In this document: one piece after another, positions 1 to 64,000 of the stretch
Numbering within the stretch: position 1 is the first letter of the stretch
How the letters are laid out: each line of letters begins with the position of its first letter
DNA from: Kaistella palustris DSM 21579
Lineage (GTDB): Bacteria > Bacteroidota > Bacteroidia > Flavobacteriales > Weeksellaceae
Direction: 5' to 3'
Assembly: GCF_000422265.1 (NCBI RefSeq)
Contig: NZ_KE383813.1
Coordinates: 173,919 to 237,918, forward strand
Length of the DNA: 64,000 nt
The notes under the pieces: model-generated
Told to the model about the DNA's origin: nothing
What the model saw: only the letters and a program-made list of their open reading frames with translations
Database searches by the model: none
Made by a program: the position numbers and the translations under genes

Positions 1-311
1 TCCCAGACTGTTTTTTGAAATGCACTTCCGACCGGTGCAAGCGGCACTGAAAATATTTTTCTTTCGCCCGAAAAATATTCTGAAAGTTGATTTTCCAAAA
101 TTTTAAGGTGAAAACTTTCACGCCAGGTGATTTCGGCATCAAAGGAATTTGCGAGAGCTGCCAGTTCAGCTTGGAGGTTGTTTCTGTCAGCATATTCGAG
201 CATGCAGATTCCCGCGTCCACCGCAGCAGCATACATGGTTCCGAGTGGCGTTTCAATTTCCTTTAAATCGATGAACTTAGGGATGTCTTGTGGATTTTCA
301 ATTGAATTCAT
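1..311 (-). CDS. ogt: Methylated-DNA--protein-cysteine methyltransferase, N-terminal part (cut by window edge)
   Basis: This is the first ~103 codons of a gene running off the left edge. The family transfers the alkyl group from O6-alkylguanine to its own cysteine, a one-shot repair reaction. Seen: start ATG at 311; an N-terminal alpha/beta domain with LGTMYAAAVDAGICMLEY; and the start of the DNA-binding domain, VGSAFQKTVW, matching the FQxxVW motif that opens the helix-turn-helix part of Ogt/AdaC proteins. The catalytic PCHRV segment lies outside the window. No AraC or Ada N-terminal domain precedes it, so it looks like a stand-alone Ogt rather than full Ada. The gene is too short here to say whether it is intact. 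Confidence 0.8.
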   Translation of the reverse strand, partial: MNSIENPQDIPKFIDLKEIETPLGTMYAAAVDAGICMLEYADRNNLQAELAALANSFDAEITWRESFHLKILENQLSEYFSGERKIFSVPLAPVGSAFQKTVW

Positions 312-374
312 ATTCAGTAGCCAAAAATAAAGTACTTCTTAGTAGAAAAAAGTGAACCGTAGTTCACCATGATT

Positions 375-974
375 TTATTTTTGTGTGGCAGCATCTTTTT
401 CGATCTGCTTGATTTCTTTCAGTTTTTCGAGGATTTTTGCCACTGCTGTGGGATTACCAGTTTGAAGCGGAATTACCACTTTTGTATAATCCCATTTAAA
501 TATGAGGTCTGCGGAACTGTCATCTTTCGGATTGATTGAAATTTCAAATGCTTCCTGCTTTTCGGTTAACTTTTGAACCGGTGCAGTGACGTCGGTCACA
601 TTCAGTTTTTCATCATACGTAAATGCACCCCATTGGGCTGCATCTTTATTAAGAATAATTTTCCATTCCTTTTCCTGTGGGATTATAAATAAGCCGTACG
701 TCCCGGCCGCAACGGTTTTACCCCCAAAATTCACAGATTGTTCGAAGGTGATTTTTGTAGCGCTATTGGCCCCGGCGCGCCATACTTTACCAAAGGGAAC
801 GAGTTCGCCAAATATCTTTCTGCCTTTAATTAAAGGTCTGCCGTAATCTACAGTGATCTTAGACATAGAGAATTGCTGCGTTAATGTCTGTCGCGGACTT
901 GCAGCAGGAAGATTCCATTGTGAAAAAGCGGAAAAAGAGATCGCCAGAAAAGTGCACAGGAATAATTTTTTCAT
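375..974 (-). CDS. DUF2911 family secreted protein
   Basis: A 199-residue protein with a Sec signal peptide (MKKLFLCTFLAISFSAFSQ) and a DUF2911 domain over most of the rest. Motifs typical of that family are visible: ASPRQTLTQQFSMSKITVDYGRP, KIFGELVPFGKVWRAGANSATKI and WGAFTYDE. DUF2911 proteins are common in Bacteroidota and have no established function; export to the periplasm is inferred from the signal. I start at 974 rather than 1040 because the signal peptide begins there and the upstream 22 residues look like non-coding sequence. It lies downstream of the fasciclin gene on the same strand, but a terminator separates them. Confidence 0.8.
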   Translation of the reverse strand: MKKLFLCTFLAISFSAFSQWNLPAASPRQTLTQQFSMSKITVDYGRPLIKGRKIFGELVPFGKVWRAGANSATKITFEQSVNFGGKTVAAGTYGLFIIPQEKEWKIILNKDAAQWGAFTYDEKLNVTDVTAPVQKLTEKQEAFEISINPKDDSSADLIFKWDYTKVVIPLQTGNPTAVAKILEKLKEIKQIEKDAATQK

Positions 975-1030
975 GATTTTAAATTTTATTAAAGATAAGA
1001 AAAAGGCTGTAAAATGTGGAGGCTGCCATA

Positions 1031-1062
1031 AAAAAGTCACCTAAACCGAAATTTAAGTGACT
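1031..1062 (-). terminator. Rho-independent terminator after the fasciclin gene
   Basis: Stem AGTCAC (1035-1040) / GTGACT (1057-1062), extended by TAAA/TTTA. On the minus strand it is followed by a run of U (A tract at 1030-1034 on the plus strand). It ends the transcript of the 1085-1660 gene before the DUF2911 gene. Confidence 0.6.
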
Positions 1063-1084
1063 CCCTAAAAATAAAACTATGAAA

Positions 1085-1660
1085 CTATGGCATTAACACT
1101 GTATCAATTACGTGAATGACACCATTTGACTGATTTACATCTGCAATGGTAATTTTTGCGGAATTACCTTTCGCATCCATGATATACATGTCTTTTCCTT
1201 TGGTCCAGAACGTAAGCTCCTCCCCTTCTACGGTTTTGGTCATGTATTTTCCGTTATTTTTCTTGGTCCACATCCAAAGGTCTTTGGCTGAGATTCTACC
1301 TGGAACCACGTGGTAAGTCAGGATCTTTGTGAGCATTGCTTTGTTTTCCGGCTTTACCAGCATTTCTACTGTTCCTGCGGGAAGTTTTGCGAAGGCCGCA
1401 TTAGTAGGTGCAAAAACCGTAAAAGATCCTTTGCCTTCCAGTGTTTCCACAAGACCCGCCGCTTTTACTGCGGCAACCAGGGTGGTGTGGTCTTTGGAGT
1501 TCATCGCATTTTCCACGATATTTTTGGTGGGATACATTGCTGCTCCACCGACCATTACTGTGTTTTGTTTTTTAGCCATCGTCTGGGCGGTGGCCGTACC
1601 TGCAGCAGCGAAAGTCATTGTGAGTGCCAGAGCGGCGGCTGTAATTTTTGTAAAGTTCAT
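1085..1660 (-). CDS. Secreted fasciclin (FAS1) domain protein
   Basis: A 191-residue protein with a signal peptide (cleavage near AGTATAQ, residues ~20-26) and a single FAS1 domain. The two conserved FAS1 boxes are present: H1 as SFTVFAPTNAAFAKLP (~79-94) and H2 as NGVIHVIDTVLMP at the very C-terminus, with the YH motif (LTYHVVPG) between. FAS1 domains mediate cell adhesion or bind small ligands; the protein is probably periplasmic or secreted. It is transcribed divergently from a SigK-like sigma factor and an RskA-like anti-sigma factor. In mycobacteria SigK/RskA control the FAS1 proteins MPT70/MPT83, so this gene is the likely target of the neighbouring sigma factor (inference). No clean TAnnTTTG housekeeping -7 element is visible upstream. 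Confidence 0.88.
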   Translation of the reverse strand: MNFTKITAAALALTMTFAAAGTATAQTMAKKQNTVMVGGAAMYPTKNIVENAMNSKDHTTLVAAVKAAGLVETLEGKGSFTVFAPTNAAFAKLPAGTVEMLVKPENKAMLTKILTYHVVPGRISAKDLWMWTKKNNGKYMTKTVEGEELTFWTKGKDMYIMDAKGNSAKITIADVNQSNGVIHVIDTVLMP

Positions 1661-1838
1661 AATAAAGAATTTTTAATGTGTGATATATTGATTTGTGTTA
1701 CTTTCATTTACGAAGCTATTTGCTTTCTGGTTTTATTTTTCTGAAAAATTGATAGATCTTTTACCGGAAACCGCCACTGGATAAGGCCTGCAAAGTTTTT
1801 AAAATCAAGAGCACTTCATTTATAACTATTTTCAAACC

Positions 1839-1903
1839 GACCTGGGTTAATGATTTGACGGATCTACCGCGACCTGGATTAATAATTATCACCGCATCAC
1901 CGC
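1839..1903. repeat. Two tandem ~32-bp imperfect direct repeats upstream of the sigma gene
   Basis: Unit 1 (1839-1870) starts GACCTGGGTTAATGATT and ends CTACCGC. Unit 2 (1871-1903) starts GACCTGGATTAATAATT and ends TCACCGC. They sit between the divergent fasciclin and sigma genes, just upstream of the -33 element at 1906-1910. They could be paired operator sites; function not known. Confidence 0.6.
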
Positions 1904-1905
1904 GG

Positions 1906-1937
1906 TTTTGTCATTAGTTAAAAAAAAACTATTTTTG
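1906..1937 (+). promoter_or_regulatory. Bacteroidota-type housekeeping promoter of the sigma/anti-sigma operon
   Basis: TTTTG at 1906-1910 (-33) and TATTTTTG at 1930-1937 (fits TAnnTTTG at -7), 19-bp spacer. Transcription would begin near 1943, leaving a leader of about ten bases before the TTG start at 1954. Confidence 0.55.
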
Positions 1938-1953
1938 AACTGCGTTTGACACA

Positions 1954-2529
1954 TTGAAAAAAACAACACTTTCTTCCGACCAGCTTTTATCGTTACTCCA
2001 GAGTAAGGATGAACAGGGCTTTAATTATCTGTATGAAAATTATGCAGCAGCACTTTACGGTATTGTATACCGGATTGTACAATACCCCGAAGAAAGCAAT
2101 GAAGTTTTGCAGGACGCCTTCGTAAAGATCTGGAATTCGATTGCCAGTTACGATGAAAAAAAAGGCTCCTTATACACCTGGATGCTTAATATCGCGCGAA
2201 ATTCCGCACTCGACAAGATCAAATCCAAATCCTTTCAAAACGATTTAAAAAACCAAAGTCTTCCCGAATTCGTAAATAGCAGTAACCCACTTTCTACGGA
2301 ACAGAAGCATGAATTTAATGAGGTGGAGAAAGGTGTAGACACATTACGCGAAGATTATAAAATTCTTATACAAAAGGCTTATTTTGGCGGTCTTACGCAG
2401 GAAGAGATTTCAGAGGAACTAGGAATTCCCCTAGGAACGGTTAAAACGCGTACCAGAGCTGCACTCAATGAACTGAAGATCATTCTGAAAGACTTTAAAA
2501 TTATTTTTTTATTTTTTTTACTTAGATAA
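1954..2529 (+). CDS. ECF-type RNA polymerase sigma factor (SigK-like)
   Basis: A 191-residue sigma-70 family protein with regions 2 and 4 only. Region 2 runs from ~FNYLYENYAAALYGIV to YTWMLNIARNSALDKIKS (2.3-2.4, ~75-90). Region 4 contains the helix-turn-helix LTQEEISEELGIPLGTVKTRTRAALNEL (~145-172). It directs RNA polymerase to a small regulon and is held inactive by the protein encoded next to it. The start is TTG at 1954; no ATG fits, and the domain begins soon after. The next gene starts two bases after the stop, so they are co-expressed. The partner's RskA-like domain and the divergent FAS1 gene point to a SigK-type module. Confidence 0.85.
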   Translation: MKKTTLSSDQLLSLLQSKDEQGFNYLYENYAAALYGIVYRIVQYPEESNEVLQDAFVKIWNSIASYDEKKGSLYTWMLNIARNSALDKIKSKSFQNDLKNQSLPEFVNSSNPLSTEQKHEFNEVEKGVDTLREDYKILIQKAYFGGLTQEEISEELGIPLGTVKTRTRAALNELKIILKDFKIIFLFFLLR

Positions 2530-2531
2530 AA

Positions 2532-3305
2532 GTGGATATTAAAACATACATATCATCCGGCGTTATAGAAGCTTATGTCATGGGAACACTCACCCAAGAG
2601 GAAAGCGCTATTCTGGAATGTGTGGTAAAAAATAATACCGAGGTGCAGAACGCACTTTTCGAAATGCAGGAAACTTTTGAAAAATTAGCTACCGCGGGCG
2701 CTATAAAACCACCGCCACATGTAAAAGAAGAAATTCTGAAGAAAATTGAATTTGGAACTTCTAAAGAGAAAGGTGAAATCATCGCCATTAATGCTGAAAG
2801 ACAGGACAAGAAAACCAGCGGTTCAATACCGGTATGGATGAAGGCTGCTTCTGTTGCTGCTTTGCTTGGCCTGGGGTATTTAGGTTTTCAGCTCAATCAC
2901 AAAAACAGTGAGCTGCAAACTTTTGCAAAGAACAATACCGAACTCAGTTCAAAGGTGACAAACCTTGAAGAAATGAATAAAATGCTTCAGAATTCAAAAA
3001 AAATTGAACTGAAAGGCGTTGGAAAATATCCGGGAATGCTCGCGGAAGTATATTGGAACCCTAGGGAAAAAGTTTATCTTGACCTGAAAAATATGCCGGC
3101 CGCACCGACCGGAAAGCAGTATCAGCTTTGGGCAATAGTCGATGGAAAACCTGTAGATATGGGCCTTTACGATCACGTAAAATCTGAAAAAATTCAACCG
3201 ATGAAAACGGTGGAAAAACCGCAGGCTTTTGCTATTACCATTGAAAAAGAAGGTGGAAATGCTACGCCGACAATGGAGGAAATGGTGGTGATGGGAGAAG
3301 TTTAA
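2532..3305 (+). CDS. Membrane anti-sigma factor, RskA-like
   Basis: A 257-residue protein with GTG start at 2532. Layout: N-terminal sigma-binding part with the zinc-less anti-sigma helical region (1-75, YISSGVIEAYVMGTLTQEE), one membrane segment (~101-120, VWMKAASVAALLGLGYLGF), a coiled-coil stretch (~122-155), and a C-terminal extracytoplasmic RskA domain (~158-257) with KQYQLWAIVDGKPVDMGLYD, the family's best-known motif. It should sequester the upstream sigma factor at the inner membrane and release it after regulated proteolysis (known of the family). It is separated from the sigma stop codon by two bases. A bidirectional terminator follows. Confidence 0.85.
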   Translation: MDIKTYISSGVIEAYVMGTLTQEESAILECVVKNNTEVQNALFEMQETFEKLATAGAIKPPPHVKEEILKKIEFGTSKEKGEIIAINAERQDKKTSGSIPVWMKAASVAALLGLGYLGFQLNHKNSELQTFAKNNTELSSKVTNLEEMNKMLQNSKKIELKGVGKYPGMLAEVYWNPREKVYLDLKNMPAAPTGKQYQLWAIVDGKPVDMGLYDHVKSEKIQPMKTVEKPQAFAITIEKEGGNATPTMEEMVVMGEV

Positions 3306-3331
3306 ACCGCTGATACTTTGCATAAAACAAA

Positions 3332-3360
3332 AAAAACCACCTCAGTTTAAGGTGGTTTTT
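3332..3360. terminator. Bidirectional terminator between convergent genes
   Basis: Perfect stem AAAAACCACCT (3332-3342) / AGGTGGTTTTT (3350-3360) with a 7-nt loop, A-rich on one side and T-rich on the other. It serves the anti-sigma gene (+) and the stress-protein gene (-). Confidence 0.8.
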
Positions 3361-3381
3361 ATCATATATGCTAATTGCTTA

Positions 3382-3927
3382 TTACATATTTCCTGAGTCA
3401 TTTGAATACCAACTGTCGTAGGTGGCACGGGCATCATCTTCATGTCTCGGTTTGAAGCCCATATAAATTCCACCATCTTTAATGTGGTCTCTGTATCTTT
3501 CTGCTTCATCTTCAGGAACACCTGCTCCGGTCAATGCACCAATCAGGCCTCCAGCTGCAGCACCCGTTCCGGCACCCGCCAAACCTGCAGCAAGCGGACC
3601 TGCAACAATCAGTCCTAATCCCGGAAGCAGCACATTGGACCCAATTGCGGCCACAGCTCCCACTACAGCACCAATTCCACCTCCGATCAGCGATCCTTTG
3701 CCGGCGTTTTCAGCCACCTTATCTCCTAAAGCGGTATCATCACTGTCATGCTCATTGGTAAAATATCTGTTTCTTGTATCGTCGGACATCATTACATTGA
3801 TGTCATCCTGTGAATATCCTTTTTCTGAAAGATCGTTATAGGCTCTGTCAGCATCTTCTCTGGTATTAAATACTTTTGAGACATAATCATTTCGATATTC
3901 AGGTCTGTAATTTGTGGAATTTTCCAT
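3382..3927 (-). CDS. Glycine-rich general stress protein (GSP17M/YflT-like)
   Basis: A 181-residue protein. The N-terminal ~60 residues (YVSKVFNTREDADRAYNDLSEKGYSQDDINVMMSD) match the general stress protein 17M-like fold, in which a short alpha/beta unit detects a 'tunable' region. The middle (~80-140) is a long Gly/Ala-rich hydrophobic hairpin (GSLIGGGIGAVVGAVAAIG) of the glycine-zipper type, likely membrane-associated. The C-terminus repeats the N-terminal motif (YRDHIKDGGIYMGFKPRHEDD, ARATYDSW). Such proteins are induced by salt, desiccation or heat in related bacteria; the exact role is unknown. Single gene. Confidence 0.65.
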   Translation of the reverse strand: MENSTNYRPEYRNDYVSKVFNTREDADRAYNDLSEKGYSQDDINVMMSDDTRNRYFTNEHDSDDTALGDKVAENAGKGSLIGGGIGAVVGAVAAIGSNVLLPGLGLIVAGPLAAGLAGAGTGAAAGGLIGALTGAGVPEDEAERYRDHIKDGGIYMGFKPRHEDDARATYDSWYSNDSGNM

Positions 3928-4203
3928 AATAGTTAAATTTTAGGATTAATATATTTTTTCAAAGTCCCTAAGACAGACACAATAAAAATGCCAGCGGATA
4001 TTTAAGCAGATAATTTTAACAATTTTTAAGAATCGCTTCAGGTTTACACTCCTTTTATATGCAAATCATTTTTATAATTAAATTATTTTATGAATTCGTC
4101 AGTCCGGAAAATAGACTGCCAACTGAAAAAAGTAAACAAAATTGAATTTAAAAATTATTAAAAAGGAATATTGAGAAACGAAGAAAACAGTTGTGCTTAA
4201 TAA

Positions 4204-4845
4204 TCACATTTCCAGAATGTCTGTCGCAAGGGTTTCTGCTTCTTCTCTGGAATGTGTCACCATTACGAAGGTGGTCTTCAGTTGTTGATGGATATCTTTT
4301 ACCAGGACCTGTAGTTTCTCACGCGTTTCGCTGTCCAACGCCGAAAAAGGTTCGTCCATCAAAACGATTTTTGGATCATGTGCGATGGCGCGAATAATTC
4401 CGACTCTTTGTTTTTGACCACCCGAAATTTCGTGCGGAAATTTTTGTAGAAGTTCACTTTTCAATCCAATTAATGGAAGTAATTCTAAAATTTTTTCTTT
4501 GCAAAATTCATCCGGTCTCTTTAATAACTTTAGGCAATAAGCCATATTTTGAAAAACTGTAAGATGCGGAAATAAAGAATTTCCCTGCAAAACATAACCC
4601 ATTTGCAATCTTTTTTCAATGAGATTTTGTGGCGTTAATGTTTCACTTTCAATTTTAATTAAACCTTTTTCGGGAAGAAGCAAACCGTTAATTAATCGAA
4701 GCAAAGTTGATTTTCCACTTCCACTTTCGCCCAAAATACAGGTGAAACTTTCCCTTTCGAAACGATATGAAAAATCCTTCAAAATGAATTTCTCCTCATA
4801 TCTAAAATCGACATTTTCCACAGAAATGATGGTATTTTGACTCAT
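4204..4845 (-). CDS. ABC importer ATPase (osmoprotectant/ergothioneine type)
   Basis: A 213-residue ABC ATPase. Walker A is GESGSGKST (39-47), Q-loop VLQGNS (~85-90), signature SGGQKQRVGI (141-150), Walker B IVLMDEP (160-166), H-loop His198. It lacks the C-terminal CBS domains found in osmoregulated OpuA/OpuC ATPases, so the CBS-type ionic-strength sensing of those systems is absent. It starts one base after the stop of the fused permease/binding-protein gene, with which it forms a complete importer. By analogy with EgtV or ProV/OpuCA it powers uptake of a betaine-like solute (inference). Confidence 0.85.
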   Translation of the reverse strand: MSQNTIISVENVDFRYEEKFILKDFSYRFERESFTCILGESGSGKSTLLRLINGLLLPEKGLIKIESETLTPQNLIEKRLQMGYVLQGNSLFPHLTVFQNMAYCLKLLKRPDEFCKEKILELLPLIGLKSELLQKFPHEISGGQKQRVGIIRAIAHDPKIVLMDEPFSALDSETREKLQVLVKDIHQQLKTTFVMVTHSREEAETLATDILEM

Positions 4846-4846
4846 C

Positions 4847-6379
4847 TTAATTATTTAAATTTTTAAGGAAAATCTGGGCAACTTCAGCTGGAGATTTTTT
4901 CTCCACTTCCACTTCATAATTGAGTTGCTGCATTTTTTCCGTTGAAATTTTTCCATTCAGAGCGGAAAGCAATTTTTCAACTTCGGGATATTTTTTTGCA
5001 ATTTCATTTCTGATGATGATTCCCGCTTCATAATTGGGGAAATAATTTTTATCGTCTTTCAGAACTTTTAAATCTAAATGTTTTATTTGCGCGTCCGTTG
5101 TGAAAACATCAACCGCATCAATTTTTCCCTGCTCAAAAGCTTGATAACGAAGGTTGATATCCATTTCTTCCAGTTTTTTAAAGTTAAAAGGATAAATATT
5201 TATCAACCCCGGAAACGCATCACTTCTTTCGAAAAAATCAAATTCTGCCCCGAAAGTAAAGTCTGAACTTTTATCAGCTAATTCAGAAAAATTCGAAATA
5301 TCTAAATTTTTTTTAGAGATCGCCAAACCGTAAGTATTGTTGAATCCCAAAAGACCGAGCCATTTTAATTGAAACTGATTTTGGTATGTTTCATTTAAAT
5401 TACTAAAATCGATCAGATTATTTTCAGGCAACTTTTTTTTCAAAACATTGAGCCACGCTGTTCCGGAATATTCCACATAAATATCCAGATCACCGGACAA
5501 CATTGCAGGATGAATATTGGTGGTTCCGCCTCCAATTCCAAATTTACGAATGACTTTAATATCGGTATTATTCTCAATGGTTTGAGAAATAATTTCGCCC
5601 AAAATAAATTGTTCACTTGTCGGTTTCGAAGCAACAGTGATGGTTTTGGAATTATTTGAAGAAAATGGATTTTGGTAAAAAATAGCTGCAAAAGTGCAGA
5701 TCAAAACAAAAAGTGAAGAAAAAATGATCCTGTTTTTCTGAGTTCTGTTCGCGTTTTTAGAAATCACCCGGAGCAAACTTTCGTTCTTTTCAAACTGACC
5801 GATCCATTGATCACCCAAAATTGCAAACAGAGAAATCCCCAAAGATCCAGTCACAATTAATCCCGTATTCATCGTATTTAAACCCCGAAAAATTGCCTGA
5901 CCTAATCCTCCTGCACCAATCAATGCAGCCAATCCGGTCAAGGCAACAATCATGACGACGGTAATTCTTAAACCCGATAAAATGGAAGGTAAAGCGAGAG
6001 GAAAATAAATATTTTTAAAAACTTGAATTTGCGTTGAACCTAATCCTTCCGCAGCTTCAACTAATTGTAGCGGAACTTCCTTTAAACCGCTGTAAGTACT
6101 TCTGACAATAGGAAGTAATCCGTAAATAATTAAAACGATCAAGGCGTTTTTCAGTCCAATTCCGACTAAAGGAATCAATAAACCAAACATGGCAATTGAC
6201 GGAATGGTGTAGAGAAAATTGATTAATGGGAGAATTACTTTACGGCTTTTTGCTGAATAAAAAACAAAAATGCCCAGCGAAATACCCACAACAGTAACGG
6301 CCGTAAGCGAACCCAAAGAAAGCAAAAGATGTTCTGCAAGAAGGTTAAGAAAATACGTGCGTCGCTGCCAAAGATCCAT
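4847..6379 (-). CDS. Fused ABC permease and substrate-binding protein (OpuCB-CC / EgtU type)
   Basis: A 510-residue fusion. Residues ~15-205 are a BPD-type permease with 5-6 membrane segments and the coupling loop VEAAEGLGSTQIQVFKNI. After a linker with another membrane segment (~218-236), residues ~245-510 are a type II OpuAC-like binding domain: ITVASKPTSEQFILGEII, GGGTTNIHPAMLSGDLDIYVEYSGT, FFERSDAFPGL, DAVDVFTTDAQI. This tethers the solute receptor to the outer face of the inner membrane. The family transports glycine betaine, choline or carnitine; the closely related EgtU of streptococci and Helicobacter takes up ergothioneine and has the same fused layout. Substrate cannot be decided by eye. 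Confidence 0.85.
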   Translation of the reverse strand: MDLWQRRTYFLNLLAEHLLLSLGSLTAVTVVGISLGIFVFYSAKSRKVILPLINFLYTIPSIAMFGLLIPLVGIGLKNALIVLIIYGLLPIVRSTYSGLKEVPLQLVEAAEGLGSTQIQVFKNIYFPLALPSILSGLRITVVMIVALTGLAALIGAGGLGQAIFRGLNTMNTGLIVTGSLGISLFAILGDQWIGQFEKNESLLRVISKNANRTQKNRIIFSSLFVLICTFAAIFYQNPFSSNNSKTITVASKPTSEQFILGEIISQTIENNTDIKVIRKFGIGGGTTNIHPAMLSGDLDIYVEYSGTAWLNVLKKKLPENNLIDFSNLNETYQNQFQLKWLGLLGFNNTYGLAISKKNLDISNFSELADKSSDFTFGAEFDFFERSDAFPGLINIYPFNFKKLEEMDINLRYQAFEQGKIDAVDVFTTDAQIKHLDLKVLKDDKNYFPNYEAGIIIRNEIAKKYPEVEKLLSALNGKISTEKMQQLNYEVEVEKKSPAEVAQIFLKNLNN

Positions 6380-6482
6380 TCAGATAATTTGATACAAGGT
6401 AAAAAATATTTTGTACAGCGTAAAAATTAAATGAAAAGAAAAAAAAATGGCGAAGAATAAATCTTCGCCGGTAATGAGTTGG

Positions 6483-6516
6483 AAATCCTTCAAGGATTTA
6501 AAATCCTTGAAGGATT
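6483..6516. repeat. Nested palindromes forming a long hairpin 3' of carB
   Basis: AATCCTTCAAGGATT (6484-6498) and AATCCTTGAAGGATT (6502-6516) are each near-perfect dyads and also complementary to each other, giving a ~16-bp hairpin. It lies 7 bases past the carB stop on the minus strand. There is no U tract, so it may protect the 3' end rather than terminate. Confidence 0.55.
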
Positions 6517-6523
6517 GAATAAT

Positions 6524-9500
6524 TTACATCATCTCCATTTTAAAACTCATACTTTCGATGACTTTTAAAATCGCTTCCGCGGTATCCATCGATGTCAAAC
6601 ACGGAACTCCGTTTTCTACAGAAGTTCTGCGGATTTGGAATCCATCTCTTTCGGATTGTTTTCCTTTGGTCATAGTGTTTACAATGTATTGAACTTTTCC
6701 GGTTTGAATTAGATCGATCAAATTAATTTCCGGATTTTCTTCTATTTTATAACCGATTTTCGTTCGGACTCCGTGTTCCTCAAAATAATTGGCGGTTCCT
6801 TCTGTTGCCCAGATTTTAAAACCAATTTCCTGAAATCTTCTGGCCAGGTCGCATGCTTCGGCTTTATGTTTATCTGCAACCGTGAATAAAATTGCACCGT
6901 GTAAAGGAACTTTTCTTCCTGCTCCGATCAATCCTTTATATAAAGCTTTTTCTAAGGTAATGTCTTTTCCCATTACTTCTCCTGTAGATTTCATTTCCGG
7001 TCCGAGTGAAATATCAACTCTTGTCAGTTTTGAAAATGAGAAAACCGGAACTTTCACAAAAACTCCGTCTTTTACCGGAGCCAAGCCGTTTTTGTATCCT
7101 AAATCTTTTAATTTTTGACCTAAAATCGCTTTTGTAGCTAAGTTTGCCATTGGAATTTCGGTAATTTTAGACAAGAAAGGAACAGTTCTACTCGATCTTG
7201 GATTTACCTCAATCACATAAACTCCGCCTTGATAAAGAACATATTGAATATTCATTAGACCAATGACATTCAATCCTTTTGCTAATCTTTCGGTATAATC
7301 TATTAAAGTTGCGATCTGATCAGCGTTAATATTTTGCGGCGGATAAACTGCAATGGAATCTCCGGAATGTACTCCGGCTCTTTCGATATGTTCCATAATT
7401 CCGGGAATCACGACGGTTTCGCCATCGGAAATCGCGTCAACTTCAACTTCTTTCCCGGTTAAATATCGGTCAATTAAAATCGGATGTTCAGAATTTTCTT
7501 TCACCGCATTCGTCATATAATGAGCGAGTTCCATTTCATCATATACAATTTCCATTGCTCTACCTCCCAAAACATAACTCGGACGAACCAAAACCGGAAA
7601 TCCGATTTCATTAGCAATAATTAATGCCTCTTCCTTCGTAAAACAGGTTTTTCCTAAAGGTTGCGGAATTCCCATTTCCTGAAGTGCAGCTTCAAATTTA
7701 TTCCTGTTTTCGGCGCGGTCTAAATCTTCCAGAGAAGTTCCTAAAATCTGAACGCCGTAAGAAGCCAGTTTATCCGCTAAATTAATGGCGGTTTGTCCAC
7801 CAAATTGCACTACGACACCTTTTGGTTTTTCCAGATCGATGATATTCATTACATCTTCTTCCGTTAAAGGTTCAAAATATAATTTATCGGAAATGGAAAA
7901 ATCCGTGGAAACCGTTTCCGGATTATTGTTAATGATGATGGCTTCGTAACCCAATTCTTTGATCGCCCAAACAGAATGAACAGTGGCGTAATCGAACTCG
8001 ACACCTTGTCCGATCCGAATTGGACCGGAACCGAGAACGATGATTTTTTCTTTATCTGAGGGAACACTTTCATTTTCTTCTTCGTAAGTTCCGTAGAAAT
8101 ATGGGGTTTCACTTTCAAATTCTGCGGCGCACGTATCGACCATCTTATAAACCGGCATTACTCCGTTTTCTTTCCTGAATTCGAAAATTTCCTTTTGAGT
8201 GGAATTCCATAAAGTTGCGATGCTTAAATCTGAAAAACCCAGTTTTTTTGCCTCAATTAAAATATGTTTTTTGAATGCGTTTGCCGCAATTACTTTTTCA
8301 AAATCGATGAGTTTTTTAATTTTCCAGATGAAGAATTTATCAATTTTGCTCCACTCTACAATTTTTTCCCAGTCGTAACCACGTCGCAAAGCATCACCGA
8401 TAATGAATAAACGCTCGTCATCACAAATACGGATTCTTCTTTCGATTTCTTCTTCGGTTAAAGCTGCGGCGTCTTTTGATTTTAAACCAATATGTCTTAA
8501 ACCAGTTTCCAAAGAACGAATGGCTTTTTGCAAAGATTCTTCAAAATTTCTTCCGATTGCCATCACTTCACCTGTTGCTTTCATTTGGGTAGAAAGTCGG
8601 CGATCTGCAGTTTCAAATTTATCGAAGGGAAAACGTGGAAATTTTGTCACCACATAATCCAAAGCAGGCTCAAAACAGGCGTAAGAAGTTCCCGTTACGG
8701 GATTCATGATTTCATCTAAAGTTAAACCAACCGCAATTTTTGCAGCAATTTTTGCAATCGGATAACCGGTTGCTTTACTTGCCAAAGCCGATGACCGCGA
8801 AACTCTTGGATTTACTTCAATAATATAATAATCGTAAGAATTAGGATCTAAAGCCAACTGAACATTACATCCTCCTTCAATTCCTAAAGCGCGAATAATT
8901 TTTAAGGAAGAATTTCTCAACATTTGATATTCCCGATCCGACAAAGTCTGCGAAGGCGCAACAACAATAGAATCTCCGGTATGAATTCCGACCGGATCGA
9001 TATTTTCCATATTACAGACGACGATGGCGTTGTCGTTTTTATCGCGCATCACTTCGTATTCAATTTCTTTGAAACCAGCGATGGATTTTTCGATCAAACA
9101 TTGACGAACAGGACTGTATTTGAGACCGAAACTTGTAATTTCTTTCAGTTCCTCATCATTATTTGCGATTCCGCCTCCAGTTCCGCCCATCGTAAAAGCC
9201 GGACGAACAATAACGGGATAACCTATTTTTTCCGCGAATTTTAAAGCGCCTTCAACATCATTTACAATATCAGAATCCGGAACAGGTTCGTTTAATTCGT
9301 GCATTAAATTACGGAACAAATCACGGTCTTCCGCTTGATTGATGGCGGAAAGTTTAGTTCCCAAAACTTCCACTTTACATTCCTCTAAAATGCCGGAATT
9401 TTGCAATTCTACGGCCATATTCAATCCAGTTTGTCCACCTAAAGTTGGCAAAAGTGCATCCGGACGTTCTTTGCGAATAATATGACTTACAAATTCAAGA

Positions 9501-9709
9501 GAAATCGGTTCAATGTAAACCTTGTCGGCAATTTCTACATCGGTCATAATCGTTGCGGGATTTGAGTTAATGAGAATTACTTTGTAGCCTTCTTCTCTCA
9601 AAGATAAGCAAGCCTGCGTTCCTGCGTAATCAAATTCTGCAGCCTGTCCGATGATGATTGGACCACTTCCGATAACGAGGATTGTTTTTATATCTGTACG
9701 TTTTGCCAT
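6524..9709 (-). CDS. carB: Carbamoyl-phosphate synthase large subunit
   Basis: A 1061-residue protein of normal length. It makes carbamoyl phosphate from ammonia (supplied by CarA), bicarbonate and two ATP, feeding pyrimidine and arginine synthesis in the cytoplasm. It shows the internal duplication of the family: first ATP-grasp half with [25 protein letters not shown] and a second half with [21 protein letters not shown]. Each half has an ATP-grasp segment ([36 protein letters not shown]) and a metal-binding IEVNPR motif. The C-terminal ~130 residues are the MGS-like allosteric domain. It starts two bases after the carA stop, last in pyrB-carA-carB. Confidence 0.97.
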
Positions 9710-9711
9710 CT

Positions 9712-10800
9712 TTACTTAGATAATTTTTTAGATTTAAATTCTTCCATTAACTCAATAAATTCATCAAACAAATAATTTGCATCTTCCGGTCCCGGACTTG
9801 CTTCCGGATGGTATTGAACAGAAAAGCAAGGATGAATTTTATGTTTCAAACCTTCGTTTGTTCGGTCATTCAAGGCGATGTGCGTTTCTTCTAAATCGGT
9901 GTTCGTCAAAGATTTCTGATCGACAGCATAACCGTGATTTTGTGAGGTGATCGCGACTTTATTTTTCTTCAGATCCAACACAGGATGATTTCCACCACGA
10001 TGTCCGAATTTTAATTTAAAAGTTCTGGCACCACATGCTAAGGCAATCAACTGATGTCCCAAACAGATTCCAAAAATGGGAACTTTACCTAAAAGTTTCT
10101 GAATCATTTCGATAGCACCTTTTACATCTTCCGGATCTCCGGGACCGTTGGAAAGCATAACTCCATCCGGATTGATCAACAGAATTTCTTCCGCGGTAGT
10201 ATCCTGAGAAACTACGATAACGTCGCAATCTCTCTGAGCGAGTTCACGTAAAATCCCGAGTTTTGAACCGTAATCAACTAAGACCACTTTCAAACCTCTT
10301 CCCGGATTTGCATACGGTGTTTTGGTAGAAACCTGGGCAACCTGATCGGTGGCTAAAACAGAGGCTTTTAAATTTTCGATTACTAAATTTTCATCAGCAT
10401 CTTCATTTACTATTTTACCTTTTACAACGCCTGAATTTCGAAGAACTCTGGTTAATCTTCTGGTATCGATTCCTGAGATTCCGGAAAGATTTCGCTTTTG
10501 GAAAAATTCGTCCAGATCCATTTGAGTTCTAAAGTTTGATGGAAAATCACAGACTTCTTTTACGATCAAACCTTTTATTGCAGGTTCGATACACTCAAAA
10601 TCGTCGCGGTTAATTCCGTAATTTCCGATGAGCGGATAGGTCATACAAACGATTTGCCCGCAGTAGGAAGGATCGGAAATCAATTCCTGATAACCGGTCA
10701 TTCCGGTATTGAAAACGATTTCGCCTTCAATGTCCTGCTCGGCTCCGAAACCTTTTCCGTGGAACACTTCGCCGGATTCTAATATTAATTTCTTTTTCAT
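9712..10800 (-). CDS. carA: Carbamoyl-phosphate synthase small (glutaminase) subunit
   Basis: A 362-residue glutamine amidotransferase subunit that releases ammonia for CarB. The N-terminal CPSase_sm domain ([19 protein letters not shown] ... [16 protein letters not shown]) is followed by a class I GATase with nucleophile Cys246 (FGICLGHQ) and the partner His331-Glu333 ([10 protein letters not shown]). I start at 10800 ([11 protein letters not shown]), where family similarity begins, not at 10839. A 139-base gap with TCAACTGTCAA-like repeats separates it from pyrB; no terminator is visible there, so transcription probably continues from pyrB. Confidence 0.96.
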
Positions 10801-10939
10801 TTTTGTTTTTTTGATTGAGAACAATGATCCATGAACCAAGATGCAAGGCCTTTGACTTGTTTTAACTTTCCGTCAATTGTCAACTGTCAATTATTAACTG
10901 TCGACTATTTGGCTCCTGGTTCCTTGTTCTGAAAGTCTT

Positions 10940-11836
10940 TTATTCAAACTCAAACCCCTTTGCTTCCAGCGCAGTCTTTAGAATTGCCATTCTGGCGAAC
11001 ACACCGTTTTCCATCTGTTTGAAAATTCGCGACCGTTTACATTCGACCAGTTCATCATCAATCTCTACGCCTCTGTTGATCGGAGCTGGGTGCATAATGA
11101 CAGCCCCTTTTTTCATTGCTTTTTCGCGTTCCCTGGTCAGACCAAACTGCCTGTGGTATTTATCGGAAGAGAATTTTAACTTCTCAGTGCTTTCGTGCCT
11201 TTCGTGTTGAATTCTGAGGAGCATCAGAACATCGACTTCTTTAATCAGATCATCGATCGACAGATAAGTTCCGTTTATGATTGTGCCTTCGTCAAACCAT
11301 TGTTCGGGACCGGAAAAGAAAACTTTCGCACCGAGTTTTCTCAGAACTTCGGCATTAGAATTTGCAACTCTGCTGTGTTTCACGTCGCCCACGATGCCTA
11401 CTTTTAAACCTTCGAATTTGCCGAACTCCTGTTGAATGGTCATTAAATCCAAGATATTTTGAGAAGGATGGTTACCGGTTCCATCGCCGCCGTTGATGAC
11501 CGCCATATCGATTCCCTCAAACTCATCGTAAAATTTTTCCTTTTTATGCCGGATCACACAAAGATCAATTCCGATGCTTTTCAGGGTTCTCACTGTGTCA
11601 TATAGTGACTCGCCTTTATTTACTGAACTTGCGGAAATATCAAAAGGAACCACATTCAGCCCTAACTTTCTTTCGGCCACGTCGAAACTCGTTTTGGTTC
11701 TGGTACTGTCTTCAAAAAAAAGATTGGCCACATAAATTTCCTGTTTCGCCTTTAATACTTTGCCTTTGGAAAAAGCGTCGGCTTGCTGAAGCAATTTGTG
11801 AATTTTCTCAACGGATAGATCAGATGTTCTAAGCAT
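10940..11836 (-). CDS. pyrB: Aspartate carbamoyltransferase catalytic chain
   Basis: A 298-residue enzyme joining carbamoyl phosphate and aspartate, the committed step of pyrimidine synthesis. The carbamoyl-phosphate loop is STRTKTSF (~45-52), with the second loop SSVNKGESLYDT, the GDVKHSRVANSN motif, the aspartate-binding LRIQHERH and HPAPINRGVEIDD. The sequence reads closer to the regulatory-subunit-free Bacillus type than to the E. coli type, and no pyrI follows. It is the first large gene of pyrB-carA-carB. Its start lies 11 bases downstream of a short leader reading frame that passes through a terminator hairpin, implying attenuation control. Confidence 0.95.
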   Translation of the reverse strand: MLRTSDLSVEKIHKLLQQADAFSKGKVLKAKQEIYVANLFFEDSTRTKTSFDVAERKLGLNVVPFDISASSVNKGESLYDTVRTLKSIGIDLCVIRHKKEKFYDEFEGIDMAVINGGDGTGNHPSQNILDLMTIQQEFGKFEGLKVGIVGDVKHSRVANSNAEVLRKLGAKVFFSGPEQWFDEGTIINGTYLSIDDLIKEVDVLMLLRIQHERHESTEKLKFSSDKYHRQFGLTREREKAMKKGAVIMHPAPINRGVEIDDELVECKRSRIFKQMENGVFARMAILKTALEAKGFEFE

Positions 11837-11847
11837 AATTTTAATTT

Positions 11848-11955
11848 TTAATCAAAAAAAAACGAAGCCAAAAAAGCTTCGTTATCATAATAAATATCGG
11901 TGATGTCGGCATTGCTGCCCTTATGTAAATCGTCTAATGGAAATATTCTTTTCAT
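11848..11955 (-). CDS. Putative pyr operon leader peptide (35 aa) spanning the attenuator
   Basis: ATG at 11955-11953, 35 codons, TAA at 11850-11848. The peptide begins MKRIFPLDDLHKGS and ends ASFFFD. The last third of the frame is the terminator hairpin itself: codons for EAFLASF cover both stem arms, and FFF is encoded by the U tract. The stop lies 11 bases before the pyrB ATG. A ribosome translating close behind RNA polymerase would therefore block the hairpin, the same logic as E. coli pyrL/pyrBI attenuation under low UTP. Start: it sits 6 bases after a TATCTTTG -7 element, so the mRNA may be nearly leaderless. That it is translated is inference. Confidence 0.6.
   Translation of the reverse strand: MKRIFPLDDLHKGSNADITDIYYDNEAFLASFFFD
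11853..11883 (-). terminator. Intrinsic terminator / attenuator in the pyrB leader
   Basis: On the minus strand: AACGAAGC (11883-11876), loop TTTTTTG, GCTTCGTT (11868-11861), then seven further T (11860-11854). It is a compact G/C stem with a U-rich loop and tail, ending 17 bases before the pyrB start and lying inside the leader reading frame. Confidence 0.75.
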
Positions 11956-11961
11956 TAATTG

Positions 11962-11969
11962 CAAAGATA
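11962..11969 (-). promoter_or_regulatory. -7 element of the pyr operon promoter
   Basis: TATCTTTG on the minus strand fits TAnnTTTG exactly. No clear TTG is found ~19 bases upstream (GTAGTTTCC lies there). The distance of 6 bases to the leader ATG implies a very short or absent 5' leader. Confidence 0.5.
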
Positions 11970-12130
11970 TTATTTTTTTGGAAACTACGGGTTTTTTTCC
12001 GGTTTAAATGAAGATAAATATAAAGATTGGTTGGCTGTGTCTGATAAAAATTGCTCTTAGCAGATGTCACTTTCAATTAAAATCGTAAATTTCGGGTAAG
12101 TGGAACCTCGGTTTTATAACCGCCCGTAAC

Positions 12131-12220
12131 CAGCCCTGATAGCAGCGGATACCCCGCAGCAAGCGCGGGATAAAGCCCTGGCGCGAGGAGTATGAGCGGA
12201 TAGCAGGTTCCCGGCTCCTG
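12131..12220 (+). ncRNA. Candidate structured RNA resembling the Flavo-1 type intergenic motif
   Basis: A G/C-rich island in an A/T-rich gap. It reads CAGCCCTGATAGCAGCGGAT, then a CCCGC / GCGGG hairpin (~12153-12169), then GAGCGGATAGCAGG and GGCTCCTG near the end. The AGCCCTGAT ... AGCGGATAGC ... GGCTCC framework recurs between genes in many flavobacteria and matches what I remember of the Flavo-1 RNA motif. It ends ~32 bases before acs and could be an independent small RNA or a 5' leader element. The name rests on memory, not a covariance search. Confidence 0.45.
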
Positions 12221-12252
12221 ATAAAACATTAAGATTAAAATACGGATAGACT

Positions 12253-14160
12253 ATGAAAAATTACGTGATCGATGACTTACCGCATTACTTTAAGCAGTAC
12301 AAAAAGTCGATAAAAAATCCGAAAAAGTTTTGGGATAAAGTGGCCGATGAGAATTTTGTGTGGTATCAGCGGTGGTCCAAAGTGGTGGACTACAATATGG
12401 AAGACGCTAAAATTCAGTGGTTTAAAAATGCAAAACTTAATATCACGAAGAACTGTATCGACCGCCATCTGAATGAGCGCGGCGATAAAACAGCGATTAT
12501 TTTTGAGCCGAATGATCCGAAAGAAGAGGCGCAACATATTTCGTACAGCGAATTGCGCGACCGCGTTTGTAAAATGGCAAATGTGCTGCGTGATCAGGGC
12601 ATAGAAAAAGGCGACCGTGTGTGCATTTATTTACCAATGATTCCGGAATTGGCCGTGACGATGTTGGCCTGTGCAAGATTGGGCGCGGTTCACTCTGTTA
12701 TTTTTGCCGGATTTTCGGCAAATGCTGTGGAATCCAGGGTTAACGATTGTGGAGCGAAAATGATCATCTGTTCGGACGGAAGTTACCGCGGTGCGAAATC
12801 GATCGATCTGAAAGGAATTATTGACGAAGCAGTAGAAAAATGCCCGACTGTTGAAAAAGTTCTGGTAGTAAAGAGAACTGGCGGCGAGGTGAAAATGAAG
12901 GAAGGAAGAGATCTTTGGTTGGCACCGCTGTATGAAAAAGCACCTTCCGATTTTATTTCGGTGATTATGGATGCAGAAGATCCTTTGTTTATTTTATACA
13001 CTTCGGGCTCTACCGGTAAACCCAAAGGAATGTTGCATACCACGGCAGGATTTATGGTTTACACGGCATATACTTTCAAAAATGTATTCAATTACAAAGA
13101 AAACGATATTTACTGGTGTACAGCGGATATTGGCTGGATTACGGGACATTCTTACATTTTATACGGACCGCTGGCCAATGGTGCAACGACGGTTATTTTT
13201 GAAGGCGTTCCTACTTACCCGGAACCGGACCGTTTCTGGGAAGTGATTGAAAAACATAAAGTTACGCAATTTTATACGGCTCCGACGGCGATCCGTGCCT
13301 TGGCAAAAGAATCGTACGAATGGGTTGAGAAACACGATTTGTCGAGTTTAAGAATAATTGGCTCGGTTGGTGAACCAATTAATGACGAAGCGTGGCACTG
13401 GTATAATGATCATGTGGGCAAGAAAAAATGTCCAATTGTTGATACGTGGTGGCAGACTGAAACCGGAGGAATTATGATCTCGCCATTGCCGTTTATCACG
13501 CCGACAAAACCGACTTATGCGACTTTGCCATTGCCGGGAATTCAGCCCGTTTTAATGGATGATAAAAGAAATGAAATTACCGGAAATCAAGTAGATGGGA
13601 ATCTATGCATCCGTTTTCCGTGGCCTGGAATTGCACGGACAATCTGGGGTGATCATCAACGATATAAGGAAACTTATTTCACTGCTTTCCCTGGGAAATA
13701 TTTCACCGGCGATGGCGCCTTGAGAGATGAAGTTGGTTATTACCGGATTACCGGACGTGTTGACGACGTGATCATTGTTTCCGGACATAATTTGGGAACT
13801 GCACCGATTGAAGACAGCGTAAACCTTCACCCGGCGGTGGCAGAATCCGCGATTGTCGGTTATCCGCATGATGTAAAAGGAAGTGCGCTTTATGGTTTTG
13901 TAATGTTGAAAGATACGGGAGAAAGCCGTGATAAGGACAACCTGCGAAAAGAGATCAACAATCTGATTGCCGAAACCATCGGGCCAATCGCAAAACTCGA
14001 TAAAATACAGTTTGTTTCAGCCTTGCCGAAAACCCGTTCCGGGAAAATTATGCGGCGTATTCTGAGAAAAATTGCAGAAGGTGATTTTGCCAATTTCGGT
14101 GATACTTCTACGCTGTTGAATCCGGAGATTGTGGAGGAGATTAAGGATGAGAAAATCTGA
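12253..14160 (+). CDS. acs: Acetyl-coenzyme A synthetase
   Basis: A 635-residue AMP-forming acyl-CoA synthetase that activates acetate via acetyl-AMP to acetyl-CoA. The P-loop-like motif YTSGSTGKPKG starts at residue 249. Further Acs hallmarks are ADIGWITGHSYI, DTWWQTETGG, the hinge YYRITGRVDDVI and the C-terminal catalytic Lys598 in TRSGKIMRR, the usual acetylation site controlling Acs. Length is near the usual ~650. It stands alone, preceded by a structured-RNA candidate; no convincing promoter was found in the last 40 bases before the ATG. Confidence 0.95.
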   Translation: MKNYVIDDLPHYFKQYKKSIKNPKKFWDKVADENFVWYQRWSKVVDYNMEDAKIQWFKNAKLNITKNCIDRHLNERGDKTAIIFEPNDPKEEAQHISYSELRDRVCKMANVLRDQGIEKGDRVCIYLPMIPELAVTMLACARLGAVHSVIFAGFSANAVESRVNDCGAKMIICSDGSYRGAKSIDLKGIIDEAVEKCPTVEKVLVVKRTGGEVKMKEGRDLWLAPLYEKAPSDFISVIMDAEDPLFILYTSGSTGKPKGMLHTTAGFMVYTAYTFKNVFNYKENDIYWCTADIGWITGHSYILYGPLANGATTVIFEGVPTYPEPDRFWEVIEKHKVTQFYTAPTAIRALAKESYEWVEKHDLSSLRIIGSVGEPINDEAWHWYNDHVGKKKCPIVDTWWQTETGGIMISPLPFITPTKPTYATLPLPGIQPVLMDDKRNEITGNQVDGNLCIRFPWPGIARTIWGDHQRYKETYFTAFPGKYFTGDGALRDEVGYYRITGRVDDVIIVSGHNLGTAPIEDSVNLHPAVAESAIVGYPHDVKGSALYGFVMLKDTGESRDKDNLRKEINNLIAETIGPIAKLDKIQFVSALPKTRSGKIMRRILRKIAEGDFANFGDTSTLLNPEIVEEIKDEKI

Positions 14161-14693
14161 TTTGATGATGTGTTGATTTGAGAATTCGTTGATGAAAATA
14201 CAACATCTATTTATGCTTGAACCTTGCGGAAACGTGAGGTTTTTTGTTATTATTTTTAACCGCAAAATATACCATAGAAATTTGGAGGAATATTTAGATG
14301 TTCAAAAGATTGCATTAGAATCGTGGAAGAATTCACCATTAAGGCTTTGGTTAAGGAGTTAAGTTTCTTTAAGATTCCTTACAAAAATCAGATTCCGCAC
14401 CAACCTTTAGTGAACCTTGCATCTACTTGAAACTGATGTGACTCATGTGTTAAAGAGAATCTGCTAAATCTGCGACAGAATAATCTTAAATTTTTTACCA
14501 TTAAAAATCACGAAAAAGTTAAGTTCATTAAGAATTCTTTCGGGAATTGAAAACTAATGTGTCCTTTTCGGGGTATTGCTTTTGAACTTAAACTTATGTG
14601 TTTAAAAATTAAATTGTAGAATCAAACTTTTGTGCCTTTGTGGTTATTAAAAAAATTTCGTGGTTTAAAATTTACTACATTTAAATAAAAAAA
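14161..14693. other. 533-base gap between acs and the polyketide cluster
   Basis: A/T-rich, with stops in all frames. It contains short phrases such as TTTGTGCCTTTGTGG and AAAAAGTTAAGTTCATTAAG of the kind that litter flavobacterial intergenic regions. No gene remnant, RNA or terminator with a good stem was recognised. Confidence 0.5.
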
Positions 14694-15833
14694 TTGAAGA
14701 ATTCAAATTGCAATACCGAAGTCATCATCATTGGTGGCGGTTTAGCAGGTTTAACGAGTGCAATTCACCTTTCGAAAGCGGGGGCTGAAGTGACTGTTAT
14801 CGAAAAGAATTCTTACCCAAAACACAAAGTCTGCGGCGAATATATTTCCAATGAAGTCCTTCCCTATTTTGACTGGTTGGGAATTAATATTGAAGAATTA
14901 AAACCAACGCACGTTTCCACATTACAGTTTTCATCAGAATCCGGCCGAACTATTGAAACCAAACTTCCGCTGGGTGGATTTGGGATCAGCAGATACACTT
15001 TGGATCATGCACTTTATTTAAAAGCCCTTTCACAAAATTGCGAGATTATTGAAGACCAGGTGAATGAAGTTATTTTTAAAGATGATTACTTTGAAGTTAA
15101 ATTAGCCTCCGGCAAAACGCTCACGGCAGCAGTCGCATTGGGTGCTTTTGGAAAAAGGTCAAATCTGGATTTAAAAATGCACCGGAATTTTATCGCGCAA
15201 AAATCGCCCTGGCTTGCGGTAAAATCCCATTATAGAGGTGAATTTAAAAACGACGTTGTGGGTTTGCACAATTTTAAAGGTGGATATTGCGGTGTTTCAA
15301 AAGTTGAAAATGATCTGCTGAATATCTGCTATTTAACAAATTTTGAATCATTTAAAAAATTTAAAAATATTGAAGAATTTCAGCAAAAAGTAGTTTCTCA
15401 AAATCCACATTTAAAAAATATTCTGGAAAATTCCACCTCTTGTTTTGAAAAACCCTTGACAATAAGTCAGATTAACTTTGACAAAAAAGAAAATGTCGAA
15501 AACCATATTTTAATGATGGGCGACACCGCAGGATTAATTCATCCGCTCTGCGGAAACGGCATGGCAATGGCAATTCACAGCGCGAAACTGGCATCAGAAC
15601 AGGTCGCGAAATTTATTACAAAAGAAATTACAAGGAGCCAAATGGAAAAAAACTATACCCAGAACTGGAATAAAAATTTTAAAAACAGGTTAAGGTTCGG
15701 ACGTTTTCTGGGTGCAATTTTCGAGAACAGCCGGTTATCGGAAGTGCTTACAGATTTTATCACCTACTTTCCTTTTTTACTCCCGGTTATCATTAAAAAT
15801 ACGCACGGCAAAAAAATTGCTGTAAAATGCTGA
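14694..15833 (+). CDS. FAD-dependent oxidoreductase (geranylgeranyl-reductase/PHBH-like family)
   Basis: A 379-residue flavoprotein. The N-terminal Rossmann motif is IIIGGGLAGLTSAIHL (11-26), then KHKVCGEYISNEVL (44-57), typical of the geranylgeranyl-reductase group, and the FAD ribityl motif MGDTAGLIHPLCGNGM (275-290). The fold covers aromatic-ring hydroxylases and double-bond reductases. In front of a methyltransferase and a type III PKS, a ring hydroxylase/oxidase for the polyketide product is the natural guess, as with SrsC in the Streptomyces srsABC phenolic-lipid cluster. TTG start at 14694: no ATG precedes the Rossmann fold. Its stop overlaps the methyltransferase start, so they are translationally coupled. 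Confidence 0.8.
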   Translation: MKNSNCNTEVIIIGGGLAGLTSAIHLSKAGAEVTVIEKNSYPKHKVCGEYISNEVLPYFDWLGINIEELKPTHVSTLQFSSESGRTIETKLPLGGFGISRYTLDHALYLKALSQNCEIIEDQVNEVIFKDDYFEVKLASGKTLTAAVALGAFGKRSNLDLKMHRNFIAQKSPWLAVKSHYRGEFKNDVVGLHNFKGGYCGVSKVENDLLNICYLTNFESFKKFKNIEEFQQKVVSQNPHLKNILENSTSCFEKPLTISQINFDKKENVENHILMMGDTAGLIHPLCGNGMAMAIHSAKLASEQVAKFITKEITRSQMEKNYTQNWNKNFKNRLRFGRFLGAIFENSRLSEVLTDFITYFPFLLPVIIKNTHGKKIAVKC

Positions 15834-16549
15834 TGGCTTTAGACACGACTCACCGCACTGATCTGGAAGAATCGATGGACGATTTTTCAATGGATAACGA
15901 TGCACTTGTTACCGCGCTCGATGATATTTCCAAAATCAACCAACTTCTGGGCGGCAATTCCGTGACTTTAAATGGCGTGAAATATTTACTTAAAAATGTG
16001 CCCGCAGATACGGAGGTTACAATAATTGATTTTGGTTGTGGCAGTGGCGATATGCTTCGCATGCTGTCTTATTATGCCAGTCGCAATCAATTAAACTTCC
16101 GGCTGATAGGAATTGATGCCAACGAAGCCACGATCCGGCACGCCCGAAAATGTTCTGAAGGTTTTGATAATATTTCTTATCTCGCAGAAGATATTTTTCA
16201 TTACGATTTTTCAAAAAACAATATCGATATTGCGCTGATTACACTTACTTTACATCATTTTAAGGATGAAGGGATTGTCAGAATTATGAAAGTTCTGTTT
16301 TCACTTGTGAAAAAAGGCATCGTGGTGAATGATCTGCATCGCAGTAAGATCGCATACCGGCTTTTTCAGGCAATTATCTTTATATTTAGGCTGGATAAAA
16401 TGACGGCCGATGATGGTTTGATCTCCATCCTGCGCGGCTTTAAAAAAGAAGATTTGACCAAATATTCCAAAAACCTGAATTTTAAAAATTACAGTATCAG
16501 ATGGAAATGGGCTTTCAGGTATCAGTGGATCATCGAAAAAAATAATTAA
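15827..16549 (+). CDS. Class I SAM-dependent methyltransferase of the type III PKS cluster
   Basis: A 240-residue methyltransferase. Motif I is IIDFGCGSGD (66-75), acidic loop IGIDANE (~94-100), motif IV region DIALITLTLHHF (~128-140). It resembles the UbiE/Coq5-like methyltransferases found beside type III PKS genes. It probably O- or C-methylates the aromatic product (inference, as SrsB does in Streptomyces, although that enzyme is of a different class). The start ATGCTGATG overlaps the preceding stop by 7 bases; a second in-frame ATG lies at 15833. A small inverted repeat (GGTACA 16556-16561 / TGTACC 16590-16595) separates it from the PKS gene. Confidence 0.82.
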   Translation: MLMALDTTHRTDLEESMDDFSMDNDALVTALDDISKINQLLGGNSVTLNGVKYLLKNVPADTEVTIIDFGCGSGDMLRMLSYYASRNQLNFRLIGIDANEATIRHARKCSEGFDNISYLAEDIFHYDFSKNNIDIALITLTLHHFKDEGIVRIMKVLFSLVKKGIVVNDLHRSKIAYRLFQAIIFIFRLDKMTADDGLISILRGFKKEDLTKYSKNLNFKNYSIRWKWAFRYQWIIEKNN

Positions 16550-16607
16550 AAAAAAGGTACAGATAACTTTCCGCAAGGTCCTGGACAAGTGTACCGCACA
16601 ATGATAT

Positions 16608-17660
16608 ATGAGCGTAAAAATAGTTACAGTTGCCAAACAGCTGCCGAAACATTCCCGCAAAACTGCTGAAGTTTTACCTTTTCTGGACCAGTGGCTTGCC
16701 GGCCAGGAAAGCCGTTTTGTGCGCAAAGTCAAAAAGATCTTTGAAGGTGCTGCAGTTGATGAACGGTATTCCATCATGGATCCGGTTGAAGTTTTCACTG
16801 CTACCTCTTTTGAAGAAAAAAATGATATTTATGCGCGCGAAGTGGTGACCCTCGGCGAAAAAGTTTTAGATAAAGCATTAAAGAAAGCCAACTGGGAACC
16901 ACAGTCGCTGGATTATATCATCACAGTAAGCTGCACCGGAATTATGATTCCCTCGCTCGATGCTTATCTCATCAATAAGTTAAATTTACGCCAGGATATA
17001 GTTAGATTACCCGTTACAGAAATGGGTTGTGCCGCCGGAGTTTCCGGAATTATCTATGCTAAAAATTTTCTGCAGGCCAACCCGGGAAAACGCGCCGCCG
17101 TAATTGCGGTAGAAAGTCCGACTGCCACTTTTCAGCTGACAGATTTTTCGATGGCGAATATTGTAAGTGCTGCAATTTTTGGCGACGGAGCAGCTTGTGT
17201 CCTGCTTTCTTCGGATGAAGATGCGGAAGGTCCTGAGATCGTTGCCGAAGAAATGTATCATTTTTATGATAATGAACATATGATGGGTTTTAAACTGACA
17301 AATTCGGGTTTGCAGATGATCTTGGATATCGAAGTTCCGGATACGATCGGGACACATTTTCCGGAAATTATTCACCCTTTTCTGGCGAAAAGTAATTTAG
17401 AGATTAATGATATCGACCACTTAATTTTTCATCCCGGCGGAAAAAAGATCGTTCAGATGGTTGAAGGTTTATTTTCCGAATTAGGAAAAAATATTGATAT
17501 GACTAAAGAAGTGCTGCGCCTGTACGGCAATATGTCAAGCGCCACCGTACTTTATGTTTTAGAAGAAATTATGAATCAAAATCCGCAAAAAGGTGACAAA
17601 GGTCTGATGCTGAGTTTTGGACCTGGATTTTCTGCACAAAGAGTTTTACTGCAATGGTAA
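16608..17660 (+). CDS. Type III polyketide synthase (chalcone/stilbene-synthase family)
   Basis: A 350-residue ketosynthase that extends an acyl starter with malonyl-CoA and cyclises it. The catalytic triad is complete: Cys141 (TEMGCAAGVSG), His275 (LIFHPGGKK) and Asn308 (YGNMSSAT). The C-terminal loop reads LMLSFGPGFSAQ, matching the GFGPG cyclisation-pocket motif. Length is normal for bacterial members (~350). The gene lies between a methyltransferase and an enoyl-reductase-like gene that overlaps it by 7 bases. With the downstream fatty-acid-type genes this suggests an ACP-bound acyl starter and an alkylresorcinol, alkylpyrone or quinone product; the actual product is unknown. Confidence 0.93.
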   Translation: MSVKIVTVAKQLPKHSRKTAEVLPFLDQWLAGQESRFVRKVKKIFEGAAVDERYSIMDPVEVFTATSFEEKNDIYAREVVTLGEKVLDKALKKANWEPQSLDYIITVSCTGIMIPSLDAYLINKLNLRQDIVRLPVTEMGCAAGVSGIIYAKNFLQANPGKRAAVIAVESPTATFQLTDFSMANIVSAAIFGDGAACVLLSSDEDAEGPEIVAEEMYHFYDNEHMMGFKLTNSGLQMILDIEVPDTIGTHFPEIIHPFLAKSNLEINDIDHLIFHPGGKKIVQMVEGLFSELGKNIDMTKEVLRLYGNMSSATVLYVLEEIMNQNPQKGDKGLMLSFGPGFSAQRVLLQW

Positions 17661-18445
17661 AAAGATTTGAGAATACAGATTTTTGGGCATTGATCCTGGG
17701 CGGAAGTTCAGGATTAGGTTTAGCTTCTGCAAAAAAACTGGCTTCAGAAGGAATGAACATCTGCATTATTCACCGCAATGCCCGTGCAGAATTGGAAGTC
17801 ATTAATAAAGAATTTTCGTTGATCCAGGACCAAAACATCAGATTTTTAAGCCTAAACAAAGATGCGCTGAATCTTCAGCATCAGCAGGATATTTTAGCGG
17901 AATTGAAACAAGCTTTAGCTTCGGGCGGGAAAATTCGGTGTCTCTTACACAGTATCGCAAAAGGAAATTTAAAACCTATGACTGGTGACGATTGCCTTTC
18001 TGCAGATGATTTCAGCATTACACTTCAGGCGATGGCCACAAGTTTATACGACTGGACAAAGTTGATTTTTAGCGAAAGGCTTTTTGCAGAAGATGCAAGA
18101 ATTCTGGCATTCACCAGCGAAGGGAGTACAAGACCGATCAACAGCTACGGCGCGGTTTCCGCTGCAAAAGCCGCTTTGGAAGCAATTAGCAGAAACATTG
18201 CTTTGGAATTTGCATCGTTTGGACTACGATCAAACTGCATTCAGGCAGGCGTGACGGATACCCGGTCGCTACAGATGATTCCGGGAAGTGAGCAAATAAA
18301 AGAGCATACCCAAAAACGCAACCCTTTCCACCGGTTAACTGAGCCCGATGATGTGGCAAATGTGGTCAGTCTTTTATGTACAGATGAAGCAGCCTGGATC
18401 AACGGTTGCATAATTCCCGTCGATGGCGGCGAACATTTGTGTTAG
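17654..18445 (+). CDS. SDR-type enoyl-ACP reductase-like protein (FabL/FabI-like)
   Basis: A 263-residue short-chain dehydrogenase. The cofactor motif is GGSSGLG (16-22) and the C-terminal VDGGEH is the usual SDR end. The active site is Tyr165-x6-Lys172 (SYGAVSAAK), the spacing of enoyl-ACP reductases rather than the YxxxK of classical SDRs. With AKAALEAISRNIALEF it reads like Bacillus FabL. It probably reduces enoyl groups during assembly of the acyl starter. Its ATG overlaps the PKS stop (ATGGTAA), so the two are coupled. A ketoreductase (FabG) is not seen in the cluster and would have to come from primary metabolism. Confidence 0.78.
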   Translation: MVKRFENTDFWALILGGSSGLGLASAKKLASEGMNICIIHRNARAELEVINKEFSLIQDQNIRFLSLNKDALNLQHQQDILAELKQALASGGKIRCLLHSIAKGNLKPMTGDDCLSADDFSITLQAMATSLYDWTKLIFSERLFAEDARILAFTSEGSTRPINSYGAVSAAKAALEAISRNIALEFASFGLRSNCIQAGVTDTRSLQMIPGSEQIKEHTQKRNPFHRLTEPDDVANVVSLLCTDEAAWINGCIIPVDGGEHLC

Positions 18446-18460
18446 ATTCTTTGCAACATA

Positions 18461-18507
18461 TGTTAGACAATAGATGATAGATGATAGATGATAGATGTTA
18501 GATTTGT
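18461..18507. repeat. Short tandem repeat of a 7-base GATAGAT unit
   Basis: TTAGACAATAGATGATAG and two to three further ATGATAG copies, then ATGTTAGATTT, in the 229-base gap after the reductase gene. Similar ATCTAAAATCTA-type words occur inverted at 31262-31326. Confidence 0.6.
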
Positions 18508-18674
18508 GATGAATGTTGAATTATGAATGATGATTATGGATTATGAATTGTTACTGAGTATAAATTTTTGATGAAAAGAATCTCATTTTTAATTATTAAT
18601 TATTAATTTTTAATTATTGACTGTAATTAACAATTTACAGCCTCGATAAGCTTATAAAAAAAACAAAGAAAAAG

Positions 18675-19103
18675 TTGGACACAACAGAAATTATCGAAAA
18701 ACTACCTTACTCGGCGCCATTTTTATTCGTGGATGATCTGTTGCGTGTGGATGAAAACGGCGTGACCGGCATTTTTACTTTTAAAGAAAGTTCCGGTTTT
18801 TATAAAGGTCATTTTAAAAATAATCCGGTTACTCCAGGTGTGATCTTAACAGAAACAATGGCACAAATTGGTGTTGTTTGTCTCGGGATCTTTTTGATTG
18901 GCAACGATTTAACTGCGAAAAGTCAGATTGGGTTAACATCTACAGAAATCGAATTTCTAAAACCGGTTTTTCCGGGTGAAAAAGTCACAGTCATTTCGGA
19001 GAAAATTTATTTTAGATTTAATAAATTAAAATGCAAAGTCAAAATGCTGAATGTACAATCCCAAATCGTCTGTGAAGGTCATATCGCGGGAATTATCAAG
19101 TAG
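18675..19103 (+). CDS. FabZ-like 3-hydroxyacyl-ACP dehydratase
   Basis: A 142-residue single hot-dog-fold protein. The central helix motif KGHFKNNPVTPGVILTETMA (44-63) carries the catalytic pair His46 and Glu60, matching GHFPGxPxxPGVLxxEAMAQ of FabZ. It should dehydrate 3-hydroxyacyl-ACP in the cluster's acyl pathway. The start is TTG at 18675; no nearby ATG is in frame. It lies 229 bases after the reductase gene, across an A/T-rich gap with short repeats, and may start a second transcript. Confidence 0.82.
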   Translation: MDTTEIIEKLPYSAPFLFVDDLLRVDENGVTGIFTFKESSGFYKGHFKNNPVTPGVILTETMAQIGVVCLGIFLIGNDLTAKSQIGLTSTEIEFLKPVFPGEKVTVISEKIYFRFNKLKCKVKMLNVQSQIVCEGHIAGIIK

Positions 19104-19403
19104 TTTTTTAATAATAGAAAAATATGCAGCAAAGTCTTTGCGGACAGATTCCACAGATTTGCACCGATATCATGCAACGAAATTAATGTGAGCTAAAATG
19201 TATGCTGCCTGATTTCGAGCACAGATTGCACAGATTTTCATGGATTTCGTGGAGAAAGAATTACCGACCCTGAGAAAACAGGTACAAATTGCTTTAGCGA
19301 AATTATCCATACAGATTAAAATTATTTAAAGTTAGCATTTAAAAATCTATGAAAAGCCGTGGAAATCGGTGCGAAAGTCACACCAAATAGCAACTAAAAA
19401 ATT
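19104..19403. other. 300-base gap inside the polyketide cluster
   Basis: No reading frame. It contains scattered near-copies of CACAGATTTGCA, CACAGATTGCACAGATTTTC and ATGGATTTCGTGGAGA, a degenerate intergenic repeat type frequent in flavobacteria. No promoter with both elements was found. Confidence 0.5.
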
Positions 19404-20678
19404 ATGAAAGGAAAAAGGGTCGTCATTACAGGTTTAGGCGTTGTTGCACCAAATGGTGTTGGCTTGGAAGATTTCTGTGTGGCTTTAAAAGAAGGCCGTT
19501 CCGGAATAAGCTTCGATCAACAATTAGCAGATTTGCAGTTTTCCTGTCAGGTTTCGGGGACGCCACCTATTGACAAAGAAAATTTACAAAAATATTTCAC
19601 CGACTTAGAACTGAGGAATTTTAATTCAACAGGAATTTTGTACGGCGTGATTGCAGGTTTAGATGCCTGGCAAGATGCAGGTCTGGAGATATCAGAACGT
19701 GCAGATCCGGATTGGGAAAGTGGAACGATCTTCGGCACAGGAACCTCCGGCGTCGAAAAATTTCGTGAAAGTATTTACAAAATCGATGCGCTGCAAACCC
19801 GAAGGCTGGGAAGTACAGCTGTTTCGCAGACGATGAACAGCGGCATTTCCGCATATCTGGGCGGCAAATTAGGTTTGGGAAACCAGGTCACCACAAATTC
19901 TTCCGCGTGTACAACCGGTACAGAAAGTATTATTATGGCTTTTGACCGTATAAAATCCGGCAAGGCAAAACGTATTCTGGCAGGTAGCACAAGTGATTCA
20001 GGACCTTATATCTGGGCCGGTTTCGACGCTATAAAAGTGTGTACTTTCAAATCGAACCAGCAGCCGGAGAAGGCTTCCCGGCCGATGAGTGCTTCTGCAG
20101 CGGGTTTTGTTCCCGGAAGTGGCGCCGGCGCTTTGGTAATCGAAGATCTGGAATCTGCGTTGGCGCGAAATGCAAAAATCTATTGTGAAATTCTGGGCGG
20201 AAACATTAATTCAGGTGGGCAGCGCGGCGGTGGAAGTATGACTGCACCAAATTCCGCGGCCGTAAAAAAGTGTGTGCAGGATGCGATCCTGGAGGCAGGA
20301 ATTAAAGCAGACGATATCGATTATATAAGCGGTCATTTAACTGCCACTGCAAAAGATGCTGCCGAAATTCAGAACTTATCTGAAGCTTTGAAGCGCTCAG
20401 GGAAAGATTTTCCATACATCAATTCATTGAAGGCATTGACAGGACACTGCCTTTCCGCAGCTGGCAGTATAGAAGCTGTTGCAACTGTTTTACAGGTATC
20501 TGAAAATTTTGTCGCGCCAAACATCAACTGCGAAGATCTGAATCCAGAGATCGGTCAGTTCATTGACGCGGCGTGTATTCCGCAAAAACTACTAAAAGCA
20601 GACATCAACTTTGCGGCAAAAGTAAGTTTTGGCTTTGGAGATGTAAACGGATGTGCTATCTTTAAAAAATATTCTTAA
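19404..20678 (+). CDS. Beta-ketoacyl-ACP synthase (FabF-like) of the type III PKS cluster
   Basis: A 424-residue thiolase-fold condensing enzyme. The Cys-His-His triad is intact: Cys169 (TNSSACTTGTES), His311 (ISGHLTATAKDAAE, in place of the common HGTGT) and His348 (LKALTGHCLSAAGS), plus Lys343. This is a functional chain-elongating KAS rather than a chain-length factor. It is followed 15 bases later by an acyl carrier protein. The divergence from housekeeping FabF at the HGTGT motif marks it as a specialised paralogue, probably building the acyl starter that the type III PKS uses (inference). Confidence 0.88.
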   Translation: MKGKRVVITGLGVVAPNGVGLEDFCVALKEGRSGISFDQQLADLQFSCQVSGTPPIDKENLQKYFTDLELRNFNSTGILYGVIAGLDAWQDAGLEISERADPDWESGTIFGTGTSGVEKFRESIYKIDALQTRRLGSTAVSQTMNSGISAYLGGKLGLGNQVTTNSSACTTGTESIIMAFDRIKSGKAKRILAGSTSDSGPYIWAGFDAIKVCTFKSNQQPEKASRPMSASAAGFVPGSGAGALVIEDLESALARNAKIYCEILGGNINSGGQRGGGSMTAPNSAAVKKCVQDAILEAGIKADDIDYISGHLTATAKDAAEIQNLSEALKRSGKDFPYINSLKALTGHCLSAAGSIEAVATVLQVSENFVAPNINCEDLNPEIGQFIDAACIPQKLLKADINFAAKVSFGFGDVNGCAIFKKYS

Positions 20679-20693
20679 AATTAAAATCACATA

Positions 20694-20954
20694 ATGAACC
20701 GAGAAGAAGCCATTAAAAAATTAAAGGAAATTGTAAAGCCTTATGTAAAAAACGGAGAAGGTTTAGCAGATATTTCCGAAGATACTGATTTCATCAATGA
20801 TCTGAATATCAACTCTGCCAATCTGGTCGATGTAGTTCTGGATGTGGAAGAAGCTTTTGATATTGAAATCGATGCAGATTCAATGGAAAAGATGCGCGAT
20901 GTAAGATCTGCATTGGCAGTTATTGAAGAAAAACTGTCAGCGAAAGAAGATTAA
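20694..20954 (+). CDS. Acyl carrier protein of the type III PKS cluster
   Basis: An 86-residue acidic four-helix carrier. The attachment serine is Ser41 in NDLNINSANLVDVVLDVEEA: the usual DSL is replaced by NSA, while the following helix II (LVDVVLDVEEAFDIEI) is typical. It should carry acyl intermediates on a phosphopantetheine arm between the KS, dehydratase and reductase encoded upstream. It is tightly linked to the KS gene (15 bases) and ends the cluster. NSxNxVDxxxxVE-type carriers also occur in flavobacterial pigment (flexirubin/aryl-polyene) clusters, so this is a specialised rather than primary ACP. Confidence 0.85.
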   Translation: MNREEAIKKLKEIVKPYVKNGEGLADISEDTDFINDLNINSANLVDVVLDVEEAFDIEIDADSMEKMRDVRSALAVIEEKLSAKED

Positions 20955-20992
20955 TCCTTCGCCCTTTAATTAAAGATGTAAGGAAAGTATCT

Positions 20993-21000
20993 TACCTTTG
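20993..21000 (+). promoter_or_regulatory. -7 element upstream of fsa
   Basis: TACCTTTG fits TAnnTTTG and lies 17 bases before the fsa ATG. The -33 position has no clear TTG. It indicates that fsa is transcribed separately from the polyketide cluster. Confidence 0.45.
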
Positions 21001-21017
21001 CACAAACAAAAATCAAT

Positions 21018-21671
21018 ATGAAATTTTTTATCGACACGGCAAACCTTGCGCAAATAAAAGAAGCACAGGAACTCGGAATTTTAGATGGTGTTACGACCAA
21101 TCCATCGCTAATGGCTAAGGAAGGAATCAGCGGAAAAGAGGCGATCCTTAACCGTTACAAAACCATTTGCGAAATTGTTGACGGTGATATTTCTGCCGAA
21201 GTTTTAAGCACCAGTTATGATGAAATGATCAAAGAAGGTGAAGAACTCGCCGCAATTCACCCGAACATCGTAGTGAAAATACCAATGATCAAAGACGGAA
21301 TTAAAGCTCTAAAATATTTTTCAAACAAAGGAATTAAAACCAACTGTACTTTAATATTCTCTGCCGGTCAGGCTTTATTGGCAGCCAAAGCAGGCGCAAA
21401 TTATGTTTCTCCGTTCCTCGGAAGGTTAGATGATATTTCCGTTGACGGAATGAATTTAATTGAAGAAATCCGGATTATTTTTGATAATTATATGTTCGAT
21501 ACAGAAATTCTTGCTGCATCGATCCGTTCGCCAATGCACATCATCAACTGTGCAAAGATCGGCGCAGATGTAGTAACGTCGCCGTTACCGTCAATCCTGA
21601 ATTTGCTTAACCACCCGTTGACCGACAAGGGTTTGGAACAGTTCGTAGCTGATGCAAAAAAGATGGGCTAG
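21018..21671 (+). CDS. fsa: Fructose-6-phosphate aldolase / transaldolase (TalC family)
   Basis: A 217-residue short transaldolase-fold enzyme. Schiff-base Lys87 lies in [10 protein letters not shown], with [12 protein letters not shown] at the N-terminus, [33 protein letters not shown] and FLGRLDD. Members of this length act as transaldolase in the pentose-phosphate pathway or as fructose-6-phosphate aldolase; the two cannot be separated by eye. Followed by a good terminator. Confidence 0.88.
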
Positions 21672-21693
21672 AACCGCATTCAATAAAATAAAT

Positions 21694-21723
21694 AAAACCG
21701 TCTGAAATTCAGGCGGTTTTTTT
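21694..21723 (+). terminator. Rho-independent terminator after fsa
   Basis: AAAACCGTCTGAA / TTCAGGCGGTTTTTTT with a tiny loop (21694-21723), followed by T residues on the plus strand. It can also act on the convergent 21762-23183 gene. Confidence 0.75.
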
Positions 21724-21761
21724 GAAGTTAAAAGTTCCGGTTTAATGCGCTGTACAGAAAA

Positions 21762-23183
21762 CTAGTTCTTGATCAGTTTTTTCGAAAAGACAGTACCGTC
21801 TTTCATATCGATTTTTAAAATATAATTGCCGCGCAGGAGGTTGGCGGTGCTCATATAATTTGGGTTTTTGGAGGCCAACACCATCCGTCCTTCCGTATTG
21901 TACAGCGCAAATCCGGCTGCATTCTCAACATTTTTAATGCGCAGGAAATCCTTAAGCGGATTTTCAACTTCGATACTTTTAAGGGTGACAGCTGCTGTTG
22001 AAAGGCGCTCATCAACGACCGTAAACTTTTCAATTTTTACCTGCTCAGGATTTTGTCCGTCCGCAGGAACAATGGAGTTGACTAAAATATAGTTGTCTTT
22101 CACTTCAATTTCGTGTCCGGAAAGAAGTTTAAAATCACTGCGGCTGTTTATCATTAAGGAATTTCCCGATGTGGAATAGGCACTTATTGATTTCTGATCA
22201 TCTTTCTGTTTAAGGACAAAAAATGAATTATCTGTAAAACCGGTGTCTAAAAATTGTTCATAATTTGCGGAAGACACGAAACCACTGCCATTAAAACCGG
22301 AATCAAGCTGCTCATTACGAATTACAACTAATCTGCTGAAATCAGGGAGCGGATAATTTTTGTACTCGAAAACGGAATATACGAGTCCTTCATTGGTCAT
22401 CCTGGTCGAAACATTGGTCTTATTCTGCAATGTAACTCCATTATACTGGTGGCAAATCTTATCATTTAAATCCAAAACAGTATGGGCATTCAAAGCATTG
22501 ATGTGATAGAATGAAAATACAGACGAGGAAAGTGAATTCACATCGCAGGTTGCAATTTTTCCGTTTGCAGACTGCCCGAGCGGAAAGTGATAGTCGTACT
22601 GTATTTCGCCGTTACCGGCATAACCGGTATCCAGTTTACCGTCGGCCGTATATTTTTTAGCATTTGTGCTGTTGGAATTGCTGACCACAAGACTTCTGTC
22701 GTCAAGAACCAAAACACTCAGCGACTGCGGGTTGGTACTTTCTGTGACTTCATTTATTACGCCGCTGTTTCCAAAAGTTAGGTCCGGGCTTCCGTTTGAA
22801 TTAAACCGCAGAATTTTTGAATCTTCGTAGGTGTTGTAATCCGAAGGTTTCGGCCCGAAGCAGACGATGATCTTCTCACCCTGCAGCAATGCATTTACAA
22901 AATTATTCTGGTCAAACTGCAACCTGCCATTGTTCCCAAAAGTAGTGTCTAACTTTCCGTTGGGCCTGAGCTTTAAGATGTAACTTTTTATAGAAGTGTT
23001 GATGAGGAAAAGGATGGCATTATCCGGCAGGACCAGGACATTGCTTTGTAAAACAGTTTCGCCGGCAGTGAATCCGGTCGTAAATGTTCCGCCGGTGGCG
23101 AAGGAGTTGTCTCTTGAAAGAGTAATCTGAGGAAATATCTGAATACCGCATAGGATAAACAGAAAAAAAGTAAATTTTTTCAT
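21762..23183 (-). CDS. Secreted delta-60 repeat protein with T9SS type A sorting domain
   Basis: A 473-residue protein: signal peptide (MKKFTFFLFILCGIQIFPQ), a chain of delta-60 / beta-propeller-like repeats (GKLDTTFGNNGRLQFDQ; GSPDLTFGNSGVINE; GKLDTGYAGNGEIQYDY; EQLDSGFNGSGFVSS), and a T9SS type A C-terminal domain (~400-473) ending GNYILKIDMKDGTVFSKKLI. The signal peptide takes it to the periplasm and the C-terminal domain then directs export and surface attachment by the type IX machinery. Function unknown; such propellers may bind ligands. Single gene with a gap of 185 bases before the next gene on this strand. Confidence 0.82.
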   Translation of the reverse strand: MKKFTFFLFILCGIQIFPQITLSRDNSFATGGTFTTGFTAGETVLQSNVLVLPDNAILFLINTSIKSYILKLRPNGKLDTTFGNNGRLQFDQNNFVNALLQGEKIIVCFGPKPSDYNTYEDSKILRFNSNGSPDLTFGNSGVINEVTESTNPQSLSVLVLDDRSLVVSNSNSTNAKKYTADGKLDTGYAGNGEIQYDYHFPLGQSANGKIATCDVNSLSSSVFSFYHINALNAHTVLDLNDKICHQYNGVTLQNKTNVSTRMTNEGLVYSVFEYKNYPLPDFSRLVVIRNEQLDSGFNGSGFVSSANYEQFLDTGFTDNSFFVLKQKDDQKSISAYSTSGNSLMINSRSDFKLLSGHEIEVKDNYILVNSIVPADGQNPEQVKIEKFTVVDERLSTAAVTLKSIEVENPLKDFLRIKNVENAAGFALYNTEGRMVLASKNPNYMSTANLLRGNYILKIDMKDGTVFSKKLIKN

Positions 23184-23333
23184 AGCATTTGTGTGTTCAC
23201 AAATATAGAAATTTATTTACTTATAAAAAGAAGAAAAAAACTGCAGTTAAATACAACCTGAAAATCCGTTAAAAATTTCAACTGCATTTTCGTGCGCAGT
23301 TAATGTTAGATCGCGAAACCTAGAATGAAAAGC

Positions 23334-23360
23334 AAAAAAAAACCGACTGACAGCCGGCTT
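23334..23360 (-). terminator. Terminator after the histone H1-like gene
   Basis: On the minus strand AGCCGGCTGTCAGTCGGTT pairs as CCGGCT / AGTCGG with one mismatch, followed by nine T. It lies directly past the stop at 23369. Confidence 0.55.
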
Positions 23361-23368
23361 AAGAAGTC

Positions 23369-23545
23369 TTATTTCTTAGATTCTTCTACAGAAACTTTTC
23401 TGAAATCCTTGAACAGTTTGCTTAATTCCAAAGCTGCTTTACGGGCTCTTGTACCAGCTGCTTTGTTTCCTTTTTCCGCTTGTTGTGTAGATTCTGTGGT
23501 GAATGTTTCAAATTCTGCGTTGATTTTTTCAATAAGTTCTTTCAT
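23369..23545 (-). CDS. Small histone H1-like DNA-associated protein
   Basis: A 58-residue protein starting MKELIEKINAEFETFTTEST and continuing QQAEKGNKAAGTRARKAALE, then LSKLFKDFRKVSVEESKK. The basic, alanine-rich GTRARKAALELSKLFKDFRK segment is the hallmark of the short histone H1-like (Hc1-type) proteins of Bacteroidota, thought to bind DNA. ATG at 23545, stop at 23369, followed by a terminator, so it is a monocistronic gene. Too short to be caught by a 60-codon cut-off. Confidence 0.75.
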   Translation of the reverse strand: MKELIEKINAEFETFTTESTQQAEKGNKAAGTRARKAALELSKLFKDFRKVSVEESKK

Positions 23546-23674
23546 AAAAAATTAATTTAGTCTGCAAACTTAACATTTATGCGGGATTCAGCCTAATATC
23601 AACAGAAAAAATATCGATAATGTCGCATTTTAACAGCGATTTTTATAAAAAACGAAAAAAAACCCTTAATTATA

Positions 23675-23705
23675 TTGTGTGCAATTTAATTGTTTACTAT
23701 ATTTG
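23675..23705 (+). promoter_or_regulatory. Promoter of the nitroreductase-ohrR-ohr operon
   Basis: TTG at 23675-23677 and TATATTTG at 23698-23705 (TAnnTTTG), 20-bp spacer. The nitroreductase ATG follows 23 bases later. An inverted repeat sits in the spacer. Confidence 0.6.
23682..23692. promoter_or_regulatory. Probable OhrR operator
   Basis: CAATT-T-AATTG inverted repeat between the -33 and -7 elements. It resembles the TACAATT-AATTGTA operators of OhrR repressors. The operon encodes an OhrR-type MarR protein, so autorepression relieved by organic peroxide is expected. Confidence 0.5.
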
Positions 23706-23727
23706 CGGTAGAAAATTATTAAAAGTT

Positions 23728-24360
23728 ATGGCCTTATTAGAAGATTTAAAATGGAGACATGCTGTAAAGGCGTATGATCCTTCAAAAAAAGTATCGGAAG
23801 AGGATTTAAATAAAATACTGGAAGCCGCGAGGCTTGCGCCCACATCTTCTGGACTGCAGCCCTTCCGGGTTATTGTGGTTCAAAATCAGGAATTGAAAGA
23901 ACTCATGGTTCAGGGCGCCCTTAACCCTGAGGTAATGAAAGACTCATCGCAGGTACTGGTTTTTGCCGCCTGGGATACTTATACGGAAGAGAAAATAGAC
24001 AGGGTATACGATTATCATACCGAAGTACGGGACCTGCCGAAAGGAAGATTCAGCAGTTATACCGACAAACTGAAACAGATGTACGGCGCGCAGACAGCCG
24101 AAGAAAACTTTGCGCACACTGCCAGACAAACATATATTGCACTGGGACTGGCAATGGCGCAGGCTGCAGAACTTAAAATTGACAGTACGCCCGCTGAAGG
24201 CTTCAGCAATAAAGTTGTGGATGAAATATTAGGCTTAAGAGAGCTTGGCCTGAAAAGTGTCACGCTGCTCTATCTTGGTTACAGAGATCTTGAGAAAGAT
24301 TATCTTTCGCACATGAAAAAAGTACGGATTCCTATGGAGGAATTCATCATTAAAAAATAA
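23728..24360 (+). CDS. Nitroreductase family NAD(P)H-dependent oxidoreductase
   Basis: A 210-residue FMN-binding nitroreductase-fold protein. RHAVKAYDPSKKVSEEDLNKILEAARLAPTSSGLQPFRVIVV (10-51) contains the FMN phosphate-binding RxAVKxYD and the APTSSGLQPF motif. The C-terminal SVTLLYLGYRDLEKDY holds the second flavin-contact region. NfsB-like enzymes reduce quinones or nitroaromatics with NAD(P)H. The start is placed at 23728 (MALLEDLKWRHAVKAYDP), since the promoter overlaps the upstream extension. First gene of an operon with ohrR and ohr, so a role in organic-peroxide or electrophile stress is likely. Confidence 0.85.
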   Translation: MALLEDLKWRHAVKAYDPSKKVSEEDLNKILEAARLAPTSSGLQPFRVIVVQNQELKELMVQGALNPEVMKDSSQVLVFAAWDTYTEEKIDRVYDYHTEVRDLPKGRFSSYTDKLKQMYGAQTAEENFAHTARQTYIALGLAMAQAAELKIDSTPAEGFSNKVVDEILGLRELGLKSVTLLYLGYRDLEKDYLSHMKKVRIPMEEFIIKK

Positions 24361-24385
24361 AGGAATACAATTATCCTTTTAAATT

Positions 24386-24823
24386 ATGGAAAATCCCACG
24401 CCAAAACTGGGCGAACAGCTTTGCTTCCCCTTCTATCTCATCGCCAAAGAAATCACCGGTATGTACCGCCCGTTTTTGGAGGAACTGGATATTACCTACT
24501 CGCAATATTTGGTCATGATGGTTCTGTGGGAATTTGAAAGACTTACTGTGAACCAGATCGGTGAAAAGCTTTACCTGGACAGCGGAACGCTGACTCCCCT
24601 ATTGAAAAGACTGGAGGCGAAGGAATATATCATCAGACACCGAAAAAAGGAAGACGAGCGCGTAGTTGAGGTTTTCCTGACGGATAAAGGCGATCAACTC
24701 CAAAAGCAGGCTTGTGCAATTCCGGGGAAAATGCAGGAAAAACTTAATTTATCGGAAAGTGACCTGCTGGAACTGAGAGAATCAGTCAATAAATTATTAC
24801 AGATAATAGAAAAACAACAGTAA
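24386..24823 (+). CDS. ohrR: Organic-peroxide-sensing MarR family repressor OhrR
   Basis: A 145-residue winged-helix MarR protein. The peroxide-sensing cysteine is Cys13 in QLCFPFYLIAKEITG, with Tyr27 and Tyr38 at the positions that contact the sensor Cys in Bacillus OhrR (offset by two). The DNA-binding part is LTVNQIGEKLYLDSGTLTPL and the wing is RHRKKEDERVVEVFLTDKG. A second cysteine, Cys110 (QKQACAIP), would allow two-cysteine disulfide switching of the Xanthomonas type. Its stop overlaps the ohr start. It is expected to repress this operon through the inverted repeat at 23682-23692. Confidence 0.88.
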   Translation: MENPTPKLGEQLCFPFYLIAKEITGMYRPFLEELDITYSQYLVMMVLWEFERLTVNQIGEKLYLDSGTLTPLLKRLEAKEYIIRHRKKEDERVVEVFLTDKGDQLQKQACAIPGKMQEKLNLSESDLLELRESVNKLLQIIEKQQ

Positions 24824-25245
24824 TGAAAACATTATATACTACAAATGCAACCGCTAGAGGTGGTCGTGACGGACATGTAAAAAGTGAAAACGGAATTCTG
24901 GAATTGGACGTTAGAACTCCAAAATCACTGGGAGGAGCAAGTGACGATTTTGCTAATCCTGAAATGCTCTTTGCAGCAGGATATTCCGCATGTTTTGACA
25001 GCGCTTTAAATTTGGTCATTAAAAAATCAAAAATCAAAAGTGGTGAAACCACCGTGAAAGCAAAAGTGAGCATCGGCCAGCTCGAAAATGGCGGTTTTGG
25101 CTTAGCGGTTGAGCTGGATGTGAATGTTCCGGGTGTTTCTTTGGAAGAAGCTCAATCCTTAACAGAACAGGCACATCAGGTTTGTCCCTACTCCAATGCG
25201 ACACGAAACAATATTGAAGTAAAACTTGCGGTAACCAATAATTAA
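24823..25245 (+). CDS. ohr: Organic hydroperoxide resistance protein Ohr
   Basis: A 140-residue OsmC/Ohr-fold thiol peroxidase that reduces organic (lipid) hydroperoxides. The catalytic pair is Cys57 (AAGYSACFDS) and Cys121 (HQVCPYSNATR), with the conserved Arg15 (GGRDGHV) and Glu47 (NPEMLFAAGY). All residues needed for activity are present. ATG overlaps the ohrR stop (TAATG). A terminator follows at 25323-25358, closing the nitroreductase-ohrR-ohr operon. Confidence 0.93.
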   Translation: MKTLYTTNATARGGRDGHVKSENGILELDVRTPKSLGGASDDFANPEMLFAAGYSACFDSALNLVIKKSKIKSGETTVKAKVSIGQLENGGFGLAVELDVNVPGVSLEEAQSLTEQAHQVCPYSNATRNNIEVKLAVTNN

Positions 25246-25322
25246 TTCAGTTGCACCGGTTTATTCAGAAACACATCATTATATATAGCAGATTGAATAG
25301 ATTCTAAGATTTAATCGAAAGT

Positions 25323-25358
25323 AAAGACGGCACCACTTATTTAAGTTGTGTCGTTTTA
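25323..25358 (+). terminator. Terminator of the ohr operon
   Basis: AAAGACGGCACCACTT / AAGTTGTGTCGTTTT, a long stem with G-U pairs and a 4-base loop, ending in a T-rich tail. Confidence 0.7.
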
Positions 25359-25409
25359 TTTTATTAATTCATCATTTCTTCGATCTTACACTGATAATAT
25401 TAAGAATCT

Positions 25410-25886
25410 CTATTTTTTACCGAACAACTTGCTCAGTTGTCTTTCAGTGAATGCACCAGAAGTTTTCATAGATTTTTCACCTTTATCTATTAATTCACTT
25501 GCTTTCTCAAATTTAAAATTACCATAATAAGCGCCAAATGATTTGCCGAACTCAAGAATCATTTTACCTTCTGGAAATTGTAGAGTTACTGTTTCCTCTT
25601 TTTTAGTGGCAAAATGGTCCTTAAATATTTGATATATTTTTTCTAAGGTGTCAGGTTCAGTTGAAAACTCAAAAATATAATAACTTAAGTCCATACTATA
25701 TGGATTTACATTCTGAAAATCGCGATACTCTATTTTTGCCTTTGTCTTATCTGTTCGCTCGTACAGAATAGTGTGTGCATAAACATTGCCTATCTTTTCC
25801 CAACTGTCAGATGAATCTGCAATCGTAAACTGTCCGAATGCTATTCCTGAAAAAATTAAGGAAAAGATTATAATTATTTTTTTCAT
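25410..25886 (-). CDS. Secreted hypothetical protein
   Basis: A 158-residue protein with a clear Sec signal (MKKIIIIFSLIFSGIAFGQ, cleavage after GFGQ-like site ~19). The mature part is mixed alpha/beta with TDKTKAKIEYRDFQN and FPEGKMILEFGKSFGAYYGNFKF, reminiscent of small lipocalin- or YceI-like beta proteins, but I recognise no family. I start at 25886, where the signal peptide begins. It is preceded on the same strand by tRNA-Arg, with a terminator between, so it is probably its own transcript. Confidence 0.6.
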   Translation of the reverse strand: MKKIIIIFSLIFSGIAFGQFTIADSSDSWEKIGNVYAHTILYERTDKTKAKIEYRDFQNVNPYSMDLSYYIFEFSTEPDTLEKIYQIFKDHFATKKEETVTLQFPEGKMILEFGKSFGAYYGNFKFEKASELIDKGEKSMKTSGAFTERQLSKLFGKK

Positions 25887-25952
25887 AGTCATCATATAAT
25901 ATTCTGCACTAAAATGCAATTAATAAAGTTAATATAATAATTGATAGAAAAC

Positions 25953-25987
25953 AAAAAAGGATGAAAAATTAATTTCATCCTTTTTTT
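25953..25987 (-). terminator. Terminator downstream of tRNA-Arg
   Basis: AAAAAAGGATGAAA / TTTCATCCTTTTTTT with loop AATTAA; symmetric, with an A tract and a T tract. It lies two bases from the tRNA 3' end on the minus strand. Confidence 0.75.
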
Positions 25988-25988
25988 G

Positions 25989-26062
25989 TGACCGCGAAGG
26001 GATTCGAACCCCTAACCCTCAGAGCCGAAATCTGATATTCTATCCAGTTGAACTACGCAGCC
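25989..26062 (-). tRNA. tRNA-Arg (anticodon TCG)
   Basis: A 74-nt cloverleaf on the minus strand. Acceptor stem GGCTGCG / CGCGGTC (two G-U pairs), D arm GTTC/GAAT, anticodon stem TCAGA / TCTGA with loop TTTCGGC, giving anticodon TCG. The T arm is AGGGG-TTCGAAT-CCCTT and the discriminator is A. CCA is not encoded. Confidence 0.93.
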
Positions 26063-26092
26063 ATTTTTTAATTTTTAATCAATAATTATTAA

Positions 26093-27868
26093 TTAAAAAT
26101 GAATCTTCACTCCTGCCAAAATCTGTGCTCCCAAAACTTTGTAACCTTTGTACGTTTGATATTGGGTGTTGAGAAGATTGTTTCCGAGTGCAAAAATACT
26201 GAAATTTTTGTGAACCTGGTACTCTGCAGACAAATTTAAATCTGCAAATCCACCAACTTTGTCATTTGTGTTTTGCACAGAGAAAAAAACATCGGGATTA
26301 ATACCATCATTATCAAGTACAAATGAATTTGTGGTTTGATCCGTCGCGAAAAATACTTTCGCGCCAAGGTTCAATTTTTTGTCCAACATTGCATATTTAC
26401 CGCCAATACTGGCTTTTACCAATGGCTTATAATAAATGTCATCATAATTATCGAGCATATATTTTTCAAAACTTAATTCCGCGTCCAATGCCAGATTCGC
26501 TAATGGGAAATACTGCACGCTGGCTTTCGCCTCGCTTACAGTTCCGTTGTCGTAAACCGAAGAGAAAGTATTGGCAAAATCGTAAGCCGGCCGATTATAA
26601 TCTACCGCATAATTATACAGATCATTCGCTTTGAAGAACAGAATATCGTTCATTTTTCCGAATCCTGCACTGAAATTGTATTTAATATTCTGGTCGATAT
26701 CACCACGCAAACCAAAATAAAATTTATATTTTGTTTCTGTAGGTCGGAGTTCCTGATCCGAAACCAAATACGGATTTTCTTCCAGTAAATTCGCGAAAGT
26801 ATTTAACTTTAAGCCACCAGTAATTCCTGCATAAAACTTGAATTCGTCTGCCGCTGCAAACTGTAATTCTGCTTTTGGAAACCAAAAGGTTTTATTGTTC
26901 TTGATCTTATCTGCCAAAACAAGATTTGAATTTTTAGCATTTAAAAACGAAAAATCAGAACCGATCATTACATACGATTTTCCTTTAAAGAAAGTCATTT
27001 TCGGTGCTAAAGTCGCATTGAAGAATTCGGAGGAATTTTTGTTCAGGATATCAAAATCCGACTGTACCGTTTCCAGATTCACTCCGAGATCGGCATTAAA
27101 ATTCACGTCATCAAATTTTGGAAGCTCTACTCCATGCTTTGATAAATTCACCAGGATTTCAGCCTGATTTTCTTTTGCGTGGAAGTGATCTGTCAGGAAC
27201 GATGATTTCACGCGAACATCATTTAAAATTTCATTCGAATAAAAATCGTAATAACCATTTAATTTAATACGATTGGTTTTCTGTTTTAAATCTATATTCG
27301 AAGAACCTGGATCAAATGCATAAATTCCGTAATAGTTATAATCATTTAAACCATAATCGGCATTGATGCTGAATTTCCCTTTATCACCGTAAGAATTCAA
27401 ATATAAACCGACATTACCGGAATTTTGTTTTGAATTCCAGTCGTAAATCTTACGCAAACCATTGGTAGAAAGGAAATGGACATCTCCTCCGACTTCCATT
27501 CCGTTTTCTAATTTGGTAGAAATGTTTCCGTCGGCAAGAATTTTACCGTAATTCCCCATTCCGAGTTGGAAATAGTTGTTCTGATATTCTGCATCAAATT
27601 TCGGCGAGATATCTTCACCTTGAATTAGCGAGGTTTTAAAATCTGAAGATGCCGGAACATTGGTAATATCGTAAGTCGGCGGATTCGCAGATTTTTCTTC
27701 TGGTGGATAATTTTTTTCTGCTTCGACAGAAGTTTTCTTCTTTTCGATTTTCTTTACTTCCGGTTCGCGCTTTCGGTCCAAAATCAATTTTTCTTCTTTG
27801 ATCTGGGAAAATGCAAATTGCGAAAATCCTAAAAATAACAGGGATAATATTTGAAATCGTTTGTTCAT
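26093..27868 (-). CDS. Plug-less TonB-dependent-receptor-like outer-membrane barrel
   Basis: A 591-residue protein: signal peptide (MNKRFQILSLLFLGFSQFAFSQ), a charged Lys/Glu-rich periplasmic segment (~24-60, LDRKREPEVKKIEKKKTSVE), then beta-barrel strands with alternating aromatic residues to the end (NYFQLGMGNYGKILADGNI, NFSIFALGNNLLNTQYQTYKGY, GAQILAGVKIHF). The terminal aromatic residue (HF) is the Omp signature, and the final strands resemble TonB-dependent receptors. No plug domain or TonB box is visible, so it is a barrel-only variant. It lies 209 bases downstream of a large TPR gene on the same strand; the two are often paired in flavobacteria. Substrate unknown. Confidence 0.72.
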   Translation of the reverse strand: MNKRFQILSLLFLGFSQFAFSQIKEEKLILDRKREPEVKKIEKKKTSVEAEKNYPPEEKSANPPTYDITNVPASSDFKTSLIQGEDISPKFDAEYQNNYFQLGMGNYGKILADGNISTKLENGMEVGGDVHFLSTNGLRKIYDWNSKQNSGNVGLYLNSYGDKGKFSINADYGLNDYNYYGIYAFDPGSSNIDLKQKTNRIKLNGYYDFYSNEILNDVRVKSSFLTDHFHAKENQAEILVNLSKHGVELPKFDDVNFNADLGVNLETVQSDFDILNKNSSEFFNATLAPKMTFFKGKSYVMIGSDFSFLNAKNSNLVLADKIKNNKTFWFPKAELQFAAADEFKFYAGITGGLKLNTFANLLEENPYLVSDQELRPTETKYKFYFGLRGDIDQNIKYNFSAGFGKMNDILFFKANDLYNYAVDYNRPAYDFANTFSSVYDNGTVSEAKASVQYFPLANLALDAELSFEKYMLDNYDDIYYKPLVKASIGGKYAMLDKKLNLGAKVFFATDQTTNSFVLDNDGINPDVFFSVQNTNDKVGGFADLNLSAEYQVHKNFSIFALGNNLLNTQYQTYKGYKVLGAQILAGVKIHF

Positions 27869-27920
27869 TTATTTATTTTTTTTTCGACGTTCAATCGTTT
27901 CTCGCCATTTTATTACGTCT

Positions 27921-28074
27921 TGTCAATGGGATTCACCCATTTTATTGATTTCTTTCAATGGGCTTCACCCATTGCTATTGATCTCGCCACGTTGTGGCTT
28001 GCTGGAGTTTTTTTTAATTTTCTTTTAATGGGCTGCACCCATTGCTATTGATAGCGCCACTTCGTGGCTTACTG
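27921..28074. repeat. Three tandem hairpin-rich repeats between barrel and TPR genes
   Basis: AATGGG-ATTCA-CCCATT (27925-27941), AATGGG-CTTCA-CCCATT (~27957-27973) and AATGGG-CTGCA-CCCATT (~28027-28043). Copies two and three are followed by GCTATTGAT(C/A), then a second hairpin CGCCAC-GTT/TTC-GTGGC and TTGCTGGA/TTACTGGA. Spacing of copies 2-3 is about 70 bases. No coding frame; it could act as an mRNA stability element in the TPR-barrel transcript. Confidence 0.7.
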
Positions 28075-28077
28075 GAT

Positions 28078-31041
28078 TTATTTTTTAATTTGCTTTTTTA
28101 AATCCTTTGCTTCTGCAACAATTTCCGGGAAATCACCATAATTGGCAATAATCTGATCGGCGGTATAACTCGCCTGGTAATTGTCTTTTAGGCCAATATA
28201 ATTTTTAACCATTAAGACCAGAGATTTTGCGCCCCAATATTCTTCGGAAGCATAATTATTAGCCAGTTTGAAAATCGTTTCATTGGATGATTTAAAGGCT
28301 TTTCCTTTGTTTTGATAGAACGCTTTTGCATATAAAGCTTCCGCAGCAACTTCCGTATTCGAGGATTTTTCTAAAGCCGTATATGCTGTTTTCGCCTCGT
28401 TGTCTTTACCATTGTTCATCAAACTTCTGGCTTTAATTACTTTCGCCAATTCATTTACCGAAGCTGAATTTTTAGGATTTTGCAAAACTAAATCAGCCAG
28501 CATTTCTGCTTTTTTGAAATCTTTTTCGTCTGCGTAAATCTTCATTAATTCTACATTTGCGAAGTTTTTAACATTCACGTTTGTAGAATTAGAAAGCGAC
28601 ACCAAATATTTTTTAGCTTCATTCGTATTATTCTGCGCTAAATAAATCTGGGTAATTCTGGTTTGCGCATCTTCCTGATAATCGTTCTGAACATTCGCAA
28701 CTTCCTGCAAAACCAACAATGCTTTAGTAGAATTCTGAGTCTGGAAATAACTTTCTCCCAATTCATATTGCGCCTGATACAAACCTTCTCCGGTTGGATT
28801 CTGCGTTAAATATTTTTCAAAAAGCGGAATTGCTTTCTGATATTCTTTGCTTGCGTAATAAGACTTCGCCGTGTTCAGGTTAATTTCATCAATTTCTGAA
28901 GCATCGATTCTTACGCCTAAACTTTGGGCAAACTTTTGATAGCCTGAAACATCATTATTTTTAATGAAAATCGGTCTTGCTGCCTGAACAATTTTACTTG
29001 CAAACGCCGTGTTTTTATATTGATTTCCAAGAGACTTTAATTCAGATAAAGCTTTGGAATCTTCGTTTTGGTCGATGTAATTCTGAGCACGATAAATCTG
29101 AGCATTTGCAACTAAATCTTTATCTGTACTGGTCTTGATGACTTGTGTGAAATAATCGTTTGAGTTTTTAAAATCATCATTCGCGGCATAAGCAGTTCCG
29201 ATTTCATATTGTGCATCGTCAAAATATTCTGAATTTTTATACTGAGCCAGCAACTTTTTCAATTCCGCAATTTTCGCAACGGTATCCCCTTTAAATCCTA
29301 AAGCCATCGCTTTTTGGAACATCGTGTAATCATCAGCACTTTCCGTTTTATCGTAAATTGCAATTGCTTCGTTCAGATCATTATTTGCATAATAGGTATC
29401 TGCCAATCGAAGTTCTGCATCTTTTTTAAACTCCGGTTTTGGATCTTTTAAATATGCTTCAAAATATTGTTTCGCTTTGTCGAATTTCTTTGATTTAAAA
29501 TAAGCGTAACCCAAATCATAATTCAACTGTTGTTTTTCAGGGAAACTTTCATTCTGTAATTTTTCAAAACGAACGATCGCCGAAGAATAATTGGCTTTTT
29601 GATAATAAGTTTGCGCCAACCAATACAATGCTCTAGAATGAAATTCTTTATTGATATTGAATTCTAAACTTCTTAGAAAATACTTTTCTGCAGCATCTAA
29701 ATTCCCTTTATTGAATTCTTCTGTTCCAATTAAGTAAGAAACTTCCTGATCAACTTTATCGGTTTCCGGAGTGGAATTTGGCATTTTATCAATTGCCGCC
29801 AATGTTCCTTTATAATCACCTGAATACAAATAAGATTTCACCAAAAGTGATTTCATTGCTGCAGTATCTGGACTTTTCGGATATTTCGTAATATAACTTT
29901 GAATCACATTTGAAGCAGATTCAAAAGGATTTCCGAGTTCATAACTTAACTTAGCGTATTGTAAATGAGCAAGTTGCTGAACTTTCGGATCGTATGTCAT
30001 TTGATACGCCGAACGAAACGCAGAAAGCGCTTCCTGTTTTTTACCCACTTCTAAATAAGCATTTCCCAACTGGTAATATGCGTTTTGAGAAGTCGCCGAA
30101 TTACTGTTTAATAATTGATTGTAATAAGAAACCGCTTCATCATATTTTTTCAAATGTGCGGAAACAAATCCCATTTCATACAAATCACTTTCAGAAGGTT
30201 TTCCCTTACTTTCCAGATAAATTTTTAAATGCGGATAAGCCGAACTGTAATCACCTTTCATGAAATAACTTTCGCCAATCATCTTGTGAACTTCCGCTTT
30301 ATAATCGGCGGAAATATTTTCGTTGAGCAACGCATTTCCTTCTACAATCGCCTTATCGTAATCTTTATCATTAAAATATAACTGCACGTAATACGGTTTT
30401 ACAACGCGTGCATATTTGTCGTTATCTTTAATCTGATCGAAATAAGTGAAGGCTTTATCGTTTTGTCCATCCGCATAATACAGATGTCCCAACATATATG
30501 CGATATCGTTTTTATCGGAACCTTCGCTCGTTTTGTACGCTTCTTCTAAAGCTTCAATCGCACCTTGAGAATCGCCGGTCATGAATTTCGCATAACCAAG
30601 TTTCATGATATATTGCGTATTTTCTTCTCGTGAAAGTTGGTATTGATTGACGCTATTTAAAGTTTCCAAAGCTTTATCAAAATCCTTTTGAGCCAGATAA
30701 AAATCGGCCAAAGGTAAATTTGCCTGCGCGAAATAAGCCGAGTTTGGATATTCTTTAATAAAAGCATCTAAACCTTGTTCTGCATGATTCTCACGCAAAA
30801 TAACGCCGATAACATTATCGAAAAACTGTGCTGCTTCTTTTTTAGAATTGGAAAGATTCCCGTTGTAGAAATACTGTCGGGCATATTCGAACTGAGAAGC
30901 GTTATAAATTTTATTTTGGTAAAGATTTTCGGCGAGGTTAAAACGGTAATTTTCGCGGTCGCTGAAATATTGAGATTGTTGTGCTTCGGATAAGCCGAAA
31001 TAGAAAATCGCGGCTGCGACTAATATCTTTTTTGAATTCAT
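28078..31041 (-). CDS. Large periplasmic/outer-membrane TPR protein
   Basis: A 987-residue protein with a signal peptide (MNSKKILVAAAIFYFGLSEAQ). Almost all the rest is tetratricopeptide repeats, about 20 copies. Good ones include DAFIKEYPNSAYFAQANLPLADFYLAQ, YFEAYLKDPKPEFKKDAELRLADTYYANNDLNEAIAIYDK and TLNSVNQYQLSREENTQYIMKLGYAKF. TPR solenoids are protein-binding scaffolds, so a role assembling outer-membrane complexes is likely. It precedes the barrel gene at 26093-27868, with only a repeat-rich gap between, and they could be one transcript. The function of this pair is not known to me. Confidence 0.78.
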   Translation of the reverse strand: MNSKKILVAAAIFYFGLSEAQQSQYFSDRENYRFNLAENLYQNKIYNASQFEYARQYFYNGNLSNSKKEAAQFFDNVIGVILRENHAEQGLDAFIKEYPNSAYFAQANLPLADFYLAQKDFDKALETLNSVNQYQLSREENTQYIMKLGYAKFMTGDSQGAIEALEEAYKTSEGSDKNDIAYMLGHLYYADGQNDKAFTYFDQIKDNDKYARVVKPYYVQLYFNDKDYDKAIVEGNALLNENISADYKAEVHKMIGESYFMKGDYSSAYPHLKIYLESKGKPSESDLYEMGFVSAHLKKYDEAVSYYNQLLNSNSATSQNAYYQLGNAYLEVGKKQEALSAFRSAYQMTYDPKVQQLAHLQYAKLSYELGNPFESASNVIQSYITKYPKSPDTAAMKSLLVKSYLYSGDYKGTLAAIDKMPNSTPETDKVDQEVSYLIGTEEFNKGNLDAAEKYFLRSLEFNINKEFHSRALYWLAQTYYQKANYSSAIVRFEKLQNESFPEKQQLNYDLGYAYFKSKKFDKAKQYFEAYLKDPKPEFKKDAELRLADTYYANNDLNEAIAIYDKTESADDYTMFQKAMALGFKGDTVAKIAELKKLLAQYKNSEYFDDAQYEIGTAYAANDDFKNSNDYFTQVIKTSTDKDLVANAQIYRAQNYIDQNEDSKALSELKSLGNQYKNTAFASKIVQAARPIFIKNNDVSGYQKFAQSLGVRIDASEIDEINLNTAKSYYASKEYQKAIPLFEKYLTQNPTGEGLYQAQYELGESYFQTQNSTKALLVLQEVANVQNDYQEDAQTRITQIYLAQNNTNEAKKYLVSLSNSTNVNVKNFANVELMKIYADEKDFKKAEMLADLVLQNPKNSASVNELAKVIKARSLMNNGKDNEAKTAYTALEKSSNTEVAAEALYAKAFYQNKGKAFKSSNETIFKLANNYASEEYWGAKSLVLMVKNYIGLKDNYQASYTADQIIANYGDFPEIVAEAKDLKKQIKK

Positions 31042-31079
31042 GTAATCCTGATTTTCTGGAAGTTTTTAGGGATTTGCTG

Positions 31080-31112
31080 AGCGCTGTTAGAGCTCGGAGC
31101 TCTAACAGCGCT
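31080..31112. repeat. Perfect 33-base palindrome upstream of the TPR gene
   Basis: Arms AGCGCTGTTAGAGCTC and GAGCTCTAACAGCGCT (16 bp each, no mismatch), one base between. G/C-rich relative to its surroundings. Without a T tract on either strand it is not a typical terminator; it may be a REP-like or cruciform element. Confidence 0.7.
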
Positions 31113-31261
31113 ATCCACATTTAATCAACGAAAATAGAAAAAAGTTATTGCCTGCACAAGCAAATACACTTATTGTGGAAATGGGGATAACCCCGTCTTT
31201 TTTATTCGTTTCAGCCCCAGAATCCTCAAATTTTCACATTCCCAAATGCTCAAATCCAAAA

Positions 31262-31326
31262 TTCTATGATCTACAATCTAAAGTCTGACATCTGACATCT
31301 AAAATCTAATATTTGCCATCTAAAAC
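31262..31326. repeat. Degenerate ATCTAAAATCT-type repeats
   Basis: A run of related words: ATCTACAATCTAAAGTCTGA, CATCTGACATCTAAAATCTA, then GCCATCTAAAACC. It ends at the stop of the T9SS type B gene. It resembles, in inverse orientation, the GATAGAT run at 18461-18507. Nothing else is seen in the 31042-31326 gap except the palindrome at 31080-31112. Confidence 0.5.
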
Positions 31327-34300
31327 CTAATTCCTGTTCTTCAGCAAAATCCAGCCCTGCCGCTGTTCGCTTTTCTGCGTTACCGGATCGAACCACGAAA
31401 CCACGTACCAATAAGAAGAAGTAGGTAGTTCCCTGCCGTTGGTTTTACCGTCCCATTCGGCTTTTGCTGGATTTGCGGCTTCAAAAACCTTGCGGCCGTA
31501 GCGGTCTGTGATCAGCAGAGAAACCTGTTGCATTTTGTCGAGATTATCAATTTTCCAGACATCGTTTTTGCCGTCGCCGTTGGGTGTAAATGCATTGGTG
31601 ATCTTGATGAAATAAACGGTTTTCGGTGGCCCGAAACATCCTGTGTCCGACTGTACCTGGATCTGATAAGAGTCTTCGGTGGGATTCTGTAAAATGGGCG
31701 AACGCTGCTTCACGCCATTAAAATAATACCAGTAAGGTTTGGTGCCGCCTTCCGCCACAACTTCAATGGAAGTATTCGTTTGGTTGATCACCTGAATTTT
31801 CGGTTGGTTTTCATCAGAAATGCTGAAACTGTGCGTGTATGGACAACCATTAACACCATTTTGCAGCGTCACAGAATAATTTCCGGGCTGCGTGAAATCT
31901 GCAAAACGCCCGGTTTTTCCGTCACTCCAGGTAACTGAATCATTTTCCGGACCTGCATCTATAGTTAAAGTATCATTAAAACAAATAAAATACTTTTCCA
32001 GCAGCGTAGAAGATTTTGTGGGAATGTTCACTTTCAGATGGATTTCTGCATCGGACGGACAAAAGCCGGGAAGCGTAATTCTGATATAAACAGTTTGTGC
32101 AAAAGGCGTTTTGTTCGTATAATTAGCCGGAATTGCCTGCGTGAAAGAAGCGTCTTTGAAATATTCAAAAACCGCAGCTGGATCGGTAGTAAAAATTGAT
32201 TTTTTTGAGTCCAAATCAAATGTTGTTATTCCATCAAAATCAGGATCACAAAGTTCGTATGTGATTTCATTTACAGTCAATACTGAATTCCCGTTCTGTA
32301 CAAAAGTGACCGTTTGCAGCTCCGAAGTACAGCCTGTTGTATTATCTTTGATGTAAAACCTGATCTCTTTCGGTAGTGCTCCTGAACTCACATCAAAACT
32401 TGAAGGAAGTGCACCTCCGTCTTCAGCAGTAAAAGTATACTGTGAAGGATTATTAATGACTTGATTTTTAAAATCTTCAAGTGAATAGGTCGTTTCGGAG
32501 CAGATTGGAATTTGAGTGCGGAGGGCAATCGGCTTTGGATTGTAAGATAAATTAAAAGTAACCAAATCACCGCAGGTTGTATTGTAAATGACTTTAATAT
32601 AAGGATTTGCGCCCCAAAGCGCTTCGTTATAACTTGTTATATCGTTTCCGGTAAGTAAAGTTCCGTTCGGTGCATAATATTCTAACGTCACAGAAACGGG
32701 AGGTTGCGCATTGGTCAACGTCGAAGGATTTTGTGTCAGATCAAAAAATGTATTTCCTTGACAGTTCTTTTTCGTTAAGGTATTCGCTGTCAAAGTCGGC
32801 TTGCGATAAACTAAAAGTGTAATTGTAGGACGATCTGGGGACACACAGCCTGTAGAATTATCGACAACACGAATGTAAAGCGTTGTATAGCCGAGTCCGC
32901 TTCTGTAATTGTATGCAACAGCACCAACTCCGTCTGCTGCGTTCTGCGGAGATTCATGAAAAGTTACCGTCACATTGGGATCCGGATTAATTTCAGGAAT
33001 CAGCGACTCCAGACCGAAAGTTTGTGTTGCACTCGCGCATTGTGGCGGCAACTGCGTTGTAGGAGTGTTTGCGACTACTTTTGTGTCTTCCGTAAAAACA
33101 ATTGTAGAAATCGTACTGCAGCTGCCCGCTGGTGGATTTTTAGGTAAAATCTTAATCCACACCTTCGGAAAACTTTTTGGATTAATGACGGAATTTGTAG
33201 AATAAGAAGTCCCATCTGTTGAATACTGGTAATCAAAAAGGGCAAAACTTGCACCTCCGATTTCCGGCAGATATTGCGAAACATCTACGGAAGCAGATCC
33301 ATAGCAGAATTTTTTAGGTAAATTATCAACCGGCAGCGGCAATGAATCAAAACGTATCACAAAATCCTGATCAATGGTACAGGTCGATGCAGGATCATTC
33401 ACATAAATATGGACGGTTCTGTTTGTATTCGCACTGATCACAAAATTGGACGGATCGGAAATGGCAGTTCCGTTTTCCGAAAACAGTAAACTATATTTTG
33501 TCGGATCAGCCGGATAATAATTGTAAAGATTAATGGATTTACTCGCAGCACCGGAGTTTTCGCAATAATAAAGCGGTGTATTGCTTTCATTAAACGCGGG
33601 AATCGTAGAATTTCGATTTACAGGAATGGGGTCAGAATCGACAGAACAGACCGGCAAAGTTTTTCTGGAAGCACGAACAAAATAACTTCCCGTTTGCGTC
33701 GCGTAGTATGAATTTCCGGTTCCTATAACTTCGGTATTTCCCACGAGAAACCATTCAAAATTTAAATCAGGATCGCCGGGCACAGTTAGATTAACGCCCG
33801 TTACGCAACCACCTGCTCCACCAGCCGTAATAACGGGTTTCGGGATCCGCATAAACTTCACCTGTCCTGTTTTAACTAATGAGGCATCTTCCGCATAAGT
33901 CACTTTTACTATTAAGATATCACCGTCATTAGGACTGAAATCAGACAATGTATCCGAGGTTTCGCTTAATACAGTGGCATTTTGCGACCATTCAAATTTG
34001 GGTGTTAAATTTTGATTGGGTGTAAACACCATCGCCAGGCCTTCACTTTTCCAGTGACCATTATTATAATCCGAAGGAATTGTATTGTGGGCAGGAACTT
34101 TCCACTTTGAAGCGTCTTCATTTTGAATTCCGAGAATCGCATTGTAGGTATCTTCCGTTTTATTTGTTACATTAATAACGATCTTACCACCTTTTATCAG
34201 CAAGATGGTGCTGTTATATTTTGAACTCGAAATGCTTCCCGCACCATCAGTCTGAATTTGGTTTTGATAAGATATCTGAAGAGCTGGCTCACCCTCAGAA

Positions 34301-34884
34301 GTTGTAACTGTTTTATAACTATAAGTTACAGTGCCGTTCGCCGAAGCTGGGACCAAATTAGTATATCCAAAAAAGATCTGCGCAAGATTCAGTTCCTGCG
34401 CGGGAGCATTCCGGTAAACTTTGTTATAATCAGTGGATGGCAAGATTGAAAGCGGAAAAGCTCCAATTCCACTGAAAGGTCGGTCTATATACGTATTTAT
34501 ATTATTGAGATTGGCAAGTTCCGGGCTGTTTGTGAAAACTAACCTGCCATTGCTTCCCGCAACCACGTTCGTATAATCTTTCCCGTAAAAGCTGAATGTG
34601 AAACCGATTGGAATAACCTGGCTGAATTTATTGGTACCGGTCGCCGGAAAAACAATCGGCGTTCCACCCGGCGACAGCGGATAATTCGAAGGGTTTTCTT
34701 TTGCAACAGCATAATCACCCGTAGAAGATGCCGCTGCGTCCGCTTTTAAAGAAAATTTTTCGCCCGCGCAAAAATACATCTGCGAAGGGTACATTGCATT
34801 GGTTGCAGGATCTAAAAGAGTGACGGTTTGCGCCGTACCCAAAGAGCAAAAAAGAAGAAAGACAAAAACAGAAAAATTCCGCAT
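31327..34884 (-). CDS. Giant secreted protein with T9SS type B (gliding-associated) sorting domain
   Basis: An 1185-residue protein. It has a signal peptide (MRNFSVFVFLLFCSLGTAQ), then an N-terminal GEVED/DUF-like beta domain, a series of Ig/PKD-like CHU-type modules (for example PNVTVTFHESPQNAADGVGA with paired cysteines), and a C-terminal T9SS type B domain (~1085-1185) with TNAFTPNGDGKNDVWKI and DRYGRKVFEA, WDGKTNGRELPTSSYWYVV. It is exported and probably attached to or shed from the cell surface; such proteins serve as adhesins. I take ATG at 34884; the codon before it is TTG. Monocistronic. Confidence 0.85.
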   Translation of the reverse strand: MRNFSVFVFLLFCSLGTAQTVTLLDPATNAMYPSQMYFCAGEKFSLKADAAASSTGDYAVAKENPSNYPLSPGGTPIVFPATGTNKFSQVIPIGFTFSFYGKDYTNVVAGSNGRLVFTNSPELANLNNINTYIDRPFSGIGAFPLSILPSTDYNKVYRNAPAQELNLAQIFFGYTNLVPASANGTVTYSYKTVTTSEGEPALQISYQNQIQTDGAGSISSSKYNSTILLIKGGKIVINVTNKTEDTYNAILGIQNEDASKWKVPAHNTIPSDYNNGHWKSEGLAMVFTPNQNLTPKFEWSQNATVLSETSDTLSDFSPNDGDILIVKVTYAEDASLVKTGQVKFMRIPKPVITAGGAGGCVTGVNLTVPGDPDLNFEWFLVGNTEVIGTGNSYYATQTGSYFVRASRKTLPVCSVDSDPIPVNRNSTIPAFNESNTPLYYCENSGAASKSINLYNYYPADPTKYSLLFSENGTAISDPSNFVISANTNRTVHIYVNDPASTCTIDQDFVIRFDSLPLPVDNLPKKFCYGSASVDVSQYLPEIGGASFALFDYQYSTDGTSYSTNSVINPKSFPKVWIKILPKNPPAGSCSTISTIVFTEDTKVVANTPTTQLPPQCASATQTFGLESLIPEINPDPNVTVTFHESPQNAADGVGAVAYNYRSGLGYTTLYIRVVDNSTGCVSPDRPTITLLVYRKPTLTANTLTKKNCQGNTFFDLTQNPSTLTNAQPPVSVTLEYYAPNGTLLTGNDITSYNEALWGANPYIKVIYNTTCGDLVTFNLSYNPKPIALRTQIPICSETTYSLEDFKNQVINNPSQYTFTAEDGGALPSSFDVSSGALPKEIRFYIKDNTTGCTSELQTVTFVQNGNSVLTVNEITYELCDPDFDGITTFDLDSKKSIFTTDPAAVFEYFKDASFTQAIPANYTNKTPFAQTVYIRITLPGFCPSDAEIHLKVNIPTKSSTLLEKYFICFNDTLTIDAGPENDSVTWSDGKTGRFADFTQPGNYSVTLQNGVNGCPYTHSFSISDENQPKIQVINQTNTSIEVVAEGGTKPYWYYFNGVKQRSPILQNPTEDSYQIQVQSDTGCFGPPKTVYFIKITNAFTPNGDGKNDVWKIDNLDKMQQVSLLITDRYGRKVFEAANPAKAEWDGKTNGRELPTSSYWYVVSWFDPVTQKSEQRQGWILLKNRN

Positions 34885-34986
34885 CAAATAAATTTTTTTT
34901 CAAAAATACACCATTAATAATAACCCGAATCGCACTGTTTTTAGTATTTCCAAACTAAAAAAAATAAAATTTCTCAAATTTTCTTT

Positions 34987-34994
34987 TACATTTG
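34987..34994 (+). promoter_or_regulatory. -7 element of the amino-acid permease gene
   Basis: TACATTTG, matching TAnnTTTG, 17 bases before the ATG at 35012. No good -33 element is visible in the A/T-rich sequence upstream. Confidence 0.4.
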
Positions 34995-35011
34995 TCTAAA
35001 CTAATTTTAAT

Positions 35012-36700
35012 ATGAATCAATTATTCCGCAGAAAAAGTTACCGCGCCAACGAGAATTCATCAGGTTTACTTAGGGTTCTGGGCGTTTGGGATATCGTTTT
35101 CTTCGGCATAGCTGCAATCATCGGTGCCGGCAGCTTCAGTTCCCTCGGCGAAGCGGTTTTCCGCGGTGGTCCCGGCGTAATTATCCTGTATATCATTTGT
35201 GGTTTTGCCTGTGGATTTACAGCATTGTGCTATGCAGAATTCGCCAGCAGAATTCCGACAGCAGGATCCGCTTACACTTATGCTTATGCCAGCTTTGGCG
35301 AACTGATTGCCTGGATTATTGGCTGGGCGCTCATCATGGAGTATTCTTTTGGAAATATTTACGTCGCATTTTCCTGGAGCGATTATTTCACGAGTTTTAT
35401 GGCGAGAGTTGGCGTACATATCCCCGACTTCCTTACATGCAGTTACCCTGAGGCCAAAAAAGCATTCTTCGGCGGTTCACAGAATAAAGAACTGCTGAAT
35501 GCCTGGAAAAACGCACCCGTAATCGGCAATCTGAAAATTATACTAGATGTTCCTGCATTAGTAATTAATGGTTTGATTACGTGGCTCGTTTATCGTGGCG
35601 TACGTGAAAGTAAAAATTTCAACAATGCCCTTGTGTTAATGAAACTTGCGGTTATTGTTCTTATTATCCTTGTCGGCGTAGCTTACATTAATGTCGACAA
35701 TTGGACGCCGCTTAATCCCGAAACTAAAGTTTCTTCTTTTATGCCTAATGGTTTCGCCGGGGTAATGAGCGCGGTGTCGGGTGTATTTTTTGCTTATATC
35801 GGTTTTGATGCGCTCAGCGTTTTATCGGAAGAGACAAAAAATCCCCAAAAGAATCTGCCGCGGGGAATGATTATTTCACTCGTTTTATGTACCGTTATCT
35901 ATATCATTTTAACTCTTGTCTTAACGGGAATGGTAGATTACAGAAGGTTCGACGGTATCGGCGATCCACTTTCTTTCATTTTTGAAAGATCCAACGCAAA
36001 TCTGCCCTGGATGGAGCTTACGGTTTCCTTTGTCGCAATTATTGCGATTACAACCGTTCTGCTCGTTTTCCAAATGGGACAGCCACGGATCTGGTATGCC
36101 ATGAGCCGCGACGGACTGATGCCGAAGCGCTTCATGAGGATTCACCCGAAATACAATACGCCTTCATACGCCACGGTCGCCACGGGAATTGTAGTTGGCC
36201 TGCCGATTTTATTTACCGACAAATCCTTTATTTTAGATTTTACGAGCATAGGAACGATTTTCGCTTTTGTACTTGTCTGCGGCGGTGTTCTTATGCTGCC
36301 GTCAAAAAAGAAACTTCCCGGGAGGTTCCACTTACCGTACATTAACTCAAAGATTATCTTTCCGGTGCTGTTTCTCGGCGGACTCGCCTTTTTCTATTGG
36401 TGGCAACCGGTATTTTTCAATACGCTGATGGACTGGAAGGATCCTGCAGAAGGTGAATTCCGTATTTCCATGTTTTTCTTCATTTTAATAAATATCGGGC
36501 TTTGTGTTCTGGCTGTCGTTAAAAATTTGTCTTTAATTCCGCTAATTGGATTAAGCTCATGTCTTTACCTCCTCACCGGAATGAGCCACAACAACTGGTT
36601 TTGGTTCCTGTTATGGTTTGCAATTGGTCTGGTGATCTATTTTTCTTATGGTTTCAGCCACAGCAAATTGAATAACGATCTGAACGGTGATTTAAATTAG
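35012..36700 (+). CDS. APC-superfamily amino-acid permease
   Basis: A 562-residue inner-membrane transporter with about 12-14 hydrophobic segments. The N-terminal signature is VWDIVFFGIAAIIGAGSFSSLGEAV (27-51), containing the GAG(S/I)F motif of the APC fold. Next come CAT/YfnA-like features: AYTYAYASFGELIAWIIGWALIMEY, FFAYIGFDALSVLSEETKNPQKNLPRGMI and AMSRDGLMPKRFMRIHPKYNTPSYA. This group takes up or exchanges amino acids, often cationic ones, using the proton gradient. Substrate not predictable by eye. Followed 5 bases later by a DUF962/Mpo1-like gene, with which it forms a likely operon. Confidence 0.85.
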   Translation: MNQLFRRKSYRANENSSGLLRVLGVWDIVFFGIAAIIGAGSFSSLGEAVFRGGPGVIILYIICGFACGFTALCYAEFASRIPTAGSAYTYAYASFGELIAWIIGWALIMEYSFGNIYVAFSWSDYFTSFMARVGVHIPDFLTCSYPEAKKAFFGGSQNKELLNAWKNAPVIGNLKIILDVPALVINGLITWLVYRGVRESKNFNNALVLMKLAVIVLIILVGVAYINVDNWTPLNPETKVSSFMPNGFAGVMSAVSGVFFAYIGFDALSVLSEETKNPQKNLPRGMIISLVLCTVIYIILTLVLTGMVDYRRFDGIGDPLSFIFERSNANLPWMELTVSFVAIIAITTVLLVFQMGQPRIWYAMSRDGLMPKRFMRIHPKYNTPSYATVATGIVVGLPILFTDKSFILDFTSIGTIFAFVLVCGGVLMLPSKKKLPGRFHLPYINSKIIFPVLFLGGLAFFYWWQPVFFNTLMDWKDPAEGEFRISMFFFILINIGLCVLAVVKNLSLIPLIGLSSCLYLLTGMSHNNWFWFLLWFAIGLVIYFSYGFSHSKLNNDLNGDLN

Positions 36701-36705
36701 ATCTC

Positions 36706-37053
36706 ATGTCGGAAAGAATAGAAAACTTCACCGCCTTTTATAAATTTTATTTAACGGAGCACAGCAAAACGTGGACACGCATTTTTCATTTTGCGGGCAC
36801 ACTTTTAATTTTTTTTGTTATTTTCTACGTGATAAAGTCGGGGAAAGAAAGATTTCTGTGGTATATTCCCATATTTGGATATGGCTTTGCGTGGTTCAGT
36901 CATGCCGTCTTCGAAAAGAACAGGCCCGCAACTTTTAAGTATCCCCTTTGGAGTCTGGCTTCGGATTTTAAAATGTTCTTTGAGCTATTGACAGGAAAAG
37001 AAAGGTTCAAATCTGAAATTCCTTCCTCGCAAAATAAAACCGAACAGAACTAA
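36706..37053 (+). CDS. DUF962 / Mpo1-like small membrane protein
   Basis: A 115-residue protein with two to three membrane segments (AGTLLIFFVIFYVIKS, FLWYIPIFGYGFAWF). The N-terminal FYLTEHSKTWTRIFHFAGT and SHAVFEKNRPATFKYPLWSL match the histidine-containing DUF962 motif. The yeast relative Mpo1 is an Fe(II) dioxygenase for alpha-oxidation of 2-hydroxy fatty acids, with conserved histidines like His19, His28 and His65 seen here. Activity in bacteria is not established. It is 5 bases after the permease stop and ends before a bidirectional terminator. Confidence 0.7.
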   Translation: MSERIENFTAFYKFYLTEHSKTWTRIFHFAGTLLIFFVIFYVIKSGKERFLWYIPIFGYGFAWFSHAVFEKNRPATFKYPLWSLASDFKMFFELLTGKERFKSEIPSSQNKTEQN

Positions 37054-37110
37054 AACAGTTGTACAAGGTTTTAAAAAAACCAAACTATATTCAGAACGAT
37101 TCAAATAAAA

Positions 37111-37136
37111 AAAACCAACTCCGAAAAGTTGGTTTT
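37111..37136. terminator. Bidirectional terminator
   Basis: AAAACCAACT (37111-37120) / AAGTTGGTTTT (37126-37136), loop of five. It lies between the convergent DUF962 and stomatin-like genes. Confidence 0.75.
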
Positions 37137-37157
37137 GCTTTTATTAAAAGTCCGGTC

Positions 37158-38060
37158 TTAGTCTATTTTTGGTAAGTTATCCATTTGCTGCGTTGCCGCC
37201 ATAGAAACCATCAGATCGTTGAGCAATGTACTCGCGGAATTCGGTGAATTTGGCAGAAGTACAAGATTGCTTCTGTTACTTGCGCCTATCGCCTGCAATG
37301 TATCATAATGCTGTGTAACCACGATCAATGCAGAAGCTTCCTGCGCATTGATGCTGGCCTCATTCAGCATTTTTACAGATTCTACAAGACCTGCTGCGAT
37401 TTCTCTTCTTTGATCGGCAATACCCTGTCCCTGTAGTTTTTTCGATTCTGCTTCAGCTTTTGCCACAGCCACAATCCGTATTTTTTGTGCTTCAGATTCA
37501 TATTCAGCAGCAGTTTTTTCGCGCTCTGCGGCGTTAATTCTGTTCATTGCGTGTTTCACCTGCTCATCGGGATCGATATCGGTGACCAAAGCTTTGATGA
37601 TGTCGTAACCGTAACTCTGCATGGCCTCCTGCAGTTCACTTTTTACAGCCACCGCCACATCATCTTTTCTTACGAATACATCATCGAGTTTCAGTTTCGG
37701 AACTTCAGCTCTTACCACATCAAAAACATACGATGTGATTTGATTTTCCGGATTTTCGAGCCGGTAAAATGAGTCCGCAACCTGCGAGAATATCACCTGA
37801 TACTGCACAGAAACTTTCATACGCACGAAAACATTATCTAAGGTTTTCGTATCGATGATCACATCCAACTGCTGGATCCGCAGATTCATACGTTTTGCAA
37901 CCTGGTCGATGAAGGGGATTTTTAAATGCAGTCCCGACTGGCGCACTACATGAAATTTCCCGAGCCGCTCTACAATTGCCGCGGTCGCCTGCTTCACCGT
38001 AAAGAAGGACGCAAATAAAACGATCAGTCCAAAAAAGACTATAATTCCTAAAAATGCCAT
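37158..38060 (-). CDS. SPFH/Band 7 stomatin-like membrane protein
   Basis: A 300-residue protein: one N-terminal membrane anchor (LGIIVFFGLIVLFASFFTV, ~4-22) and a Band 7/SPFH domain (AAIVERLGKFHVVRQSGLHLKIPFID, VQYQVI, AMNRINAAEREKTAAEYESEAQKIRIVAVAKAEAESKKLQGQG), with the coiled-coil region at ~180-215. It is of the QmcA/stomatin type, usually in membrane microdomains and often associated with protease FtsH or NfeD. No NfeD gene is seen adjacent here. Monocistronic. Confidence 0.88.
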   Translation of the reverse strand: MAFLGIIVFFGLIVLFASFFTVKQATAAIVERLGKFHVVRQSGLHLKIPFIDQVAKRMNLRIQQLDVIIDTKTLDNVFVRMKVSVQYQVIFSQVADSFYRLENPENQITSYVFDVVRAEVPKLKLDDVFVRKDDVAVAVKSELQEAMQSYGYDIIKALVTDIDPDEQVKHAMNRINAAEREKTAAEYESEAQKIRIVAVAKAEAESKKLQGQGIADQRREIAAGLVESVKMLNEASINAQEASALIVVTQHYDTLQAIGASNRSNLVLLPNSPNSASTLLNDLMVSMAATQQMDNLPKID

Positions 38061-38377
38061 TGTTAAATTTTAATGAGTTAATGTTTATGAAACCAGCAAT
38101 TGCACTGATTTGTTATAAAGATAAAGAAAATTCCGGCACCAACAATATAAAAGGTGAATTCACCCGGTCGTAATGAGGAATTCACTGTTTATTAGCAGGT
38201 TATACTGGCGGGCTCTATTTTATTGTAATTTTGAGAAGATTCTCCTCGAATATTTTCAACAGCAGATCTATTTTCTTTTTGCTAATAACGTTCTGAACAT
38301 TGTGAGAACTATCTAATTTAAAAAAACTGTAAAAGAGAAAGCATCCGGCTCTAAATAAAATCTTAAAATTCCAGCTC
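38061..38377. other. 317-base gap upstream of the protease cassette
   Basis: No gene. It holds GTGAATTCAC (38154-38163), a self-complementary word, and a second GAATTCAC at 38178-38185, which could be an operator pair. A TAATTTTG -7-like element lies at 38226-38233. No clear -33 is seen. The start codon is ~140 bases further on, so a long 5' leader is implied if that promoter is used. Confidence 0.45.
38226..38233 (+). promoter_or_regulatory. Possible -7 element for the protease cassette
   Basis: TAATTTTG fits TAnnTTTG. No TTG occurs at the expected upstream distance, so the call is tentative. Confidence 0.3.
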
Positions 38378-41215
38378 ATGTCCTTCAATAAAATCCTAAA
38401 CGATATAGCTTACGCGCATTTCCAGCAGGCCAGTCCCAAGATAGACAATATAAAGAAAGGAATTCAGGAAAACCGGATGGGCGAAGCGAGACTTACAGAT
38501 ATACAAACGGACAGTTCCAAACTCTCAAAACGTATTGCGCGGGAAAACATGCCCGTTTCTGCTGCATTGGAAAGGATTAATGGCGTGCCGAATTTTCAGG
38601 ACATTCAGATTCTGTACAAAATCCTGAAAATTTCTGAGTCCGTGGGCAGGATCACCATAAAAACACGCTACGGGAATTCCGGTTATGGTACAGGATTTCT
38701 CATTGCCCCGGGATTGCTGATCACCAACAACCACGTTTTCCCAGATGCCGAAACCGCAAAAAATTCTGTAGTGCAGTTCTACTATGAACTCGATGAAAAT
38801 AACGAATGTCGAAAAGTGCAGACATTCGGCTTTATCCCCGAAAAGTTCTTCCTTACTTCAAACTATGTCGCAGATCCCGCGATTCCAAACAGTGGATTAG
38901 ATTTTACCATCGTGGCAGTTACAGACAAATCCAAAGAAGGTAAAAATATCAGCGAAATCCCGCACACTGTTCTGGATGAAACTTTAGGAAAAATCATTGA
39001 AGGCGAAAATTGTGTGGTCATTCAGCATCCTAAAGGTGATTATAAAAAAACCGTCATGAAAGATATCCGAATGCTTACGCTGAAAGATGATTTTCTGATC
39101 TACGAATCCGACACGCTCCCCGGTTCATCCGGCGCCGTGGTAATTGGACTGGGAACAGGCGAAGTAGTTGCGCTCCACCACAGCAGCATTCCCAACAAAA
39201 ATCCCCAGGGCCAGTGGCTCCGGAAAGATGGTGGCGTTTATAAAGACGGTGAACCTGACGAGTCTATCGACTGGCTCGGCAACGAGGGAATCCGTGTAAG
39301 TTCCCTGGTACGCGCGATCCATGCCGCAGTTCTGCCAGATGATATGGCGAATCTGAGAACTTTATTTTTTGGAAAACAAAAAAAGGACGACACTTCTTCA
39401 AAAACGCCGGAGCCCATTAATGAAAATCCGAAAACTGAAATGAAAAACTCTACAGAATCTGTTTTAAATCAGGCAGTAAACATGATTCCACAAGCCATGG
39501 CGGCTTCTGATCTGCCGCTGCAATATTTTGAAATCGAGCTTTCGAATGTGGTAATGATGCAGGAGGACTGGAAGGAAAATTACAAAAAGCTCGTCCCCGA
39601 GATTGTAACTTCCGAACCTTTGTTTCCACTGTCAACCGTCGCTTCACAAAAAACCATGCACTATCTCACCTTGAAATCTGCTGACAATCCCTGGGAGATC
39701 GCAGCCCGCCTGGAAGCGCTGCCTCAAATCCGTACAGCAACACCTGATCTTGAAATTGAAACTGACCTGCGGATGAAAAGCAAAAGCTCAAACGCAATGA
39801 CGGAAACTGAAATGATGGAAAGCATGAAGATAAACAACGCCGCCGGCCGACAGGATGACTTTAAAGCGAAATGGAGCGCCTCGCCCTACTTCGAACTGAG
39901 TGAGGCCGATATTTGGAAACAGCGCACCTGGAACCGGATTGCGGTGGGATTTGGCAATGATCCTGCTTCCGGCGTCCGGGTTTTGCTGAATTCTTTAACA
40001 GCGAAGAAAAGTAGTTCATCAAATGAAGAACTGCTCGAGACTTCCCATGTTGACGGAATATTGGCGAATTTAAAAAATTTGGAATTGGTACAGTTAGACA
40101 CAGGTTACACTGATCACGCCAAAGTAAAAGGACGTTTTAATTTTAACTGTGATGAAGATTTTATCGATGGTTCCGACGCGCGCGATGAGATGCGCACCGG
40201 TTTTCTGCGCCACCCCGGCCATGGAACTCGAACCGCAAGTATTATTATAGGCGGCGACATGAGCAGTATTTACAAAGACGATGGAAATTATGGAATCCTG
40301 TGCGATAATGAAAAAAACGCACTCCTGAATATCATTCCATACCGCATCGCGGAATCGGTTGCCATGATAAACCGTGGCAAAAATGTGGTTGACGCGGTGA
40401 ACCAGGTCATTCATACCAATGGCGATGTAATGCTCCTGAGCATTGGCAGCTCTCCACGACCAATGATTGCAGAAGCAGCCAAAGCTGCGTATGACAATGG
40501 CATAATCTGGGTGTGCGCTGCCGGAAATGAAGTTGAACTTGTGGTCTCCCCGGCTTTATATCCGGGAACTGTAGCGGTGGCAGCCAGCAATCCAAATGAA
40601 AAACCGTGGCGTGGGAGCAGTTACGGCGAAGAGGTTGATCTGTCGGCACCGGGCGAAGATATCTATGTGCCTGCGATAGACGAAAAATATAACGAAATAA
40701 TGGTTTATGGAAGTGGGACAGGCTATGCTGCCGCACATGTTGCCGCCGCAGCAGCTTTGTGGAAAGCCAAAAACCGCCGCGATATCTACCGGAAATATCC
40801 GTTTCCGTGGCAAATCGTGGAAGCTTTCCGGGTAAGTGTAAAACAATCAGCCACAAAACCGAAAGTTTGGGATAGTGAGAACTACGGAGCCGGCATTTTA
40901 AATATTGCGGAATTACTAAAAGTAGAACTTCCGGAAATCGATGGGAAAAAGTACGCGTACGCTAATGATTCACGTCAGGAATGGGATCTCGGCGTGAGAG
41001 AGGCGGTTCATTTTTTATGGAAAAACCAGCTTGGCGAATCGCCGTCGGAAACCGAGTCCGCAAAAAATATGCAGCTCACCGAAAGGTCCAGGATCGCGAT
41101 CACCGCGATGACGGGCAACACTGTTTCCAGTATTTTTGAGAGTGACAGCATATCTGCCCTCACCGATTCCGACAGGATCCTTAAAATGTATTTCGACAGC
41201 TACAAAAAACAGTAA
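38378..41215 (+). CDS. Trypsin-like protease fused to a subtilisin-like pseudoprotease
   Basis: A 945-residue protein without signal peptide, so cytoplasmic. Residues 1-85 are helical, with LSKRIARENMPVSAALERING. Residues ~88-320 form a V8/trypsin-like domain with complete triad: His119 (LITNNHVF), Asp175 (GLDFTIVAV), Ser251 (LPGSSGAVV). After a low-complexity linker (~333-372) a middle region (~380-560) resembles an inhibitor/propeptide-type domain. Residues ~565-800 are a subtilisin fold with Asp574 (VQLDTGYTD), His615 (RHPGHGTRT) and Asn717 (VCAAGNE), but the serine of the usual GTSxAxPH is Gly782 (GSGTGYAAAHVA). The second domain is therefore predicted inactive or non-proteolytic. It starts the two-gene cassette and is followed 2 bases later by an M19-like hydrolase. 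Family members with swapped C-terminal effector domains are known to me; role unknown. Confidence 0.75.
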   Translation: MSFNKILNDIAYAHFQQASPKIDNIKKGIQENRMGEARLTDIQTDSSKLSKRIARENMPVSAALERINGVPNFQDIQILYKILKISESVGRITIKTRYGNSGYGTGFLIAPGLLITNNHVFPDAETAKNSVVQFYYELDENNECRKVQTFGFIPEKFFLTSNYVADPAIPNSGLDFTIVAVTDKSKEGKNISEIPHTVLDETLGKIIEGENCVVIQHPKGDYKKTVMKDIRMLTLKDDFLIYESDTLPGSSGAVVIGLGTGEVVALHHSSIPNKNPQGQWLRKDGGVYKDGEPDESIDWLGNEGIRVSSLVRAIHAAVLPDDMANLRTLFFGKQKKDDTSSKTPEPINENPKTEMKNSTESVLNQAVNMIPQAMAASDLPLQYFEIELSNVVMMQEDWKENYKKLVPEIVTSEPLFPLSTVASQKTMHYLTLKSADNPWEIAARLEALPQIRTATPDLEIETDLRMKSKSSNAMTETEMMESMKINNAAGRQDDFKAKWSASPYFELSEADIWKQRTWNRIAVGFGNDPASGVRVLLNSLTAKKSSSSNEELLETSHVDGILANLKNLELVQLDTGYTDHAKVKGRFNFNCDEDFIDGSDARDEMRTGFLRHPGHGTRTASIIIGGDMSSIYKDDGNYGILCDNEKNALLNIIPYRIAESVAMINRGKNVVDAVNQVIHTNGDVMLLSIGSSPRPMIAEAAKAAYDNGIIWVCAAGNEVELVVSPALYPGTVAVAASNPNEKPWRGSSYGEEVDLSAPGEDIYVPAIDEKYNEIMVYGSGTGYAAAHVAAAAALWKAKNRRDIYRKYPFPWQIVEAFRVSVKQSATKPKVWDSENYGAGILNIAELLKVELPEIDGKKYAYANDSRQEWDLGVREAVHFLWKNQLGESPSETESAKNMQLTERSRIAITAMTGNTVSSIFESDSISALTDSDRILKMYFDSYKKQ

Positions 41216-41217
41216 CC

Positions 41218-42999
41218 ATGGAAAAAAAATATTTCGACCTGCATCTCCATCCTTTATTTAAGAATTTTCTGAGCAGATATGATGTGACTGTGCCGCCACT
41301 CAACCGCAAACTCGCAGAGCTAACGCAACCCGTGCGCATGTCCAACGCCATCACCAGCGTCGTCGATGAGCTGTTTATTCACATTTTAAAAAGCCAAAGC
41401 TGCATTGAACAATGTGAAAAAGGAAATGCGGCATACATTGTTGCCGCCATTGTAAATCTGGAATTTGGCTTTGCAGACAGCCGCGGATTTTTCGGGAATA
41501 TTTTAAAAAGCAGGTTTTCGAATCCGCTGGACAAAACTTTTTTTGAAAAAGTACGCCGTGGCGAAGTGTCCTATTACCGCCTCATGTTAATGGAGCTGTC
41601 ACTTTATAAGCAACTGCGCGATCACAAAGAAAGTCCGGTTGCAGTCTTATCCAGAAACAGCAGTAATACATCCGGAACTAAGCCATTAAATATAATTTTT
41701 AGTCTTGAGGGATCACACAATTTCAGCAAACTCATGATTGGTAATCCGTTGGTCATTGATCATGTGCCCGACCGCTACATTGATTTAAAGAAGTCGGTGA
41801 AGCTTTCGGAGGTTGCCGATAATCTCTGGAGGGAGATGATCACCGATCCGGAAACAGCGGCCGATAATCACAGCCAAAATCCGGCGGTAAATTTCGAGCA
41901 TTTCTATAAAAGTCTGGCCAAAGAAAAAATGGATCTGCTGTATCTCACACTCACCCACCTCACGCACATCAGCGAGCAGTTTTTAGCCACACACGCATTT
42001 GGGATGAAAATGCTGAAACATCCTTCATTCTATCCGTATGGAAACGGTATTACCACCGCAGGTTATGAAGTGATTGAGAAATGTTATTCACTCACCAATG
42101 ATAAAAATGAATACCGGCCCGTGATCCTGGATGTCAAACATCTGGGCCTGAAATCAAGACAGGATTTTTATGCGTTCCGCAAATCATTAATTCAGAAAGA
42201 AAAAAAATACGCGAATATCCCGATCATCGCTTCGCACATTGGCGTGACCGGTTATACGTATAATGAATGGAAAAACGCCTTGAAACGCGATACCTGTACC
42301 GTTTATAATTACGAGGGAACACGCGCCGTTTCGGTAGAAATGGATAAAAAGAACTGCGGCAAATGGGGTTCATTCGTGAATAATGATTTTTCTTTTAATC
42401 CGTGGTCCATAAATTTAATGGATGAAGATATTACAGAAATACTTTCATCAAACGGAATCATGGGCATGAGTCTCGACGTGCGGATTCTTGGTTTCCAGTC
42501 GGAATACGGCATTCATCTGAACAGCGAAAACGAATTCCTCAGCACTGCAGATTTCCAGACACACTTTCCACAGATCACTGTCAAGAATCTGCCGGTAAAC
42601 ACCATGGAATCGATGGTCACAGAACAGGAAAGCTGGCTGATCCTCACCAAAGAAGATCGCCATCCCTTGGCTTTTTGCTTTAATATCATCCACATCATTC
42701 AGGTTGGTCTGCTGAAAACAGAGATCAGCGAACCTTGGAAACAGATTTGCCTGGGCAGCGATTTCGATGGTTTAATAGAACCGCTGAAAGTTTCTCCTGA
42801 CATTTCATCACTCGGGGAACTGGAGGCAAACATGATCAAATGGCTGCCTGTTGCAGAAAAAGCCTACGTGGATGAGAACGGCGGAACCTGCGTCCTCGCA
42901 AATAAATCTACGGCCGATCTGAAAAGTGTCGTGCGCGGTATAATGTATGATAACGGTAAGGCGTTTATAGATCGCTGGCTGCGGAATTTCGAAATTTAA
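41218..42999 (+). CDS. Membrane-dipeptidase (M19)-like metallohydrolase
   Basis: A 593-residue cytoplasmic protein of the amidohydrolase superfamily, most like renal-dipeptidase M19. Candidate metal ligands: His9 and His11 with Asp7 (FDLHLHP), Glu164 (FSLEGSHNF), His247/His250 (LTLTHLTH), His340 (IIASHIGV) and Asp515/Asp517 (CLGSDFDG). These are in the family's usual order. It is longer than the usual ~400 residues, with insertions around 280-430. M19 enzymes cleave D,L- or beta-lactam-like dipeptide bonds; substrate here unknown. It begins 2 bases after the stop of the dual protease gene, a clear operon. Its stop abuts that of dgt on the other strand. Confidence 0.7.
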   Translation: MEKKYFDLHLHPLFKNFLSRYDVTVPPLNRKLAELTQPVRMSNAITSVVDELFIHILKSQSCIEQCEKGNAAYIVAAIVNLEFGFADSRGFFGNILKSRFSNPLDKTFFEKVRRGEVSYYRLMLMELSLYKQLRDHKESPVAVLSRNSSNTSGTKPLNIIFSLEGSHNFSKLMIGNPLVIDHVPDRYIDLKKSVKLSEVADNLWREMITDPETAADNHSQNPAVNFEHFYKSLAKEKMDLLYLTLTHLTHISEQFLATHAFGMKMLKHPSFYPYGNGITTAGYEVIEKCYSLTNDKNEYRPVILDVKHLGLKSRQDFYAFRKSLIQKEKKYANIPIIASHIGVTGYTYNEWKNALKRDTCTVYNYEGTRAVSVEMDKKNCGKWGSFVNNDFSFNPWSINLMDEDITEILSSNGIMGMSLDVRILGFQSEYGIHLNSENEFLSTADFQTHFPQITVKNLPVNTMESMVTEQESWLILTKEDRHPLAFCFNIIHIIQVGLLKTEISEPWKQICLGSDFDGLIEPLKVSPDISSLGELEANMIKWLPVAEKAYVDENGGTCVLANKSTADLKSVVRGIMYDNGKAFIDRWLRNFEI

Positions 43000-44355
43000 T
43001 CACATGGTCATGCCAATATCAATTCCCTTGATTTTCCGGTAAAGGTCTGTTGCATAATTATCCGTCATACCGGATACAAAATCAACCACGCCCAACACTT
43101 TTTGATAGTCGCTTTCATTTTCATAAAGAAATTGCTGTGGCAGAAGTTTCAACGCCATTTTATCATAAGACTTCCGCGCAGATTTTTCTTTCAAAACCGG
43201 TGGAATAAAATGGTCGAGCAGTTCATTCATTACGTTATAGCCGGCGTTTTCAATTTCAATAACGTTTTTATGGTTGTAAATTTTAGCGATTGAAAATTTT
43301 TCAATTTCCTGAAGTGATGGATTGTCGGCTTTGTAAATATCTAGCAAACCCTTATCTAGATTTCCTGTTAAGATGTCCGAAAACCGTTCACGATAAATGT
43401 CGATTGATTTATTGATCAGCGTGTTGATCACCTTTGCGCGCAGATACGAGATCCGTTCATTGGCATTGGTCAAAACCGGCAGTTTCGCTTCCACCCTATT
43501 GGTACTGATATTTTCTGATTTAATGAGGTCGAAGAATAAATTCTCACAATCGCCGGTAGACACAATTCCCAAGCGGTGCGCATCTTCCATATCAATGATG
43601 TTGTAACAGATATCGTCGGCCGCCTCTACCAACCAGACGAAAGGATGGCGTTTGAAAATGGTCGGCTCCCGGCTTTCGGCCATCATGTTAACTGACTGGG
43701 CGATCTGCAGAAAAGTTTGTTTCTCATTTTGAAAAAAACCGAATTTTTTCCGGTGGATGATGCCTTTCTTTTTAGCAACAGCCTCACACGGATATTTTGC
43801 AATGCTGGCCAAAGTACTGTAGGTCAACTGCGTGCCGCCTTCATCCTTACCGGTTTGCTGATGTGTTAATACGCGTATCGCATTGGCATTTCCCTCAAAA
43901 CTGACGAGATCTGCCCACTCCTTTTCCGAAAACTTATGCTTTAAATCCTTCTCATTTTTCTCGAAATAGCTTGCTATAGCATCTTCACCGGAATGTCCGA
44001 ACGCAGGATTTCCCACATCGTGGCAAAGGCAGGCAGCGGCAATTACATTCTGCAGGTTGTGCTGGTAAAAGTTCTGACTGTTTTCGTCGAGGTCACTTTT
44101 AAAATCTTTATAAATGAATTCGCCGATCACACTTCCCAAACTTCGCCCAACCGAGGAAACTTCAAGCGAATGTGTCAGGCGGTTGTGGACAAAGACACTA
44201 CCTGGCAGCGGAAAGACCTGGGTTTTGTTCTGAAGCCTCCGGAAAGCTGCAGAAAAAATAATACGGTCGAAATCCCGCTGATAATCCGTTCGTGAAGCCG
44301 CTGTCGCAGCATTCTGTCCGGTCCGCTGGTTGGTGAAAATTTTATTTAAATCCAT
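43000..44355 (-). CDS. dgt: Deoxyguanosinetriphosphate triphosphohydrolase-like protein (dNTPase)
   Basis: A 451-residue HD-domain phosphohydrolase that removes triphosphate from dGTP or other dNTPs. Motifs: NRLTHSLEVSSVGR with His62, the HD pair His112-Asp113 (CLCHDVGNPAFGHSGEDA), and the C-terminal aspartate region ADDICYNIIDMEDAHRLG. The N-terminal DRIIFSAAFRRLQNKTQVFP is also typical. Length is normal for the Dgt type 2 proteins. Convergent with the M19-like gene: the two stop codons touch and no terminator separates them. dNTPases control nucleotide pools and in some bacteria limit phages; nothing here links this one to the neighbouring cassette except position. Confidence 0.9.
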   Translation of the reverse strand: MDLNKIFTNQRTGQNAATAASRTDYQRDFDRIIFSAAFRRLQNKTQVFPLPGSVFVHNRLTHSLEVSSVGRSLGSVIGEFIYKDFKSDLDENSQNFYQHNLQNVIAAACLCHDVGNPAFGHSGEDAIASYFEKNEKDLKHKFSEKEWADLVSFEGNANAIRVLTHQQTGKDEGGTQLTYSTLASIAKYPCEAVAKKKGIIHRKKFGFFQNEKQTFLQIAQSVNMMAESREPTIFKRHPFVWLVEAADDICYNIIDMEDAHRLGIVSTGDCENLFFDLIKSENISTNRVEAKLPVLTNANERISYLRAKVINTLINKSIDIYRERFSDILTGNLDKGLLDIYKADNPSLQEIEKFSIAKIYNHKNVIEIENAGYNVMNELLDHFIPPVLKEKSARKSYDKMALKLLPQQFLYENESDYQKVLGVVDFVSGMTDNYATDLYRKIKGIDIGMTM

Positions 44356-44614
44356 TATTTTCTAAATATATCCCGCAAAGTTTTTAAAACATTTTTTGTC
44401 GCTGTCGTGAAAGTATCGCGTCTTTTTGCCAGCGAAGTTTCCTTTTTTAATAAATAGGATATTCGTTTCCGCGGATTTTTTCAAAGTTATAACAACATTA
44501 CAAGCTAACAAAAGGCTCAGCACTATTTCTGATATAGTTTCGCTCAAATGATATTTTTAATGATGCCTTCTTTAAATGGTTTAAATTTTGATTTTTCTGT
44601 TGAAATTTAATACG

Positions 44615-45352
44615 ATGCCTGAAGGTCCTTCCATACTGATTCTTAAAGAGCTTGCCACAAAATTTATCGGTAAAGAAATACTTGCCGCGGAGGGAAACGC
44701 TAAAATTGAAATGGAAAAAATCCCGGGACTTACTTTTCAGGAATATAAAATCTTTGGTAAACAGTCTTACCTAGTTTGCCAGCATTATACAATACGGATC
44801 CATCTGCTGCTCTTCGGCAGTTACTCCATCGACGAACTTACCAAACCTGAGCGCCAACTGCGGCTGCACCTGAAATTTGCAAACGGTGACCTTTACTTCT
44901 ATTCGTGTTCGGTCAAACTTTTGGATGCGGCAGTATTAAAGGAAATTGACTGGAACGCCGATGTTCTCAGCGACGACTGGAAACCTTCGAAAGCGAGAAA
45001 GAAACTCAAAGCGCAACCCGGAATGATGGTTTGCGACGCACTGCTCGACCAAAATATTTTTTCCGGCGTGGGCAACATCATCAAAAATGAAGTACTGTTC
45101 CGTATTGGCGTGCATCCGGAAAGTGTAATCGGCAAACTTCCACCCAAAAAGCTTTCCGCACTAATTTTTGAAGCACGTAATTACAGTTTTGATTTTCTGC
45201 GATGGAAAAAAGAATATGTCTTAAAGAAAAACTGGCTCGTACACACGAAAAAGAACTGCCCAAAATGTGGCCAGCCACTCACTAAAAAACATCTTGGACT
45301 TTCAAACCGCAGAACCTTCTATTGCGAAACCGACCAGAAACTGTATGCATAA
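44615..45352 (+). CDS. Fpg/Nei family DNA glycosylase (endonuclease VIII-like)
   Basis: A 245-residue base-excision repair enzyme. After Met removal the N-terminus is PEGPSILILKELATKF, with nucleophile Pro2 and Glu3 as in Fpg/Nei. The helix-two-turn-helix is LLDQNIFSGVGNIIKNEVLFR (Asn in VGNI). The C-terminal zinc finger begins CPKCGQPLTKKHLG and ends RRTFYCETDQKLYA: the fourth zinc ligand is replaced by Asp (CxxD). The start is at 44615, since the catalytic Pro must be residue 2; the earlier start at 44588 would abolish activity. Single gene. Confidence 0.85.
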   Translation: MPEGPSILILKELATKFIGKEILAAEGNAKIEMEKIPGLTFQEYKIFGKQSYLVCQHYTIRIHLLLFGSYSIDELTKPERQLRLHLKFANGDLYFYSCSVKLLDAAVLKEIDWNADVLSDDWKPSKARKKLKAQPGMMVCDALLDQNIFSGVGNIIKNEVLFRIGVHPESVIGKLPPKKLSALIFEARNYSFDFLRWKKEYVLKKNWLVHTKKNCPKCGQPLTKKHLGLSNRRTFYCETDQKLYA

Positions 45353-45431
45353 ATTGATACATCGGTAGTTCCGGTAGCCATTAATCCCGAAAAAAACCTG
45401 CTGCTATAGTGATTTTTTTGTTGACTTTTTG

Positions 45432-45463
45432 TTTGCTTCTGCAAGGCAGTTCGCTTATAATTG
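45432..45463 (+). promoter_or_regulatory. Probable promoter of the T9SS lectin-like gene
   Basis: TTTG at 45432-45435 and TATAATTG at 45456-45463 (one mismatch to TAnnTTTG), 20-bp spacer. The ATG follows 14 bases later. Confidence 0.4.
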
Positions 45464-45477
45464 CACAAATTATTTTT

Positions 45478-46401
45478 ATGAAAAGTTTATATTTTATGGC
45501 TGCAGCGCTTTTCTGCAGTACAGTGTCGGCGCAGAGCCAAATTTCATTCGAAAGCAGCGAAGGATATGTTTTAGGCGACATCAACGGTCAAAACGGCTGG
45601 ACAGTTACAGAAACCAGCGACGGACCGCTTACCAATCAGACCATAAGCAATGAAGTGGCATCAACAGGAATTTATTCTTTTAAAAATGCATACGTTCCCG
45701 AATATGATGCGCAGTGGTTTCCGATCTTTGGGATTGAAAAATCTTTTACACCCGCTCTGGATTACAAAAACACGACTGTTTCTTACGACTTTTACGCACC
45801 ACAGCAAGGTGGCGCTGATTTTGAATTTGCAGTTTATTCCATAAATGATGCGACTCAGGAATACGATATTCTGTTGTCAGTTGGTTTCGAAAACCGCGGC
45901 CTGATCTACATTTTCAACGAAAAAAATTTCGGAGGATTTACTTATGCTGATGCACAGTGGTCCGCCAATCAGTGGTACAACCTTAAAGTTGAGATCAAGA
46001 AAAATACCATTACATATTATTTAAATGACGCCGTAATTTACAGCGGTGAAAACACCAGCAAAGTAAATGTGAACGGCATCAACTTTCTGCATAACAACTA
46101 TGGTGGCAGTGCGTTCTATGATAATATCAAAGTCAATGGCGAACGTCTGGCAGTAAATACAGTTAGCAAAGCAACGGTTGCTGTTTACCCAAATCCTGTG
46201 AAAAACAACCTGAACTTCAGTTTGCCCAATACGACGAAAACTGCAAATATCGCGGTATACAATCTGGTTGGACAAAAGATTCTGAACAAGGAAACAACGG
46301 AAAATACCATTAATCTTGCTGGCTTGCGAGCTGGTACCTACATTATAACAATAACCGGCAGCAACGGAATTTCCTATTCTTCAAAGTTCATTAAAGAGTA
46401 A
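45478..46401 (+). CDS. Secreted LamG/jelly-roll-like protein with T9SS type A sorting domain
   Basis: A 307-residue protein: signal peptide (MKSLYFMAAALFCSTVSAQ), a beta-jelly-roll domain (~20-225: SSEGYVLGDINGQNGWTVTE, KNTTVSYDFYAP, ANQWYNLKVEIKKNTITYYL) of the concanavalin-like type, and a T9SS type A domain (~233-307) with AVYPNPVKNNLNFSLP and ending TYIITITGSNGISYSSKFI. It is secreted or surface-bound, probably carbohydrate-binding. I start at 45478 because the signal peptide begins there. A terminator follows. Confidence 0.82.
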   Translation: MKSLYFMAAALFCSTVSAQSQISFESSEGYVLGDINGQNGWTVTETSDGPLTNQTISNEVASTGIYSFKNAYVPEYDAQWFPIFGIEKSFTPALDYKNTTVSYDFYAPQQGGADFEFAVYSINDATQEYDILLSVGFENRGLIYIFNEKNFGGFTYADAQWSANQWYNLKVEIKKNTITYYLNDAVIYSGENTSKVNVNGINFLHNNYGGSAFYDNIKVNGERLAVNTVSKATVAVYPNPVKNNLNFSLPNTTKTANIAVYNLVGQKILNKETTENTINLAGLRAGTYIITITGSNGISYSSKFIKE

Positions 46402-46421
46402 ATTCCTGTCAATAACAAGCT

Positions 46422-46456
46422 AAAATCCCCTCCAAGACTAGACTGAAGGGGATTTG
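46422..46456. terminator. Terminator between the lectin-like gene and gcvP
   Basis: AAATCCCCT / AGGGGATTT stem with a ~14-base loop, symmetric, lying between convergent genes. Confidence 0.6.
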
Positions 46457-46474
46457 TTATTTGCAAGATTTTAA

Positions 46475-49336
46475 TTAATCCATGTAACTCTCGATCGGTG
46501 CACACGTGCAGATGAGATTTCGGTCGCCATACGCTTCATCCACGCGGGAAACGGTAGCGAAAAATTTGTGGTCGCGCACCCAATCCAAAGGATAAGCGGC
46601 TTTCTCGCGGCTGTAGGGTTTATCCCACGAATCTGAAATAACCACCTGTTCGGTATGTGGTGCATTTTTCAATACATTATTTTTTTCGTCGGCCTCGCCA
46701 GTTGCGATCTCTTCGATCTCTTTTTTAATGGCGATCAGCGCCTCTGCAAAACGGTCAATCTCCTGTTTACTTTCCGATTCTGTAGGTTCGATCATCAAAG
46801 TACCCGCCACCGGAAAACTTACTGTCGGTGCATGAAAACCATAATCCATTAATCTTTTTGCGACGTCGGCCACTTCTATTCCCAGAGTTTTAAACTGACG
46901 GAAATCTACGATGCATTCGTGCGCAACCCTGCCGGCTGAGTTGGCGTAAAGAATCGGGAAATGTTCTGCCAACACTTCTTTCAGGTAGTTCGCATTGAGG
47001 ATGGCGTGTTCAGTAGCCTTCATTAAACCAGAAGTTCCGAGCATTTTGATGTACGCATAAGAAATATTGAGGACTAAACTCGAGCCGTAGGGCGCGCCCG
47101 AAATTGCGTCAATAGATTCGTTCCCTCCAGTTTTAATGTTGGGATTTGAAGGTAAAAACGGTACCAGATGTTCCGCCACACAGATCGGACCTACGCCGGG
47201 ACCGCCGCCACCATGAGGAATAGCAAAGGTTTTATGGAGATTTAAGTGACATACATCAGCACCTACATTTCCGGGACTTGTAAAGCCGACCTGCGCATTC
47301 ATGTTTGCACCGTCGAGATAAACCTGGCCGCCATTGTCGTGAATAAGTTTTGTAATTTCTTTGATGTTCTCATCAAAGAATCCGTAAGTTGAGGGATAGG
47401 TGATCATTGCTGCAGAAAGATTTGCACTGTGCAACTCTGCTTTGGATTTCAAATCAGCAAAATCGATCTCGCCGCTTTCAAGATTTTTCACCACCACAAC
47501 TTTCATTCCCGCAATTGTTGCAGAAGCAGGATTGGTGCCGTGCGCGGACTGTGGTATCAGAACAATATTACGGTGACTTTCGCCACGTGACTTGTGATAT
47601 TCGCGGATAACCATTAAACCGGCATATTCGCCCTGCGCGCCGGAATTAGGTTGCAGAGAGGTTCCTGCAAAACCGGTAATTTCGGCAAGATCTTTTTCCA
47701 GTTCCTTAATTAATATCTGGTAACCGCCTGCCTGCTCTGTCGGTACGAAAGGATGTACACTTCCCCATTCTGCCCAGGAAAGCGGCAGCATATGAGTGGC
47801 GGCATTCAGCTTCATAGTACACGAACCGAGCGAGATCATAGAATGCGTGAGGGAAAGATCTTTTCGTTCCAAGCGCTTGATATAACGCATCAGCTCAGTT
47901 TCCGTATGGTATTTGTTGAAAACTTCTTCATTTAAAATCGAATCAGTACGTAAAAACTCTTCGGGTATCTGCAGCTCTTCCTTAAAAGTAAGTTTAAAAC
48001 TCTGTTTTTCTTTGAACTGCGCAAAAGCATCAAATAAATCCTGAATTTTTTCCGTTGTAGATGCTTCATTTAATGAAATGCTGACAAAACCTTCGGTAAA
48101 ATAGTTCAGATTGATTTTACGGTCACGCATTAAATACATTAAAGATGTTTTTTCCTCTTCATCGATTCTAAACTTTATCGTGTCAAAAATAGGTTCTTCC
48201 ACAATTTCGTAACCCAGAATTTTTAGACCGTCGCGCAGCGCGTTGGCCTTAAAATGAATTTGATCAGCAATAAAGTTTAAACCTTTCGGTCCGTGATAGA
48301 CCGCATACATACCGGCCATTACGGCAAGCAGCACTTGCGCTGTACAGATGTTGGAGGTCGCCCTTTCGCGCTTGATGTGTTGCTCACGTGTCTGCAAAGC
48401 CATTCGCAGCGCGCGCTTACCGTACGCATCCTGGGAAACACCTATAATTCTGCCGGGAATATCACGCTTGTATTCTTCCTTACACGCAAAAAAAGCCGCG
48501 TGCGGACCGCCGTAACCCATCGGAATCCCAAAACGCTGCGTAGTTCCCACCGCACAGTCTGCACCCATATCTGCCGGCGATTTCAACTTCACTAAAGCCA
48601 ACGGATCACATGCTACAACAACCTGGAGGTTAAGTCCTTTATAAGTGGCGATGTTTTCCGTATAATCGATTATGATCCCATTTTTTCCCGGATACTGAAG
48701 CAGCACACCGAAATAGGACTCGTTGAACTGATGACTGTTGTGATTACCAACAATAATTTCGATACCTAAACCGGAAGCCTTTGTTCGTAATACAGCGACG
48801 GTTTGGGGAAGAACAAGATCTGAAACAAAAAATTTCTGCGCACCCGCCTTTTTCTGGTCTTTGGTCCGGCTTTCAAAAAACATGTGCATCGCTTCGGCAG
48901 CAGCCGTGGATTCATCGAGAAGTGAGGCATTTGCCAGTTTAAAACCTGTAAGGTCGCAGACTACGGTCTGAAAATTTAAAAGAGCCTCGAGCCGTCCCTG
49001 TGCAATTTCTGCCTGATACGGCGTATAAGCTGTGTACCAGGAAGGGTTTTCTAAGATATTCCGTTGAATCGCACTTGGTAAAATCGTATTGTTATAGCCA
49101 AATCCAATATAGTTATCAAACATCAGATTTTTGGATGCCAAATCTTTGGAATGTGCCAACATTTCGTGTTCTGAAAGTGCCGGTGAAATCTCCAGATCTT
49201 TGGTTAACCGAATACTTTCGGGTATTGTCTGAGACATGAGTTCCTCAATGCTGGAGACGCCAACTTTCTTTAACATTGCATCTTTATCCGCTTCATTTAA
49301 CGAGATATGGCGGTTTACAAATTGCGTGGTATTCAT
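46475..49336 (-). CDS. gcvP: Glycine dehydrogenase (decarboxylating), P protein
   Basis: A 953-residue fused P protein (both halves in one chain) that decarboxylates glycine with PLP and passes aminomethyl to the lipoyl H protein. The PLP lysine is at ~701 in LNLHKTFAIPHGGGGPG. The N-terminal half has the matching YGGPHAAFF and RIIGVSQDAYGKRALRMALQTREQHIKRERATSNICT. Other glycine-cleavage genes are not adjacent. I see no glycine riboswitch upstream. A cluster of short regulatory-like words is absent, so control is unknown. Confidence 0.96.
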   Translation of the reverse strand: MNTTQFVNRHISLNEADKDAMLKKVGVSSIEELMSQTIPESIRLTKDLEISPALSEHEMLAHSKDLASKNLMFDNYIGFGYNNTILPSAIQRNILENPSWYTAYTPYQAEIAQGRLEALLNFQTVVCDLTGFKLANASLLDESTAAAEAMHMFFESRTKDQKKAGAQKFFVSDLVLPQTVAVLRTKASGLGIEIIVGNHNSHQFNESYFGVLLQYPGKNGIIIDYTENIATYKGLNLQVVVACDPLALVKLKSPADMGADCAVGTTQRFGIPMGYGGPHAAFFACKEEYKRDIPGRIIGVSQDAYGKRALRMALQTREQHIKRERATSNICTAQVLLAVMAGMYAVYHGPKGLNFIADQIHFKANALRDGLKILGYEIVEEPIFDTIKFRIDEEEKTSLMYLMRDRKINLNYFTEGFVSISLNEASTTEKIQDLFDAFAQFKEKQSFKLTFKEELQIPEEFLRTDSILNEEVFNKYHTETELMRYIKRLERKDLSLTHSMISLGSCTMKLNAATHMLPLSWAEWGSVHPFVPTEQAGGYQILIKELEKDLAEITGFAGTSLQPNSGAQGEYAGLMVIREYHKSRGESHRNIVLIPQSAHGTNPASATIAGMKVVVVKNLESGEIDFADLKSKAELHSANLSAAMITYPSTYGFFDENIKEITKLIHDNGGQVYLDGANMNAQVGFTSPGNVGADVCHLNLHKTFAIPHGGGGPGVGPICVAEHLVPFLPSNPNIKTGGNESIDAISGAPYGSSLVLNISYAYIKMLGTSGLMKATEHAILNANYLKEVLAEHFPILYANSAGRVAHECIVDFRQFKTLGIEVADVAKRLMDYGFHAPTVSFPVAGTLMIEPTESESKQEIDRFAEALIAIKKEIEEIATGEADEKNNVLKNAPHTEQVVISDSWDKPYSREKAAYPLDWVRDHKFFATVSRVDEAYGDRNLICTCAPIESYMD

Positions 49337-49460
49337 AAAATTTTGAATGGGGTTTTTGTTGAAATAAAGGTTCGTAAAAGTACTACTTTTAAGTCAGAAG
49401 ACCAATGACGGAAATCAGCAAAATGTGAACACCGAATTCAGAATGAGCAAATCCCGGTGA

Positions 49461-50111
49461 TTAGGAGCTGAACACTTTAAGTAAAATCAGTAGCGCTATC
49501 GTGAGAAAAAGCAGAGCCAGCACGATAAGTACCGCCTTTGGGCGCCCTGCCGGATTCGCAGCTGTGGGCTGCTGCGGTTTAAACAATTCTTCTACCTCGT
49601 CTCTGAACTGTTCTTTGTCGCTCCCGAAAATCTCGGTGATGGTAATGCCGCGGACAATGGTCTTATTCAGCAGTGAATTTGTGGCATGCAGTAGAAGCTG
49701 AAACTTCCCGTCTTTGAACTCCGTGATGCGGAAAGTCCGCTCGCCATAACCTTTTTCCAGGCCAAATGGCATCACCTTTACAATATCGGCGTTGTGCGTT
49801 TGCCAGTTGATGATCACTTCCTCACCTTTCTGGGCCCGGACTTTGTTTGCCGTAAAGTTCTTGATGGAGGGCGGCAGTGTGGGGCGGTAACTTCGCTGCT
49901 GATGGCCTAAATTATCGTCGTAAATCCGCCTTTTCTCCGGGTCGCCCAGCATATCGTAAGCTTCCTGAATTTCCATAAAACGGTCTGCAAAAAACTGATC
50001 ATTTTCGTTCTTGTCCGGATGGTATTTCAGGGAAAGTTTACGGTAGGCTTTTTTAATGTCCTCGAGGGGCGCATTTTCTTTGATGCCCAAAAAATAGTAG
50101 TAATTCTTCAT
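49461..50111 (-). CDS. Membrane-anchored DnaJ-domain protein
   Basis: A 216-residue protein. N-terminal J domain (~1-70) with the HPD tripeptide at 31-33 (LKYHPDKNENDQ). A middle beta-rich domain (~85-160, NFTANKVRAQKGEEVIINWQ, THNADIVKVMPFG) is followed by a C-terminal membrane segment (~192-212, AVLIVLALLFLTIALLILL). It lacks the Gly/Phe and zinc-finger regions of DnaJ, so it is a type III J protein, recruiting DnaK at the inner membrane. The soluble part faces the cytoplasm if the topology is C-tail anchored (inference). Confidence 0.8.
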   Translation of the reverse strand: MKNYYYFLGIKENAPLEDIKKAYRKLSLKYHPDKNENDQFFADRFMEIQEAYDMLGDPEKRRIYDDNLGHQQRSYRPTLPPSIKNFTANKVRAQKGEEVIINWQTHNADIVKVMPFGLEKGYGERTFRITEFKDGKFQLLLHATNSLLNKTIVRGITITEIFGSDKEQFRDEVEELFKPQQPTAANPAGRPKAVLIVLALLFLTIALLILLKVFSS

Positions 50112-50162
50112 TCCGTATTCAGATCACAAAAATACGGATTTTAAATTTTTATGAACCTAAAT

Positions 50163-50193
50163 AAAAAAAATGCTGAGGATAATTTCAGCATTT
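50163..50193 (-). terminator. Terminator after the 50247-50693 gene
   Basis: AAATGCTGA (50168-50176) / TCAGCATTT (50185-50193) with an eight-base loop, followed by a U tract on the minus strand. Confidence 0.7.
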
Positions 50194-50246
50194 GATCAGA
50201 GGATGATTTTTGCAAATTTATTTTCGCAGGAAATTGATGTCATAAT

Positions 50247-50693
50247 TTAAAGCGCTTTTTCAGCAGTGTCTTTAATCCACTCAAAACCCCTGTTAAAGCC
50301 TGTATTCATGGTATCTTCATATTCCGGCAAAGTGTGTGTTACAGCGCGGAGTTCCGTGGTATTTTCGTTAATGGCGCGCAGGAAATATTTCTCTTCCAAA
50401 CCACTCCATTCTTCTACCGCTTCACCTTTAATATCGGCGAAACCGTTTTTCACCCGACCGAGATGACTGAACACGACTTCTGTAGGTTCGTGAAGGCTCG
50501 TAATGGTTGAGGCCATGCCGTTTCCGTTCTCATCCAGAAACAGGGTTTCACCGTTCACCTTCCAGTCGGTTTTCATTACTGTTCCCATTCCGAAAAACTT
50601 TGTCCATTCTCTGTACGTTTCCGGATTCCACAGCAGATCCCAAACTTTTTCTATCGGCGCTTGTATTACTTTCTCGTAATTTAGGGTTCTCAT
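50247..50693 (-). CDS. SRPBCC (START-like) family protein
   Basis: A 148-residue single-domain helix-grip protein. The pattern NYEKVIQAPIEKVWDLLWNPETYREW at the N-terminus and GFNRGFEWIKDTAEKAL at the C-terminus are typical of SRPBCC / Polyketide_cyc2 proteins, which bind hydrophobic ligands. It is followed on the same strand by nothing until its terminator, and preceded by a second SRPBCC gene (50786-51199). No ligand is known. Confidence 0.75.
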   Translation of the reverse strand: MRTLNYEKVIQAPIEKVWDLLWNPETYREWTKFFGMGTVMKTDWKVNGETLFLDENGNGMASTITSLHEPTEVVFSHLGRVKNGFADIKGEAVEEWSGLEEKYFLRAINENTTELRAVTHTLPEYEDTMNTGFNRGFEWIKDTAEKAL

Positions 50694-50785
50694 AAACTGT
50701 TATTTAAAAAAGGTTTTGGTAAGGATTTATTCATTTTTAAAAATTGATCCATCAGGTGTTGCACAGGATCGTGTCATGATTTTTC

Positions 50786-51199
50786 TTAATGATTTTCAAC
50801 ATACTTGTGAAAGTTATTCAGGATCCCGTACCAGCCATCGCGCTGCATCTCCCGGGAATTCTTGCTTTCCGCATCGAAAACTTCAATGACCTGAGTCGTG
50901 TTTGCATCGATTTCATTAAAAGTAATTTCCACATTTCTGCCGTCGGAGAGGTGGTATTTAATCTTTTTCAGCGGAATAATCTCATCGTATACACCAATAA
51001 AATCAAATCCGAAACTGCCGTCTTTCGCCTCCATTCTCGTATGCAGGGTGCCGCCTACGCGAAAATCGTTTTCCGCTTTTGTGCAGTGCCATTTTTCCTG
51101 GGCAAAGTTCCATTTTACAATATGCTTCGGATCATTCATAAGATCCCAAACCATCTGAACAGGTTTCAGAATAGTGATGTCAATTTTAATTGGCTCCAT
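50786..51199 (-). CDS. SRPBCC / AHSA1-like protein
   Basis: A 137-residue helix-grip protein: MEPIKIDITILKPVQMVWDL at the start, DPKHIVKWNFAQEKWHC, and C-terminal GWYGILNNFHKYVENH. It is close to the AHSA1 / activator-of-Hsp90-like group (Pfam AHSA1). I start at 51199 (MEPIK...), with an in-frame ATG at 51208 as an alternative; the longer frame from 51292 has no domain match. A second SRPBCC gene follows, and a DUF763 gene precedes it. Function unknown. Confidence 0.75.
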   Translation of the reverse strand: MEPIKIDITILKPVQMVWDLMNDPKHIVKWNFAQEKWHCTKAENDFRVGGTLHTRMEAKDGSFGFDFIGVYDEIIPLKKIKYHLSDGRNVEITFNEIDANTTQVIEVFDAESKNSREMQRDGWYGILNNFHKYVENH

Positions 51200-51297
51200 A
51201 ATTTTCATTTTTACTAAGGTAATAAAATTTAGTCTTAAAAAAAATTCTTTGTATTTATGAAATCCTGTATAACTATTAATTTCATTAAGCAACGACG

Positions 51298-52509
51298 TTA
51301 AAACAACGACAGCTGGATTGGCTGCGAACCTGTTGGTTTGCTGGCATCACCAAAAACAGTTTTACCGCCATATTTCCAGGAGTTTTTACGCTCTTCGTCA
51401 ATTACATCATTCAGGCCAAAGTCCGGTTCAAAGTTTTCTTCGGCGCGGGAAATTACTGTATGTAATTTAGCCAATGTTTTCTGCTGATCGGAGTGTCCCA
51501 GTTTTGATTTTTCAATTCCTTTCTGCAGGATTTCGAGCGTCTCATCATAAATTTTCAGAGGTACCGGAAAAGGATGACCGTCTTTCCCACCATGCGCGAA
51601 TGCAAAGCGCGCAGGATCTTTAAACCGCGATGGTGCGCCGTGAATTACCTCGCTCACCAAAGCCAAACTTTGCAGCGTCCGCGGCCCTACGCCCTTTAAA
51701 AGTAGAAGTTCTTCGAAGTTTTCGGGCTGGGTTTCGCGGGTCATGTACAGCAGAGCGCCGAGGCGTTTCAGATCCACATCCGATGCGCGAATATCGTGAT
51801 GCGCCGGCAAAATTAACCGGGCAAAATCCTGCATGATTTTCTCGGAATTTGTGTGCGAAACCTCCAAAATTCTTTTTCTGTTTTCGCCAGCCGCCTGTGC
51901 GGTGAGATTTAAAATCTGCCCCTGATTAATTCCTGAGATTCCTGAGTGTGGCTCTTCTACAAATGATGTCAGGTCTTCGGAATGCCAGTGGTAGCGGCGC
52001 GCCGTTTTATCTTTAACATTCATTCCCTGCTGAATCACAGCCCATTTTCCTTCATCACTTAGAATAAAATTGTGCGTGTACAACTGATAGCCATCCTGAA
52101 TGGCAGTGTTGTCTACTTTCGCTGAAAGTTTACTGGCGCGCACGAGTTCATCGCCTTTCAATCCGGTTGATTCAGATATTTTCATTAATTCTGTCGGCGT
52201 TTCCCGGGAGAATTTTCCTTTGCCACCAGCAATATAAATTCCGAGTGACCTTGAATTGGGATTAATGGATTTTTTCAAAGAACCCATGACGGAGGTCGTA
52301 ACACCCGACGAATGCCAGTCCATACCCATCACCGCGCCAAAGCACTGAAACCATAATGGATCGCTCAACCTGCGGATGACCTCGTCTTTACCGTAATCGC
52401 TCAGTAAAACTTCAACCACAGAAAGTCCAAGTTTAGCCATGCGCTCATACAGCCACTGCGGAACATAGCCATAATGAAGCGGTAAATCTGCGGAACCCGA
52501 ACGTTTCAT
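51298..52509 (-). CDS. DUF763 domain protein
   Basis: A 403-residue protein, normal for DUF763. Motifs that define the family: MKRSGSADLPLHYGYVPQWL, GMDWHSSGVTTSVMGSLKKS, RYHWHSEDLTSF and LLLKGVGPRTLQSLALVSEV. The last is helix-hairpin-helix-like and suggests DNA binding (inference). DUF763 is found mostly in archaea and scattered bacteria and has no known function. Two SRPBCC genes lie downstream; the gap to the next is short. Possible horizontal origin, not tested. Confidence 0.85.
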   Translation of the reverse strand: MKRSGSADLPLHYGYVPQWLYERMAKLGLSVVEVLLSDYGKDEVIRRLSDPLWFQCFGAVMGMDWHSSGVTTSVMGSLKKSINPNSRSLGIYIAGGKGKFSRETPTELMKISESTGLKGDELVRASKLSAKVDNTAIQDGYQLYTHNFILSDEGKWAVIQQGMNVKDKTARRYHWHSEDLTSFVEEPHSGISGINQGQILNLTAQAAGENRKRILEVSHTNSEKIMQDFARLILPAHHDIRASDVDLKRLGALLYMTRETQPENFEELLLLKGVGPRTLQSLALVSEVIHGAPSRFKDPARFAFAHGGKDGHPFPVPLKIYDETLEILQKGIEKSKLGHSDQQKTLAKLHTVISRAEENFEPDFGLNDVIDEERKNSWKYGGKTVFGDASKPTGSQPIQLSLF

Positions 52510-52550
52510 TTATTTATTAAAGGGGGTTTCTATCGTGACTGAGGTGAATT

Positions 52551-52582
52551 AAAAAACCCTGCCGAATTAATTCCCAGCAGGG
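52551..52582 (-). terminator. Terminator after tpx
   Basis: CCCTGC (52557-52562) / GCAGGG (52577-52582) with a 14-base loop and a T run on the minus strand (A run 52551-52556). Confidence 0.7.
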
Positions 52583-52604
52583 CCAAAACTGCAATGTGAA
52601 TATT

Positions 52605-53102
52605 TTATTTTAAAGCATTCAAAGCTGCCTCGTAATTTGGTTCCTGTGCAATTTCGGGAACCTGTTCGGTATAAAGAACTTTTCCGTTTTCATCCGCCAC
52701 GATGACCGCGCGGCTCAGCAACCCTTTCATTGGTGAATCAATCAGCTCTACGCCATAATCCGTACCGAAATCACCACGGAAATCAGAGAGATTTGTCACA
52801 TGATCCAAACCTTCGGCAGCGCAAAATCTGGTCAGCGCAAAGGGCAGATCCTTAGAGATATTAATTACGACCGCATCACCAATGTGACCGGCTTCTTCAT
52901 TGAATTTTCGTGCAGCGGCCGCACAGACTCCGGTATCTATACTTGGGAAAATATTGATGATCATTTTCTTGCCTGCAAAATCTGATAGCTTTTTCTCCTC
53001 CAGCTTTTCATTGACCAAAGTAAAATCTTTTAATTGTGAACCCAGTTCGGGCAGGTTACCTGCAGAGTTGATGGCATTGCCATGTAATGTAATATTAGCC
53101 AT
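52605..53102 (-). CDS. tpx: Thiol peroxidase
   Basis: A 165-residue atypical 2-Cys peroxiredoxin that reduces lipid and hydrogen peroxides with thioredoxin. Peroxidatic Cys60 (FPSIDTGVCAAAARKF) and resolving Cys94 (TRFCAAEGLDHV), at the positions of E. coli Cys61 and Cys95. I start at 53102 (MANITLHGNA), where the Tpx family begins, not at 53138. A TAAATTTG -7-like word lies at 53126-53133 on this strand. Monocistronic, followed by a terminator. Confidence 0.93.
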   Translation of the reverse strand: MANITLHGNAINSAGNLPELGSQLKDFTLVNEKLEEKKLSDFAGKKMIINIFPSIDTGVCAAAARKFNEEAGHIGDAVVINISKDLPFALTRFCAAEGLDHVTNLSDFRGDFGTDYGVELIDSPMKGLLSRAVIVADENGKVLYTEQVPEIAQEPNYEAALNALK

Positions 53103-53320
53103 AATAATTGAATATTTTTGTTTCTCAAATTTAACCAATATTTCCTGGAGGTTGGGACTGGGAAAGGTTAAAATATTCTTAAAGTTCCCACCACGATTGA
53201 TTTTTAGCAGCTAAAAAGAAAAAAAGGATCGGCGGTCGGCAGGTGGCGGAATTATTTGTAGATCTTTATTGTCCTACTGAAAAAGTCCCTGACAATACCG
53301 CAAAACGCTAAATATTTCAT

Positions 53321-53328
53321 TAAATTTG
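53321..53328 (+). promoter_or_regulatory. -7 element of icd
   Basis: TAAATTTG, matching TAnnTTTG, 34 bases before the icd ATG. No good -33 element seen. Confidence 0.4.
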
Positions 53329-53338
53329 TGATTCTTAA

Positions 53339-55582
<2,244 letters not shown>

Positions 55583-55604
55583 GTCTTAATTATATTCTCT
55601 AAAC

Positions 55605-55635
55605 TACTTCCCGGAAATTTCGGGAAGTTTTTTTT
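55605..55635 (+). terminator. Terminator after icd
   Basis: ACTTCCCG / CGGGAAGT stem with GAAATTT loop and a run of nine T (55628-55636). Confidence 0.85.
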
Positions 55636-55742
55636 TGTCTAAAGATTTAAAAGCAGAACTTAAAGTCTGCAAAAAAACAGAATCTGACAGTGAAATTTTA
55701 GAAAAAGAGTTTCAGAAAGCGTTAATTTCAGTTGTGAAATAA
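55635..55742 (+). CDS. Possible small ORF (35 aa)
   Basis: From TTG at 55635 a frame of 35 codons runs to TAA at 55740. The amino acids are charged and helix-like (ends ILEKEFQKALISVVK). The start lies within the U tract of the icd terminator, which makes independent expression doubtful. No family recognised. Listed because the 263-base gap contains nothing else except the terminators. Confidence 0.15.
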   Translation: MSKDLKAELKVCKKTESDSEILEKEFQKALISVVK

Positions 55743-55789
55743 CTGCGGAGATATCTGCGAAACCACCATTTGCCCGCCTGAAAACCAGA

Positions 55790-55821
55790 AAAAAACCCTT
55801 TCGGCAGTGCAAAAAGGGTTT
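55790..55821 (-). terminator. Terminator after the pseudouridine synthase gene
   Basis: AAACCCTTT / AAAAGGGTTT stem, loop CGGCAGTGC, with a U tract on the minus strand. Confidence 0.7.
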
Positions 55822-55845
55822 CTGTAATTTGATTTTATAAATAAG

Positions 55846-56928
55846 TTATAACATTTTCAAACTGTTCACTTCAAGTTCGGTGAGTATTCTCCAGTGTCCG
55901 CGTTTGATGTTTTTCTTGGTCAGGCCTGCAAACATCACACGGTCCAGCGCTTCCACTTCGTAACCCAGTTTTTGAAAGATTCTGCGTACCACGCGGTTCC
56001 AGCCGATGTGAATTTCGATTCCGACTTCATTTTTCGGTTTTCCCTCGATGTAGGAAATGCTGTCGACCTCTGCGATACCTTCTTCCAGACGAATTCCTTC
56101 TGCAATAGCATTAAGGTCGGCACGATCCAGTTTCCGGTCCAGCATTACATGATATATTTTTTTCATATTGAATGACGGATGTGTCAGCTTCTTGGTCATG
56201 TGACCGTCATTGGTCAGGAGTATCACGCCTGTTGTGGAACGGTCAAGCCGGCCAACCGGGAATACTCTGTAAGGCGAGGCGTTTGCTACCAGATCCATCA
56301 CAGTTTTACGTGCTTTCTCATCTTTAGTTGTAGAAATATATCCCTTCGGTTTGTTGAGCAGTACATACACCGGTTTTTCGGGAGTGATTCCCTGACCATC
56401 GAAGACCACTTTATCGGTTTTCTGAACCTGATAGCCCATTTCTGTAACAGGTTTCCCATTCACCTGCACAAGTCCCTGCGTGATGAGTTCATCCGCTTCG
56501 CGGCGGGAGCAGATTCCGGAGTTGGCCAGATATTTATTAAGACGGATTGTTTCTTTTGGAACCTCTTTCGAAATTTTTTCCAAACGTCTTTTCTGTACAA
56601 AAGAGCGTGTTCTCTCGCCGTCATCTTTTTTATCAAAAGATTTAAAAGGTTTTTTGGGGCCGAATTTGCTGTCGCCCTTCTCGTATTTTGAACGTGTATC
56701 AAAGGATTTCCCGCTGCGTTTTCCTGTAGGCTTGCCGGTTTTGCTAAAGGATTTCTCAAAGGATCTGGCTTCCGATTCCGACATCAGTCGGGGCTCTCGT
56801 GCGGGTTTTGATTTTTTCTCTTCCGTTTTTTCAACTTTTGGTGCGCGAGCAGCAGTAGGTTTGGAACGTCCTGCGGAGGAAATTCGGGATTTTTTCGGTT
56901 TGTCATTGCTGTTTCTGTCTCGGCTCAT
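55846..56928 (-). CDS. rluB: 23S/16S rRNA pseudouridine synthase, RsuA/RluB family
   Basis: A 360-residue protein. Residues 1-122 are a basic, Ser/Lys/Arg-rich tail; then an S4 RNA-binding domain (~127-180, IRLNKYLANSGICSRREADELI) and a pseudouridine synthase domain with the catalytic Asp229 in GRLDRSTTGVILLTND. RluB modifies 23S rRNA near the peptidyl-transferase centre; RluB, RluE, RluF and RsuA are close, so the exact target is uncertain. The long low-complexity N-terminus is common in Bacteroidota. Monocistronic. Confidence 0.85.
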   Translation of the reverse strand: MSRDRNSNDKPKKSRISSAGRSKPTAARAPKVEKTEEKKSKPAREPRLMSESEARSFEKSFSKTGKPTGKRSGKSFDTRSKYEKGDSKFGPKKPFKSFDKKDDGERTRSFVQKRRLEKISKEVPKETIRLNKYLANSGICSRREADELITQGLVQVNGKPVTEMGYQVQKTDKVVFDGQGITPEKPVYVLLNKPKGYISTTKDEKARKTVMDLVANASPYRVFPVGRLDRSTTGVILLTNDGHMTKKLTHPSFNMKKIYHVMLDRKLDRADLNAIAEGIRLEEGIAEVDSISYIEGKPKNEVGIEIHIGWNRVVRRIFQKLGYEVEALDRVMFAGLTKKNIKRGHWRILTELEVNSLKML

Positions 56929-57027
56929 AGTCTGAAAAATTTTTGCAAAGATAAAACTAATTCGCTGAACATTAGGATTCTTTTACCGCAGGCAAAGTCT
57001 CTTTTACGTCTTGCTGACTGTTTTAAA

Positions 57028-57921
57028 TTAAAATCTGGCAACAATACCATCAAACAACATGGCGATTATTCCTGCAAACAACCAGATTCGCAGAATATTC
57101 AAAGCGTAAATGCTGAATTTCTTGGGCGTTTTCCATAACAGAAACATACTGATGATGATTACAAACAGACCGGCCGCAAAATAGAGATTCATGATCGTGT
57201 GAAGTCCTTCAGTAGAAATTATTAACGCAGAGATCACCACCAAAATACATCCGATAAAACTGATCACCTTTTTCGAAAATGGAGCGCCCCAATAATTCGG
57301 AATGGTCATATATCCAAAAATCCTGTCTGCATTTTTAGTCAGCAGATCTTTTATAATATCACAGATCAGAAGGATAAAAAAAAGAAAGACCGCCATTAAA
57401 AAAATCTTCGACGAAAAAGTGCGGTAATAAACCCACATGCCGAAAAAGGGATATACGGTTAAAGTAACAAATGTTAAATTATTAAGGATTAAAAGCTTAC
57501 TTAATTTATGGCTGTAAAACCACATAAGGAATTGATAAACCAGAAAGAACACAAAAACCCGAGGTGATATGAGAAACGCGATCCCCAGCGAAAGAAGGTT
57601 CAGCGTAAGATAAGCGTAGAGAAAATATTTCTGTTTAAGGAATTTCTGCAGCCGCGTACGGAATGGCTTGGTCAGTTGATCCTTTTCGCGGTCGTAAAAC
57701 TGATTGATAATGCCGCCTGCCAGAATACTCAGCACCGTGCAGAAAATAATTCCGTGCACGCGGAAATCGAAAACAAAATTACGAAGACTCTCTTCCTGAT
57801 TAAAGAGAAAAAACGTGGAAACATAAAGAGCGAAAGTGAAAAGAAGCGCCACGAAAACACGCGCTCCCAAAAGAAAACCGATAAGCTGCGAAATTCTGTA
57901 AAGCACAGGATTATTATTCAT
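57028..57921 (-). CDS. UbiA-family prenyltransferase
   Basis: A 297-residue membrane protein with about eight to nine helices. The first Asp motif is Asn73-x3-Asp77-x3-Asp81 (NQFYDREKD), the second DIIKDLLTKNAD (~180s). These bind the prenyl diphosphate through Mg2+. Members act on chorismate-derived rings, on heme, or on glycerol-1-phosphate ether lipids (DGGGP synthase-like). The gene upstream on this strand is a mevalonate kinase, 50 bases away, so an isoprenoid-lipid role is likely; acceptor unknown. Confidence 0.78.
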   Translation of the reverse strand: MNNNPVLYRISQLIGFLLGARVFVALLFTFALYVSTFFLFNQEESLRNFVFDFRVHGIIFCTVLSILAGGIINQFYDREKDQLTKPFRTRLQKFLKQKYFLYAYLTLNLLSLGIAFLISPRVFVFFLVYQFLMWFYSHKLSKLLILNNLTFVTLTVYPFFGMWVYYRTFSSKIFLMAVFLFFILLICDIIKDLLTKNADRIFGYMTIPNYWGAPFSKKVISFIGCILVVISALIISTEGLHTIMNLYFAAGLFVIIISMFLLWKTPKKFSIYALNILRIWLFAGIIAMLFDGIVARF

Positions 57922-57971
57922 AAAAGTAAGACACTTAAAAGTTTAACAAATGTCAAATCCCGGTCTTAAAT

Positions 57972-58898
57972 TTAGAATCTGTAAATGACTTCTTTGTGAA
58001 AACCCTGCAGCATTTTTTCCGCCTTTTCGTAGTCTTTGGTAAAACCAAGAATATAGCCGCCGCCGCCGCTACCGCAAAGTTTCAGGTAATAAGCGTTGGT
58101 ATCAAGACCATTTTTCCAGGCTTTATAAATACTCTCGGGAATCATTGGTTTGAAATGTTCGTAAGCCCAGATGGAAAGGTTTTTGAGATTTCTGAAAAGC
58201 GGGTTCATCTCCTTTTTCAGAAATGCATCGATACAGGCATTGTTGTAACGTATGAATTCTTCCTTCATGGTTTTTCTAAAACCTTCGGTCTTCATTTTTT
58301 CAAAGAAGATCTGAACCATTGGTCCTGTTTCGCCGGTCATGCCGGAATCAATAAGAAAAATTGCACCCTTGCCTTCGGCACTCTGAGGAATCGACACTTT
58401 ATTTACGTCATCGCGGTTTTCAATGAGGATAGGGAGATTCATATAACAGATCAGCGGATCTATGCCGGAACTTTTGCCGTGGAAAAAACTCTCCATCAGA
58501 CCAAAGACTTTCTTAAGTTCTTTCAGTTCGGTTTTCGAAATATGTTCGGGAAGAAAAGTATGAAGTGAGTAGCGCTCAAATATCGCCGCGACCAGAGCTC
58601 CGGAACTTCCTACGCCGTAACCCTGCGGGATATTGGAATCAAAAAAAAGCCCCTGCCGCAGATCTTCCTGTAATTTTGAAATGTTGATCTGAAAGTTTTC
58701 CGGCAACTGCAATTCCTTTAAATAGGCTGCGTATTTTCCCAGTGAAACATTTGAATCCTGTTCAAATTCACTGTTTAAATCCGAAAATTTAAGGGCACCT
58801 TTATAGAAACTGTACGGCAAAGTCAGACCCTGTGAATCTTCAATAATGCCGTATTCACCGAACAGAAGAATTTTTGCGTAAAATAAAGGATTGGTCAT
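57972..58898 (-). CDS. Mevalonate kinase-like GHMP kinase
   Basis: A 308-residue GHMP-family small-molecule kinase. Motif 1 is YAKILLFGEYGIIE (7-20), motif 2 (ATP loop) PQGYGVGSSGALVAA (91-105), motif 3 LCGSGGGGYILGF near the C-terminus. It reads like mevalonate kinase (Lys9 and Glu15 as in the family). Flavobacteria use the mevalonate route to isoprenoids, and this gene lies next to a UbiA-type prenyltransferase. The other pathway genes are not in the window. Confidence 0.8.
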   Translation of the reverse strand: MTNPLFYAKILLFGEYGIIEDSQGLTLPYSFYKGALKFSDLNSEFEQDSNVSLGKYAAYLKELQLPENFQINISKLQEDLRQGLFFDSNIPQGYGVGSSGALVAAIFERYSLHTFLPEHISKTELKELKKVFGLMESFFHGKSSGIDPLICYMNLPILIENRDDVNKVSIPQSAEGKGAIFLIDSGMTGETGPMVQIFFEKMKTEGFRKTMKEEFIRYNNACIDAFLKKEMNPLFRNLKNLSIWAYEHFKPMIPESIYKAWKNGLDTNAYYLKLCGSGGGGYILGFTKDYEKAEKMLQGFHKEVIYRF

Positions 58899-59006
58899 AG
58901 TTTAATTTAATCCGTTGACTTTCAAATGCAAAGATACGGAATTTATATAAAATTCATTTACCTTATTAACAAATATAAAGCCACTTAAATAAATAAAAAT
59001 TAAAAT

Positions 59007-60497
59007 TTACTCTGTGCTTTTCGCAGGCAACACTTTCACCTTTAAAAACCGTATGAGGACAAGACCGACAAAGAAAAACGCCGACATAGACAATGCGGAG
59101 AAACGCATATTGTGGTACTTTTCTATCATAGTCGCGAAAATGAAAGTTCCTAAAATAATAGCCAGTTTTTCGAGCACGTCGTAAAAACTGAAGAAGGTCG
59201 TGTTATCCATAGAGTCTTCCGGCAGCAGTTTGGAGTAAGTGGAACGCGACATAGCCTGCAGACCGCCCATTACAAGGCCAATTATTGCGGCAATTGCATA
59301 AAACTGATAATCTACATTTGGATTTTCTTTGTTCAGGAAATACGCGGAGAGACAGGCGATGATCCAAAGAACTATAGCGATGGATATTACGTTTTTGTTG
59401 CCGATCTTCCGGGATAACCATGAAAAAAAGAGTGCCCCGATGATTGCTTCGATCTGGATCAGAAGCAAAGTCATGATCAGACGCTCCTGTGGCAAATTGA
59501 TCTCACTTTTCCCGAAAAGCGTGGCCATAAGAAAAATAGTCTGCATACCGACACTGTAAAAGAAAAAACTTGACAGGAAAAATTTGAGGTTGCGGTCTGC
59601 GAAAAGTTTTCTGCCGACCCGGAACAGCTCATGAAAACTCTCTTTGACAATGGCTTTGTAAAAACACGCATTGTCTTTTAGCACTTCCCAAATTCCGCCC
59701 TGCTTTTCATGTTTCTGAAATATATTTTTATAATTCAGCAAAACCAGATCTTTTGGGAGCTGATCCTTCACATTTCCGAACTGTGGTAAATGTTTAAAAG
59801 TATACTGCGAAAAGCCAAACCACCAGGCGCCGGTGATAAGAAAAGAAACCCGCGTATACAATTTGGCTTCCTGCGGTGTTTTTGCAAATACCTGTATTAA
59901 GACCAGACAGATCACCACTAAAAGCACCGAACCGATGTATCCGTATACATACCCTTTTGCCGAAAGTGCATCCTGCTTGTCGGGCGTTGCAATATCCGGC
60001 AGAAAGGAATTGTAAAAAACCAAGCTTCCCCAAAATCCCACACTCGCGGTGATACTGAACAGCAGCCCGAGGAAAATATTCTGCATTCCTGTAAACATCG
60101 CCAGTCCCATACAGGAAGTTGCTCCCAGATAACAGAAAAACTGTAGGAATGACTTTTTGTTGCCAATCGTATCTGCAAGTGAAGAAAGTACAGGAGAAAG
60201 CAACACCACGATCAAAAATGAGATCGTAAGCGAATAGCCGTAGACGGCATCTGGCTGATACTCCTTACCAAAAACCGTGATCATATGCCGAACCGGGACT
60301 TTTATATATTGGCCTGTGGCCGCTACATACTCGGTTTTTTCGGAGGCAGTGGTAAGAATGGAATAGTAAATCGGAAAAATTGTAGAAGTAATTACAAGTG
60401 AATATACAGAGTTTGCCCAGTCGTACAAAGCCCAGGCTTTCATGATTTTCGGGTTATTCTTGATGTTCTGCGGTGGTAAATTTTCGTTTTCCGGCAT
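59007..60497 (-). CDS. MFS transporter of the UMF1 (Atg22-like) family
   Basis: A 496-residue inner-membrane protein with 12 or so segments. The N-terminal ALYDWANSVYSLVITSTIFPIYYS is the Atg22/UMF1 hallmark, then SLTISFLIVVLLSPVLSSLADTIGNKK and the conserved GLVMGGLQAMSRSTYSKLLPEDS. UMF1 proteins are solute transporters of uncertain substrate; in fungi Atg22 is a vacuolar amino-acid exporter. Flanked by the thiolase gene upstream on the same strand, separated by a terminator. Substrate unknown. Confidence 0.85.
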   Translation of the reverse strand: MPENENLPPQNIKNNPKIMKAWALYDWANSVYSLVITSTIFPIYYSILTTASEKTEYVAATGQYIKVPVRHMITVFGKEYQPDAVYGYSLTISFLIVVLLSPVLSSLADTIGNKKSFLQFFCYLGATSCMGLAMFTGMQNIFLGLLFSITASVGFWGSLVFYNSFLPDIATPDKQDALSAKGYVYGYIGSVLLVVICLVLIQVFAKTPQEAKLYTRVSFLITGAWWFGFSQYTFKHLPQFGNVKDQLPKDLVLLNYKNIFQKHEKQGGIWEVLKDNACFYKAIVKESFHELFRVGRKLFADRNLKFFLSSFFFYSVGMQTIFLMATLFGKSEINLPQERLIMTLLLIQIEAIIGALFFSWLSRKIGNKNVISIAIVLWIIACLSAYFLNKENPNVDYQFYAIAAIIGLVMGGLQAMSRSTYSKLLPEDSMDNTTFFSFYDVLEKLAIILGTFIFATMIEKYHNMRFSALSMSAFFFVGLVLIRFLKVKVLPAKSTE

Positions 60498-60524
60498 AAG
60501 GTGGTTATTAATGGGACAAAAATA

Positions 60525-60560
60525 AAAAAACCCTTAAGAATACGGTGATCCTTAAGGTTT
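60525..60560 (-). terminator. Terminator after the thiolase gene
   Basis: AAACCCTTAAG (60528-60538) / CTTAAGGTTT (60551-60560), T-rich on the minus strand. Confidence 0.7.
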
Positions 60561-60582
60561 TTATTTAATGGATGTAAACTGT

Positions 60583-61761
60583 TTACACATTTTGGATCAC
60601 GATCGCGCTTGCGCCGCCGCCGCCGTTGCAAATCGCAGCTGCGCCGTACTTTCCGTTGTTCTGCTTCAAGATGTTGATCAGCGAGACAATGATCCTTGAA
60701 CCTGAACTGCCAAGTGGATGCCCCAGCGAAACCGCACCACCATTCACATTGACCTTGGAAGCATCAAGCCCTAAAATTTTATTGTTAGCTAAACCGACTA
60801 CTGAAAAAGCCTCATTAAATTCGAAAAAATCGATATCCGAAACTTCCAGACCTGCTTTCCTGAGCGCGATCGGCAAGGCTTTGGAAGGCGCTGTCGTAAA
60901 CTTTTCGGGTTCCTGCGCAGCATCAGCATAAGAAATAACTTTTGCCAAAGGCTTCAAGCCGAGTTCCTCCATTTTTTCTCCGGACATTAAAATTAAGGCA
61001 GAAGCGCCATCATTTAAAGTCGATGCATTTGCAGCGGTCACGGTACCGTTTTCTTTTTGAAAAACCGTAGCCAATGTACTGATCTTATCGAAATTAACGC
61101 TTTTATATTCCTCATCTTCAGAGAAAATAACCGGTTCGCCTTTTCTTTGTGGAATTTCTACAGGCACAATCTCGTCTTTAAACTTACCTTCGCTCCAGGC
61201 TTTTGCCGAACGCTTATAGGATTCTACGGCGAAATTATCCTGATCTTCACGGGAAAAACCATATTCTGCGGCGCACTGTTCTGCGCAAACTCCCATGTGA
61301 ACTTTATTGTACACATCGGTAAGACCGTCCAGGATCATACCGTCCTGCATTTTCACGTCGCCAAGTTTTACCGCTTTTCGTGCGTTATAATAATGCGGGA
61401 CTGCGGACATATTTTCCATGCCACCTGCCACGATAATATTCTGGTCACCTGCTTTTATAGCCTGTGCAGCCATGGTCACCGCCTTCATGCCGGACGCGCA
61501 AACTTTATTTACGGTTGTGGAAGGTGTTGCATTGCTTAAACCAGCACCCATCGCGGCCTGCCGGGCCGGAGCCTGACCTTCGCCAGCCTGAAGCACGTTA
61601 CCCATATATACTTCTTCTACAAGATCAGGATTTAAATTTATTTTATCTAAAGCGCCTTTGATCGCGATGGAACCCAGCTTTGTAGCCGGAACTGTAGAGA
61701 GACTTCCCATGAAACGTCCCATCGGTGTCCGGGCTGCTGATACTATGAATACTTCTTTCAT
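60583..61761 (-). CDS. Acetyl-CoA C-acetyltransferase (thiolase)
   Basis: A 392-residue thiolase. Nucleophile Cys88 (VNKVCASGMKAV), His in the NEAFSVVGL and VSLGHPLGSSGSR motifs and the C-terminal catalytic Cys in AAICNGGGGASA. It condenses two acetyl-CoA to acetoacetyl-CoA or does the reverse in fatty-acid and amino-acid breakdown; it could supply the mevalonate pathway. I start at 61761 (MKEVFIVSAARTPMGRF), since the 33 residues before have no thiolase counterpart and overlap the terminator of the next gene. Confidence 0.92.
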   Translation of the reverse strand: MKEVFIVSAARTPMGRFMGSLSTVPATKLGSIAIKGALDKINLNPDLVEEVYMGNVLQAGEGQAPARQAAMGAGLSNATPSTTVNKVCASGMKAVTMAAQAIKAGDQNIIVAGGMENMSAVPHYYNARKAVKLGDVKMQDGMILDGLTDVYNKVHMGVCAEQCAAEYGFSREDQDNFAVESYKRSAKAWSEGKFKDEIVPVEIPQRKGEPVIFSEDEEYKSVNFDKISTLATVFQKENGTVTAANASTLNDGASALILMSGEKMEELGLKPLAKVISYADAAQEPEKFTTAPSKALPIALRKAGLEVSDIDFFEFNEAFSVVGLANNKILGLDASKVNVNGGAVSLGHPLGSSGSRIIVSLINILKQNNGKYGAAAICNGGGGASAIVIQNV

Positions 61762-61802
61762 TATACTATTTATTAATTTAAAGTACGCCAAATTACAAAA
61801 AA

Positions 61803-61835
61803 AAACACACTTTGGAAACAGTGTGTTTTTTGATT
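61803..61835 (-). terminator. Terminator after the nucleoside-permease-like gene
   Basis: AAACACACT (61803-61811) / AGTGTGTTT (61820-61828) with an 8-base loop; T run on both sides. It lies between the permease stop and the thiolase start. Confidence 0.75.
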
Positions 61836-61840
61836 TTTGA

Positions 61841-63100
61841 TTAAAGGTTTGCCTCTGCAATAGCTTCGGGATCGTGTTTATGTTTAAACATTACCGCGAA
61901 AAGAATCGCCACCAGTAGTGCGTAACCGGAAAATACCAGCCAGATCTCATGCCACATCTTGTCGCCATTGGGCAAGGTGAAATATTCCTGGATCATCCAG
62001 CCACTTGCAAGACTGCCGAAAATCGCTCCAAAACCATTGGTCATCATCATAAATAAGCCCTGAGCCGATGAGCGTACCTTATAGTTCGTAGTCGTTTCCA
62101 CAAATAGTGAACCTGAAATATTGAAGAAATCGAACGCCATTCCGTATACAATACAGGAAAGAATAATCAGACCCAGACCAAATCCTACCGGTACTCCGTA
62201 CGCGAAAAATCCGAAACGCAGCACCCAGGCCAACATCGAGAAAAGCATCACTTTCTTAATCCCAAAACGGCTGAGGAAAAAAGGAATTGCCAGGATAAAG
62301 ACCGTTTCCGAGAACTGTGAAAGCGACATAATAAGTGTGGATCTTCTTACTACAAAACTGTCGGCGTACTCAGGCATTTTCCCGAAATCGGAAAGAAAAG
62401 TATCACCGTACATATTTGTAAGCTGCAGCGCCGCACCTAAAAACAGCGAAAACAGAAAGAAAAGCGCCATTTTGTAATCTTTAAAAAGAGAAAACGCATT
62501 GAGCCCAAGTTTTTCCGCTAAAGTCGCATCGGCCGGAATTACGTTTTGTGGTGGACATTTCGGTAATGTAAAGGCGTAAACACCAAGTATCAGCGCGAAA
62601 ACCGCTGCAATGTAAAACTGATTTCCCGAGGCTTTATTTCCCGTAAGGTTCGTGATCCACATGGCGGCAATAAATCCTATGGTTCCCCAAACCCGTATAG
62701 GTGGAAATACCTTAACCACATCGTAGTTGTTATTTTTCAAGATATAGTACGCAATTGAATTCGAAAGTGAGATTGTAGGCATATAAAACATCATTGCCAA
62801 AAGCATGACCCAGAAAAAGTGGTCGGGAGTTGTAATCTGCGGTAAGAAAAAAAGTGTGATACCGTAAAGTATGTGCAAAATACCAAATAATTTTTCGGCG
62901 TTTATCCAGCGGTCAGCCACGATTCCGGTTAAGGCAGGCATGATGATCGAAGCGATTCCCAGGGTAGCAAAAACCTTTCCAAATTCCTCGCCGCCCCATT
63001 GTTTAGTGCCGAACCAATACACGCCGATGGTGATGAGCCAGGCTCCCCATACAAAAAACTGCATAAAACTGAGGACCGTAAGACGTAATTTTAAACTCAT
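61841..63100 (-). CDS. MFS nucleoside/sugar permease (NupG/NHS-like)
   Basis: A 419-residue 12-helix carrier. The N-terminal LRLTVLSFMQFFVWGAWLITIG, QITTPDHFFWVMLLAMMFYMPTISLSNSIAYY and RVWGTIGFIAAMWI motifs are those of nucleoside:H+ symporters of the NHS family. Substrate prediction (nucleosides) is by family only. It may pair with the bifunctional nuclease gene, which ends 16 bases upstream on the same strand. Confidence 0.82.
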   Translation of the reverse strand: MSLKLRLTVLSFMQFFVWGAWLITIGVYWFGTKQWGGEEFGKVFATLGIASIIMPALTGIVADRWINAEKLFGILHILYGITLFFLPQITTPDHFFWVMLLAMMFYMPTISLSNSIAYYILKNNNYDVVKVFPPIRVWGTIGFIAAMWITNLTGNKASGNQFYIAAVFALILGVYAFTLPKCPPQNVIPADATLAEKLGLNAFSLFKDYKMALFFLFSLFLGAALQLTNMYGDTFLSDFGKMPEYADSFVVRRSTLIMSLSQFSETVFILAIPFFLSRFGIKKVMLFSMLAWVLRFGFFAYGVPVGFGLGLIILSCIVYGMAFDFFNISGSLFVETTTNYKVRSSAQGLFMMMTNGFGAIFGSLASGWMIQEYFTLPNGDKMWHEIWLVFSGYALLVAILFAVMFKHKHDPEAIAEANL

Positions 63101-63116
63101 AATTTATTTGATAATA

Positions 63117-63707
63117 TTAGTCGATTTTTTTATTTCTCCGCTTAATTTCCTGCTGTAATTCCAGGGCCGCATCGAAGTCTTCGTCTTTCACGGCATCATC
63201 CAAAAGTTTGTGCAGATCCTCCAGCGTGAGCGCTGTAAGGTTTCCAGAGTCACCGGAAAAACTTTCTTCTTCTGCGCCGGGTTCCTCGAGTTCGAGCAGA
63301 ATACCTGCTTCGCTGAGAACCTGCTGCGTGGTAAATATAGGCGCTTCAAACCGAACAGCCATCGCCACAGCATCAGATGTGCGTGCATCTAAGATCAGTT
63401 CTTCGCCGTTGGCATTATTTTTAAAATTGATATTGGAGAAGAAAACACCATCTAAAATCTGGTAGATGATTACGGATGTAAGAGTAAAATCCGCAGAAAG
63501 AACAAATTTCGCAAAGAGATCGTGAGTAAGTGGCCGCGGCGGATGAATATCTTTTTCAAGGCCTAATGATATCGACTGCGCTTCAAAATTTCCTATTACA
63601 ACGGGCAACTTTACGTTTGTTTCTTCATGTTCCAGAAGCAGTGCGTATGCACCCGACTGCGTCTGACTGTAAGAAATCCCGCGTATGATTAATCTTTTAT
63701 AATCCAT
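63117..63707 (-). CDS. Bifunctional nuclease-domain (DUF151) protein with UVR motif
   Basis: A 196-residue protein. The BFN/DUF151 domain spans ~1-145 (RGISYSQTQSGAYALLLEHE, LPVVIGNFEAQSI, HDLFAKFV, DARTSDAVAMAVRFEAPIF). The C-terminal ~40 residues (LTALTLEDLHKLLDDAVKDE and DFDAALELQQEIKRR) are a UvrB/UvrC-type helical motif. BFN proteins act on DNA or RNA in plants; the bacterial role is open. I start at 63707, where DUF151 begins. TATATTTG (63713-63720, minus) is a -7 element six bases from the start codon, so the mRNA is almost leaderless. Confidence 0.8.
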   Translation of the reverse strand: MDYKRLIIRGISYSQTQSGAYALLLEHEETNVKLPVVIGNFEAQSISLGLEKDIHPPRPLTHDLFAKFVLSADFTLTSVIIYQILDGVFFSNINFKNNANGEELILDARTSDAVAMAVRFEAPIFTTQQVLSEAGILLELEEPGAEEESFSGDSGNLTALTLEDLHKLLDDAVKDEDFDAALELQQEIKRRNKKID

Positions 63708-63712
63708 AAGTA

Positions 63713-63720
63713 CAAATATA
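63713..63720 (-). promoter_or_regulatory. -7 element of the bifunctional nuclease gene
   Basis: TATATTTG on the minus strand, fitting TAnnTTTG; five bases from the ATG. Confidence 0.5.
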
Positions 63721-63795
63721 AATGATTTTTTAGACCCGCGATTTATTTTCGGAAATATATTGCACAATGTCGGCAAAGAAAGCACCTGATATTAA

Positions 63796-64000
63796 TTATG
63801 TTTTTGGCAGATCGCAAACATTCACAGTTAGATTGTAAATACTGCCATCGGAATTGCTTCTGCGCCGCAAGCGGGCATTAAGAAAACTCACACGCGAATC
63901 AATATTGCTGAGTCCAATACCGCTGCTCACGCCATTTACCGAAAAACCTTTACCATTATCCTGCACAGAAATCAATATTTGAGTGCCATCGGCCTGGATA
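63796..64000 (-). CDS. Sensor histidine kinase, C-terminal end (cut by window edge)
   Basis: The last 68 codons of a gene entering from the right; stop TAA at 63796. The visible part is the end of an HATPase_c domain: SVQDNGKGF (G1 box) and SGIGLSNIDSRV (G2 box), then the terminal strand SIYNLTVNVCDLP. The wording (GIGLSNIDSRV) is typical of LytS/NarX-type kinases. It would belong to a two-component system whose partner lies outside the window. Confidence 0.8.
   Translation of the reverse strand, partial: IQADGTQILISVQDNGKGFSVNGVSSGIGLSNIDSRVSFLNARLRRRSNSDGSIYNLTVNVCDLPKT

Follow-up and report, generated by a model that had tools for sequence, protein, structure and literature searches.

A conserved leader upstream of pyrB in the Weeksellaceae with the layout of a translation-coupled pyrBI-type attenuator

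The window, the whole stretch of 64,000 nucleotides of Kaistella palustris DNA that was analysed, carries pyrB, carA and carB in that order on its minus strand, with a short leader in front of pyrB. The initial annotation had read this leader as a translation-coupled attenuator resembling that of pyrBI and working without PyrR, and its account of the individual parts is borne out by the sequence. The leader ATG (11955-11953, minus strand) lies 6 nt past the -7 element TATCTTTG (11969-11962) and opens a frame of 35 sense codons, encoding the peptide MKRIFPLDDLHKGSNADITDIYYDNEAFLASFFFD, that contains the terminator together with its U-run and ends at a TAA (11850-11848), 11 nt before the pyrB ATG at 11836. 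The features of the locus are these:

11962 to 11969, minus strand: -7 box TATCTTTG of a Bacteroidota sigma-A promoter (from the sequence)
11956 to 11957, minus strand: predicted transcription start and 2-nt 5′ UTR of a near-leaderless mRNA (from the -12 to -5 placement of the box)
11848 to 11955, minus strand: leader reading frame, 35 codons plus TAA (from the sequence; frame open across genera)
11926 to 11944, minus strand: conserved leader segment TTTCCATTAGACGATTTAC (low entropy within Kaistella)
11908 to 11919, minus strand: putative pause hairpin GGCA-GCAA-TGCC (best local hairpin compared with shuffles)
11884 to 11907, minus strand: U-rich, putatively UTP-sensitive pause region CGATATTTATTATGAT (U enrichment)
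about 11854 to 11883, minus strand: intrinsic terminator AACGAAGC-TTTTTTG-GCTTCGTT and U tract (from sequence and fold)
10940 to 11836, minus strand: pyrB, aspartate carbamoyltransferase (NF002032, above cut-off)
9712 to 10839, minus strand: carA, carbamoyl-phosphate synthase small subunit (profile match beginning near residue 14)
6524 to 9709, minus strand: carB, carbamoyl-phosphate synthase large subunit (profile match)

Because the profile match to carA begins only near residue 14, the true start of this gene is probably internal to the called ORF. Two other observations concern the surroundings of the operon. Between the leader promoter and acs lies a GC-rich intergenic patch (12077-12230), short pieces of which recur with 72-93% identity at four further sites of the genome, like a dispersed repeat. 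At 4847-6379, a single ORF fuses a ProW-like ABC-transporter permease with an OsmF-like substrate-binding domain of the glycine-betaine type.

The leader does not follow a general design in this genome. When both strands of the window were searched for TAnnTTTG followed after 4-8 nt by an ATG and a terminator, no second place besides the pyrB leader was found. Apart from this leader, a similar pattern search of the whole genome returned some 14 raw matches; among those listed, promoter box, open frame and terminator never occur together. The pyrB leader is thus the sole complete layout found there.

In Flavobacterium psychrophilum, the TAnnTTTG box occupies positions -12 to -5 (PMC9723704), and on that basis transcription in Kaistella is predicted to begin some 2 nt ahead of the leader ATG. 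With so short a 5′ UTR, the transcript should be nearly leaderless. Near-leaderless mRNAs account for only 5.5% of the mRNAs of F. psychrophilum (PMC9723704).

The DNA upstream of pyrB was compared in 80 named relatives and about 30 more Weeksellaceae genomes. A search with the leader peptide found matches in 34 of 36 Kaistella genomes, and in 23 genera of the family the parts ahead of pyrB come in an identical order, namely, promoter, ATG 5-7 nt on, hairpin, an AU-rich motif near ACAATATTTATT, terminator, and pyrB itself. The TAnnTTTG box stands 5-7 nt ahead of the leader ATG in all analysed leaders but those of genus g17, and the 5′ arm of the terminator is usually ACGAAG. This layout is not a product of chance and is conserved across the family.

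Some genera depart from it. In genus g4 (L152), about 125 nt separate the attenuator from pyrB. The nine genomes of genus g17 (L176, L177, L248-L254) carry a different, longer leader about 200 nt upstream of pyrB, with a terminator of another sequence (AAACATCTT-loop-AAGATGTTT) and, in eight of the nine, an open frame of 137-177 nt running into or through it; this leader may be a second version of the attenuator. Genera g10, g19, g22, g28, and g29 gave no pyrB match at E 1e-40, and these Weeksellaceae may either lack de novo pyrimidine synthesis or use a very different enzyme.

The reading frame was tested with one leader per genus and an expectation drawn from dinucleotide shuffles. In 22 of 23 genera, no stop interrupts the frame until 12 nt or less from the terminator, where 7.5 such genera would be expected (P 1.6e-10); the +2 frame reaches as far in only 6 of the 23. 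The frame was likewise open in all 30 members of a wider, partly overlapping set of leaders. The commonest stop, found in 17 of 30 leaders, comes one base before the stem, so that its UAA overlaps the stem foot. Passage of the frame through the terminator, described in the initial annotation, is real in the window species and a few others, which form a minority; as a conserved feature it does not hold, and what is conserved is a frame without stops as far as the terminator. The same annotation had regarded stops within the leaders of close relatives as evidence against an attenuator. Such stops are indeed present in most of them, but in Kaistella they fall only 0-7 nt before the stem, and this expectation has to be reworded. 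The distant genus g4 is the exception, its leader stop lying 16 nt before the stem.

The frame had also been expected to persist through synonymous changes. Persistence was found; the synonymous bias was not, for within Kaistella there are 6 synonymous and 35 non-synonymous codon variants, where a ratio of about 17:75 is expected. Leader peptides diverge strongly between genera, and single-base shifts between species alter the frame, which then meets a new stop at the same place or runs through (L010, L047). Conservation of the peptide as a proof of coding was rejected, as the synonymous bias is lacking within Kaistella. An open frame without such a bias points to the act of translation, and from these patterns it appears that translation itself, rather than the peptide, is under selection. 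The segment TTTCCATTAGACGATTTAC (11944-11926) is highly conserved within Kaistella but only weakly beyond it, again without synonymous bias. This feature is left unexplained by the attenuator reading, and we count it against that reading.

The best-conserved structure besides the terminator is a small hairpin that the initial annotation had missed. In the window, it is GGCA-GCAA-TGCC (11919-11908), the best local hairpin, and 1 of 60 shuffles gave one equally good. A hairpin lies ahead of the AU motif in nearly all leaders and mostly beats most shuffles. Its stems differ by genus (GGCA/TGCC, GGGCG/CGCCC, ATGGCT/AGCCAT, and TCTGGT/ACCGGA) with the pairing kept, and paired changes are also seen inside Kaistella, for example, GGTA/TACC and GGCG/CGCC. 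Since the MAFFT alignment puts the hairpins of different genera out of register, they were assessed by position and by shuffles.

Beyond the hairpin, the share of U among 30 leaders is 0.63-0.87 between +10 and +16, counted from the 3′ end of the hairpin, except for 0.57 at +11. The linker as a whole has a U share of 0.50, and the 5′ portion of the frame one of 0.32. The same region is also A-rich and the genomes are AT-rich, which counts against taking it for a pause region. Across genera, the AU motif is found in each of the three possible frames (16, 7, and 4 cases), so its nucleotides are kept rather than the residues they would encode. For E. coli pyrL, the part played by the hairpin in pausing has been doubted (PMC9291695).

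That control is exerted without PyrR, as had been suggested, is supported by profile searches. None of 120 Weeksellaceae genomes has a PyrR above the NF003549 cut-off, and B. subtilis was among the control genomes detected by the same search. The seven PRT-domain matches of the present genome were assigned to other enzymes by sequence and length. All 20 genomes sampled from the order's other families have a pyrR-like frame upstream of pyrB, ending no more than 12 nt away from it, and the three of these 20 outgroup genes that were run against NF003549 scored 166-177 bits against a cut-off of 138. The Weeksellaceae seem to have swapped one attenuator for another, the distribution of PyrR suggesting the direction of the exchange.

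Textbooks illustrate gene control through the coupling of transcription to translation with the pyrBI operon, whose mechanism was established in enteric bacteria. Attenuation of this kind is the simplest account here, and we consider it quite probable that the pyrB leader of the Weeksellaceae is a UTP-sensing, translation-coupled attenuator of this type, standing where sister families have PyrR. The pyrBI-like logic put forward in the initial annotation is supported by comparison, through the layout shared by 23 genera, the open frame and the U enrichment; at the level of sequence, such comparison also establishes the anatomy, the near-leaderless placement, the stop position, the hairpin, and the absence of PyrR. 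UTP as the signal is what we infer from the U-rich putative pause region, and pausing and ribosome coupling are likewise inferred.

In this mechanism, RNA polymerase would start about 2 nt before the AUG, and a ribosome would load onto the near-leaderless transcript while the polymerase makes the small hairpin and then meets the U-rich stretch 10-16 nt on. When UTP is scarce, the polymerase would pause in that stretch and the ribosome would catch up. Once the polymerase resumes, the ribosome would arrive at the end of the frame, a point next to the terminator stem in most species and beyond it in the window species. There it would cover the 5′ arm of the terminator and prevent it from forming, and pyrB-carA-carB would be transcribed. 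When UTP is plentiful, the polymerase would leave the ribosome behind, and termination would follow. Where the stop lies 0-7 nt before the stem, as in Kaistella, the terminating ribosome should still block the terminator. In E. coli, moving a terminator to 5 bp after a stop codon lowered its efficiency from about 90% to under 10% (PMC4824070).

A different role for the same elements would be that of a riboswitch or protein-binding leader, in which a ligand, either a pyrimidine or an RNA-binding protein, recognises the hairpin plus ACAAUAUUUAUU and decides the fate of the terminator, the frame being incidental. The hairpin and the AU motif are conserved as nucleotides family-wide, and a conserved segment also lies upstream of the hairpin. 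However, the open frame in 22 of 23 genera and the ATG at a fixed place would be left unexplained, the hairpin is smaller than typical aptamers and constant in neither sequence nor length, and PyrR is absent. Rfam models gave no match at the gathering score, just chance-level matches with E near 0.7, and a strong antiterminator was sought and not found, the alternative pairing of the terminator arm having a mean probability of 0.29 in 40 leaders. We regard this explanation as unlikely. It is also conceivable that the nascent chain is an arrest peptide which, perhaps through a C-terminal N-I-Y-F-I, stalls the ribosome upon pyrimidine and so blocks the terminator. Similar residues (NNIYFI, NNIFYI, DIYLF) do end many leaders just before the stem. 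Given that genera differ in the frame in which they read the AU motif, all three being used, that the final residues of some leaders are unrelated, and that no synonymous bias is seen, we think this very improbable.

Still less credence can be given to an attenuator like those of trp or his, where the ribosome would stall at regulatory codons and let an antiterminator form. A leader peptide and a terminator are present, and for F. psychrophilum such leaders have been proposed ahead of amino-acid operons (PMC9723704), which counts for it; against it, the pyrB leaders contain no run of a single codon, their peptides differ between genera, there is no conserved antiterminator, and the stop abuts the terminator, whereas in known amino-acid attenuators the terminator lies more than 20 bp past the leader stop (PMC4824070). 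The initial annotation had itself named a further possibility, that a conserved upstream gene merely ends at this terminator. Intergenic terminators are common, but here a promoter and a conserved ATG stand immediately upstream, and the layout is maintained in 23 genera. The neighbour acs is divergent, and its place is not conserved (within 3 kb of pyrB in just 7 of 80 named relatives), whereas carA follows pyrB in 80 of 80. The terminator of an upstream gene is therefore excluded, and the explanation in its broader form, which includes a fixed partial terminator without regulation, has next to no probability.

Returning to the UTP-sensing attenuator, we favour on balance the wider view that the family does without the PyrR control of its sisters and has instead a near-leaderless, protein-free UTP sensor made up of ribosome and RNA polymerase, of which genus g17 would carry a second, independently built version. 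If this is true, Bacteroidota couple transcription tightly to translation at this operon. In the literature searched, which left most subscription journals outside, no earlier description of such a leader was found.

The proposed leader shares features with three known systems. With the trp, his, and thr attenuators, it has in common a leader peptide and a terminator; it differs in having neither regulatory codons nor a conserved antiterminator, and in a stop that adjoins the terminator. With PyrR attenuators, it shares a terminator that controls transcription of the pyr operon. In the sampled sister families, pyrB has a PyrR-type gene immediately before it; the Weeksellaceae, without a detected PyrR, have a reading frame in its stead.

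The closest likeness is to E. coli pyrBI and its leader pyrL, where promoter, short ORF, hairpin, U run, terminator, an ORF end at or beyond the terminator, and pyrB follow one another in the same way. In E. coli K-12 pyrL, the hairpin spans nt 32-50, a UUU follows 11 nt later, and the terminator stem begins at nt 88; the corresponding values in Weeksellaceae leaders are about 36 for the hairpin, a median of about 12 for the U's, and about 72 for the terminator. The Weeksellaceae operon differs from pyrBI in that its 5′ UTR is predicted to measure about 2 nt, its leader ORF is shorter, and the stop is mostly at the terminator foot rather than past it, the window species running through as E. 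coli does. Its hairpin is maintained in different sequences across genera, and carAB belongs to the operon, with no pyrI beside pyrB. Because the phylum is different and no sequence similarity was noticed, the likeness to E. coli is probably convergent. The same layout in another phylum, near-leaderless and apparently where PyrR was lost, suggests that this device evolves repeatedly.
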